DNA of 43,846 nt from Akkermansiaceae bacterium (GTDB lineage: Bacteria > Verrucomicrobiota > Verrucomicrobiia > Verrucomicrobiales > Akkermansiaceae): positions 1 to 43,846 of the forward strand of contig CAIVKO010000010.1 in the NCBI GenBank assembly GCA_903906515.1, in the 5' to 3' direction. A program made the translations under genes and the position numbers. The first letter of the stretch is position 1. Every line of letters starts with the position of its first letter. Below are positions 1 through 43,846 of the stretch, piece by piece. A model generated the notes under the pieces. It saw nothing but the letters and a program-made list of their open reading frames with translations. It was not told the origin of the DNA and made no database searches.

Positions 1-1374
1 CCGGAAGATGGCGGTAAATACGATCTTGTCGTGGTTGGCGGTGGCATTGCCGGATCCGCCGCCGCTATCTCCGCCGCGCGTAACGGCCTCACTGTCGCGC
101 TCATTCAGGATCGCCCGGTGCTCGGTGGCAATGGCAGTTCCGAAGTCCGGGTCTGGCCGGAAGGAAAAACCTGCCAAAAACCGTATCCTCACATCGGAGA
201 TATCGTTGAGGAACTTGTGAAACACAAAGGAGAAGGCGATGGTAATGCCGGTAACGGCGGAATTTATCAGGACGACCGCAAGCTCGCGCTGATGCGTGCG
301 GAACCGCGCATCACCCCGATGCTCCAACAACGCGTCAACGGCGTGGAAATGAAGGACGGTCACATTGCCGCCGTCATCGCCCAGGACACCCGCAGCGCCC
401 GGCGTTTCCGGGTGAGCGGAAAACTCTTCGCGGATTGCACCGGGGACGCGACGGTTGGATTCCTCGCCGGGGCCGACCACGAGTTCGCCCGCGAAGGGAA
501 AATGGGAGCCAGCAACCTCTGGAACTTGGTCGATCAGAAAAACCCCGCCGAAATACTGGAATGCGAATGCAAGGACAAAGACGCACTTTCGATTGCGGTG
601 AACGAAGGTAAACTTGATGCTCCATTTCCCCGCTGCCCATGGGCTCTCGATCTCACGGACAAGCCATTCCCAGGACGCAAGAACCTGAATGGCCAATGGT
701 CTAACAACCCTCTATCCAACCTCGGCGGATGGTTCTGGGAAACCGGATTCGACATGGACATGGTCAACGACATCGAACGGATCCGCGACCAGAATTTCCG
801 CGCAATGTACGGCGCGTGGGACGCGCTCAAGAACGTGGACAAACTCTATCCGAACCATCGGCTCGGCTGGGCGGCCTTCGTCGCCGGAAAACGGGAATCC
901 CGCCGCCTGCTGGGTGACGTGATCCTCAAGGGCGACGATTTCCGTAATGGCGTGAAGTTCGAGGACGGTTGTTTCCCGTGCTCATGGCATATCGACATCC
1001 ATCATCCTCACCCGGAGTTTTCCAAAGGACTCGACGGTCAGGAGTTCATCTCCAAAGCGACGACTGGCGCGGGTTTCAAATACCAGGTGCCATACTGGGC
1101 ACCTTACCGCACGCTCTACAGCCGCAACATTCCCAATCTCTTCATGGCCGGACGCAACATCAGCGTGGACCGCGAGGGACTCGGACCGGTGCGGGTCATG
1201 CGCACCACAGGCATGATGGGCGAAATCGTGGGCAAAGCCGCCGCCATCTGCGTAACTCACCAGACCACACCCCGCGGCGTCTATCAGAACCACCTGCCCA
1301 AGCTCATCGAAATGATGAGAAAACCGGGATCATCACGCGCGGAGCAACCCGCAGTCGCGAAGCCTGCTCCTTAA
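1..1374 (+). CDS. FAD-dependent oxidoreductase (FAD_oxidored family), 5' end outside window
   Basis: The frame is open from base 1, so the start lies upstream; 457 residues are visible, ending at TAA. The N-terminal part has a Rossmann dinucleotide site, VVVGGGIAGSAAA, followed by GGNGSSEVRVW, as in the FAD_oxidored family that is abundant in Verrucomicrobiota and Planctomycetota. Further on, DCTGDATVGFLAGAD and the late GRNISVDREGLGPVRVM stretch fit the second FAD-contacting segment of the same family. Family members are mostly uncharacterised flavoproteins, often near sugar or polysaccharide catabolism genes; the substrate cannot be read from the sequence. The gene converges on the DUF1080 gene, with a paired palindrome between the two. 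The fold call is secure; the reaction is unknown. Confidence 0.88.
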   Translation, partial: PEDGGKYDLVVVGGGIAGSAAAISAARNGLTVALIQDRPVLGGNGSSEVRVWPEGKTCQKPYPHIGDIVEELVKHKGEGDGNAGNGGIYQDDRKLALMRAEPRITPMLQQRVNGVEMKDGHIAAVIAQDTRSARRFRVSGKLFADCTGDATVGFLAGADHEFAREGKMGASNLWNLVDQKNPAEILECECKDKDALSIAVNEGKLDAPFPRCPWALDLTDKPFPGRKNLNGQWSNNPLSNLGGWFWETGFDMDMVNDIERIRDQNFRAMYGAWDALKNVDKLYPNHRLGWAAFVAGKRESRRLLGDVILKGDDFRNGVKFEDGCFPCSWHIDIHHPHPEFSKGLDGQEFISKATTGAGFKYQVPYWAPYRTLYSRNIPNLFMAGRNISVDREGLGPVRVMRTTGMMGEIVGKAAAICVTHQTTPRGVYQNHLPKLIEMMRKPGSSRAEQPAVAKPAP

Positions 1375-1390
1375 GGCCTGTCTTAAAAAT

Positions 1391-1503
1391 GGCAGGGACC
1401 GTTCTCCGCAACGGTCCGCGTGCATGAAGAGAGAATGAAAAGCCGTTCCGATTCACTCATTCGCATTTCATTCTCGCGGACCGCCCGGAGGTCGGTCCCT
1501 GCC
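1391..1503. repeat. REPIN-like pair of inverted palindromes
   Basis: Arm 1391-1420 and arm 1475-1503 are imperfect reverse complements: both outer ends read GGCAGGGACCG and both inner ends read CGGTCCGCG on their own strands. Each arm is itself a small hairpin (GGACCG with CGGTCC). A second inner pair, GAGAATGAAA (1431-1440) and TTTCATTCTC (1467-1476), extends the stem. It fills the gap between two convergent genes and could act as a bidirectional transcription end. The architecture (two REP-like units facing each other) matches REPINs, but no RAYT transposase gene is in the window. Confidence 0.7.
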
Positions 1504-1515
1504 TTCATTAAGACT

Positions 1516-2178
1516 CTAAGGCAGCACCTTGATGAAGATGTCCTTGTAGTAAGTCGTGCTCTTCGGATCGTGGCCCTGCAAGGCGATGGTGCCCGCTCCG
1601 AGTTTGCGGCCTGGCATGTTGTTCAGTTTTTTCGAAGGATCCCAATCTGCGGGCTCCGTCCAATCAGTGGTCACCTTGCCGTTGATGGTTATCGTGATGT
1701 GCTTGCCTTCGACCTTGATCCCATAATCGAACCACTCGTCGTCTTTTTGCGGCGCGTTGTCCATCACGTCCGCCACCGCATACAGGCCACCGGTCTTCTT
1801 CCGGTCCGAGTGGGAGGCGTTCACCTGGCACTCGTATCCTTTGCTCGGCCATCCCGTGGGTTCAAATGCGGTGTGGAAATATATCCCACTGTTGGCTCCC
1901 GGCGTGGTCTTCACCTTGGCCTTGAATTCAAAATTCTTGAACGACGCGTTGCCATCCGCGCCAACGTAAAACAAATGCGCCCGCCCGCCGCTGACCACAA
2001 GTTCTCCATCCTTGACGCTGAAAATCTCAGGTTTCACGGCCGATTTCTGTTCGGTGGAAACGTTGGATTTCCAACCCTCCAGATCCTTGCCGTTGAACAT
2101 CGAAACCCATCCATCGTCCGCACACCATGCCGCTGTGACGAGGGATGCCGCAATCATCGAATATAAAGCGCTTTTCAT
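1516..2178 (-). CDS. Secreted DUF1080 (3-keto-disaccharide hydrolase-like) protein
   Basis: This is a 220-residue protein. The start at 2178 is preferred over the upstream in-frame start at 2226 because it begins a clean signal peptide (MKSALYSMIAASLVTAAW, then CADDGW). The mature part has the hallmarks of DUF1080: WVSMFNGKDLEGW at the start, GELVVSGGRAHLFYVG, a FKAKVKTTPGANSGIYFHT stretch, the YECQVN segment and a C-terminal GTIALQGHD motif with YKDIFIK. The family has a concanavalin-like beta-sandwich, and some members hydrolyse 3-keto-glycosides; here the activity is inferred only. It is probably periplasmic. It is convergent with the FAD oxidoreductase, and that pairing would fit sugar oxidation followed by hydrolysis, though the two genes are not in one operon. 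Confidence 0.87.
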   Translation of the reverse strand: MKSALYSMIAASLVTAAWCADDGWVSMFNGKDLEGWKSNVSTEQKSAVKPEIFSVKDGELVVSGGRAHLFYVGADGNASFKNFEFKAKVKTTPGANSGIYFHTAFEPTGWPSKGYECQVNASHSDRKKTGGLYAVADVMDNAPQKDDEWFDYGIKVEGKHITITINGKVTTDWTEPADWDPSKKLNNMPGRKLGAGTIALQGHDPKSTTYYKDIFIKVLP

Positions 2179-2308
2179 GATGCCGAGACCTTGGACACCC
2201 GCCGCCGCAGTGTCAAGAATTGCCAAAATTCAAGGAATTTCGGGAATCGCCACAGACTAAGATCCGCTATCGACATGCCGCAGCAAATGCGCCACGTTTC
2301 CTCCCCAC

Positions 2309-2389
2309 ATGAGTCGTTTCCCACTCAAGGATGCGAAAACCACTCCCGCCAAACCCGAGGCGGAGCCAAAACCCGTGAAAAAACCATGA
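2309..2389 (+). CDS. Possible 26-residue Pro/Lys-rich leader ORF
   Basis: An ATG at 2309 opens 26 codons rich in Pro, Lys and Ala (ending PEAEPKPVKKP). Its TGA (2387-2389) overlaps the ATG of the next gene (2386) as ATGA, the usual signature of translational coupling. No Shine-Dalgarno sequence is visible. It may be a coupled leader peptide or a chance ORF; there is no homology I can recognise. Confidence 0.3.
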   Translation: MSRFPLKDAKTTPAKPEAEPKPVKKP

Positions 2390-2916
2390 CCACGATGAAT
2401 ATTTTCAATGATGCCCTGCAGCGTGAATTCACGTGGGGCTTGCTGCTCGGCCTGTTGATCGCCGCTTTTATCTGGAAAGCCGCATTCACCGCCCGCCGCA
2501 ATGCAATCCGCGAACGCAAACGGCTCGAAGCGGAACTGAAAGAACTTCAGGGACACCTAAGCACCCAGCTCAAAATCAATGCCAGCGGCAACGAGTCGCT
2601 CAGGATCGAGTTGGAGGCCCTCAAGCGCCAGAATGAAACCCTGCGCATGAACAACGCCGCCCTCCAGCAGAAACCCGGCCGCGCCGAGCAACGACAACTA
2701 CAAGTTTATGAAATCGCCGTGCGCACCATGCGCGAGCAAGCCCCCGGATTCGCCCCCGCATGGGAAAAGGCCGTCCGCCAAGGCGAGTCGGAACTCGATG
2801 CCGCGGATTCCGGATTGAAAAAACTCGTGCGCCGCGTGATCCCAGGCTTGGGAAACTCGATCACCACGCAGACGGCCGTCATCGTGAACGATGAAATGCC
2901 TCCACCACGGGAATGA
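2386..2916 (+). CDS. Membrane-anchored coiled-coil protein of unknown function
   Basis: This is a 176-residue protein. I chose the ATG at 2386 because the longer in-frame extension back to 2191 overlaps the DUF1080 promoter region and has no protein-like composition. One membrane span lies near residues 17-32 (FTWGLLLGLLIAAFIW), followed at once by a basic stretch and a long coiled coil rich in Glu, Lys, Gln and Leu (about residues 40-100, ERKRLEAELKELQ and later). The C-terminal part is a small helical region (AVRTMREQAPGFAPAWEKAV). The topology suggests a short N-terminal tail and a cytoplasmic or periplasmic coiled coil. The family is not recognised. It is divergent from the DUF1080 gene. 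Confidence 0.7.
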   Translation: MTTMNIFNDALQREFTWGLLLGLLIAAFIWKAAFTARRNAIRERKRLEAELKELQGHLSTQLKINASGNESLRIELEALKRQNETLRMNNAALQQKPGRAEQRQLQVYEIAVRTMREQAPGFAPAWEKAVRQGESELDAADSGLKKLVRRVIPGLGNSITTQTAVIVNDEMPPPRE

Positions 2917-3049
2917 TTTCCGGGCGGATCACCACCGGACCGGGTTTGACGCAAGACACTGCGGATAGGGTTACAGGCTCAGGCAGGAGGACTTTGGTGA
3001 CCATTGGGCCCCGTCAGAAAGAATGGAGCGTTGGCATTGAAAATAAGAT

Positions 3050-5041
3050 TCAAACGTATGGTATGAAGGCCGTGTACATTTCAGGGGGAATATCCAGCAG
3101 ACTGTAATCCTTGGAGGCGACGAAGAGCAGGCTTTGTTTACCCTTACCTAACAATTCGTTGTCCGATCCGAAAATCTGGTGCTCCAACGTGCAGAACTTG
3201 CGGTTGAAATCCGCGACACGGATTTTCACGGTGATGACATCGAACTCGCGCGCCTCGCGCACGAACTTATGCTCGAAGGATCGCGTGAGGATATAAAAAC
3301 TCGTGGTTTTCAAATCGAAATCCGGCATCACCTGGTTGAAAAACAACTCGCGTGTCTTACCGACGAACAATCCATACATTCCGAAATACACATTGCCCAC
3401 GGAGTTGGTATCCTGATAGGTGGCGATGAACGAATAGACGAACCACTTGCCCTCGAAATGCCCACCGAGCGAGTGAGCGTCCTGCGGTTGAGGGGCCACC
3501 ACGTTGGATGCCGTCGCTGCCGTGGCGGATTTGGTGAGCGCCTTGATGGCGGGGATTTCCGAAGCGGCATCGATCACCTCCCCCGCCCTTTCGGTCACCA
3601 TGCGCAGGAGATCAGTATTGAAAACCAGCCACGCCACATACAACAGCGGCAGCAGTGAGCCGAGCACCAACAGGAAATTGGCACCCGTGCAGTAGCCGAA
3701 GGCAAAGATCACTAACGAAATACTGGCCAGCGAGAACATCCGGATCTGCGGCAGCGGCTGCTGCGAGTTAGGCACGAAACACCGAGCGATCGCCAATGAG
3801 GCATAGCCCACGAAAAACGAGGCGTAAAACACCATGAAATACTCCAGCTCCAGCCTCGCAAGCAAACCGATCAGCGTGATCACCATCACCACCAGAAACG
3901 TCGGAATCGGCGACTCCAACAGACGTTTCGGCAGCATGCCGACGAGAAGATTCTGGCTCTTGCTCAGATTTTGTCCAAGGAACCACTTCAGGGCGATGTA
4001 TCCGCTATCGATCGTTGTCAACGCGCAGATCCCGAGAAATGTGTAATAAGCAGCGGGCAGCAGGCCTTTCGCGTTTGCATCCAGACCATCGATGTATTGC
4101 ACGACCAATTGGTGCGCATAGTGGAACCGATCCAATCCCTCAGCGCCGTATGAATCATGCCAACCCTTGCTCAGCACCCATGCTCCGAGGCATCCGTGGA
4201 AAACGAGCATCAGGAAAAAAATCACACCGCCAAAAAAGTAGCTTGTCCGGATCGAGGTGTTTTCCCGATGGATCTGGATGGCGCGCTGCCAATGTTGGAG
4301 ATCCAACCACGGACCGACCAGAAGGCCGATGAGCAACGGAACCGCATAACCGAACAAATTCGGCCCCTTCCAAGCATCCGCTTTCACCGGCCCCCATTGA
4401 AAGTTCTCAGGGACGAACGGTTTCAAACTGAAAAGCACTACCGCCACGCACACCACGATGATTCCGCCGAACAACGCGTGCCCGAACTTGATGCGCTGGA
4501 TACCAAACTCCTCGCCAAACAAACAGCCGGCGGCAAGAACCACAAAAACCACCATGCACAAATAGAGTGCCGTCATCCCCGGCCCGGTCACCAGATGAAG
4601 CGGCGCAAACAAATACTTGGTCAGCGCGAAAACCGTCAGAGAGAGCGCCACCACTTGATAGAGATATAAAATCAGTCGAAACGGTTTGGCAAATCGGTCG
4701 AAGAAGATCGCCAGGGATTCCTGCCCACCAGCGTGACGGTTAGCTACGATCTGGGTCAGGAATCCAAACAACATCAGTCCCAGCGCGTTGGGAATGGCGA
4801 AGAGCAACAGCCCTTGCAGTCCAAACATGAAGGTCATCTGGACGCTGAAAAAGAGCCCAAGCCCCCACATCCATGCCAGAGCCACCGAGTTTCCCCAAAG
4901 CAGGGCGTTGATTTTACGAAAGTTCATGAAGGGCCAAAGAACCTCGGTTTCACCCCACGGGCAAGCCGGATTCCACCTTAAATCGAACAAATTCCCGTTC
5001 TTCCGCGGAATTAGGAACATGTTTTGGCTCCCACTTGGCAT
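3050..5041 (-). CDS. SSS-like membrane transporter fused to a C-terminal hotdog thioesterase domain
   Basis: This is a 663-residue protein. Residues about 39-470 hold some 12-13 hydrophobic segments and look like a sodium/solute symporter or APC-fold transporter; GPWLDLQHWQRA and ALTTIDSGYIALK resemble the SSS signature segments. A linker (about 471-530) with an Ala/Thr/Val-rich stretch follows. Residues about 531-663 form a 4HBT hotdog domain: YQDTNSVGNVYFGMY then RELFF is the pattern of YbgC-like and enediyne-type (CalE7/DynE) acyl thioesterases, with the conserved Asp/Thr/Asn region present. The start is uncertain: the ATG at 4927 (MNFRKINALLWGN) immediately precedes the first span, and the ATG at 5041 adds 38 residues of plausible cytosolic sequence. 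The gene stands alone and is divergent from the PpiD-like gene. The substrate is unknown. Confidence 0.8.
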   Translation of the reverse strand: MPSGSQNMFLIPRKNGNLFDLRWNPACPWGETEVLWPFMNFRKINALLWGNSVALAWMWGLGLFFSVQMTFMFGLQGLLLFAIPNALGLMLFGFLTQIVANRHAGGQESLAIFFDRFAKPFRLILYLYQVVALSLTVFALTKYLFAPLHLVTGPGMTALYLCMVVFVVLAAGCLFGEEFGIQRIKFGHALFGGIIVVCVAVVLFSLKPFVPENFQWGPVKADAWKGPNLFGYAVPLLIGLLVGPWLDLQHWQRAIQIHRENTSIRTSYFFGGVIFFLMLVFHGCLGAWVLSKGWHDSYGAEGLDRFHYAHQLVVQYIDGLDANAKGLLPAAYYTFLGICALTTIDSGYIALKWFLGQNLSKSQNLLVGMLPKRLLESPIPTFLVVMVITLIGLLARLELEYFMVFYASFFVGYASLAIARCFVPNSQQPLPQIRMFSLASISLVIFAFGYCTGANFLLVLGSLLPLLYVAWLVFNTDLLRMVTERAGEVIDAASEIPAIKALTKSATAATASNVVAPQPQDAHSLGGHFEGKWFVYSFIATYQDTNSVGNVYFGMYGLFVGKTRELFFNQVMPDFDLKTTSFYILTRSFEHKFVREAREFDVITVKIRVADFNRKFCTLEHQIFGSDNELLGKGKQSLLFVASKDYSLLDIPPEMYTAFIPYV

Positions 5042-5157
5042 TTCCGGCCGTCAGGGCTGAAACCACATTCGTGCAATTCTGTTGAGAATTACCATTGAAG
5101 AACGGCCGCGCTCACCCTTTACTCCCCGCGTTCGCGAACCCGCAGCCTCACCGATTC

Positions 5158-6825
5158 ATGATTGAAAACATCCGCAAATTCAAAGGCCTGATCATCTTTG
5201 GCCTCGTCCTCGTCGCCATCGCCCTGGTGGTGGGCATCCAAAACGACCTGTTCCGCAGAGGCGGTGGCGGGCGGAGTCTGTTCAAGATTGCCGGACGTTC
5301 CTACGACAATATGGAATTCCAACGCCTCGGCACCGACGGATACGAACTGGCATCCACCTTGGCGCGTTCCGGGGATTTCACCCTCTATCAATTCCTGATG
5401 GGCCTCGCCACCGGCGCCACCAGCGAGAAAGACGCACCCCAAAAATTTTTTATCGGCCGCATCGTGCTGCGCGATGCCAAGCAGGAATTCGGAATCCATC
5501 CCGGCGATGAGGAAATCACCGACTACATCAAGAAGATGCGCTTCTTCGCCGGCACCGACCAGAAATTCAGCGAGGAAAACTACCGCCGGTTCGTGGAAAA
5601 AAGCATCGGCCGCATGGGCATGACCGAGGCCGACCTGAGAGAACTGGTTTCCGACCTGCTCTCATATCAGAAAATCAACTCGATCGTCGGGTCCGGACTT
5701 ACCGTCCAGCGCGAGATCGTCGCCCAGAACCTCGCCCTCGACAACCAACAGGTCACGGGCGCGCTCGCCCGCCTCGACATTGATCCCTTCGAGGCGAAAA
5801 TCGAACCCACCGATGCCGAGATCAAGGCCTACTGGGAAAACATCAAGGACTCATTCACCACTGAGCCCTTGCGCAAGTTCTCCTACATCATCGTGACTCC
5901 CGACATGCCGGCGGACCCTGATGCCGCAGCAGAGAAAACCGACACGAAAAAGTCGATCGTCGACGCCGCCGCCACCGATGATGCGAAAAAGAAAATGGAA
6001 GCGGACAAAGCGAAAAAAGCAGCGGATCTCGCAGAAACACGCCGCATGAAACAAATCGAAATCGATAAACTCGTGGACGATTTTTCCTTCACTCTGGAAG
6101 AGAAAAAGGGCAAGGGATTTGAAGAACTCGCCCAGAAAAACAATTGGGAAATCAAAACCACAGAGCTATTCTCCCAATCGACACCCCCCAAGGAACTTGA
6201 CATCAAACTCCGCGCATCCAGCCGGGGCGGCAAGACGGTGGACGAACTGTTCCGCATCGAGCCCACGGAAGACCCCGTTTCCAAATTCTGCCCACCCGTC
6301 GCGATCGGCGAAAACCAATGGATCGTCGCCCGTCTGGACGCTCAGGAAAAATCCAGACCCAAGACGTACGAGGAAGCCCGCGTCGAAGCCCGCGATCAAT
6401 ACATTCAGGAGAAAGCCAAGGAAGCGATGAAAACCGCCGCCAACGAGGCCCTTACCAAAATCAAAGCTTCCCTCACCGCCGGCAAGTCATTTACCGATGC
6501 CGCAAAGGAAGCCGGCATCACCGAAACCAAGGAAATCAGCAAAGTCACTTCCACCTCCCGTCCGGATGCCACCACCGAGCCCAAGAACCTTTTTGAAGCC
6601 ACCCGCAATGTGGATCCGGGTGCCTTGGCCGATATCATCACCGAAAAAGACCGGACTTTCATCGTCCACGTCGCGAAACGAGAAGTGGTGAAAGAAGAAA
6701 ACGCCGCCACCCGCCTCGACACCGAGGTCACATCCCGCGCGCAACAAAATGAAATGATCGCCTTCACCAGTTGGATCGCCGGGCGCGTGGAAGCGGCGAA
6801 AGTGGAGGAACTCTTCAAAAAATGA
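5158..6825 (+). CDS. PpiD/SurA-like periplasmic folding factor, membrane anchored
   Basis: This is a 555-residue protein. The start at 5158 (MIENIRKFKG) is chosen over the in-frame start at 5095 because it gives the typical PpiD N-terminus: a short basic tail and one span (LIIFGLVLVAIALVVGI). After it come a SurA_N-like helical region with KIAGRSYDNMEFQRL, IVLRDAKQEFGIHPGDEEITDYI and further helices, then a long charged Lys/Glu/Ala linker. The C-terminal part has repeated helical segments (SLTAGKSFTDAAKEAGITETKE), as in PpiD-type proteins. I cannot see a convincing parvulin active-site signature, so it may act as a chaperone rather than an isomerase. It is expected to assist export or outer-membrane protein folding. 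Confidence 0.8.
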   Translation: MIENIRKFKGLIIFGLVLVAIALVVGIQNDLFRRGGGGRSLFKIAGRSYDNMEFQRLGTDGYELASTLARSGDFTLYQFLMGLATGATSEKDAPQKFFIGRIVLRDAKQEFGIHPGDEEITDYIKKMRFFAGTDQKFSEENYRRFVEKSIGRMGMTEADLRELVSDLLSYQKINSIVGSGLTVQREIVAQNLALDNQQVTGALARLDIDPFEAKIEPTDAEIKAYWENIKDSFTTEPLRKFSYIIVTPDMPADPDAAAEKTDTKKSIVDAAATDDAKKKMEADKAKKAADLAETRRMKQIEIDKLVDDFSFTLEEKKGKGFEELAQKNNWEIKTTELFSQSTPPKELDIKLRASSRGGKTVDELFRIEPTEDPVSKFCPPVAIGENQWIVARLDAQEKSRPKTYEEARVEARDQYIQEKAKEAMKTAANEALTKIKASLTAGKSFTDAAKEAGITETKEISKVTSTSRPDATTEPKNLFEATRNVDPGALADIITEKDRTFIVHVAKREVVKEENAATRLDTEVTSRAQQNEMIAFTSWIAGRVEAAKVEELFKK

Positions 6826-6947
6826 CCTGACCAGGCACCCAACGGGCCCTCCATTTCCCCCAACCGCAGCCAAAAATCCCGATTCTTTGGTTTTTCACCG
6901 GGCGTTAGGTTGACGCACCCACCAGTCTGGGTTACTTCTCCCCGGTC

Positions 6948-7817
6948 ATGATTCACCGGTGTCTGAAATACCTCTTCGCCGCCCTCGTTTGCGGCACATC
7001 CGCGCACGCCCAGATCGCTGCCACTCTCAAATTAGACAAGGACCAACACCTCGCGGGAGAACCGGTTATCGCCGTGGTCACCATCACCAATCATGCGGGC
7101 AAGGAACTCATTTTCAGCAGTGACGGCCGCCTCCAATGGCTGGATTTCGTCATCAGAGACAGTCGTGGAAATCCGATCACCCCGAGAGGACGCGCACTTT
7201 TCGGAGCCATGAAAATAGGCCCAGGGCAAACGCTGGGCCGTGAAGTGGATCTCGCCCAGTATTTTCAATTGGAAAAACCCGGAAATTTCACGGTTTCCGC
7301 CGTCATCCAGTCACCTCAAAAAAATCTGGAAGGCGCCACCACCAATCGCGTGTTCTTCAATCAAAGCTCAGGTGTTCTCTATTGGTCGCAAAAAGTCGGT
7401 TTACCCGGAAACTCAGGGAATACCCGTGAATTCCGCGTTCTCAACTTTTCCGGTGACACCAAATCCCAAATCTACGCCCAAATCGAAGATGGGCACAGCG
7501 GCAAATTGGTCCGCACTTTCCTGCTCGGAGATGTTCTCATGATGCGCAAACCCCTCTCCACCATCGACCGCAACCAACGGATGCATGTGATGTTCCTCTC
7601 AACCCCCACGATGTGGGTGCACAACGTGATCGATACCGACGGCAGACTGGTCAGCCGCCAGATCCACCAGCGCGGCCCCCAAGGAGATCCGCAACTCCTG
7701 ACTTTCGGCGATGGCACGGTCCGGGTCGCCAACAGCCTTCCCTACGATCCCAAGGCCGTCGCCGCAGAACGGGCTAAAATTCGCAAAGCTTCAGACCGCC
7801 CTGCTGTCTCTTACTGA
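6948..7817 (+). CDS. Secreted protein of unknown function
   Basis: This is a 289-residue protein with a signal peptide at residues 1-21 (CLKYLFAALVCGTSAHA, cleavage before QIAAT). The first mature segment (LKLDKDQHLAGEPVIAVVTITNHAGKEL) reads as an immunoglobulin-like or BsuPI-like beta-sandwich of the kind found in periplasmic proteins of this phylum. The C-terminal half has further beta-rich sequence (FRVLNFSGDTKSQIYAQIED, then VMFLSTPTMWVHNV) and a basic tail. It has no catalytic motif that I recognise. It follows the PpiD-like gene on the same strand after 122 bases and precedes the amidase. The family is unknown to me. Confidence 0.78.
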   Translation: MIHRCLKYLFAALVCGTSAHAQIAATLKLDKDQHLAGEPVIAVVTITNHAGKELIFSSDGRLQWLDFVIRDSRGNPITPRGRALFGAMKIGPGQTLGREVDLAQYFQLEKPGNFTVSAVIQSPQKNLEGATTNRVFFNQSSGVLYWSQKVGLPGNSGNTREFRVLNFSGDTKSQIYAQIEDGHSGKLVRTFLLGDVLMMRKPLSTIDRNQRMHVMFLSTPTMWVHNVIDTDGRLVSRQIHQRGPQGDPQLLTFGDGTVRVANSLPYDPKAVAAERAKIRKASDRPAVSY

Positions 7818-7915
7818 GCGAAGCCATTAAATAAAAATTACAATTTGAAGATTCTTCTTTACATTTTTTAAAAAAATCAATATTTCTTAAAAGTATTCAT
7901 TACTTAACCTTTGCC

Positions 7916-8518
7916 ATGAAAACACTTCTTCAAATAGCCGCCTTCTCCGCAGCCTTTGTTTTTGGCACCACCGTTCATGCGGGTAGCTTCCGGACCGTAG
8001 TGATCGACCCCGGTCACGGCGGGCACGACAACGGTGGCCAATGGGGTAAGGTCTATGAAAAACATCTGGCACTGGATACCGCCACGCGCTTGGAAAGCAA
8101 TCTGAAGCGGATGGGCTTCAAAACGGTGATGACACGCCGCAGCGATTATTTTGTAACCCTCCCGCAGCGCGTCGCCATCGGCAACAGTTACAAGAATGCA
8201 GTTTTTGTCTGCATTCACTTCAATTATACGTGGAAAGAAGACGTCAACGGACTTGAAACCTATTACTACAGTGCCGCAGGCCAGCAACTCGCCCAATACG
8301 TCCAGCAAAGTCTGGTGCGCCACACCCACACTTTGGATCGTCAGGCAAAGTTCGCCAGATTTTTCGTGCTCCGAAATTCCACCCTTCCCGCGATCTTGGT
8401 TGAAGGCGGTTTTGTGAGCAATGAGCAGGAGCGGGAACGCATGAAATCCGGACTCTTCCGCGAGCAGATCGCCCGCGGTGTCGCGGAAGGCGTCCAGCGT
8501 TACAGCCGGGCTTATTGA
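7916..8518 (+). CDS. N-acetylmuramoyl-L-alanine amidase (Amidase_3), secreted
   Basis: This is a 200-residue protein: a signal peptide (about residues 1-22, ending THA-G) followed directly by one Amidase_3 domain. It cleaves the amide bond between N-acetylmuramic acid and the stem peptide of peptidoglycan, in the periplasm. Zinc ligands are visible: His34 in DPGHGGHDNG, Glu48 in VYEKHLALD and His101 in CIHFN. The catalytic Glu163 is in ILVEGGF. There is no AMIN or SPOR domain, so it is a minimal AmiC-type enzyme. The 98 bases upstream are strikingly AT-rich compared with the rest of the window and very likely hold the promoter. The nnr gene follows 53 bases downstream. Confidence 0.94.
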   Translation: MKTLLQIAAFSAAFVFGTTVHAGSFRTVVIDPGHGGHDNGGQWGKVYEKHLALDTATRLESNLKRMGFKTVMTRRSDYFVTLPQRVAIGNSYKNAVFVCIHFNYTWKEDVNGLETYYYSAAGQQLAQYVQQSLVRHTHTLDRQAKFARFFVLRNSTLPAILVEGGFVSNEQERERMKSGLFREQIARGVAEGVQRYSRAY

Positions 8519-8571
8519 TGGAGCGGTCGCAATAGCTTGCCGCCTTCGTGCATCGGAGGCATATTGCAGAC

Positions 8572-10068
8572 ATGAACGCGGTGACGGTTTCGGAAATGCG
8601 GAATGCGGAACATGCAGCCATGGCCGCTGACTGGACCGAAGAACAACTACTGACACTTGCCGGAGACCGACTGGGACATGCCTTAGGGCGCTATTTTCCC
8701 CAACCGGGCACGGTGATCGGCTATCTCGGAAAAGGCCACAATGCCGGAGATACCTTGGTGGCCTTGGCGGTGCTGAAAGACCATTATGGATGGAAAATCG
8801 CAACTCGGAATGCATACCCGATCGAAGAATTCGCCCCTCTCGCCCGGATGAAGTGGGAGGAACTCGGCCTGCAATCCCCGCTCACCGAGTCACCCGCTAC
8901 CGACGACCTGGGACACCCGCTGGTTTTATTGGATGGCTTACTCGGCATCGGTTCAATCGGTGCGTTGCGCTCCCCTCTCCCACTATGCGCAGCAGAGATG
9001 GAATGGCTCAGAAAACACCGCGGGGCCAAAGTGGCCGCGGTCGATCTACCATCAGGAATCGATACAGACACCGGAATCGCCACACCCGGCACGGTTACGG
9101 CGGATGTGACATTCATGATTGGCAACGCCAAGCACGGACTGCTCACCAGCCATGCCGCGAATTTCACCGGAGCCCTCGTCCTCGTCCCGGTGGAACCCCT
9201 GCACACAAGCGGAACTGGCGAGATTGCCCTTATTTCCCCGCAGACCATGGATTTCGGCAAAGCGCCGCGTCCGTTTGATTTTCACAAAGGCATGGCCGGC
9301 CGCGTAGCCATCATCGCCGGGTCCAAAGCCTACACCGGTGCCGCGATTCTAGCGGCCACAGGTGCGCTCCGCGGTGGAACCGGACTGGTCACGCTCATCG
9401 TTCCGCCGGAAATCCATCCCATCATCGCCGCCAAGTGCCCACCTGAAGTCATTGTCCGCAGCTTTTCATCGTGGGCGGAACTCGATGATCCAAAGGTGGA
9501 CGCATGGGTCATCGGCTGTGGAATCGGCGAACTGAACGCGGAGACGGAAGCAGCCATGATCGATTTTATTGCAAATCTTTCCACCCCAACGGTGATTGAC
9601 GCCGATGCTCTGAACGCCATTGCCAAGTCAGGGAAAACCGGAATTCTGAGAGAAAACCACTTGATCACCCCGCACCCTGGTGAATTCCAGCGCTTGGCAC
9701 CGGATTTGGCGGACATGCCGCGTGAAGTCGCCGCGCGGGCCTTCACGGATCGCAGCCCGTGCACCTTGCTGCTGAAAGGTTGCCGCACTCTTGTCACCCG
9801 CAGAGGCCAACCCATCTGGTGCAATGCCACCGGCACGCCTGGAATGGCCACCGGCGGACAAGGAGACCTTTTAGCAGGCGTCATCGGCGCCCGCCTTGCG
9901 AGCGGAGCCCCGCAAAATGAAGCCGCCGCGCTTTCCGCTTGGATTTGCGGACGCGCGGCGGAAAAATGGATTACTGGATTGATGAACTCCGAAGAATCTC
10001 TGCTCCCAAGTGATGTGGCCAGCCAACTTGGCGCGGCATTTCTGGATTGGAAATGCTCGCTGAGGTGA
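8572..10068 (+). CDS. nnr: Bifunctional NAD(P)H-hydrate epimerase / ADP-dependent dehydratase
   Basis: This is a 498-residue protein. The N-terminal YjeF_N domain (about 1-215) epimerises R-NAD(P)HX; visible motifs are GYLGKGHNAGDTLVALAVL and VAAVDLPSGIDTDTG. The C-terminal carbohydrate-kinase-like domain (about 225-498) dehydrates S-NAD(P)HX with ADP; motifs are AIIAGSKAYTGAAILAA, NHLITPHPGEF and the nucleotide/anion-hole signature GTPGMATGGQGDLLAGVI with its catalytic Asp. Together they repair damaged nicotinamide cofactors in the cytosol. The ATG at 8572 is preferred to the one at 8548: GGAGG lies at 8555-8559, and MNAVTVSEMRNAE matches the usual family start. It ends three bases before the glnB stop, so the two genes converge. 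Confidence 0.95.
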   Translation: MNAVTVSEMRNAEHAAMAADWTEEQLLTLAGDRLGHALGRYFPQPGTVIGYLGKGHNAGDTLVALAVLKDHYGWKIATRNAYPIEEFAPLARMKWEELGLQSPLTESPATDDLGHPLVLLDGLLGIGSIGALRSPLPLCAAEMEWLRKHRGAKVAAVDLPSGIDTDTGIATPGTVTADVTFMIGNAKHGLLTSHAANFTGALVLVPVEPLHTSGTGEIALISPQTMDFGKAPRPFDFHKGMAGRVAIIAGSKAYTGAAILAATGALRGGTGLVTLIVPPEIHPIIAAKCPPEVIVRSFSSWAELDDPKVDAWVIGCGIGELNAETEAAMIDFIANLSTPTVIDADALNAIAKSGKTGILRENHLITPHPGEFQRLAPDLADMPREVAARAFTDRSPCTLLLKGCRTLVTRRGQPIWCNATGTPGMATGGQGDLLAGVIGARLASGAPQNEAAALSAWICGRAAEKWITGLMNSEESLLPSDVASQLGAAFLDWKCSLR

Positions 10069-10071
10069 AAA

Positions 10072-10545
<474 letters not shown>

Positions 10546-10614
10546 TCAGGAATTTGAAAAAAAACCTGATAAATTGGGGATTTTTTTGTTCCAGGCAGGC
10601 TAGGTTCTTCTCAT

Positions 10615-11040
10615 TCAGGGCTTTTGCTTCAGCAAATCGCGAATCTCGGCAAGCAACAATTCCTGGGCGGTTGGCTCGGGAGGTCCGGCGGGAACCGCAG
10701 ACTTTTCCGCAAGCGCCTTCGCCTTGTTGATCGCCTTGACCACCAAAAACATCACAAAGGCCACAATCACGAAATTCATACCAATGGTCATGAAATTTCC
10801 GTAGGCAAACACGGCCCCCTGCTTCTTGGCCTCAATCAGGTTTGTGGCCGTCACCTTGTCGGACAGCTTGATGAATAAATTGGAAAAATCCGCGCCCCCA
10901 ACTGCCTTGCCAACCAGGGGCATAATCAGATCTTCAATAAACGAGGCGGACAACTTGGTGAACGCGGCTCCCATGACGAATGCCACCGACATATCGATCA
11001 GATTGCCTTTCAGCGCGAATTCCTTGAACTCTTTAAACAT
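10615..11040 (-). CDS. mscL: Large-conductance mechanosensitive channel
   Basis: This is a 141-residue protein of usual family length. The N-terminal helix and first span show the MscL signature (FKEFALKGNLIDMSVAFVMG, then AAFTKLSASFIEDLIMPLVG). A short periplasmic loop follows, then the second span (FMTIGMNFVIVAFVMFLVV) and a C-terminal charged helix bundle (PTAQELLLAEIRDLL). It forms a pentameric inner-membrane pore that opens on sudden osmotic downshift. It lies upstream of glnB on the same strand, but the 195-base gap and the separate glnB promoter argue against co-transcription. Confidence 0.97.
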   Translation of the reverse strand: MFKEFKEFALKGNLIDMSVAFVMGAAFTKLSASFIEDLIMPLVGKAVGGADFSNLFIKLSDKVTATNLIEAKKQGAVFAYGNFMTIGMNFVIVAFVMFLVVKAINKAKALAEKSAVPAGPPEPTAQELLLAEIRDLLKQKP

Positions 11041-11076
11041 GATGAATGGTTTTGGGATTTGCTTCCAGAGGCGTGG

Positions 11077-11105
11077 AGGATAGCATTCTAAAACCCTGTT
11101 TTCAA
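11077..11105 (-). promoter_or_regulatory. Sigma-70-type promoter of mscL
   Basis: On the minus strand there is TTGAAA (11105-11100), a 17-base spacer and TATCCT (11082-11077): 5/6 and 4/6 matches to the housekeeping consensus at ideal spacing, about 30 bases upstream of the likely leader start and 37 bases before the mscL ATG. Confidence 0.5.
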
Positions 11106-11199
11106 CCGGATTCGAGTTTCTTTTGAACGGTCAAAATTTCACGTTTTTCACTTCCATCGGCACGGTCTACTCACCCTGACCGCGCCATAAGCCGATAGA

Positions 11200-11463
11200 G
11201 CTTCGCCTTTCGGTTCCTCAATCTCGGCACCGCCTTGCCCTCATGCTCCACCTAGTAAACCACCGGTGCCTTCTCACTGCACCATCCCCCGCACTCAGAA
11301 CCAGAGTCTGATCTAGATAATAAACCCCATCCGCGCAAAGCACGACCACCGGAACCTTGCCGACATTTTCGCAAGCCAATTTACGGGCAGCCTCGAGAGT
11401 CTTCACGGATGCCCCACCACGACCCAGCTTTCGCAAATAAAAATCAGCTTTAGAAAGATCGCA
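11200..11463 (-). pseudogene. Remnant of a right-handed beta-helix (pectate-lyase-like) protein
   Basis: The minus-strand ORF from 11487 contains ADFYLRK, KTLEAARKLACENVGK and VVVLCADGVYYLDQTLVLSAGDG. This is the N-terminal pattern of secreted parallel beta-helix polysaccharide-active proteins (DFYVS, TLEAAR, GVYYL, DSG). Near 11280 the frame breaks: the matching continuation SEKAPVVY is found in a different frame and is followed by a TAG and then VEHEGKAVPR. Only about 80 codons survive of a gene that is usually 500-900 codons long, and no start or signal peptide remains. It is a decayed fragment; its 5' edge abuts the palindrome at 11464-11484. Confidence 0.6.
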
Positions 11464-11484
11464 ATTGGAGCGTCTCGCTCCAAT
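11464..11484. repeat. REP-like palindrome with TCT loop
   Basis: This is a perfect 9-bp stem, ATTGGAGCG and CGCTCCAAT, around the triplet TCT. The core GGAGCG-TCT-CGCTCC recurs exactly at 43661-43675, so it belongs to a dispersed family. It sits at the truncated end of the beta-helix remnant. Confidence 0.65.
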
Positions 11485-11518
11485 CACTTTTCCCTCATGA
11501 GAGATTCATCCATTCAGA

Positions 11519-12538
11519 TCACCGCCCGGCCCTGGGTCCGGCTTTTTCCCCAGTGCTCTGCACCACTTCAAAATCACTGCCCTTGAGAGCGCGTAGGGCG
11601 TCTAGCCCTTGAATGCGGTCGTCTGGTGCCACGGAAATACGCCAGTCCCCGCCATTGTCCGCCACCAACATACCATAGGTTTTCAAGGCCTGTGCGATGG
11701 CACGGGCATACGGCGGAAAATGACTCACATCGACTCCGGCCTTGAGACGAAAACGTTCACCCATCGCCGGCACGTCGATCTCCGTGGTTCTGCCAGCCTG
11801 ATGCGTGGCCGGATAGAGATAACTCTTGCGCGTTCGACGCACCGTGAAGCGCAACGCATGGTCAATAAATCCCCTCTCACACTCGTCGTAGCGCACCACC
11901 GCAGGCAGAATCGGCAAACCGGCCGCGTCAGATGAGGTCCAGCCTGGCGGGCGCAGTTTGTTGGATGTGATGTCAAAGACAGCCGCACAGGCCGCCTGCC
12001 AGCCGCCATCGGTGCGCCGACCCTGATAAAATTCAAAAAGCCTTCCATTCACAGGATCGAGCACGATCACATGCCGGTCACCACCGCCAACGCGCTGCAC
12101 GTTCGCTAGGTCACCACCCATCAAAGGCCAACCTTCGATCGGCGCATTGTCGGGCATGGGATACGGTCCCGGATCGGATTCATCGGGGTATAGCACGAGT
12201 TTCACCGCTATCTTCTTTTGATTGCCTGGAACGATGACGAAGCCCATGTCCAGATTCCACGCCAGATTCTTGTTAGCGCCGATTCCCTCGATCATGCGAG
12301 TTGAATTCGGCTGCACCGGTAACTTGGAGATGTCTTCGTGCCACGCGCTCGTGGCGGGAAAAAGCTGCAACGATGCCATCACCGCATCCGCCTGCTTGGT
12401 GTTAAAAAGCAATGGCGCGTTGATTAGCGGCATGGGTGGCCTCTTCGGTTTTTCGTCAGCGCCAACGATGCCACCACCAACCGTCACCCACATGATCAGC
12501 AATAGAGCCCAGCACACGACATAACTTCCAGCGGTCAT
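11519..12538 (-). CDS. Secreted protein of unknown function
   Basis: This is a 339-residue protein. The start at 12538 is chosen because AGGGAG lies seven bases upstream of it and it begins a signal peptide (VVCWALLLIMWVTVGGGIVGA); the longer frame from 12637 would bury this. The body resembles a family of uncharacterised exported proteins of acidobacteria, actinobacteria and verrucomicrobia: VIVLDPVNGRLFEFYQGRR, HALRFTVRRTRKSYLYPATH, MGERFRLKAGVDVS and a C-terminal ALKTYGMLVADNGGDWRIS. No catalytic residue set is evident. It stands downstream of the OPT transporter on the same strand after 206 bases. Confidence 0.8.
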   Translation of the reverse strand: MTAGSYVVCWALLLIMWVTVGGGIVGADEKPKRPPMPLINAPLLFNTKQADAVMASLQLFPATSAWHEDISKLPVQPNSTRMIEGIGANKNLAWNLDMGFVIVPGNQKKIAVKLVLYPDESDPGPYPMPDNAPIEGWPLMGGDLANVQRVGGGDRHVIVLDPVNGRLFEFYQGRRTDGGWQAACAAVFDITSNKLRPPGWTSSDAAGLPILPAVVRYDECERGFIDHALRFTVRRTRKSYLYPATHQAGRTTEIDVPAMGERFRLKAGVDVSHFPPYARAIAQALKTYGMLVADNGGDWRISVAPDDRIQGLDALRALKGSDFEVVQSTGEKAGPRAGR

Positions 12539-12744
12539 CAGGCATCTCCCTTTATTGCCAGGAATTGGCTTGCATCTGGTGATTTCTGAAACAGCCGTGT
12601 GACCAAGGCAGTTGATGGGTTTGGTTTTCAAATTCATTAACCGTGATCATATCTCTATGGGCTGCTTTGCCAAGATCGTAATTCGCCGCGGGTGCCATTG
12701 TGGGGAGAAACAAAAAACCAACGTATGATCGAAAAAAACCAACT

Positions 12745-14664
12745 TCAATGCGCGGCGAATATCAAACCCGCCGCCGCGCAGAGGATCGCGATGATCGCTG
12801 CAAACAACGATTCACCCGCCACCAGTCCGGAGGCCAAGGGAATCGAGTAGGCACCGGCGTGACCCGCCGAACGCTTGGCCCACATCCATGCGATGACAGC
12901 ACCGATCGCGAAGCCAAGGCTGTTGGAAAAATCCACCACAAAACCCAGACCCAGTCCCATCGCCGATGGCAGAAAACGGCTGAGGGAGGGTTTCTTCGCT
13001 TCGATGATCGGCAGCACAATGCCGATCATACCGCCGATCAACACCGCCCACATCGAACTGTGCGGTAGCTCGCCCACGCCATTGGCAAGCAGATCCGCCA
13101 TGGCTTTCCACGCGTTGGCCGACGGCATCGGGAAGCGCTTGGTCAGGCTCTCCACGCTCGGCGCGAGCGCATACCAGGCAGGGACTATCGAGAGGGTTCC
13201 GAAGAAAACTCCGGAAAACTGCGCGAGGAATTGTTGCCGCGGATTCGCACCTAACAAATACCCGCTCTTCAGGTCGGTCAGCAAATCCGCCGCGCTGCCC
13301 GCCGCCGATGCGGTGGTGCCCGCTGCCATCAGGTTCACCACCGTATTGTTGCGGGCTAGCATCGCATAGATGAGTTGGGTGACTTTTCCCATCGCGCCAA
13401 CCGGTGTGGTGTCCGCCTCACCCGTCGCGCGGCAGGCCACCAGCGAAAGCACGAAGGACATCGCCACCGCGAACAGACCGAGAACAAAGCCGACGTTGAA
13501 AGCAATTTTCAGCAGGATCACCAAACCAATGGTGATGGGGACCAAGCCAATCCAAAGCCAGGTCATGGGCACTTCAAGGTGCGCGACGGGCGAGACATTT
13601 TTGGAGCCTTTCATCTGGAGCGCACGGACGAGAGTGCGCCACTGCAGGGCGAAAGATGTCAGACTTGAAAACACCATCAGGGACGTACCGCCCCACACAC
13701 CCCAGCGGCGGGGAATCACCTCCTCCATTCCAGGATGCCACATCGATACCTTATAGTCCGCTAGCGACGCAAAGGTGATGTCCTGACTCGTGATGATGGG
13801 AGCCAGCACCACAGTCAACAACACGGAACCCAACAGCATCGAAAGCGCCATCCGGAGTCCGATGATCATTCCCGCACCGATCATCAGCACGCCCGGTTCG
13901 AAACCGAAACCGGAGGAGCGGATTCCGTTAGGCATGAACTTATTGGGAAACGGCAACAGGTCCGGAATCGGCACAACCCTGCTGATCCAACCGGCGATTT
14001 TTCCAAATGTATTATTAGCAAATGTTTCCGCGAGAGATCCCAGGTTTTTCAGGATTCCGAACACACCACCCACCACGATGCCCAGCAAAAGCGAGCGGGC
14101 CTTGCGCATCGCATCCTTGCCCTCAGAATACAGGCTGCGCAGAGTTTCAGCCGCTGCTATCCCGCTGGGAAACGGGAGTTGATCCTGATTGATCATCTGG
14201 CGCTTCATCGGAATCGCTAGAAAAACGCCCAACGATGCTGTTAGGAAAACCATCCCCGCTAAAACCCACCACGGCTGATGATAGCCCTGCACCATGAACA
14301 ATGCGGCGAAGGCGCTGCCCACGGTGCCGCCGGTGGACATGCCGGCGGAACTCGCAGCGCTCGCCATGCAGTTGTTTTCCAGCATCGACATCTGGCTGAG
14401 CCTGCCACCAGTAAGAGTGCGCATGGCGTTCCACAGCACGTAGGAAATCACGCAAGCCGTGATTGCCACACCGAAACCCCAGCCGAGCTTGAGCGTGGTG
14501 TAGAGGTTGGAGACCGAGAGCAGCATCCCGAGAACTCCGCCCGTCAGCACCGCACGCCACGTCAACTGCCGCTGGTGATCTCCCTGATAAACCTCGCGCA
14601 GCCACTTGAGGTCCCGCTCTTCAACATCGGAGAGGGGATTTTTCGCAGTTGTTTCGTCGCTCAT
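12745..14664 (-). CDS. OPT-family oligopeptide transporter
   Basis: This is a 639-residue integral membrane protein with about 15-16 hydrophobic segments. The N-terminal region LTWRAVLTGGVLGMLLSVSN with LYTTLKLGWGFGVAI, then LSQMSMLENNCMASAASSAG and QLPFPSGIAAAETLRSLYSEG, are hallmarks of the bacterial OPT (oligopeptide / YSL-like) family. It is expected to take up small peptides or metal chelates with protons across the inner membrane. The start at 14664 (MSDETTAKNPLSD) is preferred to the extension to 14727. There is a short run of AAAAAACCAAC-like repeats just past the stop (12711-12744). Substrate specificity cannot be told. Confidence 0.92.
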   Translation of the reverse strand: MSDETTAKNPLSDVEERDLKWLREVYQGDHQRQLTWRAVLTGGVLGMLLSVSNLYTTLKLGWGFGVAITACVISYVLWNAMRTLTGGRLSQMSMLENNCMASAASSAGMSTGGTVGSAFAALFMVQGYHQPWWVLAGMVFLTASLGVFLAIPMKRQMINQDQLPFPSGIAAAETLRSLYSEGKDAMRKARSLLLGIVVGGVFGILKNLGSLAETFANNTFGKIAGWISRVVPIPDLLPFPNKFMPNGIRSSGFGFEPGVLMIGAGMIIGLRMALSMLLGSVLLTVVLAPIITSQDITFASLADYKVSMWHPGMEEVIPRRWGVWGGTSLMVFSSLTSFALQWRTLVRALQMKGSKNVSPVAHLEVPMTWLWIGLVPITIGLVILLKIAFNVGFVLGLFAVAMSFVLSLVACRATGEADTTPVGAMGKVTQLIYAMLARNNTVVNLMAAGTTASAAGSAADLLTDLKSGYLLGANPRQQFLAQFSGVFFGTLSIVPAWYALAPSVESLTKRFPMPSANAWKAMADLLANGVGELPHSSMWAVLIGGMIGIVLPIIEAKKPSLSRFLPSAMGLGLGFVVDFSNSLGFAIGAVIAWMWAKRSAGHAGAYSIPLASGLVAGESLFAAIIAILCAAAGLIFAAH

Positions 14665-14842
14665 GCGGAGCGAGAATCCACAGCCAGAGGCGCTTGGCAA
14701 GCCATTGGAGCACGGAGAATGCTGCACGGCCCAGAATGCGGCTGGTTTGCTATGAATTCACCTTGGGGACGGACCGCCAAACGGAAGATGGGCTCAGGAG
14801 CATCGGTGGGCGGCGTTTCAAAAAAATTCCAACCTGTTATGT

Positions 14843-16033
14843 TCACCGGGAAAATTCCTGCCATGCGTCGCGAAACCACTGGATGACTTGCCACGGCGTG
14901 CGGATGGAGGTGTTGCAACTCGCCGCAAGCATGAAACGGTGCGAGTTTGGCCGAAGCCGAACTAACAAGTTTTCAACATAACGCCGAACCTCGTCGGCAC
15001 TCTGGAATTTTTCCGTCTCGATCGCGCTGATGCCGCCGGTGATGAGGAACCGGTCGCTGGTCAGTTGCATGACCTCGTCCAGTTGCACGTCGCCGAGCGG
15101 AGGAAAGGCCACTCCTTCCAAACCGTCGACGCCGAGTGAATCGATCAGCTTCAGGTTGGTCCGTTGGCGCCCGCAGGCGTGAATCCAGAAGGTGCTGCCG
15201 TGCTCATGCGCGATACGACTGGCCTGCTCGTAGAACGACGCGGAGAATTTTTCCAGATAAGACGGCGTGTGAAACGCTGCGTCGAGATTATCCATCGCCA
15301 TCATCGCCGGAACACCTGCCACGGCGATCTGGCGCACGAGGTCCAGTTGCGCCGCCTCGTGAAGCGCGAGCAACTCCTGCACGCGCTCTTCGTCATCAGC
15401 TATCAGATAGGTGGTGTTGACCGCGCCCGCCAGCAGATGCAGAGCCTTGAGCGGGCTGGACAATTCACCAGCCACCACAAATCCATCATTGCCGACTCGT
15501 AATTGTTCCTTCGCATACTGATCCGGTGAAAAAAGCCAACCGCGGGCTGACAACAATTCCTCCAAAACACCGAGAGGATCTTTCGCGTCATCGAGAACGA
15601 ATTTTTCCTGAACGAGTGTAGAGTCGGCGAAAACGAAGCGCAGCCGCTCGGTCAAGGTTTCATTCTGTGTGGTGTAAGTCCTTTTGATGACGCGATCACG
15701 CCCCTCGAAGCTGATTTCCTCGCGCACATCCACGCCATCCCAGACTTCCTCGGATAGACCACCGAACCAGCAGTGCTGCTGGTCGGCATAAACATTCCGG
15801 CTGAAAACATCCAGTCCCAGATACCGGATGAGGTCGAGTTGTGTCCGGCAGTGCGCGATCTCTTTCGGCAACAGGCCGTGGTTCAGATGGTGGGCGAACC
15901 ATTGCCAATAGTTCGGCGCGTAAACCATTCGAGGCGGAGTTTTACGGGCGAGCACGGATTCCACGCACTCACGATGGATGGCAATCCCAGCGGCAGCTGT
16001 GGCAGGTTCGGTTGGGTTTTCAGTTTCAGACAT
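14843..16033 (-). CDS. Uroporphyrinogen decarboxylase (URO-D) fold protein
   Basis: This is a 396-residue protein. The TIM-barrel URO-D superfamily is suggested by RMVYAPNYWQWFAHH near the start, the FVVAGELSSPLKALHLL stretch, ASRIAHEHGSTFWIHACGR (with a His and Cys placed as in methyltransferase-type members) and the C-terminal LITGGISAIET and RFMLAASCNTS segments. These divergent URO-D proteins are common in catabolic clusters of this phylum and are not haem enzymes; a methyl-transfer or decarboxylase role is possible. Its ATG overlaps the stop of the MFS gene (ATGTCTGA), so it is translated with the SDR-MFS operon. Confidence 0.8.
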   Translation of the reverse strand: MSETENPTEPATAAAGIAIHRECVESVLARKTPPRMVYAPNYWQWFAHHLNHGLLPKEIAHCRTQLDLIRYLGLDVFSRNVYADQQHCWFGGLSEEVWDGVDVREEISFEGRDRVIKRTYTTQNETLTERLRFVFADSTLVQEKFVLDDAKDPLGVLEELLSARGWLFSPDQYAKEQLRVGNDGFVVAGELSSPLKALHLLAGAVNTTYLIADDEERVQELLALHEAAQLDLVRQIAVAGVPAMMAMDNLDAAFHTPSYLEKFSASFYEQASRIAHEHGSTFWIHACGRQRTNLKLIDSLGVDGLEGVAFPPLGDVQLDEVMQLTSDRFLITGGISAIETEKFQSADEVRRYVENLLVRLRPNSHRFMLAASCNTSIRTPWQVIQWFRDAWQEFSR

Positions 16034-17309
16034 GGTTTACCTCCGCAGGTTTCATTTCAGGAATCAAAACCTGCAGGATGGCGAGCGCGAGCAAATAAGC
16101 ACTGCCCGCCATGATGAACAACGGCCAGTAGCTGCCGGTCGTCTGAAGAATGAAACCGGTCAATTGCGCAAAGCCCATGGCCGCCAACGAGCCAAACATG
16201 GATCCAAGACCCACGACCGAGCCGACCGCTTGTTTCGGAAACATGTCGGAGACGAGCGTGAACAAATTCGCCGCCCAGCCTTGATGAGCAGCTGCTGCCA
16301 GTCCAATCAGGCCGGTGGCGAGCCAGAGATTGGATGCATTGGCGGCAAACACCACCGGCACCACGCACAACGCACAAATGAGCAAAGCCGTCTTGCGACT
16401 CGCGTTGACCGACCATCCGCTCTTCAAAAGATAACCCGACAACCAACCGCCACCGATGCTGCCCACCGTGGTCATCGAATAGATCACCACCAGCGGCGGA
16501 CCAAGACTTGCTAGATCCAAACCGTATTGCTGGTGCATGAACTTCGGCAGCCAGTAGAGGAAAAACCACCAGATCGGCGCGGTGAACGAAATGGCCACCA
16601 CAAACGCCCACGTCTGGCGGCAACGCAACAACCTGCTCCAAGGAATTTTCTCCGTCGCGGGAGCGGGCGGATCGCTATGGATGAGGGCCAATTCTTCCGT
16701 CGAAACCCGGCGCGACTGCGACGGGGTGGCGTAGAGCCAATACCAAAAGATCAGCCACACAAATCCGCTTGCGCCGAGGATGATGAACGCCATCTGCCAA
16801 CCGTATTTCAACGTGATCCAAGGCACACACAACGGGGCGAGAATCGCACCGACATTTGCGCCGGAGTTGAACAATCCGGTCGCCAGTGCGCGTTCCCGAC
16901 TTGGAAACCACTCGCCCACGGTTTTGACGGCGGCGGGGAAATTGCCCGCCTCACCCAATCCAAGCGTGAACCGCGCAATACCGAATCCCATCACGCTTTT
17001 TGCCAGCGCATGCGCCATCGCCGCAAGACTCCAGGCAAAAATGGAAATCGCATATCCGTGACGCGTCCCGATCCGATCTACCAGACGGCCGAAAATGACC
17101 AACCCAAGCGCGTATGCCGCCTGAAACGCCATGACTATGTGACTGTATTCGATTTCACTCCAACCGATCTCACGTTCCAAAGTCGGAGCCAGAATCCCTA
17201 ACACCTGACGATCCATGTAATTGATGGTCGTCGCAAAAAACAGCAGGGCGCACACCGTCCAGCGGAAGCCGGTGCGTCTGATTCGGGGTGTGGCGGCCGT
17301 AGTATTCAT
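16026..17309 (-). CDS. MFS transporter, hexuronate (ACS) type
   Basis: This is a 427-residue protein with 12 predicted spans. The start at 17309 (MNTTAATPRIRRTGFRW) comes four bases after the SDR stop; the longer frame from 17462 overlaps that gene. Typical motifs of the anion:cation symporter family are INYMDRQVLGILAPTLE, FGRLVDRIGTRHGYAISI and GLGEAGNFPAAVKTVGEWFP, as in ExuT/GudP-like sugar-acid carriers. It likely brings a sugar acid such as hexuronate, aldonate or galactonate into the cell with protons. It is the middle gene of the SDR-MFS-URO-D operon. Confidence 0.92.
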   Translation of the reverse strand: MNTTAATPRIRRTGFRWTVCALLFFATTINYMDRQVLGILAPTLEREIGWSEIEYSHIVMAFQAAYALGLVIFGRLVDRIGTRHGYAISIFAWSLAAMAHALAKSVMGFGIARFTLGLGEAGNFPAAVKTVGEWFPSRERALATGLFNSGANVGAILAPLCVPWITLKYGWQMAFIILGASGFVWLIFWYWLYATPSQSRRVSTEELALIHSDPPAPATEKIPWSRLLRCRQTWAFVVAISFTAPIWWFFLYWLPKFMHQQYGLDLASLGPPLVVIYSMTTVGSIGGGWLSGYLLKSGWSVNASRKTALLICALCVVPVVFAANASNLWLATGLIGLAAAAHQGWAANLFTLVSDMFPKQAVGSVVGLGSMFGSLAAMGFAQLTGFILQTTGSYWPLFIMAGSAYLLALAILQVLIPEMKPAEVNHV

Positions 17310-17313
17310 CGTG

Positions 17314-18117
17314 TTAGAATCCGATACTGACACCGCCGTCCACAGGAAGAACAACGCCGGTAACAAATTTCGCCGCTTGCGAACAAAGATAGACCGCAGC
17401 CCATCCGATGTCATCCGCGTCACCGAAGCAGCCCATCGGCGTGCGCCCCAGGATCTTGTCACGTCGTTCCGGATCTCCGTCGAGCGCGGTGCGCATCATC
17501 TGGGAATCAATCCAACCGGGAGCGATGGCATTGATGCGGACGTTGTCGACGGAAACCTCGGAGGCCAGCGTGCGCACCATGCCGACATAGGCGCTCTTCG
17601 CGGCGGAATAGGCGATTACCTTGGGAAGACCAAACAACGAAGCCATCGAGGCGATAAAAATGACGCTGCCGTGTTTGCGCTCGATCATTCCCGGCAATAC
17701 GGCCTGCGTGAGCGCGTGTGCACCGATGACATGCGCGTTGAGGACAGCAAGAAACTCCTCCGGACTGGTTTCCACGGCGGCTTTCTTGAGATGAACACCG
17801 GCGTTGTTGATCAGGATGCTGGGTGCCGCTCCGGCAGAGAGCGTGGCAGCCTCTATCAATCCAGCAGCCTTGTCATGTTCCGTCACATCGTAGCGGACAT
17901 AACTGGCGGACGATCCCAACACGGCAACCGCACGCTTCAGTTCTTCCTCTCGCCGACCCACGAGCACAACCTTGGCACCGGACGCGACGAAGCACCGCGC
18001 CATGCCAAAACCGAGGCCGGTTGCCCCACCGGTGATGAGGGCGACTTCTCCATCCAGTCGGAACGGGGCGGTCAGCGATTCAGAGAATTGCATATTTGAA
18101 TACTCTATTGGATCCAT
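17314..18117 (-). CDS. SDR-family NAD(P)-dependent dehydrogenase, sugar-acid type
   Basis: This is a 267-residue classical short-chain dehydrogenase. It has the cofactor motif TGGATGLG (29-36), NNAG (104-107), the catalytic Ser (157-160 region), Tyr170 and Lys174 (YSAAK), and the C-terminal [12 protein letters not shown] and VLPVDGG signatures. It is most like gluconate 5-dehydrogenase / 2-deoxygluconate 3-dehydrogenase (KduD) enzymes, so oxidation of a sugar acid brought in by the adjacent MFS carrier is likely. An alternative start is the ATG at 18093. It is the first gene of the operon, behind a TTTGAC/GTCAAA dyad. Confidence 0.92.
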
Positions 18118-18138
18118 GCGGTCTTACGTCAACGATGT

Positions 18139-18156
18139 TTTGACTTCTATGTCAAA
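18139..18156. promoter_or_regulatory. Dyad operator upstream of the SDR-MFS-URO-D operon
   Basis: TTTGAC (18139-18144), six bases, GTCAAA (18151-18156) is a perfect inverted repeat, 22-39 bases upstream of the SDR start. The minus strand also reads TTGACA here (18155-18150), so a regulator binding the dyad would cover a -35-like element. No regulator gene is adjacent, so the protein is unknown. Confidence 0.45.
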
Positions 18157-18270
18157 CATCCTACTTTCTCGAATTCCATTTCCTTTCAATGGTTCCACAC
18201 GTTTTTCGACCCATTGACCATGACGACTGCTCCAGCCTGCGCTCCTCACCCGAAACACCAACATTTCACA

Positions 18271-21200
18271 CTAACCGTTTTTTTCCAACCACGGCATGAG
18301 CGGTTGGAGACGGGAGAGGAATGTGTCACCATCGGCGAGCAGGCGGAGGCGAACGAACGCACCCGGCGTGCTTTTCAGGGCCTTGGCGACGAGCGTGCGT
18401 TGCGCGGGATCGAGCAAGCGCTGGGCGATATCCGCGAATTCCAGGGCAGCAATCACATGAAGATCGCGCTGAGACGAGTTTTCCAGGATGCCATCCAGCA
18501 GCACGAGGGCGTCGGCGAAGTTTCCAGAGTCGATCAGCGTGCCCGCGCGGAGAAGATTCAGATCGTCCAGATAACGGCCCATGGGGAAGCGTTTTTCATG
18601 CTCCCGGATGGCGTAGAGCACGGCATCCGGATCGGTTTCCGGATTTACGCGGAAGACTTCGAGGTGTTTGTAACCTCCGGGCATGGGAGCCTCTGGGAAA
18701 TGGACGGCGGTGATTTTCCTACTGGTGCGGTATTGACGTGCGATCAGGCGGGTCATGCGGAAGGAGGCTGCCTCCGCCTTCGGGCTGTCCGGATAAAGAT
18801 CGAGGAACGACCGCCAACCATCGACAGTATCGTTTTTCGGACCAAGGTCCGCACCGGTGTCGTCGGTTGAAGATTGGAGACGCTGCTTGTAATCTAACAG
18901 ACTTCTGAAAGACGGAGGCAGATGCTCTGTTTCACCCTTCACATAGCTGAGAAAATCGGTGGCTCGGATGTCTTTCAACGACGCGGCGGCGCTGAGGTCG
19001 TCGAGGCGGATGATCGCGGCAACGACATCGTTCTGCTCGTCGGGATCGGTTCCGGCTCGCAGGGCAGCGATTTCACGTTTTGCTGCATCAAGATTTTTGC
19101 GGATGGTGGAGAGCGGGGTTTTGGGATCCGGGTTATCCACTCGGGCAAGGATGGCCGCGATTTTTTCCAACGCAGGACCGTGATGGTTGTCTTGTGCGTC
19201 GGATTTTCCCATGAGTGCGCGCATCAGGGCGGAGGCGGAGTTGGCGGGATTGTAATCGCCGGGCATCCATGGGCCAGCGGCAGGCGAGAAGGTGAAATAA
19301 ACCGAGCGTTTCGCTTCCGGCGATGTGGGAAAACGATCAATCAACTGACGATAGAGGCTTTGCGAGAGGCGGGTATCGTCGGTTTCCAAGGCGCGTGATT
19401 TCTGATAGAGCGAAAATTCCGCGCGGCGAAACAAGCATTGGTTGGCGAGTTCCAGGGCCGGTGCGGCGATGGCGGAGTCCTGGCTCTTCGCTGCTTCAAG
19501 CGCGTGTTCGAGGGCGTGGGTAGCCTCGTCGTGGTGGTCGAGTTCGCGGTTGACGGCATCCCGCGTGAATCCGAGTTCCAGAGCATTCCGGCGGCGCAGT
19601 TGGTCCTGTTTTTCCTCCTCGCTCTCGGCATAGTAACTCAGCTCCACGGCAGGCAACGTGAGCAATCCCCGATTCTCCATCCACAACCGTGCGATGGCTA
19701 GGTGGAGGGCCGGCATTTCGGCTTCGTTCCCGGCAGCGCCGAGCTTTGCATATAACTCCGCGAGCGGTGCCGCGCGGGTCTCCCAGTCCTTGCGGGTCAT
19801 CAGTCGTTGTCCATCCTGGCGGGATACCAACCATTGCCGTGAATCGTCCTGCACATCGGTCTCGCCAGCCAAATGTTGCGCGGCAAGATCGAAGCGTTCA
19901 GCCGCAAGCGCGCGAGTGCGGATGGCATTACGCAGATAGCCAGCAGCCAGCGAGTTCGCAGGAACGGCGGCGAAAGCGCTCTGGAGTTGATCAAGCGGGG
20001 AAAACTGGACAAGGGTATCCAGCCACTGAATGAGTTGGGATGATGGGAACATTCTTTTCGAAGGGATGGAATCCTCGTTTTCCGTTTTGACCGGCTGCAG
20101 AAACACCACGGGAGCGATATCCGCGATCGCGCTGCCGGAGCGGCCACACTTGAAAAGTGAAACGGAACGCCGGTAAACCAGATCCGCTGCAAGCGGGCTG
20201 TCGGGCCAGGCTTTGGCAAGGGTGTCGAAGGCCGCCACCGCATCCGCATGGCGTTCCAGACGCTGGAGGATGATGGCCCGCGCATGCAGCGCCTCATCGG
20301 ATGGCGCGGCCACGGCGACCCGATCTAACAACGCAAGCGCCTGTTCGTGTTCACCCTCGCCGGTGGCAGCCCAGGCAAGCAGTGTGAGTGTCGTGGCGTC
20401 CTGCTTGGAACCGGCGGATAGCAACTCCTTGCCGAGTTCCCTGAGCGCGAGACGGACGAGAGGCGCGGGTTTGAAAATCCTGCGGTTGAGAAAATTGAGG
20501 GTTTGCTGGCCACCGATGCCGCGCTCGTCCCACCACAACGGGATGGAGACATCCGCCGCCGGATCAATGCAGTATTGGACGAAAAGTCGTGCAACGAGAG
20601 GATGGGTGGCCACTGCGGCGGCATCGAACTGGGTTTCAGCATCCAACCATGAATCGTTGGCATCAACTTCACAGGACTTCAGCAGTTCCCCGAAAATCGC
20701 ATCACACTCACGGAGCACGGAGCGGGTAGTCTCACGGGTCGGTTGGCGATCCACGCGTGCAAGCTGTTGTTTCACGGCGGCACCGAATTTTTTCCGGTCA
20801 TAAGCGATACCACCGAGCCAGCCTTCCGCGTCCGGGGTGAAGCGTCCTTTAGCATAGGTAGAGACATGGGTTTTGAGCAGTTCTTCCGCCGCCGCTTGCA
20901 GGTCACGGATTGTAACGACATCCGGATTTTCCTGACCATCACCAGCCTGCACGGCATGGGCCGCCCTGCCGAGCACGCGGGATTGTTCGATCTTGCAACG
21001 CGCCCGCATCAGGCTGGCAACCTCCGCGCGAGGATGAGCGGGAAACCCGGAAACCACCGCCGCAAAGTCAGTCTCAGCATCGGCATAACGGTCCTGTTCG
21101 AAAAGAAACGCCGCACGGCGGACCATCCAATACGGCTTCATGGATCGCGGAGCGGCAGCGGCAATCTGGTCGATCTCGGCAAGCTTCTCGGCAACACGCG

Positions 21201-21669
21201 TCTGATAGATTTCATGAAGTGATTTGAATTGGGCCTCCTCCATGTTCCATGGGCGCTGCTCGGGCGGAGTGGCGCGCATGGTGCTTCCATCACCGGCACG
21301 CCAGGTGAGGTAGGATTTAGCCGCATCAAAAACCGCGGGATCTGCCACGAGTTCGCGCAACTCATGAAGGAAATTCGCGCGACGGGCGGAATACGGGCCG
21401 CTGCGGTTCTGGTTGAGCATGAGGTCGATCTCCGCAAGGCGCTTCAGGGTATCCAACGGTGCCAGGGTTTGCAGAAGATCGTGACATGCACCATCCAGAG
21501 TCGGTTCATCCGGCAATGTGGGATCGAGCGGCGAGGTTTCCTTGAAAAGGTGATCCCAACGCTTAGTGGCGACACGCTCCGGATAGCTGCCGAGGGATGG
21601 CGGCGCCTCATCGAAAAACGGGCCGCAGGCGATCATCAATAAGAGCAGAACGGGAATTGCGCGACGCAT
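18271..21669 (-). CDS. Large TPR-rich lipoprotein
   Basis: This is a 1132-residue protein. The N-terminus is a lipoprotein signal (MRRAIPVLLLLMIAC, with Cys15 as the lipidated residue), so it is probably tethered to a membrane facing the periplasm. The body is almost entirely helical with degenerate TPR-like units, for example YADAETDFAAVVSGFPAHPRAEV, HEQALALLDRVAVAAPSDEALH and HADAVAAFDTLAKAWPDSPLA. It probably scaffolds protein-protein contacts. It lies 39 bases downstream of the DUF3142 lipoprotein, and both follow rph on the same strand, so a joint function with DUF3142 is likely. No enzymatic domain is seen. Confidence 0.82.
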   Translation of the reverse strand: MRRAIPVLLLLMIACGPFFDEAPPSLGSYPERVATKRWDHLFKETSPLDPTLPDEPTLDGACHDLLQTLAPLDTLKRLAEIDLMLNQNRSGPYSARRANFLHELRELVADPAVFDAAKSYLTWRAGDGSTMRATPPEQRPWNMEEAQFKSLHEIYQTRVAEKLAEIDQIAAAAPRSMKPYWMVRRAAFLFEQDRYADAETDFAAVVSGFPAHPRAEVASLMRARCKIEQSRVLGRAAHAVQAGDGQENPDVVTIRDLQAAAEELLKTHVSTYAKGRFTPDAEGWLGGIAYDRKKFGAAVKQQLARVDRQPTRETTRSVLRECDAIFGELLKSCEVDANDSWLDAETQFDAAAVATHPLVARLFVQYCIDPAADVSIPLWWDERGIGGQQTLNFLNRRIFKPAPLVRLALRELGKELLSAGSKQDATTLTLLAWAATGEGEHEQALALLDRVAVAAPSDEALHARAIILQRLERHADAVAAFDTLAKAWPDSPLAADLVYRRSVSLFKCGRSGSAIADIAPVVFLQPVKTENEDSIPSKRMFPSSQLIQWLDTLVQFSPLDQLQSAFAAVPANSLAAGYLRNAIRTRALAAERFDLAAQHLAGETDVQDDSRQWLVSRQDGQRLMTRKDWETRAAPLAELYAKLGAAGNEAEMPALHLAIARLWMENRGLLTLPAVELSYYAESEEEKQDQLRRRNALELGFTRDAVNRELDHHDEATHALEHALEAAKSQDSAIAAPALELANQCLFRRAEFSLYQKSRALETDDTRLSQSLYRQLIDRFPTSPEAKRSVYFTFSPAAGPWMPGDYNPANSASALMRALMGKSDAQDNHHGPALEKIAAILARVDNPDPKTPLSTIRKNLDAAKREIAALRAGTDPDEQNDVVAAIIRLDDLSAAASLKDIRATDFLSYVKGETEHLPPSFRSLLDYKQRLQSSTDDTGADLGPKNDTVDGWRSFLDLYPDSPKAEAASFRMTRLIARQYRTSRKITAVHFPEAPMPGGYKHLEVFRVNPETDPDAVLYAIREHEKRFPMGRYLDDLNLLRAGTLIDSGNFADALVLLDGILENSSQRDLHVIAALEFADIAQRLLDPAQRTLVAKALKSTPGAFVRLRLLADGDTFLSRLQPLMPWLEKNG

Positions 21670-21708
21670 GATTTCCCATACTACAAGCCATGCGATTATC
21701 TAGCGAAA

Positions 21709-23103
21709 TCATTTCGGGACGGAATGTTTTTTTTCCAAGGCCTCGCGCAACTTCCATTTGATGCCAGCGGCGTTGCGAATCACCGGCCCGGAGGTAATGG
21801 CAGCGCCGGAGGGCAACTTCGAAAACCGCAGGATGACGGTGGTCGCCAATTCGGCAGGCAAACCGCCAGGCGTCTCCGATTCCACAAAACCGCCCGGCTG
21901 ACACGACAGGAACGCGCCCGCATGATCCGTGCTCAATTCCAACTCCCAGCGACCGGCCTGCACATCAAACGGGCCAGGGTTTTTGAAGGTGACCGTCCCA
22001 TTTCCGGCAATGTCCAGAACCGGCGATGCCTGTGCATGACGCGCGGCACCTACCAGATGATCCGGGGTAAGAGCGGCCTGGATACCAGGACCCGGCAGGG
22101 CGAAGTAGAGGATGCCACTGGCACCCGATTTTCCCGCCTGCTCCGCGAGTTTGAGGATCGCTTGCGGATCGCATGTGCGGTGAACGAGTTTCCGCTCCGG
22201 AGTGATTTCCGTGCCATACAACATGACGGGTTTTTCCGCGTGAAAAATCGTGGTGCCATTGCCAAGCGCACGGGCATTCATGTTACAGTTGAAAAACACC
22301 GGATCGTGCTCCCACCCGCGCAGATGACCGATGAGCCTGCCGTCCGACTCGAACACCGAAAGCCGCTCGAAGTTCGGCAACCCCGCCAACCACGGACGCG
22401 GGCAGTCCGCCCATGACAGCATCCACTCCGCTACCTTGTCGTCCGCCATCGGATGAAACCGGTTCTCCATCACATCTTCCGCAGCATCCGCTTCCAGATC
22501 ATAGAACATCGGCACCAGTGATTTCACCGAAAGAGCAAGTTCTCGGAATCCGGCATGCTGCGGCCATGAGGCCAACGCCGTGATCGACACACGCGCCGGC
22601 GCGATCTCCGCTCCGAATGATTTGAGAAACCGCGCGTAAGAATCTAACAAACGAACAGGGCAATCGAAGTCGATCTGGATATCACCGGGCGGCGGCGACC
22701 TGTCGGACCACGCGTGGATTTCCCCAGCAAGCAGGCGTGCGGCATTTGGCGATCCGAGAAATGCGGACCCCGGTTTGATGCGAAAAACCGGAATGATTTC
22801 GAGATCCTTGCCATCCGCCATCGGTGGAGAAATCCGTGTGGTTTTCCAGCGTCCGTCTTCCCATCCGCATTCCGCCGCCTGCCAATAAAGCGAGCGGACC
22901 CCGGCCTTGCCGAGGGATGCCGAGTCCGCAGGTTTGAGTGGCGAACTCCGATGCCAAACCCAGAATGCCGGAGGCTCCATCGGTGTGGCGCGGGCGGGTG
23001 CTATCGTCTTTTTTCCACAAGTGGAAAGAACCAAAGCCGCAGCCAGCCATCCGCTTCGAAAGATTGTCCTGGTGATTTTCACAGGAATCGATGGTTCCCG
23101 CAT
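21709..23103 (-). CDS. DUF3142 domain lipoprotein
   Basis: This is a 464-residue protein. The ATG at 23103 shares its A with the rph stop (TGATG), and a GTG at 23106 is an alternative. The signal (SGWLAAALVLSTC followed by GKK) ends in a probable lipoprotein Cys. The body shows DUF3142 features: AFWVWHRSSPL at the mature start, GDIQIDFDCPVRLLDSYARFL, VSITALASWPQHAGF and LVPMFYDLEADA. The fold looks like a TIM-barrel glycosidase relative, with Asp/Glu pairs in the core, but no activity is established for the family. It is coupled to rph upstream and to the giant TPR lipoprotein downstream. Confidence 0.82.
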   Translation of the reverse strand: MREPSIPVKITRTIFRSGWLAAALVLSTCGKKTIAPARATPMEPPAFWVWHRSSPLKPADSASLGKAGVRSLYWQAAECGWEDGRWKTTRISPPMADGKDLEIIPVFRIKPGSAFLGSPNAARLLAGEIHAWSDRSPPPGDIQIDFDCPVRLLDSYARFLKSFGAEIAPARVSITALASWPQHAGFRELALSVKSLVPMFYDLEADAAEDVMENRFHPMADDKVAEWMLSWADCPRPWLAGLPNFERLSVFESDGRLIGHLRGWEHDPVFFNCNMNARALGNGTTIFHAEKPVMLYGTEITPERKLVHRTCDPQAILKLAEQAGKSGASGILYFALPGPGIQAALTPDHLVGAARHAQASPVLDIAGNGTVTFKNPGPFDVQAGRWELELSTDHAGAFLSCQPGGFVESETPGGLPAELATTVILRFSKLPSGAAITSGPVIRNAAGIKWKLREALEKKHSVPK

Positions 23104-23882
23104 CACCTGCCGAACGCCGCTGCAAGCGATGCCAGATCGGCGGGCGCAGCGCGGTCGGCTGTTAGAATAGCGGCCTTCTGTTTGGAAAATATTTCCGAGA
23201 TCCCCTTACGTGAAAGATCGAGCATCGCAGCCATTTCCTGTGCCGTGAAAACCGCCTCCTCACCGCTGCCCTGCACCTCCACAAACTCAAGCGTCTCGGT
23301 CATCACGACATTGAAATCCACCGACGCATCCTTGTCCTCGGGGTAGTTCAGATCGAGCACGGGCTCGCCCTGATAGACACCGGCGGACACCGCAGCGACG
23401 AGCTTCTTGATCGGAAAATCCCGCAGTTTCCCCTCGGCGAAAAGCTTGTTCAGCGCGATGGCCATCGCCACGCAACCGCCGGTGATCGAGGCCGTACGCG
23501 TGCCACCGTCGGCCTGCAGGACATCACAATCGATCCATATCGTGCGTTGGCCGACCTTTTTGAGATCCACCGCCGCACGCAACGCGCGACCGATCAATCG
23601 TTGGATTTCCGACGACCGCCCATCGAGCTTGCCGCGTGAGATATCGCGCGGTTTGCGTTCGAGCGTCGAGTATGGAAGCATCGAGTATTCGGCAGTCAGC
23701 CAGCCGCCTTCCACGCGTTGGGTGCGCATCCAGCGCGGCACGTCCTCCTCAATGGTGGCCGAGCAGATCACCCGCGTGTCGCCGAAGGAAACCAGCACCG
23801 AACCGGTCGCGTGCGGCGCGACATTCGGAGTGAAGGAAATGGGGCGGAGTTGATCGTTCTGGCGGCCATCGGGACGTGTCAT
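23103..23882 (-). CDS. rph: Ribonuclease PH
   Basis: This is a 259-residue protein, slightly longer than the usual 238-245. It is a phosphate-dependent 3' to 5' exoribonuclease that trims tRNA 3' ends; hexameric, cytosolic. The canonical start MTRPDGRQNDQLRPISF (ATG at 23882) is chosen over an extension to 23921. Further signatures are GSVLVSFGDTRVICSATIE, GWLTAEYSMLPYST, IGRALRAAVDL, the phosphate-binding DCDVLQADGGTRTASITGG and LDLNYPEDKDASVDFN. Its TGA overlaps the DUF3142 start. Confidence 0.96.
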   Translation of the reverse strand: MTRPDGRQNDQLRPISFTPNVAPHATGSVLVSFGDTRVICSATIEEDVPRWMRTQRVEGGWLTAEYSMLPYSTLERKPRDISRGKLDGRSSEIQRLIGRALRAAVDLKKVGQRTIWIDCDVLQADGGTRTASITGGCVAMAIALNKLFAEGKLRDFPIKKLVAAVSAGVYQGEPVLDLNYPEDKDASVDFNVVMTETLEFVEVQGSGEEAVFTAQEMAAMLDLSRKGISEIFSKQKAAILTADRAAPADLASLAAAFGR

Positions 23883-24066
23883 GCACGCAGTCAAACCTGC
23901 CGAGCCCCGCACCGCAAGCACGGAGAATCAGGGGAGGAGCATCAAAATTACCTTTAAATGACAGGCACAGAAAGACCGATTACAGCGAAAAAACCGCGAT
24001 TGAAGCGGGAAATTCATGAAAACCACGGGAATACGTGATTTTTTTGCACAGACAGCAGCAGGAATC

Positions 24067-24095
24067 TTGACATCGGCTGCCGGTTTCACAACTCT
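24067..24095 (+). promoter_or_regulatory. Possible promoter of the HU gene, leaderless spacing
   Basis: A perfect TTGACA at 24067-24072 starts exactly 35 bases before the ATG at 24102. The -10 position (24090-24095, AACTCT) is poor, 2/6. If used, transcription would begin at or near the start codon. Confidence 0.3.
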
Positions 24096-24101
24096 CCGCC
24101 C

Positions 24102-24431
24102 ATGGCTAAGAAACTTACCACTACCAAAGACAAATTCACCAAGACCCAGATCCTCGACTGCATCGCCGAATCCACCGGCCTCAGCCGCAAGCAAGTGGGT
24201 TCAGTTCTGGACGGCTTGTCCGATGTGATTGAAGCTCACGTCAAGAAGAACGCCGTTGGCGAATTCGTCCTTCCCGGTTTGCTGAAAGTCAGCACCGTGC
24301 GCAAACCCGCCGTCAAGGCACGCAAGGGCATCAATCCTTTCACCAAGGAAGAAGTGATGTTCAAAGCTAAACCCGCCTCGACCGTCGTCAAAGTGCGTCC
24401 GCTGAAGAAGCTCAAGGACATGGTGCTCTAA
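24102..24431 (+). CDS. HU-family nucleoid DNA-binding protein
   Basis: This is a 109-residue protein, a little longer than typical HU (90). It begins with a Lys-rich tail (MAKKLTTTKDKFTKTQI), then the dimerisation helices (CIAESTGLSRKQVGSVLDGLSDVI) and a beta-arm region with KPAVKARKGINPFTKEEV, where the Asn-Pro that intercalates into DNA is present. It bends and compacts DNA in the nucleoid. It stands as a single gene, preceded by TTGACA at 24067 and ended by a strong intrinsic terminator. Confidence 0.93.
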   Translation: MAKKLTTTKDKFTKTQILDCIAESTGLSRKQVGSVLDGLSDVIEAHVKKNAVGEFVLPGLLKVSTVRKPAVKARKGINPFTKEEVMFKAKPASTVVKVRPLKKLKDMVL

Positions 24432-24478
24432 CACAGCATAACGTCCGCGGGTTACACAAACCTCACGGAATCAACCAC

Positions 24479-24510
24479 GGCCTTTCCGCTCGCGCGGAAA
24501 GGCCTTTTTT
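24479..24510 (+). terminator. Intrinsic terminator of the HU gene
   Basis: An 11-bp perfect stem (GGCCTTTCCGC at 24479-24489 and GCGGAAAGGCC at 24494-24504) with a TCGC loop is followed directly by six T, in the 80 bases after the HU stop. Confidence 0.93.
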
Positions 24511-24627
24511 ATTCGTGCGCGGCATGATCCAGACCATGAAACTCAACAGTCATGAAATCCCTTTGAAAAACTGATACCCAGCATCGCATCACCAGATAAA
24601 AGGCAGGGTTATACCCCATAGAACTCC

Positions 24628-24858
24628 GTGATGCGGCGTGCCAGCTTACAACGCCACCACCAAACCTCTCAGCCAAACCGGGTGTATCGCGAGTCACCCA
24701 ACAGTTACGACCCAAGATACGGACGCGGCGAAACCATCACCCGTCTTCCCTCAGGCCATCGCGTGGTAAACCACCGTGGAAACACCTACTATCAGGTTGG
24801 TGACCGCTATTACCGTCGATATAACAACAACTACGTCATCGTCGGCAGTCCTTGGTGA
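24628..24858 (+). CDS. Small Tyr/Arg-rich protein, possibly truncated
   Basis: This is a 76-codon ORF with a C-terminal half like small secreted YxG-type proteins (GHRVVNHRGNTYYQVGDRYY, then YNNNYVIVGSPW), which usually sit after a signal peptide. Here the N-terminus is basic and lacks one, so it may be the surviving tail of a longer gene. The stretch 24432-24627 holds only the HU terminator and no other gene that I can see; a perfect hairpin follows at 24882. Confidence 0.4.
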   Translation: MMRRASLQRHHQTSQPNRVYRESPNSYDPRYGRGETITRLPSGHRVVNHRGNTYYQVGDRYYRRYNNNYVIVGSPW

Positions 24859-24881
24859 GTTAAACAACAAAAAATCGCATC

Positions 24882-24911
24882 GCAATCCCGTGTGAAAACA
24901 CACGGGATTGC
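24882..24911. terminator. 13-bp perfect hairpin after the small Tyr-rich ORF
   Basis: GCAATCCCGTGTG (24882-24894), loop AAAA, CACACGGGATTGC (24899-24911). The stem is perfect but no T-run follows on the plus strand; on the minus strand the flank is TGCGATTTTTTGTTG, so it could end transcription in that direction. The 150 bases between it and arsR show no gene. Confidence 0.5.
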
Positions 24912-25064
24912 CAGTGCTTCGCTGTCACTCCCGGTGTTGCCGTCCTTATCTTATGTCACAACCAAGTGATTGCCCGGCTATGAGCCCGCGGAATGATTGT
25001 CCGCCGCGCGAGCACCCGCAGAGTCGGTCTGAAAATATCACGATTTTCTCCTTGAATTATTCGT

Positions 25065-25078
25065 TATTTAGCTAAATA
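25065..25078. promoter_or_regulatory. Putative ArsR operator, 14-bp palindrome over the -10 region
   Basis: TATTTAGCTAAATA is a perfect palindrome nine bases before the arsR ATG. It overlaps a -10-like AATATT (25075-25080), with TTGAAT (25052-25057) 17 bases upstream. AT-rich palindromes over the promoter are the usual ArsR/SmtB autorepression sites. Confidence 0.6.
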
Positions 25079-25086
25079 TTTACATT

Positions 25087-25386
25087 ATGACTTTGCGGGA
25101 GCAGGCGATGGTATTCAAGGCACTGGGGCATCCCGTGCGGTTGGCTATGGTGCAGCGATTGGCACTGGGTGAGTGCTGCGTCTGCAAATTGCTTGAAATC
25201 AGCGAGGTGAGCCGCGTGAGCGGACCGACGGCATCGCAGCATTTGTTGGTATTGAAGACGTCCGGGGTGATTGGTGATGAGCGCCGGGGGCAGAAGATCT
25301 TCTATCGCCTGCTGCTCCCCTGTGTGGCGGAAATCTCATTCTGCGTGAAACAACAAAAGACCCGAGCCAAGGAGGTATCGGCATGA
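25087..25386 (+). CDS. arsR: ArsR-family metalloid-responsive repressor
   Basis: This is a 99-residue winged-helix protein. The N-terminal FKALGHPVRLAMVQRLALGE leads into Cys30, Cys31 and Cys33 (ECCVCKLLE), the position of the trivalent-arsenic site ELCVCDL in ArsR. The recognition helix region is GPTASQHLLVLKTSGVIGDERRGQKIFY. It should repress its own operon until trivalent arsenicals or antimonials bind. The start codon follows a palindromic operator. The stop overlaps the next ATG (ATGA), so the operon is coupled: arsR, small membrane ORF, arsE, arsF, arsG, arsP-like. Confidence 0.93.
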   Translation: MTLREQAMVFKALGHPVRLAMVQRLALGECCVCKLLEISEVSRVSGPTASQHLLVLKTSGVIGDERRGQKIFYRLLLPCVAEISFCVKQQKTRAKEVSA

Positions 25387-25541
25387 AGATCCCGACCTAC
25401 GATCTCAAGAGCGCTTGCTTGATCCAAGTAATTCTTTCGATCCAGACATTCATCGGCCTCACCGTTGGCCTGTCCAACTTCACCGATTGGGCCTTCGTTA
25501 CATTTTTTTCTAACCACAAACTACCCGCAACCCCACCATGA
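25383..25541 (+). CDS. 52-residue putative membrane protein coupled to arsR and arsE
   Basis: The ORF is bounded on both sides by ATGA overlaps: its ATG overlaps the arsR stop (25383-25386), and its TGA overlaps the arsE ATG (25538-25541). The predicted protein (MKIPTYDLKSACLIQVILS at the start) has one hydrophobic stretch (about residues 12-44), one Cys and a Pro-rich tail, TTPATPP-like. I do not recognise a family. The double coupling suggests translation; a real small membrane subunit or a translational spacer are both possible. Confidence 0.5.
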   Translation: MKIPTYDLKSACLIQVILSIQTFIGLTVGLSNFTDWAFVTFFSNHKLPATPP

Positions 25542-25771
25542 AAATCCAGATCCTCGGCAGCGGCTGTGCCAAATGCAACAACCTAGTAATCGCCACCAAA
25601 GCCGCCGCAGACCGGCTCGGGGTGGACTACGAAATCGAAAAAGTCACCGACTTCATGCGTTTCGCCGACTTCGGCGTGATGATCACGCCAGCGTTGGTGG
25701 TGGACGGCAAGCTCAAGGTTGCGGGCAAAGTCCCATCGGACGCCGACCTTGAAAAACTCCTCCAATCCTGA
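25538..25771 (+). CDS. arsE: Small thioredoxin-fold redox protein, ArsE-like
   Basis: This is a 77-residue protein of the redox-active disulfide / MTH895 group. The active site is GSGCAKC with Cys10 and Cys13, followed by KAAADRLGVDYEIEKV and the cis-Pro region VMITPALVVDG. In arsEFG operons described for aromatic arsenicals, ArsE with ArsF reduces the nitro group of nitroaromatic arsenicals, and ArsG exports the aminoaromatic product; that role is assigned here from context and family. It is coupled to the small membrane ORF upstream and arsF lies 25 bases downstream. Confidence 0.8.
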   Translation: MKIQILGSGCAKCNNLVIATKAAADRLGVDYEIEKVTDFMRFADFGVMITPALVVDGKLKVAGKVPSDADLEKLLQS

Positions 25772-25796
25772 TGACCTCCGACCCATCTTTGAATCC

Positions 25797-26282
25797 ATGA
25801 TTGCCAAACAAATCATCCGTGCCGTCTTACTGATTGTAGCCTTGGGAAGCCTTGCCATTTGGGGCAACCGGGAATACCAGAAATCCAATGCGATTGCGCA
25901 GGCCACCGCCACTCCGCCGCCCGCCGAGACTTTGACGGTTGTTGCAGGGAATCAAGTGGTGATGACCTATTTTATCTCAGGGACGCGCTGTGAATCATGC
26001 AAGAAAATAGAACAATTCAGCCGTGAAACGGCGGAGAAGAATTTTCCTGCCGAAATCACCGGCAAAAAACTCATTTTCCGCGTCATTGATACCGGCGAAG
26101 CGGTCAATCATCACTATATCGATGACTACAAGCTGACATCCAAAACCGTGGTGGTCAGCCACCGCGTGGACGGCAAGGAAACCGAATGGAAAGCCATGGA
26201 TAAAGTTTGGGATCTGCTGGATGATCCGGAGGCATTCCGCGCCTACCTCGCCGTTCCCATTCGCAAGCATCTCGGCGAATGA
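25797..26282 (+). CDS. arsF: Membrane-anchored CxxC protein, ArsF (nitrophenyl nitroreductase subunit) family
   Basis: This is a 161-residue protein. One N-terminal span (about residues 7-22) anchors it, so the domain probably faces the periplasm. A thioredoxin-like start follows: MTYFISGTRCESCKKIEQFS with Cys65 and Cys68, then KLIFRVIDTGEAVNHHYIDDY and KTVVVSHRVDGKETEWKAMD. These match the ArsF family that pairs with ArsE. The start at 25797 is preferred over 25719, which overlaps arsE. Its stop overlaps the arsG start (ATGA). Confidence 0.8.
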   Translation: MIAKQIIRAVLLIVALGSLAIWGNREYQKSNAIAQATATPPPAETLTVVAGNQVVMTYFISGTRCESCKKIEQFSRETAEKNFPAEITGKKLIFRVIDTGEAVNHHYIDDYKLTSKTVVVSHRVDGKETEWKAMDKVWDLLDDPEAFRAYLAVPIRKHLGE

Positions 26283-26971
26283 TCACCGAACTAACACTTT
26301 ACGGAGGCGCACTGTGGCTGGGGTTGCTCACCGCCGTCAGCCCCTGTCCTCTGGCGACCAATCTAGCAGCGACCGCCTATCTGGCCCGGCGGGTGGAATC
26401 GCGCAAGCGTGCCATCGCCGGCACACTCGCCTACACACTGGGGCGGACTGGCGCGTATGCGGTCATCGCCGTCCTGCTCGCGCTCGGGTTCGCCTCCGCG
26501 CCGGCGGTCTCGCAAGGCCTGCAGCGTTGGATGACACCTCTTCTGGGGCCGTTGCTGATTCTGAACGGGATGTTGTTGTTAGGATTGCTTTCACTGCCCA
26601 TCAGCCTGTCGGTTTCCAGCCAGGCCAGCGCGGAAAAATGGGCTTCGCGCGGGTTGCTGGGCGAGGTGATCCTCGGGTTCATGTTCGCCTTGTCGTTCTG
26701 CCCGGTATCCGCCGCCTTGTTCTTCGGCAGCCTGATTCCACTGACATTAGGAAGCGGCCGCATTCTACTTCCGGTGACGCTGTATGGCATCGGCACGGCG
26801 GCACCGGTGGCGGTGTTCGCTCTGGTGATGATCTTCAGCACCCGTGCGGCATCGGGCATGGTGGGCGGCATCACCCGCGCCCAGCCGTGGATTTTGAAAA
26901 TCACCGGTGCACTCATGCTTATCGCCGGGCTTTACCTCACCGCACGGGACACCCTCGCCATCCTGCCTTGA
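26279..26971 (+). CDS. arsG: ArsG-type aromatic arsenical efflux permease (DsbD/CcdA-like)
   Basis: This is a 230-residue membrane protein with about six spans. The first span carries LTAVSPCPLATNLAATAYL, a Cys between two Pro-like helix breaks as in CcdA/DsbD proteins, and the fourth has FALSFCPVSAALFFGSLIP, the matching second Cys. The pair is the usual redox-active or substrate-binding site of this superfamily. By family and context it is the efflux partner of ArsE/ArsF for trivalent aromatic (aminobenzyl-type) arsenicals. Its ATG overlaps the arsF stop. A role as electron carrier to ArsF instead of exporter is possible. Confidence 0.85.
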   Translation: MITELTLYGGALWLGLLTAVSPCPLATNLAATAYLARRVESRKRAIAGTLAYTLGRTGAYAVIAVLLALGFASAPAVSQGLQRWMTPLLGPLLILNGMLLLGLLSLPISLSVSSQASAEKWASRGLLGEVILGFMFALSFCPVSAALFFGSLIPLTLGSGRILLPVTLYGIGTAAPVAVFALVMIFSTRAASGMVGGITRAQPWILKITGALMLIAGLYLTARDTLAILP

Positions 26972-27009
26972 TCCGCCACTGCTTTCCATCGCGCTTGATC
27001 TAACATGAT

Positions 27010-28050
27010 ATGAATCCATCTGTGCCACCTGCAAAACCCGGCATTCTCCGCTACCTAGCTCCGGGTGTTGCCGGTCTGCTGGCATGGTGGTTGGTTTACC
27101 GGCATCTACAGGGTTTTTCCATCTGGTTTACCTATCATCTATTGCCAATGAAGGAGGGCAACCATCTGGCTGCGGCTGTCGAATTTTTTGTCTTCGAGAC
27201 CCCCAAGGTGCTGATGTTGCTGGCCTTGGTCGTGTTTGGGGTCGGCATCATCCGGACGTTTTTCACGCCCGAACGGACGCGGCGGATTTTGGCAGGAAAG
27301 AATGAATGGGTGGGCAATATCCTCGCGGCTCTACTGGGGATCTTCACTCCGTTCTGCTCATGCTCCGCAGTTCCCTTGTTCATCGGTTTTGTCACCACGG
27401 GTGTGCCGCTGGGTGTGACGTTCTCCTTCTTGATTGCCGCACCGATGGTGAACGAGGTGGCTCTGGTATTATTGTTCGGACTGTTTGGATGGAAAGTCGC
27501 CGGAATTTACCTCGCTACGGGGCTGTTCGTCGCGATGGCATCAGGATGGATTATGGGGCTTCTAAAATTGGAGAAGCATGTCGAGGAATGGGTTTACCAA
27601 ATCCACTGCGGTCCCGGAATGGAGATGGAACTGGATTGGCCGGGACGCATTCGCGCTGGGTTTGATTCGGTCAAGGACATCGTTGGCCGGGTGTGGCTCT
27701 ATGTATTGCTGGGAATTGCGGTAGGAGCCGGCATCCATGGATACGTGCCTGAAAATTTCATGGCCTCACTCATGGGAAAAGACGCGTGGTGGGCGGTGCC
27801 GTTGGCGGTGTTGCTCGGAGTGCCGATGTATTCAAATGCCGCAGGCATCATCCCGATCGTACAGGCGCTGCTCGGCAAAGGAGCCGCGCTCGGCACGGTG
27901 CTGGCATTCATGATGGCCGTCATCGCGCTATCGCTGCCCGAAGCCATCATTCTGCGCAAGGTGCTCAAACCCCGGTTGATCGCGACCTTTTTCGGCATCG
28001 TGGCCACGGGCATCATGCTCGTAGGTTATTTGTTCAATTTCCTCATGTGA
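27010..28050 (+). CDS. ArsP/DUF318-family permease, organoarsenical efflux
   Basis: This is a 346-residue protein with eight or more spans. The signature TPFCSCSAVPLFIGF with Cys116 and Cys118 is typical of ArsP-type permeases, which export trivalent methyl and aromatic arsenicals, and a second half-motif (PMYSNAAGIIPIVQALL) appears after a central loop (LKLEKHVEEWVYQIHCGPG). It is the last gene of the arsenical operon, 38 bases after arsG. The permease family also includes members of uncertain substrate, so arsP is likely but not certain. Confidence 0.85.
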   Translation: MNPSVPPAKPGILRYLAPGVAGLLAWWLVYRHLQGFSIWFTYHLLPMKEGNHLAAAVEFFVFETPKVLMLLALVVFGVGIIRTFFTPERTRRILAGKNEWVGNILAALLGIFTPFCSCSAVPLFIGFVTTGVPLGVTFSFLIAAPMVNEVALVLLFGLFGWKVAGIYLATGLFVAMASGWIMGLLKLEKHVEEWVYQIHCGPGMEMELDWPGRIRAGFDSVKDIVGRVWLYVLLGIAVGAGIHGYVPENFMASLMGKDAWWAVPLAVLLGVPMYSNAAGIIPIVQALLGKGAALGTVLAFMMAVIALSLPEAIILRKVLKPRLIATFFGIVATGIMLVGYLFNFLM

Positions 28051-28133
28051 CAACTACGGTCTATCGTTTTCAACCTTGCAGCCCCGGTAGTTCCGCCGGC
28101 CGACCCTACCATTTTACCAACTGCGATGCCGGA

Positions 28134-28162
28134 TTGACAGAACACCCCGGCGCAGGCATGTT
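28134..28162 (+). promoter_or_regulatory. Possible promoter of the TPR / pseudokinase-FGE operon
   Basis: TTGACA (28134-28139), a 17-base spacer and CATGTT (28157-28162). The TTGACA starts exactly 35 bases before the ATG at 28169, so a transcript start at the start codon is implied. The -10 match is only 3/6. Confidence 0.35.
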
Positions 28163-28168
28163 CGCGCC

Positions 28169-29296
28169 ATGCTTTTGGATAAGCCGCCCGCCACAAGCAC
28201 CGGAAATATTCCGGTCTTTCCCGTCGCCTGCTGGGTACTGGGCTTGATGGCGTTCACCCAGTTGCTGGTTGCGGGCATGGCGATGGCCACACGTCTGGAG
28301 GATTCCCGGCAAGTCCGAGTGGTCGAAAAAGAGGTCCTCAAATCCGTCGTAATGAGAGTGCCAACCACGGCAGCACCGACCTCCACCCCTTCATCTTCGC
28401 CGCTTGCCCTGGCTCCAGGGGTGATTTCCCGCCCACCTGCGCCACCACCCTTAGCAACTTCTCCCTCGGTGTCACCGACACCGCTGAGAACTCCGCAGAT
28501 TGCAGATCCAGGGTCCGAACGCATGGTCGATGAGGCCCGCCAAGCCCGTGTGGCGGGTGACATGGGAAAAGCCGTGATGAAACTGGAGGAGGCGCTTTCC
28601 CGATCCCCGGATGATCCTGCGGTGCATTACGAACTCGGTGTGGTGCACGAGCAAATGGGCGTGTTCGACACGGCTGCAGATCATTACGAAAAGGTCTTCA
28701 AAATGGGAATCTCTGGAGCAGGTGCGCTCTATGAACTCGCCGCAGCCAAACTCCGCGATGGTTTCGAACAACCGGATGCCATGCTCGGCAAATTGTCGCT
28801 CGGACGTGTCAGGATATTCAACGACCCCAACGCTGAGGGTGGCCAGCATGTGGTGCTGACCATTCCCGTGCAGAAATCCCCTGCGGAGGAGATCGATGTC
28901 GGAGAAATTGCGGTATCCGTGTTGTTTTTCAACCGCACGAGCTCGGGGGAAATCGTACAGCTTGAGGATGCGACATGGGTGACCGAGCAATGGGTGACTC
29001 TTCCTTTTGACTGGGCAGGTGGTGAAGAAAGCCTGCGGATGAATTACGTCATCCCCCCGCAGGACAAGCAAACTGAACATCTTTTCGGAGACCGCACCTA
29101 TTATGGACAAGTGGTTTCATTAATCTACAAGGGCACCGTGCTCGACGTGCAGGCATGGCCGCGCGATCTGGCCGCCAGAATTCCAAAGCCCCCCGCAACC
29201 GGCCCCGGCAATGGAATGCTTCCCGAATTCCAGGACAAACTGCCACCTGACTTTGATCCGGAAAACCCACTCCTGCCTGCTCTGCCCGTTAAATAG
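28169..29296 (+). CDS. Membrane-anchored TPR protein
   Basis: This is a 375-residue protein. One span lies near residues 16-40 (PVACWVLGLMAFTQLLVAGM). A Pro/Ser/Thr-rich linker follows (about 60-110), then TPR-like units (RVAGDMGKAVMKLEEALSRS, DDPAVHYELGVVHEQMGVF, DTAADHYEKVFKMG). The last 190 residues form a beta-rich domain of unknown family. It is the first of two genes with the pseudokinase-FGE fusion 24 bases downstream, which suggests a membrane complex. A promoter-like TTGACA sits 35 bases upstream of the start. Confidence 0.75.
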   Translation: MLLDKPPATSTGNIPVFPVACWVLGLMAFTQLLVAGMAMATRLEDSRQVRVVEKEVLKSVVMRVPTTAAPTSTPSSSPLALAPGVISRPPAPPPLATSPSVSPTPLRTPQIADPGSERMVDEARQARVAGDMGKAVMKLEEALSRSPDDPAVHYELGVVHEQMGVFDTAADHYEKVFKMGISGAGALYELAAAKLRDGFEQPDAMLGKLSLGRVRIFNDPNAEGGQHVVLTIPVQKSPAEEIDVGEIAVSVLFFNRTSSGEIVQLEDATWVTEQWVTLPFDWAGGEESLRMNYVIPPQDKQTEHLFGDRTYYGQVVSLIYKGTVLDVQAWPRDLAARIPKPPATGPGNGMLPEFQDKLPPDFDPENPLLPALPVK

Positions 29297-29320
29297 TTTT
29301 TGCCTGTTCATCCATCCCTT

Positions 29321-30814
29321 ATGAATTCCATCCCCGACGACCGTCTTCTCGGTGAATACCGCCTCGTGGAACTTCTGTCAGAGAACGAAATGACAAAAAC
29401 CTGGCTGGCCGAGCAGGTTTCAGTGGCCCGTCGCGTGTTGGTGGACGAACTGCGCCGGGAAAGATTCTATTTGCAGGACGAATTTCTAGCAGACGTGCGT
29501 GCCAAGGCGGGCGTCGAGCACCCATTGATCGGTTCCGTGTACGAAGCCGTCTCCGAGCCGGAGTTGTGTTTTTTCGCACACGAATTGTTGCCGGGAGCAA
29601 CCTTGGAAGATCGGAAAAAGGCCGCTGCCCCTTTCCGTCCGATCCGGTTGTCACACATGCTGCGCCGTATTTCCGAAGCGCATCTTCAGCATGAAGCGTT
29701 GAAACAATCAACCTCGCCGATGGATTTGAAACACGTCCATCTGGATGATCAGGGAGTTCTCCGCATGGATAATCTCGCCATCGCAGGTGAGCGTTCCCCG
29801 GAGGAATCAGTCCGGGACATCACTCACCTCGGAGAAGCCATGAAGCCGCTTGTGGCGGATAGCCAGCCTGGCAGCACCCGAGTCCTCACCCTGCTGGCAT
29901 GGATGACTGGCAAACAGATTGAAAAACCGCTCACTTGGGAACAGGTCCGCGAAATCTGCGAACAAATCGAACAACAACTCACCGACCCACCGCCACCCGC
30001 CGCTCCCACACAACCCGGATTGCGCCCGGCCAAGAAGCCGTCGCTCGCGTTTATCACCATCACCGGCGCGATTGCCATGATCGCCGTCATCATTCTGGGA
30101 CTCAAAATGAGGCCGGAAACCCGAATCCCACCTCCGAAAATCAATCTAACGGATGCAATCCGCATTCCCGGCGGCAAGAAACCCACCCCGGACGGCACCG
30201 AGGAGGACCTCCACGCATTCCGGATCTCCGCCCAGGAAGTCACCATCGGCCAATACGCGGATTTCCTTGAGACACTCGAAACCCTCTCCAAAAACCAACG
30301 GGAACGCACCTTCGATCACGAAAGCCAGCCACCGGAAAAAACCAGCCACCAACCGGACGACTGGGCCGCTTTGTTAGCCGCCGCCAAGGCCGGTAAAATC
30401 TGGAATACCCAGCCCGTGTCACTCGATTCGCCGGTCATTGGGGTGGATTGGTGGGACTGCACGGCATACGCGGAATGGAAACAAGCCCGCCTGCCGTCCC
30501 AAGAAGAATGGTTTGCCGCGCTGTGCCAGGACGAAGCCTTGTCCGCCACTATCAAACCGTCCGGATGGATCCCCGTCACTGCGGAAACCACAGACCGGAC
30601 AAAAACAGGACTGGTCGGCATGGCGGGTTCGGTTTGTGAATGGACACGCCGCCCTGCTGCAAATCCCGCCAACCCGCTCGGCGAGCGCAACTGGGTCATC
30701 ATCGGAGGGTCATTTCTCAAACCCGGCAGCAACGCCCTAACCCGCGAGTGGACGGACAACCGCTTGCTCCGGCGCTCCGACCTCGGATTCAGGATCGCGT
30801 TCGATGCCAACTGA
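29321..30814 (+). CDS. Pseudokinase-TM-FGE-sulfatase fusion protein
   Basis: This is a 497-residue protein. Residues about 13-220 align with a Ser/Thr kinase fold: GEYRLVELLSENEMTKTWLA (glycine loop, degenerate), VLVDEL where the VAVK lysine should be (Asp42 instead of Lys), MDLKHVHLDDQG as the catalytic loop with only DLK kept, and DNL in place of DFG. It is therefore almost certainly catalytically dead. A Pro-rich linker and one span (241-263) follow, and residues about 275-497 form an FGE-sulfatase (SUMF1-like) domain (RISAQEVTIGQYADF, GLVGMAGSVCEWTRR, IIGGSFL). Such fusions are typical of this phylum. It likely has its kinase-like part inside and the FGE-like part outside the membrane. 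Confidence 0.85.
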   Translation: MNSIPDDRLLGEYRLVELLSENEMTKTWLAEQVSVARRVLVDELRRERFYLQDEFLADVRAKAGVEHPLIGSVYEAVSEPELCFFAHELLPGATLEDRKKAAAPFRPIRLSHMLRRISEAHLQHEALKQSTSPMDLKHVHLDDQGVLRMDNLAIAGERSPEESVRDITHLGEAMKPLVADSQPGSTRVLTLLAWMTGKQIEKPLTWEQVREICEQIEQQLTDPPPPAAPTQPGLRPAKKPSLAFITITGAIAMIAVIILGLKMRPETRIPPPKINLTDAIRIPGGKKPTPDGTEEDLHAFRISAQEVTIGQYADFLETLETLSKNQRERTFDHESQPPEKTSHQPDDWAALLAAAKAGKIWNTQPVSLDSPVIGVDWWDCTAYAEWKQARLPSQEEWFAALCQDEALSATIKPSGWIPVTAETTDRTKTGLVGMAGSVCEWTRRPAANPANPLGERNWVIIGGSFLKPGSNALTREWTDNRLLRRSDLGFRIAFDAN

Positions 30815-30916
30815 GCTGGATGCGGGAACAAATCATCACTTTTCCGCAAACGAAATGCGAATGACCCGGTTGCGGGCTTGCGGGTGGAGCCATGAGGTGG
30901 TTTGTTGACGGCACGA

Positions 30917-31381
30917 ATGCACTTGCGGCTGTCAGATCAGGAACTTGCGACTTTGGTGGAAATGGTCAGCCTAGCGGCCAACGTGGCGTCGTGGAACCAG
31001 AAGGAATCCTCCACCAACCGGGTCGCGGCCTTCGAGGACCTTGAAAGCAAGATCTTGGAAAAGGCCGGGCACTCGGGACTGGGCGATTGGATCGAGTTCG
31101 ACGAAGAAACCCGGCGTTTCCGGGTGAAGCAGGAGATCGAGGAGCGCTTGTTTTACCACGAGTGCTACGATGAATTCCGCAATGAAAGCTTCTGGGACGA
31201 ACTCGCCGTGCGCTTAGCCGACCGCGATCTGGCCCGTGCCATCGGCTTCGCCGCCTGGGAAAAACTCAGCGAGGAAGAGCGCCGCAGCCGCACCACCAGT
31301 TGGGAAAAACGCTATTGGGAGGAATTCACCAAGCACGGCGTGGACCGCGTGGTGGTCGTGACTCCGCCGGGTGAGGGCTGA
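30917..31381 (+). CDS. Hypothetical protein, acidic helical
   Basis: This is a 154-residue cytosolic protein. The ATG at 30917 (MHLRLSDQELATLV) is preferred to the TTG at 30902. It has no signal peptide and no transmembrane segment. Composition is rich in Glu, Arg and Trp with predicted helices (ASWNQKESSTNRVAAFEDLES, FRVKQEIEERLFYHECYDEF). No family is recognised. It stands alone between the FGE fusion and the porin. Confidence 0.65.
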   Translation: MHLRLSDQELATLVEMVSLAANVASWNQKESSTNRVAAFEDLESKILEKAGHSGLGDWIEFDEETRRFRVKQEIEERLFYHECYDEFRNESFWDELAVRLADRDLARAIGFAAWEKLSEEERRSRTTSWEKRYWEEFTKHGVDRVVVVTPPGEG

Positions 31382-31547
31382 GAATAGGGTCGCACTGACC
31401 TTATTGTTTCACAAGCTTCGCATCAGTTGCTCACAGCTTGCATCCGGGTCCGTGTAATCAGACACCCCCGGTCTTCCCGCGAGGCGGCATCCCGGAAATA
31501 TGATTACAGGAGCCTTAATCGCAAGAGCCGCATATCAATCTAACACA

Positions 31548-32765
31548 ATGATCACATCACGCATCGTCACCGGCATTTTTCTGTTAAACATGGGATCGTT
31601 ATCCCTCATTTCCGCCGAACCTGTTCCAACACCTGGGGCCACCGGTTTGCTGGTAGGTAAACTGGCCGAAGGCTCCGCGTATGACCAGATCTGGTCGATC
31701 CCCACGCTTTACAAGAACGAGGGAAACCCGGTGCTCCAGGAACTGGCGCTTGTCGGCCAACTGCAAACCCAATACGCCTACGGCTCGGATGACTCTGGAA
31801 ATTTCGGCACGAAGGACCGTCCGGATGACCTGACCTGGGGCGACACCGAAGTCCGGCGTTTCCGCCTCGGCATGAAAGGCAAGTTGTTCGGCAAACTGAC
31901 ATTCCTCTATCTAACCGACCTTAATCCGGATCTTTCGCCGCGCATTTACAAACGCACGCCGGAAATGTATTTCACCTACACCGAGAATGACGCGTTCAAC
32001 ATTTCAGCCGGCAAGACCGAATTGAAGTTCAACCGCGAACAGGAATATTCATCGCGCGATTTCCTGCCATTCGAGCGCTCGGCGCTGGGCAACATGTTCT
32101 ACGGCGGAGAACTCACCGGGGTATGGGCCAGCGGCAAGGGCATCGCAGGCGGCTGGCTCTATTATCTCGGAGCCTACAGCAACGACCGCGTGGACGAATG
32201 GTCGCACTTCAACGGCGGAACGATCCTCCTCGGCAAGATCGGCTACGACTACACCAAACACACTGGATTCGATCTAGCAGAGGTGAAGTTTCAATACCTG
32301 CACAACTCCGAGCCCGGATTCCGCGAGGATTCAGCATGCATGAAATCGCCGTCCTACTCGGACTGCATTTCGATTTCCAACCAGATCACCGAAGGACCGT
32401 TCGATCTAACCACAGAATTCCTCTGGGGTGCCGGCGTGAACGGCGTGGCTGATGTCTGCGGCCTTTCCGCGATGGCCAATTATTCGTTCACGAAAAACCT
32501 GCAATTGATCACCACCTGGGAGGTGGCGGGCAGCAGCGATGACAACGGGGTGTTCCTACCCACACGCTACGAAGCGCTTGCCCCGGGCGTGGGTGATGCC
32601 AAAGGCGACGCCTACTTCGCCGGATACGCCGGCCTGAATTATTATATCTACGGACAAAAACTCAAGCTGATGTCCGGCCTGAAATACAGCTATCTGGACG
32701 GCGGCTCAGGCGGCGGCGACTTCAACGGTTGGACCTGGCTCTGCGGCGTGCGCATGGCGTTCTGA
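31548..32765 (+). CDS. OprP/OprO-type outer membrane porin
   Basis: This is a 405-residue protein. The start at 31548 begins a signal peptide (RIVTGIFLLNMGSLSLISA, cut before EP); the in-frame start at 31500 only adds unstructured sequence. The mature protein is a run of amphipathic beta-strands rich in Tyr, Gly, Phe and Trp (FRLGMKGKLFGKLTFLYLTDL, AFNISAGKTELKFNRE, GDAYFAGYAGLNYYIYGQ) and ends in Phe (VRMAF), the usual outer-membrane insertion signal. It is most like phosphate-selective porins. The promoter region (31382-31547) shows no Pho box that I can recognise. It is convergent with the small repeat protein. Confidence 0.88.
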   Translation: MITSRIVTGIFLLNMGSLSLISAEPVPTPGATGLLVGKLAEGSAYDQIWSIPTLYKNEGNPVLQELALVGQLQTQYAYGSDDSGNFGTKDRPDDLTWGDTEVRRFRLGMKGKLFGKLTFLYLTDLNPDLSPRIYKRTPEMYFTYTENDAFNISAGKTELKFNREQEYSSRDFLPFERSALGNMFYGGELTGVWASGKGIAGGWLYYLGAYSNDRVDEWSHFNGGTILLGKIGYDYTKHTGFDLAEVKFQYLHNSEPGFREDSACMKSPSYSDCISISNQITEGPFDLTTEFLWGAGVNGVADVCGLSAMANYSFTKNLQLITTWEVAGSSDDNGVFLPTRYEALAPGVGDAKGDAYFAGYAGLNYYIYGQKLKLMSGLKYSYLDGGSGGGDFNGWTWLCGVRMAF

Positions 32766-32785
32766 ATTCAGGATTCATGGCCATT

Positions 32786-33112
32786 TCATTTTTCGATGGA
32801 CGACTTGATTTGTTGGATCTGCTCGGCGTTCAGACCGGCGTTCTCCAGACCCTTGTCGGCGGCGGCGGCATCCGTGGCCTTCCATTTTTGATAGATCGCA
32901 GTGGCGGTGGAGACACTCAGATTCTCTTCCGTGATGGCACGGACATTTCCCATCGCGGCGGCTGGCTTTTTCCCATAGAGGGAAAAAGCCAGCGAACTGC
33001 GGGCCTGATCAAGCTCAGGGCCGTCTCCCTGCTCCGCAAGCCAGATGGCGGCGGCATCGGGATTCGTGGCTGCCCACGAGCTGACCACGAGGATCAGGGG
33101 ATTGGCTTTCAT
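32786..33112 (-). CDS. Short WA-x-DP-x-AA repeat protein
   Basis: This is a 108-residue ORF. SSWAATNPDAAAIWLAEQGDGPEL is one unit of the helical repeat found in long secreted verrucomicrobial proteins (WAxxDPxAAaxWl), and a second, weaker unit follows. It lacks the signal peptide and the many repeats of the long relatives. It may be a small stand-alone member or the end of a decayed gene. Two short dyads (33138-33154 and CGATA-TT-TATCG at 33169-33180) and a promoter-like TTGATA lie upstream. Confidence 0.6.
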   Translation of the reverse strand: MKANPLILVVSSWAATNPDAAAIWLAEQGDGPELDQARSSLAFSLYGKKPAAAMGNVRAITEENLSVSTATAIYQKWKATDAAAADKGLENAGLNAEQIQQIKSSIEK

Positions 33113-33137
33113 GGGTATAGGTAATTTTGGTGGGGAG

Positions 33138-33154
33138 ATCTGATATACTCAGAT
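33138..33154. promoter_or_regulatory. Dyad upstream of the small repeat protein
   Basis: ATCTGA (33138-33143), TATAC, TCAGAT (33149-33154) is a perfect 6-bp inverted repeat, 26-42 bases upstream of the minus-strand start at 33112. It could be an operator or an mRNA hairpin. The rest of 33113-33363 shows no gene. Confidence 0.3.
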
Positions 33155-33363
33155 GACATGAGGCATTGCGATATTTATCGAAATTTCAGGCAAATCTATC
33201 AAGGCACCTGAGCCTCTGTTGTTTTCAAGAGCTCACCGGTCGTTGTGATTCAGTTTTCGGGCCAGTGTTCCCGAGTCGCCTAGGGATTTGATGTTCACGA
33301 AAGCACCGTCGCGCGTTTACGCTTGGCCGGGGCGGCTTTTCCGCATATATCGCGCGTTCACCC

Positions 33364-34497
33364 GTGTCTTTTTCCCTTCTTTCCACCGATATTTCGAGTT
33401 CCGCCCGTCTTGGCCAGCTGGTCCTCCCGCACGGCACGGTGGAAACCCCGATTTTCATGCCGGTGGGCACCCAGGGATCAGTGAAAACCCTGCATCCGGC
33501 AGAACTCGACTTACTGGGCGCGCAAATCATCCTCGGCAACACCTATCACCTTTGGCTGCGGCCCGGCCATGAATTGATCCGCGAAATGGGCGGCCTGCAC
33601 GGTTTCACCACCTGGCAAAAGCCGTTTCTCACGGATTCCGGGGGGTTCCAGGTCTGGTCGCTGGCCAAACTCCGAAAGATCACGGAAGAGGGCGTTCGCT
33701 TCAACAACCACCTCGATGGCTCCAAGATGCTGCTCACCCCGGAGCTCAGCATGGAAATCCAGGCTGCGCTCGGCTCAGACATTGCCATGCTCTTCGACGA
33801 GTGCCCGCCCTACCCGTGCGATGAGGCGTACGCCGCGAAGTCGCTCGCCCTGACCACCCGCTGGGCGCGGCGCTGCAAGGACTGGGTCACCGCGAACGAA
33901 CCCCGCTCCGGCGAGGGACGGCAGCAGCATTTCGGCATCGTCCAAGGCTCGGTCTTCGCCGATTTACGCGAACAATCGGCCCGGGAACTGGTGAATCTCG
34001 GCTTCGACGGCTACGCGATCGGCGGGGTGTCGGTGGGCGAACCGGAGCATGAAATGTTCCGCGCTATCGAAAATGCCGTGCCATTCCTGCCGCAGGACAA
34101 GCCGCGCTATGCCATGGGACTGGGCACTCCGCCGCAAATTTTGGAAATGATCGCCCGTGGCGTGGACATGTTCGACTGCGTGATGCCCACCCGCATCGCC
34201 CGCCATGGTGTGGCCTTCACTCTCGACGGCCCCCTCCACATCAAGAACCTGATCCACGCCAAAGACCCCCGTCCGATCTGCGAATCGGCCCACCCGCATG
34301 TGGCCGGATTTTCCCGTTCCTACCTCCGGCATCTGTTCCGGGCGGGCGAAATCCTCGCTTTGCGGTTGCTTTCCTTCCACAATCTGCATTTCTACCTGCG
34401 CCTCGTCGCCGGTGCACGGGAGGCGATTGCCTCGGGAACCTTCTCCGAGTATAAAGAATCCTTCATCCGGCGCTACAACCCATCCTCAAATTTATGA
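33364..34497 (+). CDS. tgt: Queuine tRNA-ribosyltransferase with unusual zinc site
   Basis: This is a 377-residue protein starting at GTG. It swaps guanine-34 for preQ1 in tRNAs with GUN anticodons. The TIM-barrel catalytic motifs are intact: FLTDSGGFQVW (Asp91), FDECPPYPCDEAY, IVQGSVFADLR, IGGVSVGEP and DCVMPTR with the nucleophile Asp271. The zinc-binding segment is not: other bacterial enzymes have CxCxxC shortly before the SRxYLxH motif, but here it reads ICESAHPHVAGFSRSYLRH, with a single Cys306 plus His310 and His312; the later His339 (SFHNLHFY) is kept. Zinc may be held by Cys/His/His/His or lost. First gene of tgt-yajC-secDF; its stop overlaps yajC (ATGA). Confidence 0.94.
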   Translation: MSFSLLSTDISSSARLGQLVLPHGTVETPIFMPVGTQGSVKTLHPAELDLLGAQIILGNTYHLWLRPGHELIREMGGLHGFTTWQKPFLTDSGGFQVWSLAKLRKITEEGVRFNNHLDGSKMLLTPELSMEIQAALGSDIAMLFDECPPYPCDEAYAAKSLALTTRWARRCKDWVTANEPRSGEGRQQHFGIVQGSVFADLREQSARELVNLGFDGYAIGGVSVGEPEHEMFRAIENAVPFLPQDKPRYAMGLGTPPQILEMIARGVDMFDCVMPTRIARHGVAFTLDGPLHIKNLIHAKDPRPICESAHPHVAGFSRSYLRHLFRAGEILALRLLSFHNLHFYLRLVAGAREAIASGTFSEYKESFIRRYNPSSNL

Positions 34498-34832
34498 CAC
34501 TAATCCACACCCTGTTGCCCACCACGTTGCTTGCCCAAACCCCTCCTGCCGGAGGCATCCTCGGCAATCCCATGATCATGATGGGGCTCATGATCGTGAT
34601 GTTCTACTTCCTGCTCATCCGCCCGCAACAACGCCAGCGCAAGGAACAAACTGCCCGCATCGCCGCCCTGCAAAATGGCGACAAAGTGGTCACCGCCGCC
34701 GGTATCCACGGCATCGTCCACAACGTGAAGGAACACACGGTGATGGTTAAAGTCGCCGAGGGCACCATGATCGAATTCGATAAAATGGCCATCACTCACG
34801 TCCACAAAAAGGAAACACCGGCCACCAAGTAA
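34494..34832 (+). CDS. yajC: Sec translocase accessory subunit YajC
   Basis: This is a 112-residue inner-membrane protein. One span (MIMMGLMIVMFYFLLI) is followed by RPQQRQRKEQTARIAAL and the KVVTAAGIHGIVHNVKEHTV segment that define YajC. It sits between tgt and secDF, the classic order, and works with SecDF and YidC at the SecYEG channel. Its ATG overlaps the tgt stop. Confidence 0.95.
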   Translation: MTLIHTLLPTTLLAQTPPAGGILGNPMIMMGLMIVMFYFLLIRPQQRQRKEQTARIAALQNGDKVVTAAGIHGIVHNVKEHTVMVKVAEGTMIEFDKMAITHVHKKETPATK

Positions 34833-34867
34833 GCCGCTTCCCGCATCCCGATTCCCGACCTACTATC

Positions 34868-37564
34868 ATGTCCACCACCCTGCTCGCTTCCACCTCGGTA
34901 TTTGGTGATCCGCTTGTCGTTTTTGGCATTGGATTGCTGCTGATGATCCTGTTCTTCTGGTACTTCGCCACCGACATCGAACGCCGCAAGCGTAATGTCG
35001 GCACGATCCTCACCATCGGCGTCTGCGCACTTTGCCTTCTCGCCGCCACGCCACCCAAGGAACGTCTTAAGGGTGGTATCGACATTCTTGGTGGTTCGTC
35101 CTTCTCCCTGCACATTCAGCCCCGCGTTGACGAAAGCGGTAATGAAATGCCGATCACTCCGGCGCAGGTGGAGCAAGCCATCATCGTCATTGAAAAACGC
35201 CTCAACGGCATGGGCACCGCCGAGCCGATCATCGCGCGCCAGGGAACCAGTGGCATCCTCCTTCAAATGCCCGGCGTAGAACCCGAGGAATCGCAGAAAA
35301 TCCGCGACACACTGGAAAAAGTTGCCAAACTCGAACTCCGGAAAGTCAGCGAACGGAGCGAGGAGCCCGGTCCTAACGGCAAGACTCTGGCAGAACGGGT
35401 CTTGAACGAGGGTGAACTCGCCGTCGGAGAACGTGCATATCTCCTCAAGGGCAAGGACGGAGATGGCAACGAATACAAGCGCGCCATCCTTCTTAGCCGG
35501 CGCAGCGCCCTCGGCGGTTCGGACATCGCCAATGCTGTGCCTTCCCAACAACAGGGCGACGCCGTGGACATCACCCTCAACGGCGATGGCACCGATAAGA
35601 TGATCGCCCTCACCAAAAACATGCGCCCGGGCCAAGACCGCATCGCCATCGTGCTCGACGGCGAGGTCATCAGCGCCCCCGTGGTCAACCAGGTGCCGCT
35701 CGGCAAACACTTCATCATCGAAGGCCTGCGCGAATCCGGCGAAGTCCAGACCCTCGCCAACTCGCTGATGAACCCGCTGGAAAACGCGCTCGTCGTCGAT
35801 GAAATGCGCAACGTCTCGCCCACTCTCGGCGAAGCAGTGGTCAAGCAGGGCATGATCGCTGGCGGCCTCTCGCTGCTGATGACTTTCCTGTTCGTGTTCA
35901 TTTATTACCGTGTTTCAGGTTTCATTGCCAACATCGGGCTTGTCGTGAACACGATCATCCTGTTCGGCGTGATGGCGATGTTCGGTTTCACCTTCACCCT
36001 TCCCGGTATCGCCGGCATGGTGTTGACCATCGGTATGGCGGTGGACGCCAACGTGCTTATTTACGAACGCCTACGGGAGGAAATCGCGAGCGGAAAATCC
36101 CTCAAACACGCCATCGAAGCCTCCTATGATCGGGCGTTCTCCGCCATTTTCGACTCCCACGTGACGTCGCTCATCACTGCCGTGATCCTCTTCATCCTCG
36201 GCAGCGGCACGATCAAGGGTTTCGCCATCACTCTAACCATCGGCGTCACCGCCTCGCTATTCTCGGCCATCCTCGTCACCCGCGTGATTTTCCGCTGGGG
36301 GATCGACCTCGGCTGGTTCAAACAACTCACCTTCCTTAATCTCATCAAGGCGCACCGCTACGACTTCATGGGCAAACGCCACATCTGTATAGCGGTCGCC
36401 GCTGTGACGTTCCTCGCCTCCCTGGTCACCTTCGGCATCCGCCGCGAGCACGCACTGGGCATCGACTTCACCGGCGGCACACGCATCATGTTCCAACTCG
36501 GCAAGAACACCAAGGTGACTCCGGCGGATGTCGATAAGGTTTACGAATCGATCCGGCCCCAACTTTCCAAAGAAGCCTATCCCGGGTTTGAGTCCAATCC
36601 CACGTCGGGCACCCTGTTGACCATCCGTTGCGCGACCGATAATCCGAAAACAGGCGTCAAGGACGCATCCCTCATCAGCGCCAAACTGCGTGAAGCCATC
36701 CCCGAACTCAGCCAAAAAGAAACGCTGATCAAAGTCGAAGCCGGCACCGGTGACAACCTCACGGCGGCGGGTATCAAAAAGACTCTCAGCGAACTCAAAT
36801 TGACCGCAGACCCTAGAGTCGAAGAATCGAAGTCCAACATGATTTCCATCCGCTGTGCTCTGGACGACCCCGCCAAAAGCACCACCGACACCACCCAGGT
36901 CATCGAGAAATTGCAATCGACCTTTACCAAAAGCACCTTCACTCCGGAAGCCGGAGGTCATTACAAGATCGATGCCAGCCAGGAAGAAGTTTCCGCCCTC
37001 ATCGGCGGATCGTTCCTCACCCAGTCACTCATCGCCATCATCCTCGGATTCGTCGGCATCATGCTCTACATGACCGCCCGCTTCGAGTTCTCCTTCGCTC
37101 TCGGTGGATTCATCGCCATTTTCCATGACGTGGTCATCTGCGTCGGTATCGTGGTGATGTTGGGCGGGCAACTCTCGCTCATCCACATCGGTGCGGTGCT
37201 GACCATCGCCGGTTATTCCATCAGCGACACCATCGTCGTCTTCGACCGAATCCGGGAAATGTTGCTGATCCGCACCGATTCCGTGGAAAAGGTCATGAAT
37301 GATGCGATCAACGCCACCCTCTCCCGGACACTGCTAACCTCCGGAGCCACCCTGATCAGCGTGTTGATCCTCTCCATCCTCGGCGGCACCGACCTGCGTA
37401 GCTTTGGCTTCATCATCTTCATCGGCATCATCATCGGCACCTTCTCCTCGATCTTCATCGCATCGCCGGTGGCCCTCTGGTGGAGCAACCGCCGCGGTGG
37501 CAACATCCGCGAAGTGGTGCGTGCATCCGTGGCAAAAGAAGAAGCCCTCTCCGCCGCGCCATAA
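34868..37564 (+). CDS. secDF: Fused SecD-SecF protein translocase subunit
   Basis: This is an 898-residue inner-membrane protein with about 12-13 spans. It uses the proton gradient to pull proteins from the periplasmic side of SecYEG. The SecD half (to about residue 490) has the large periplasmic domain (PAQVEQAIIVIEKRLNGMG, VLDGEVISAPVVNQVPLG) and the span motif IGMAVDANVLIYERLREE. The SecF half has LGIDFTGGTRIMFQLG and the matching ISDTIVVFDRIRE motif with its conserved Asp. It has an extra N-terminal span before the SecD core (GIGLLLMILFFWYFATDI). It is the last gene of tgt-yajC-secDF. A paired palindrome separates it from the convergent EF-hand gene. Confidence 0.95.
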   Translation: MSTTLLASTSVFGDPLVVFGIGLLLMILFFWYFATDIERRKRNVGTILTIGVCALCLLAATPPKERLKGGIDILGGSSFSLHIQPRVDESGNEMPITPAQVEQAIIVIEKRLNGMGTAEPIIARQGTSGILLQMPGVEPEESQKIRDTLEKVAKLELRKVSERSEEPGPNGKTLAERVLNEGELAVGERAYLLKGKDGDGNEYKRAILLSRRSALGGSDIANAVPSQQQGDAVDITLNGDGTDKMIALTKNMRPGQDRIAIVLDGEVISAPVVNQVPLGKHFIIEGLRESGEVQTLANSLMNPLENALVVDEMRNVSPTLGEAVVKQGMIAGGLSLLMTFLFVFIYYRVSGFIANIGLVVNTIILFGVMAMFGFTFTLPGIAGMVLTIGMAVDANVLIYERLREEIASGKSLKHAIEASYDRAFSAIFDSHVTSLITAVILFILGSGTIKGFAITLTIGVTASLFSAILVTRVIFRWGIDLGWFKQLTFLNLIKAHRYDFMGKRHICIAVAAVTFLASLVTFGIRREHALGIDFTGGTRIMFQLGKNTKVTPADVDKVYESIRPQLSKEAYPGFESNPTSGTLLTIRCATDNPKTGVKDASLISAKLREAIPELSQKETLIKVEAGTGDNLTAAGIKKTLSELKLTADPRVEESKSNMISIRCALDDPAKSTTDTTQVIEKLQSTFTKSTFTPEAGGHYKIDASQEEVSALIGGSFLTQSLIAIILGFVGIMLYMTARFEFSFALGGFIAIFHDVVICVGIVVMLGGQLSLIHIGAVLTIAGYSISDTIVVFDRIREMLLIRTDSVEKVMNDAINATLSRTLLTSGATLISVLILSILGGTDLRSFGFIIFIGIIIGTFSSIFIASPVALWWSNRRGGNIREVVRASVAKEEALSAAP

Positions 37565-37591
37565 GCGCGGCTATAGACAGTGACAGCACCC

Positions 37592-37727
37592 TCCTGGGAA
37601 CGCTGAGCCCCAGCTCGGCGCGTTCTCTTTACCGATCATTCCAACCCAAACCGTCCAATTGGGAGGCTTGCTCGCCGATCATTGCTTTCTCATAGGCACG
37701 CCGAGCTGGGGCTCGGCGCTCCCGGGA
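37592..37727. repeat. REPIN-like inverted pair of palindromes
   Basis: Two 29-base units, 37592-37620 and 37699-37727, are reverse complements of each other with 26/29 identity. Each contains a hairpin, CGCCGAG-CTGGGG-CTCGGCG in the second unit. CCGATCATT occurs twice between them (37632-37640 and 37675-37683). The element fills most of the gap between two convergent genes (secDF and the EF-hand gene), the same setting as 1391-1503. Confidence 0.75.
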
Positions 37728-37753
37728 TGCTCCCGCCCCAGCCAATTCCACCC

Positions 37754-38620
37754 TTACTCGGCGAGAGGCGCTGCTGGAGGCACCGTGGGAGGCTCGGGCC
37801 GTTTGGGGCATTTTCCCTCTTCGCGGGGTTGGGTAGGAGTGAAATCCTCGGCAGAAATCTTTTGATCATGATTCCTGTCCATCTCCTTGAAGCGGACTTT
37901 TTGCGCGTCTTCGTTGAGATCCTTGACCATTGGGCCGACGCGGAATTCCTCGAATGAAAGTGCTCCGTCACCATCGTTGTCGAGTTGGCGGATGATATGC
38001 CGTTGCTCCATCTTCGGACCATCATGGAAACCATCACGCAGACCCTCGGATCTTCCACCGCCCGGGCGGCCCTGATGAGGACTCCCTTCATCGCGCTTGA
38101 ATGGATGTTCCGGCCTATCCTTGGGAGAGATCATGCCATCATGATCGGTGTCTAACCGGCGGAAAATTTCATCCTGTTTTTCAGCGGGCAACTTGCTGAA
38201 CAACCTGCCTGCCTTGAATTCCTCCATGCTGACACCACCGCTCTTGTCCACATCCAACTCCCACAGACGCGGCATCGTCGGACCTTGCCCGTTCTGCGGC
38301 TTGGGCATCCGCCCGAGTTCCTCGCGGCTCAGCTTGCCATCCTCATCTTTGTCGAGTCGTTTGAAAAGATTCTGACGCTTTTCCTCAGGCAGATTCCGCA
38401 GGCGCGGCAACCCGTCGAATTCCTCTTTGGAGATGAAGCCATCATGATTCAAATCGACAGCATCCATGAACGGACGAGGCATGTCATGTTTTCCCGCACC
38501 ATCACGGACTGGCGTCTCGGGAGATCCGGACGGAACTCGCTCCACATCCGCAGTCTGCGCCATGAGATACCCCGGTGCCAGGATGCCTGCGGCGATGAGG
38601 GAAAATGGAAATGTTTTCAT
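37754..38620 (-). CDS. Secreted protein with six EF-hand loops
   Basis: This is a 288-residue protein with a signal peptide (SLIAAGILAPGYLMA, cut before QTADV). Six EF-hand calcium loops are visible: residues 56-67 (DLNHDGFISKEE), 90-101 (DKDEDGKLSREE), 123-134 (DVDKSGGVSMEE), 157-168 (DTDHDGMISPKD), 214-225 (DNDGDGALSFEE) and 248-259 (DRNHDQKISAED). Spacing is 33-34 residues within the runs, with a Gly/Arg-rich insertion (170-205) before the fifth. It is probably a periplasmic or cell-surface calcium-binding protein. The C-terminus is Pro-rich. It is divergent from the MBL gene. Confidence 0.9.
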   Translation of the reverse strand: MKTFPFSLIAAGILAPGYLMAQTADVERVPSGSPETPVRDGAGKHDMPRPFMDAVDLNHDGFISKEEFDGLPRLRNLPEEKRQNLFKRLDKDEDGKLSREELGRMPKPQNGQGPTMPRLWELDVDKSGGVSMEEFKAGRLFSKLPAEKQDEIFRRLDTDHDGMISPKDRPEHPFKRDEGSPHQGRPGGGRSEGLRDGFHDGPKMEQRHIIRQLDNDGDGALSFEEFRVGPMVKDLNEDAQKVRFKEMDRNHDQKISAEDFTPTQPREEGKCPKRPEPPTVPPAAPLAE

Positions 38621-38736
38621 GAGAAGTCGCGATTACTGAAGACCGATTCACGGAAATATCGAGGGATAAACCCCCTCGACTCTAAAAAGTTGCAGATTTT
38701 CACCTACGGGGATTCCCTTGCCAAACGATGTTTTAG

Positions 38737-39699
38737 ATGCGAGGCATGTGGCGGATTTCTTATCCTACCCAGCCATTGAAGCCCGACTCTCCAACACCCA
38801 GGAAAAAAGCCTCCACACGTTACTCCGGGCTAATGCCGCAAAAAGGATGGCCAGCACGCAATCTGCGTTTCCTGAGGCATCGGATCATGCCCGGCATGTT
38901 CAAGCGCAGGGCGGGTAACGTTCTGGAACCGGTGCTCGCCCCGCCAGAGCAAGACAAGGTGCGCATCACCTGGATCGGCCACGCCTCGTTCTTTCTCCAA
39001 TTCGCTGGGCATTCGGTGATTGTGGACCCTAACTGGGCGAAGTGGCATGGCCCGGTGAAACGCCAGCGCAAACCCGGCCTCGACCTGCACGGCCTGCCGG
39101 AAGTGGATCTGGTGCTCGTCACCCACGCCCACTTCGACCACCTCCACAAACCAAGTCTGCGAATCCTCCAAGCTCGCGAAGGCATCGTGGTCCCACAAGG
39201 CAGCGCCTCATTGGTGAAGCGCCTCGGATTTTCCGCCACCCATGAAATGCGGGTCTGGGATGAGTTGAAATTCGACCTTCTGGAAATCATCCACACCCCG
39301 TCCCACCACTGGGGCGCACGCTTCCTGCACGACACCCACCGCGAATACGGCGGCTACATCGTACGTGCCGGCGGCAAAAGCGTATTTCACTGCGGAGACA
39401 GCGCCTACTTCGACGGCTTTGTGGAAATTGGCAAACGCTATGACGTCGATATCGCGCTCATGCCCATCGGTGCCTACGACGCTCCTAGCGGACGCGACGT
39501 CCACATGAACCCGGAGGAGGCCGTGCGCGCCTTCGCCGACCTCGGAGCAAAGCTGATGATCCCCATGCACTACGGCACATTTCCGTTAGGCAACGAACCG
39601 CACGATGAACCGGTCGAGCGCTTGCTGGCCGAAGCCGACCGCCTCGGCATCAGCGAACAAATCCTCATCCCCGAAGAAGGCGTCGGCATCGAATGGTGA
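38737..39699 (+). CDS. MBL-fold metal-dependent hydrolase, NAPE-PLD/UlaG-like
   Basis: This is a 320-residue protein. The MBL core is clear: ITWIGHASFFLQFAGHSVIVDP at the start of the fold, metal ligands in THAHFDHLHK, SHHWG, a CGDSAYFDGF loop and the late PMHYGTFPLG. Relatives include NAPE-PLD and RomA-like lactonases, often membrane-associated; the substrate here is unknown. The start is uncertain: the region 38718-38830 is open in two frames, and ATGs at 38746 or 38833 are alternatives. It lies 49 bases upstream of msrA. Confidence 0.88.
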   Translation: MRGMWRISYPTQPLKPDSPTPRKKASTRYSGLMPQKGWPARNLRFLRHRIMPGMFKRRAGNVLEPVLAPPEQDKVRITWIGHASFFLQFAGHSVIVDPNWAKWHGPVKRQRKPGLDLHGLPEVDLVLVTHAHFDHLHKPSLRILQAREGIVVPQGSASLVKRLGFSATHEMRVWDELKFDLLEIIHTPSHHWGARFLHDTHREYGGYIVRAGGKSVFHCGDSAYFDGFVEIGKRYDVDIALMPIGAYDAPSGRDVHMNPEEAVRAFADLGAKLMIPMHYGTFPLGNEPHDEPVERLLAEADRLGISEQILIPEEGVGIEW

Positions 39700-39748
39700 G
39701 CGCGTATTTATTTCGGGAACAAAATGCCATCCCTCATCTCTCACTCGC

Positions 39749-40372
39749 ATGCGACGCCTCATTCTTGCCATACTCATCGTCCTGCCGATGCTTGCATCCT
39801 GTGAACCTGCGAAAAAAACCATGACCCAAGAACCCGCGAAAACGCCTGAAATCCCCGCCGGAGCCGAAACCGCCACACTGGGAGCCGGGTGTTACTGGTG
39901 CATCGAAGCCGCCTACCGCCAACTCGACGGCGTCTATTCCGCAACCTCCGGGTTCATGGGGGGCATCGTGCTAAACCCGACTTACAAGGACGTTTGCGAT
40001 GGCGACACCGGCCATGCCGAGGTCGTGCAGGTGGTGTTCGATCCCAAAAAAATCTCCTATGAGAAAATCCTCAGTTGGTTCTGGAAACTCCACGATCCCA
40101 CCACCCTCAACCGCCAAGGGGCCGATGAGGGCACGCAATACCGGTCGGTAATCTTCTATCATTCCGAGGAGCAGAAAAAAGCCGCCACCACATCAAAAAC
40201 CGCCGCCTCAGCGGATTTCAAGGACCCGATCGTCACCGAGATCACCGAAGCCACCACCTTCTATCCGGCTCCGCAGGACCATCAGGACTACTACTTCCAG
40301 AATAAATCGAAGAACCCGTATTGCCGCATCGTCATCGAGCCAAAGCTCAAAAAGGTCGATCTCAAACATTGA
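39749..40372 (+). CDS. msrA: Peptide methionine-S-sulfoxide reductase, lipoprotein form
   Basis: This is a 207-residue protein. It reduces the S-epimer of methionine sulfoxide in proteins. The N-terminus is a textbook lipoprotein signal (LIVLPMLASC, Cys18 lipidated), so it acts in the periplasm, unlike the common cytosolic MsrA. The catalytic Cys48 is in GAGCYWCIEA, followed by GVYSATSGFMGG, TGHAEVVQVVFDP and WKLHDPTTLNRQGADEGTQYRS. No fused MsrB is present. The start at 39749 is clear, since the longer frame overlaps the MBL gene. Confidence 0.94.
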   Translation: MRRLILAILIVLPMLASCEPAKKTMTQEPAKTPEIPAGAETATLGAGCYWCIEAAYRQLDGVYSATSGFMGGIVLNPTYKDVCDGDTGHAEVVQVVFDPKKISYEKILSWFWKLHDPTTLNRQGADEGTQYRSVIFYHSEEQKKAATTSKTAASADFKDPIVTEITEATTFYPAPQDHQDYYFQNKSKNPYCRIVIEPKLKKVDLKH

Positions 40373-40447
40373 TGCCACCCGGAGGAGTGGAGAAATCCTC
40401 ATTTAATTGCCCTTTTCCTCCGGCGATTTCCTCTCTACGTTCGGCTC

Positions 40448-40732
40448 ATGCCCGACGCGCCTGAATCTGACCCCCGGTTCCATGAGTTTGTCATTCTGCA
40501 AGCCCAGAATGCCGGGCTTTTCCTCGGCCAGATCCCCAATCCCCTCACCGGCAGCAAATCCGTCAACCTCAGGGCCGCCAAATCCGTCATCGATTCCCTC
40601 GAAATGCTGACTTCCAAAACCCAGGGAAATCTCGCAGATTCCGAGTCTAAACTTCTCGCCATGGCCCTGAAAAATCTCAAACCGCTCTACCAATCCGCCC
40701 TGGACGCCGCCGATGAAAAAGACGAAGAATAA
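40448..40732 (+). CDS. DUF1844 domain protein
   Basis: This is a 94-residue cytosolic protein with the whole DUF1844 pattern: FHEFVILQAQNAGLFLGQIPN, then NLRAAKSVIDSLEMLTSKTQ and a C-terminal helix pair (ESKLLAMALKNLKPLYQSAL). The family is small, helical and of unknown function; it is widespread in this and related phyla, often near core genes. It is followed by kdsA after 56 bases. Confidence 0.9.
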   Translation: MPDAPESDPRFHEFVILQAQNAGLFLGQIPNPLTGSKSVNLRAAKSVIDSLEMLTSKTQGNLADSESKLLAMALKNLKPLYQSALDAADEKDEE

Positions 40733-40788
40733 GCCACTTCTCCCATCTCAGATTTTCAGCGTTTCAGTATTTTAGCATCTACCCCACC

Positions 40789-41607
40789 ATGTCCTTCGAT
40801 CCCTTCAACATCGGCAATGTTCCGGTAGGCGGCCCGACCCCGTTCTTCATCCTCGGCCCCTGCGCGCTCGAATCCGAGCCCTTTGCATGGGAAATGGCCC
40901 GCTCCCTCAAGGAAATCGCGGATCGCACCAGCATCCACTTCATTTTTAAAGCCTCGTTCGATAAGGCCAACCGCACATCCATCGGCTCATTCCGTGGCCC
41001 CGGCATCAAGGAAGGCTGCCGCATCCTCGGTGAAATCTCCAAGGAACTCGGTGTCCCCGTCACCACCGATATCCACACCGCCGAACAGGCCGACATCGCG
41101 GCGGAACACATCGACCTCCTGCAGATCCCCGCCTTCCTCTGCCGCCAGACCGACATGCTGGAAGCCGCCGCCAAAACCGGCCGCGCCGTGAATGTGAAAA
41201 AAGGCCAGTTCCTCGCACCCTGGGATACCGTCAACATCGCCGGAAAAATGCGTGCCTTCGGCTGCGAGCGCTTCCTCCTCACCGAGCGCGGCACCACCTT
41301 CGGTTATAACAACCTGGTCGCCGACATGCGCTCGCTCTACTGGATGCGCAAGGAAGGCCTGCCGGTCATCTTCGATGCCACCCACTCGGTGCAACGCCCC
41401 GGCGGACTCGGCGGCACCACCGGCGGCGATGGTGAACTGGCCCCCGTGCTCGCCCGTGCGGCAGTGGCCACCGGCGTGGATGGCGTTTTCATGGAAGTCC
41501 ACTCGGACCCCGCCAACGCTCTATCCGACGGACCTAACCAAATTCCGTTGGAGTTTATCGAGGATCTTCTTGTCAAGCTGATCGCCATCCATCACGCGTC
41601 ACACTGA
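40789..41607 (+). CDS. kdsA: 3-deoxy-8-phosphooctulonate synthase
   Basis: This is a 272-residue protein. It condenses phosphoenolpyruvate with arabinose 5-phosphate to give Kdo-8-phosphate for LPS core. Motifs: FFILGPCALESE, FIFKASFDKANRTSIGSFRGPG, VTTDIHTAEQADIAAEHIDLLQIPAFLCRQTDML, NVKKGQFLAPWD and VIFDATHSVQRPGG. It is cytosolic. It precedes the LptC/LptA-like gene, with 45 bases between its stop and the TTG used there, and is in the same frame. It shows that the organism makes Kdo-containing LPS. Confidence 0.96.
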   Translation: MSFDPFNIGNVPVGGPTPFFILGPCALESEPFAWEMARSLKEIADRTSIHFIFKASFDKANRTSIGSFRGPGIKEGCRILGEISKELGVPVTTDIHTAEQADIAAEHIDLLQIPAFLCRQTDMLEAAAKTGRAVNVKKGQFLAPWDTVNIAGKMRAFGCERFLLTERGTTFGYNNLVADMRSLYWMRKEGLPVIFDATHSVQRPGGLGGTTGGDGELAPVLARAAVATGVDGVFMEVHSDPANALSDGPNQIPLEFIEDLLVKLIAIHHASH

Positions 41608-41652
41608 AATTTTCAACCCCACTCTCCCCTGCGCGCACTTGTTCCGGTCCTG

Positions 41653-42852
41653 TTGATTCTCGCTCCCGCTCTCCACGCGGCACAGGATGGCGTGCCCGTG
41701 CCCAAGAAGAAACTCTCCGCCATTTCCCTGCTCCCGAACGGCAGCCAACTCCACGGCGTGATGTTTCCACGCTATGATGAGAACCAACTCCTCACGGGTG
41801 CGCTCAAGGCCAAGGCAATGACCCTGGTCGACGCGGAAACCGTCGCGGGCGATGGGGTGGTGATCGAGTTTTTCAATCCGGACGGCACCCGGCGCGGACG
41901 CGCGGATCTTGCCAAAGCGGTCTTCAATCAGGCCAAGGGCACGCTGAATGCCGATGAACCCGTATCCCTTCATGCCGATCGTATCAGCGCCAAGGGAAAT
42001 GGCCTGATCTATGCTTTCGAGGATGGCGAGGGATTTCTAACAGGACCCGTCACCACCTGGATGCAAGCCCCTACCGAAACCACCATGAATACATCCCCGC
42101 TCCGCTCCGCCGCCATCGCCGGCATGGCAATGCTCACCCCCGCACAAGCTGCCGAACCACCACAACCGGCCACGCCAAACACCGCGCTGGTCTCGGATTC
42201 CGCCAAAGCGTCCAGAGACGAACTGCGCGCGGATCTCGATGCCTCCGCCGCCGCCACTCTCTCAGCCAGGGAATTTCTCGAAAAAGCCGACATCGTTGCC
42301 AAGACGCCGGCGAATGCCGATGCGCCCACCCTTGAGGCCAAGCCGCTCGATATACAACCCGGACCCACCGACACCGTGATCACTTGCGACGGTGGCATGT
42401 ATTTCGATGCTGACACCGGCGTTTTCGTTTATCTGAAAAACATCAAGGTCACCGACCCCCGCTTCAATCTCACCGGAGCCAACAAGCTGGAAATCCACCT
42501 CAGTAAAAAGCCCGAGAAAAAGCCGGATAAACCGGATGATAAAAACACACCCGGCATGGGACTCGGCGCGAAATTCGGCGATGTCGAATCCATCACCGCC
42601 ACCGGCGCGGTCAAGATCGTCCAAAAGGAAGTCGAAGCCGGAAAACAACCGGTCCAAGCCAGTGGCGCACTCTTCACCTACCACCCCAAAACCGGCAACA
42701 TCACCCTGAGCGGCGGCTACCCATGGGTCATGCAAGGCGCCACCTTCATGCGCGCCAAGGAACCCAACCTCACCCTGAACATCGAAAAATCCGGCTCTTT
42801 CAGAACCGAAGGAAATTGGGAAATGGGCGGGCACCTCGACCAAAAACGCTGA
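41653..42852 (+). CDS. LptC/LptA-like periplasmic LPS-transport protein with internal second signal peptide
   Basis: This is 399 residues from TTG, but the signal peptide (RALVPVLLILAPALHA before AQDG) needs upstream codons back to a CTG at 41629, so the true start is probably non-canonical. The first half (about 1-145) is a single LptC-like beta-jellyroll (GVVIEFFNPDGTRRGRADLA, DEPVSLHADRISAKGNGLIY). At residue 145 a second signal-peptide-like segment begins (MNTSPLRSAAIAGMAML, ending PAQA-AEPP), then an LptA/OstA-like second half (TVITCDGGMYFDADTGVFVYL, VESITATGAVKIVQKEVEAGK). It may be a fusion, or two proteins with an in-frame internal start at 42085. LptB follows after 22 bases. Confidence 0.78.
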   Translation: MILAPALHAAQDGVPVPKKKLSAISLLPNGSQLHGVMFPRYDENQLLTGALKAKAMTLVDAETVAGDGVVIEFFNPDGTRRGRADLAKAVFNQAKGTLNADEPVSLHADRISAKGNGLIYAFEDGEGFLTGPVTTWMQAPTETTMNTSPLRSAAIAGMAMLTPAQAAEPPQPATPNTALVSDSAKASRDELRADLDASAAATLSAREFLEKADIVAKTPANADAPTLEAKPLDIQPGPTDTVITCDGGMYFDADTGVFVYLKNIKVTDPRFNLTGANKLEIHLSKKPEKKPDKPDDKNTPGMGLGAKFGDVESITATGAVKIVQKEVEAGKQPVQASGALFTYHPKTGNITLSGGYPWVMQGATFMRAKEPNLTLNIEKSGSFRTEGNWEMGGHLDQKR

Positions 42853-42874
42853 TCCAACCCACAATATCCACCCC

Positions 42875-43639
42875 ATGCACGACCCAGGATCCACCTGCGA
42901 CCACACCGAGAGCGCCGTCCTCTTCGCCAACGGCTTGCGCAAAACCTACAGCGGCAGAGCCGTGGTGGACGGCGTCTCTATCACCGTGCAACCCAGAGAG
43001 ATCGTCGGGCTGTTAGGACCTAACGGAGCTGGCAAGACCACCTCGTTCTACATGATCGCCGGACTCATCCCCGCTGACGCGGGATCGGTGTGTTTCAAGG
43101 GACATGATATCTCCCACATGCCCATGCACCGCCGCGCCCGCCTCGGACTCGGTTACCTGCCCCAGGAGGAATCCGTTTTCCGCAAACTCTCGGTGATCGA
43201 CAACCTGCTCGCCATCCTCGAAACCCGACCGAACCTCAGCCGCTCCGACCGCCACGACCGGGCCCACGACCTGATGGACCGCTTCGGCATCACCCGCCTC
43301 GCCAAGTCACTCGCCATCACCCTCTCCGGCGGCGAAAAACGCCGCCTCGCCATCGCCCGCTCGCTCTGCTCGGACCCCAAGCTGCTCATGCTCGACGAAC
43401 CCTTCGCCGGCATCGACCCCATCGCCGTCGAGGACATCCAGCGCATCGTGCGCGAACTCCGCGACCGTGACGGCTTGGCCATCCTCATCACCGACCACTC
43501 GGTCCGAGAAACCCTCACCATCACCGACCGCGCCTTCCTCATCCACGACGGCCGCGTCATCCTCGAAGGTGCCTCCGAAGAGCTCGTCAACGATCCCATC
43601 GCCCGTAAACACTACCTCGGCGACGATTTCAGAATGTGA
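42875..43639 (+). CDS. lptB: LPS export ABC transporter ATP-binding protein
   Basis: This is a 254-residue ABC ATPase of the LptB group. Walker A GPNGAGKTT (48-56), Q-loop region LGLGYLPQEESVFRKLSV, the signature LSGGEKRR, Walker B LLMLDEPFAGIDPIA and the switch His in ITDHSVRETL. It drives LPS extraction from the inner membrane with LptFG and LptC. The C-terminal tail (ARKHYLGDDF) is the one typical of LptB. The gene ends the kdsA-lptC/A-lptB group. Confidence 0.95.
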   Translation: MHDPGSTCDHTESAVLFANGLRKTYSGRAVVDGVSITVQPREIVGLLGPNGAGKTTSFYMIAGLIPADAGSVCFKGHDISHMPMHRRARLGLGYLPQEESVFRKLSVIDNLLAILETRPNLSRSDRHDRAHDLMDRFGITRLAKSLAITLSGGEKRRLAIARSLCSDPKLLMLDEPFAGIDPIAVEDIQRIVRELRDRDGLAILITDHSVRETLTITDRAFLIHDGRVILEGASEELVNDPIARKHYLGDDFRM

Positions 43640-43658
43640 GGATCCCATGTGCATGTGG

Positions 43659-43709
43659 CTGGAGCGTCTCGCTCCAGACCGTCCACGGAGCATCTTGCTC
43701 CGTGTCTGG
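43659..43709. repeat. Double TCT-loop palindrome downstream of lptB
   Basis: First hairpin CTGGAGCG-TCT-CGCTCCAG (43659-43677), second CACGGAGCA-TCT-TGCTCCGTG (43684-43704). The first shares its 15-base core with 11467-11481. CCAGAC (43674-43679) and GTCTGG (43704-43709) pair as well, so the two can also fold as one larger structure. A T-run follows at 43717-43723, which could add a terminator role for lptB. Confidence 0.7.
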
Positions 43710-43781
43710 AGTTTGGTTTTTTTCGAGTCACGCAGTAGCGGCAAACAGCGTGCTGCACAGATTCGGTTCGAATTTAAGTGG

Positions 43782-43812
43782 CTTCATGTGGCCGCGAGCG
43801 CGGTTCATGAAG
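43782..43812. repeat. Nested hairpin near the right edge
   Basis: CTTCATG (43782-43788) pairs with CATGAAG (43806-43812), and CCGCG (43792-43796) with CGCGG (43799-43803) inside. The rest of 43640-43846 shows no gene. Confidence 0.45.
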
Positions 43813-43846
43813 TCGGTTAAAATCCCGGGGCGGATGGCGTTAGACC

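Follow-up and report, generated by a model that had tools for sequence, protein, structure and literature searches.

A predicted LeuT-fold membrane carrier fused to an enediyne-type hotdog thioesterase domain in Verrucomicrobiota

Introduction

Why would a membrane carrier end in a thioesterase? An earlier note on the DNA analysed here (the window, a stretch of 43,846 nucleotides) described an open reading frame at positions 3050-5041 as an SSS-like transporter joined to an enediyne-type hotdog thioesterase domain. Thioester cleavage coupled to transport is documented in peroxisomal ABC proteins, without a separate enzyme domain. In the bacterial fusion, which part of a phylum has conserved, the thioesterase is recognisable as a domain distinct from the carrier, and cutting the linker or inactivating either site would put coupling to the test. 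The fusion also shows an enediyne-type thioesterase in a setting other than a polyketide cluster, and the joining of the two activities in one conserved protein suggests that acid release from a carrier molecule and transport across the membrane are parts of one job.

Results and Discussion

The fusion is one gene, probably shorter than listed

The 663-aa open reading frame on the minus strand was confirmed in the window, and the fusion of carrier and thioesterase is real. The frame exists as first described, but the listing, with a start at 5041, probably extends it by 38 codons at the 5' end. Homology with close relatives begins only at about residue 37-42 of the open reading frame, and in nearly all of these relatives an ATG is aligned with M39 (MNFRK), which makes 4927 the probable start of the gene and gives a product of 625 aa. 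Residue numbers follow this shorter protein, except for M39 and the residues of the open reading frame, which are given in the 663-aa frame. The gene is single-copy in its own genome. According to the predicted folds, a LeuT-fold carrier of 12 helices is followed by a disordered linker and then by a hotdog thioesterase (Table 1).

Table 1. Coordinates of the fusion gene, its predicted domains and candidate functional residues in the window
Feature	Position	Strand	Basis
Fusion gene, probable true extent (625 aa)	3050..4927	-	Aligned ATG and onset of homology in relatives
Carrier domain, residues 10-437; 12 helices counted, LeuT fold nearest SLC5 (predicted)	3617..4900	-	AlphaFold model, structure comparison, hydropathy, charge
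Linker, residues 438-489; modelled at low confidence, of variable length and sequence	3461..3616	-	Model, alignment
Hotdog thioesterase domain, residues 490-625; 4HBT_2, enediyne (CalE7) type (predicted)	3053..3460	-	Pfam, PDB matches, predicted fold
Asp209, break of the sixth helix, GPWLDLQxWQRA; invariant	4301..4303	-	Alignment and model
Thr304-Thr305, eighth helix, TTIDS; candidate Na2 sodium site	4013..4018	-	Alignment and model
Asn508 in YxDTNSVGNVYF, aligned with CalE7 Asn19	3404..3406	-	PDB sequence alignment
Arg526, aligned with CalE7 Arg37	3350..3352	-	PDB sequence alignment

The same domain pair recurs elsewhere. Among the best 80 of 119 matches, 77 named loci, mostly from Verrucomicrobiota, keep both parts in one full-length frame; two of the three exceptions are cut by contig ends (L070 and L074) and the third (L067) is frameshifted in one MAG. 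One of the organisms with the gene is an isolate, Luteolibacter pohnpeiensis (L036). This count rules out a sequencing frameshift or assembly artefact, the explanation of two separate genes against which the earlier note had asked that the fusion be checked.

Distribution of the fusion

A search of 59 related genomes, the source genome included, found matches to the fusion in 31, of which 30 came from the 37 genomes in the window's genus (one match partial, one in the frameshifted MAG) and one from the 22 genomes of other families of the order. The 59-genome and 80-locus sets overlap, with the same assemblies under two names, and their counts are not additive. In a phylum sample the fusion was present in 10 of 387 genomes, again including its own, and seven more matched its first part weakly, while at least 19 genomes of g18, a sister genus within the window's family, gave no match; a whole-protein profile search of these 387 genomes, which considered at most the three best candidates per genome, found no unfused close relative of either half.

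Outside Verrucomicrobiota, where the observed spread is a lower bound set by sampled collections that did not include alphaproteobacterial chromosomes, four of 395 Bacteroidota genomes gave matches, with the fusion only in Apibacter mensalis and the enzyme part alone in the other three. The GC content of the Apibacter gene (0.32) is about that of its surroundings (0.30-0.31), and its linker looks, by eye, like those of two Verrucomicrobiales MAGs (L076 and L078), from which we infer transfer. The megaplasmid of Methylorubrum extorquens AM1 also carries the fusion (at 33%). A plasmid search with the split carrier described below and the Methylorubrum protein found no match of the split-carrier type and no further fusion.

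The inter-species distances of the two halves were correlated (Pearson 0.94 for 27 proteins, 0.91 for the 26 without Methylorubrum), as expected of a single inherited unit. Some of the family sequences were cut at match coordinates and include a few residues ahead of the start codon.

The C-terminal half resembles enediyne-type thioesterases

Analysis of the C-terminal half revealed a match to Pfam 4HBT_2 (PF13279; E 7e-10; score 39.8 bits, gathering cut-off 25.5), and all 27 diverse family members matched this model at E<=10, the best at 1.8e-13. Modelled alone from 25 sequences, this half was predicted to adopt a hotdog fold, as had been anticipated for the region after residue 520; the best of the five models had a pLDDT of 84.9, and the remaining four had mean values of 81, 79, 55 and 38, two of the five thus being poor. 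The Pfam score, the 27 of 27 family matches and the predicted fold together rule out a chance resemblance. By structure comparison, YbgC (Z 17.0), CalE7 (Z 16.9) and EspE7 (Z 16.6) were tied, the YbgC and CalE7 superpositions covering 127-129 residues at about 2 A.

By sequence, the solved structures nearest to the thioesterase half in the PDB were CalE7, 5vpj, EspE7, SgcE10 and DynE7, and the fused enzyme shares with CalE7, DynE7, SgcE10 and EspE7 both the hotdog fold and the signature TN..GNVY.....G..RE with its Asn and Arg. The CalE7 counterparts of Asn508 and Arg526 are residues that we take to be catalytic. Both positions are invariant in 26 of 26 family members, and in 27 of 27 when Methylorubrum is included, and the Arg526 position is occupied by Ala in structure 9ccr, titled EspE7 R35A. 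The active-site loop that bears the signature (residues 509-515) had a pLDDT below 50 in the whole-protein and isolated-domain predictions alike. YbgC and other Asp-type acyl-CoA thioesterases have Asp at the catalytic place. The fused enzyme has Asn there; it is predicted to share the YbgC fold and falls below the cut-off of the NCBIfam YbgC equivalog TIGR02799 (22.9 versus 141.35 bits). Judged by sequence, the fused enzyme is thus of the enediyne (CalE7) type, the subtype originally proposed, with Asn and Arg as putative catalytic residues in place of the catalytic Asp.

Enzymes of the CalE7 type are soluble, separate proteins encoded near iterative PKS genes, whereas the fused enzyme is the tail of a carrier. 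A plasmid search with the thioesterase domain matched 47 records, 44 of them from Streptomyces, and among the matches listed the 19 besides Methylorubrum had 24.8-27.6% identity to the domain. Unfused relatives on Streptomyces plasmids occur with type I PKS genes. Three of the plasmid records were inspected: in the first, the match lies directly behind a type I PKS gene with an 'enediyne biosynthesis protein' gene nearby; in the second, about 7 kb separate the match from a gene for a type I PKS; the third carries no annotation. In one Bacteroidota genome a protein of 2,010 aa, taken for a PKS by eye, ends in a similar thioesterase domain.

Mean pairwise identity across the 27 proteins was higher for the enzyme half (0.743) than for the carrier half (0.533), and this stronger constraint, together with the unvarying Asn508 and Arg526, points to a functional site and not to a remnant. 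The same two residues bear on the proposal that the hotdog domain is a sensor, binding an acyl thioester and gating the carrier, in the way that SSS proteins such as CbrA have kinase or PAS domains attached. Fusions of SSS proteins to kinases are a known pattern, and in CbrA and MxtR, as described in PMC7918813, an SSS-type carrier is likewise followed by a linker and a cytoplasmic enzyme at the C-terminus, although there the output is a kinase and the other domains differ. A long linker predicted to be disordered (pLDDT below 50 over residues 439-485) would also suit a sensor. A pure sensor, however, could lose at least one residue of the catalytic-type pair, and the persistence of both in 27 of 27 sequences makes this alternative distinctly improbable.

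Loops on the side termed N-in were richer in Lys and Arg in all 26 sequences (density 0.14 versus 0.07), with helix ends set by hand from the model and alignment. This excess, combined with the count of 12 helices, predicts that the C-terminal enzyme is cytoplasmic. Acyl-ACP and acyl-CoA are cytoplasmic.

The carrier half has an SLC5-like predicted fold and lacks an SSF profile match

An AlphaFold model of the protein, built from 26 sequences, had a pLDDT of 78 overall and mostly 80-97 over residues 1-437, which we regard as moderate confidence, and its 12 helices, counted by hand, agree with the 12-13 spans proposed earlier. DUR3 gave the top Foldseek matches (E 4e-6) and was the best match in structure comparison (Z 29.9, rmsd 3.6, 395 residues), followed among SLC5 proteins by CHT1 (Z 27.9) and SGLT1 (Z 25.3). 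SLC5 matches as a whole spanned Z 19-30 with 387-417 aligned residues, and LeuT-fold carriers from outside SLC5 (DMT1, Z 24.2; CodB, 21.1; MhsT, 20.0) were level with the lower of these.

In contrast to this predicted resemblance to SSS proteins (TC 2.A.21, SLC5; DUR3, CHT1, SiaT and vSGLT), none of the 27 family members matched Pfam SSF (PF00474) at E<=10 (HMMER, filters on), and hhalign gave 0.1% for the carrier against the eight SSF proteins of its own genome, which together rule out SSS membership by sequence. The description 'SSS-like' is therefore too strong: it suits the predicted core fold and the Thr-Thr pair of helix 8 but fails at the level of sequence families. SLC5 proteins typically have an extra helix before the LeuT core. 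This helix is absent from the model, which begins at the first core helix: among the SLC5 chains listed, the counterparts of its residues 1-8 fall between residues 45 and 93. The carrier matched no Pfam model in this analysis and looks to be an undescribed family.

Its greater divergence and the missing SSF profile match would be expected if the carrier half no longer transported anything and merely held the thioesterase at the membrane, near lipid synthesis. We consider such an anchor very improbable, because the Trp, Gly, Asp and Thr residues that are invariant in helices 1, 6 and 8 belong to the functional core of LeuT-fold carriers, because one helix would suffice for anchoring, and because the carrier also occurs alone, beside another gene that is probably a hotdog.

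Two conserved features of the carrier may bear on its solute and driving force. Thr304 is conserved in 25 of 26 sequences (Ser in one) and Thr305 in all 26, the pair being placed in helix 8 solely by a hand count of the predicted helices. A Ser/Thr pair in helix 8 defines the Na2 sodium site (PMC7918813), and a conserved Na2-like site in the model suggests sodium-driven uptake. The presumed substrate region contains Asp209, a residue better suited to a cation or polyol, or to proton coupling, than to a carboxylate.

These features favour a reading in which a sodium- or proton-driven importer is joined to a thioesterase that acts later, on a thioester of the imported solute or to free trapped CoA or ACP, the two being linked by proximity and co-regulation only. 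Consistent with uptake, the nearest structural neighbours of the carrier are importers, including DUR3, CHT1, SGLT, SMCT1 and SiaT, and the Asp of helix 6 suits polar or cationic solutes. Cleaving the thioester of an imported acid would, however, be futile for a nutrient, and no catabolic genes are conserved nearby, and on balance we find this reading somewhat unlikely.

A carrier-only branch is paired with a second probable hotdog protein

The seven weak matches in the phylum sample led to a distant branch in another class, whose carriers are 387-396 aa long and have no thioesterase part. Their profile matched the fused carrier over nearly its full length (hhalign 95.3%, E 2e-8, 350 columns) and, as a control, gave 0.1% against true SSF proteins; the alignment between carrier-only and fused-carrier profiles has a gap where the Thr pair would lie. 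Directly upstream of the carrier-only gene, on the same strand, lies a gene for a protein of about 200 aa. Within the order concerned this protein was found in 11 of 43 genomes, and a search of 288 genomes of the class placed the carrier in those same 11; by the listed coordinates the two genes are adjacent in all 11, separated by anything from a 4-base overlap to a gap of about 40 bp. Flanking genes were examined in seven of the 11 genomes, and no further gene was common to these seven; within the stretch covered, a leucyl-tRNA-synthetase-like gene (named by eye) lies upstream of the pair in five of them, once directly before it.

The partner had no Pfam match in six of six members, its best PDB matches (E 0.8-0.9) fell short of significance, and its profile matches to SSF proteins (0.4%), to the fused hotdog (2.2%) and to YiiD_C/Mad (0.7%) were not meaningful. 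Against a set of five hotdog proteins of the DUF4442/PaaI type it reached 89% in hhalign, and 75% against one of them alone; the DUF4442/PaaI and YiiD_C sets match one another at 95%. Its invariant Asn91 aligns with the invariant Asn of the DUF4442/PaaI set, and Glu106 follows 15 residues on, as far from it as Asp65 is from Asn50 in THEM2 (PMC6642094). The partner is thus a probable hotdog enzyme of another subtype, DUF4442/PaaI-like, as judged by profile comparison with one small set.

These comparisons also bear on a possible decarboxylase function, in which the hotdog enzymes would act on 3-oxoacyl or malonyl thioesters and the carrier would move the ketone, acetate or a co-substrate. CalE7 is termed bifunctional in the title of PDB 2w3x, MadB is described as a malonyl-ACP decarboxylase that uses an Asn (PMC8666670), and the fused enzyme has Asn where both stand-alone 4HBT_2 proteins of its own genome have, by eye, Asp. 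The split partner contributes an N-x-N in line with the Mad loop. Its profile, however, fits DUF4442/PaaI far better than YiiD_C/Mad and leaves a Mad-type identity unsupported, and the Glu 15 residues after its Asn suits a thioesterase; decarboxylation is accordingly an improbable account of the family.

If the partner is a hotdog protein, the pairing of hotdog and carrier seems to have arisen twice. Two such separate pairings would argue for functional coupling, as suggested in the earlier note, and would be the strongest hint of a link between the two activities.

A possible mechanism for export

We tentatively favour, at less than even confidence, a membrane-tethered thioesterase-carrier that releases an acid from its thioester and then exports it. 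At the carrier's inner mouth, the cytoplasmic hotdog domain would hydrolyse an acyl thioester, either acyl-ACP or acyl-CoA; the ion-coupled LeuT-fold carrier would move the freed acid, or a direct product of it, across the inner membrane; and hydrolysis would keep the acid locally concentrated, giving a net flow outward. Enzyme activity, substrate class, physical coupling and outward direction are all properties that we infer for the fusion protein. Several considerations weigh against this proposal: the Na2-like site of the model suggests uptake, the opposite direction; Asp209 suits other solutes better than a carboxylate; no conserved neighbouring gene names a pathway; and mere co-localisation would yield a stable fusion too.

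Peroxisomal ABC transporters provide a precedent, by analogy, for the principle of cleavage-linked transport. In ABCD1, movement of the released fatty acid is reported to require the protein's own acyl-CoA thioesterase activity (PMC7838297), and Comatose is reported as a further example of thioesterase-linked ABC transport (PMC6642094). Like the fusion, these proteins combine a carrier and a thioesterase activity in one polypeptide; unlike it, they are eukaryotic and ATP-driven and are described with candidate residues in a membrane helix and no accessory thioesterase domain. A more specific possibility is that thioester hydrolysis by its own domain drives or gates a secondary-active LeuT-fold carrier, a vectorial thioesterolysis that would reverse vectorial acylation, with two hotdogs joined independently to the carrier family, once as a fusion and once as a two-gene operon; this we regard as doubtful. 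A full-text literature search, thin on subscription journals, found no paper on a hotdog thioesterase joined to a carrier of the LeuT-fold or SSS kind, and although the folds are known, their combination looks undescribed.

Gene neighbourhood and the nature of the substrate

Enediyne-type thioesterases free large polyenes from a PKS. The source genome (a draft of 265 contigs, 96% complete) gave four ketosynthase matches, all in frames of at most 481 aa, and no multidomain PKS, which makes an enediyne-like polyene an unlikely substrate. As noted earlier for adjacent genes, Pfam found no acyl or PKS gene among the 10 window proteins scanned between positions 31 and 21669, five of which had a match at E<=1e-4 (FAD oxidoreductase, OPT, URO-D, MFS and TPR).

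Conserved neighbours in 81 loci likewise included no acyl or catabolic pathway, and none names a pathway. Neighbour reading frames were called crudely, the main gene being mis-framed in L037, L082, L085, L093 and L100, where blastp shows the fusion intact; the genes flanking the Methylorubrum fusion were called by GC3. With each neighbour named by Pfam on one example, the commonest were SurA-like (29 of 81 loci), IspH/LytB (28 of 81) and GH75-like (14 of 81) genes, followed by the rarer sigma-54 (five) and MoeB-like (three) genes.

Genomic context of the fusion gene

At 14 of the 81 loci (L090 and 13 others), most of which, going by record title, come from Spartobacteria or Chthoniobacter, a lipoprotein-like gene encoding a GH75 chitosanase domain (assigned with Pfam in a single example) occurs on the same strand, downstream of the fusion. 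In the window, the gene of the OPT-family transporter has two same-strand neighbours, which encode an MFS carrier and a URO-D-like protein. The MAGs behind loci L077 and L101 go by the titles Blastochloris sp. and Proteobacteria bacterium; their neighbouring genes group with those of Verrucomicrobiota loci, and they are probably wrongly titled or mixed bins. Apibacter mensalis, where an HlyD/ABC-2 exporter gene set lies upstream of the fusion gene on the same strand, was alone among 395 sampled Bacteroidota genomes in having the fusion, and its fusion gene probably originated by transfer out of Verrucomicrobiales. Among scanned members of the two-gene module, neither protein had a significant Pfam match.

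Features at and beyond the fusion locus
Feature	Locus	Coordinates	Remarks
GH75 lipoprotein-like gene	L090	6827-8317	same strand as fusion
OPT-family oligopeptide transporter	window	12748-14727	(-)
Fusion gene	L081	5001-6872	Apibacter mensalis
Two-gene module	L122-L128, L161-L171		~390-aa carrier, ~200-aa hotdog-like protein
LuxR-type regulator, LuxI-type autoinducer synthase	L111	19245-20790	Methylorubrum extorquens AM1 megaplasmid
Dehydratase-like, FabG-like, nitroreductase-like, two tandem ketosynthase genes	L199	3451-9408	own genome, contig C140
2,010-aa PKS-like protein (by eye)	L179	8424-14453	Bacteroidota

Genes with a possible acyl-ACP or polyketide connection

LuxI enzymes use acyl-ACP as substrate. 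On the M. extorquens AM1 megaplasmid, the fusion gene is separated from the downstream LuxR-type/LuxI-type pair by ~5.5-7 kb, a stretch holding two long ORFs that lack a Pfam match; this connection may be due to chance. The ketosynthase cluster on contig C140, adjoined by two radical-SAM-like genes and having no linkage with the fusion gene, is an aryl-polyene-like pathway and a potential source of ACP-bound substrates; all of these genes other than the ketosynthases, the radical-SAM-like ones included, were named by eye. The PKS-like Bacteroidota protein ends in a C-terminal enediyne-type thioesterase domain.
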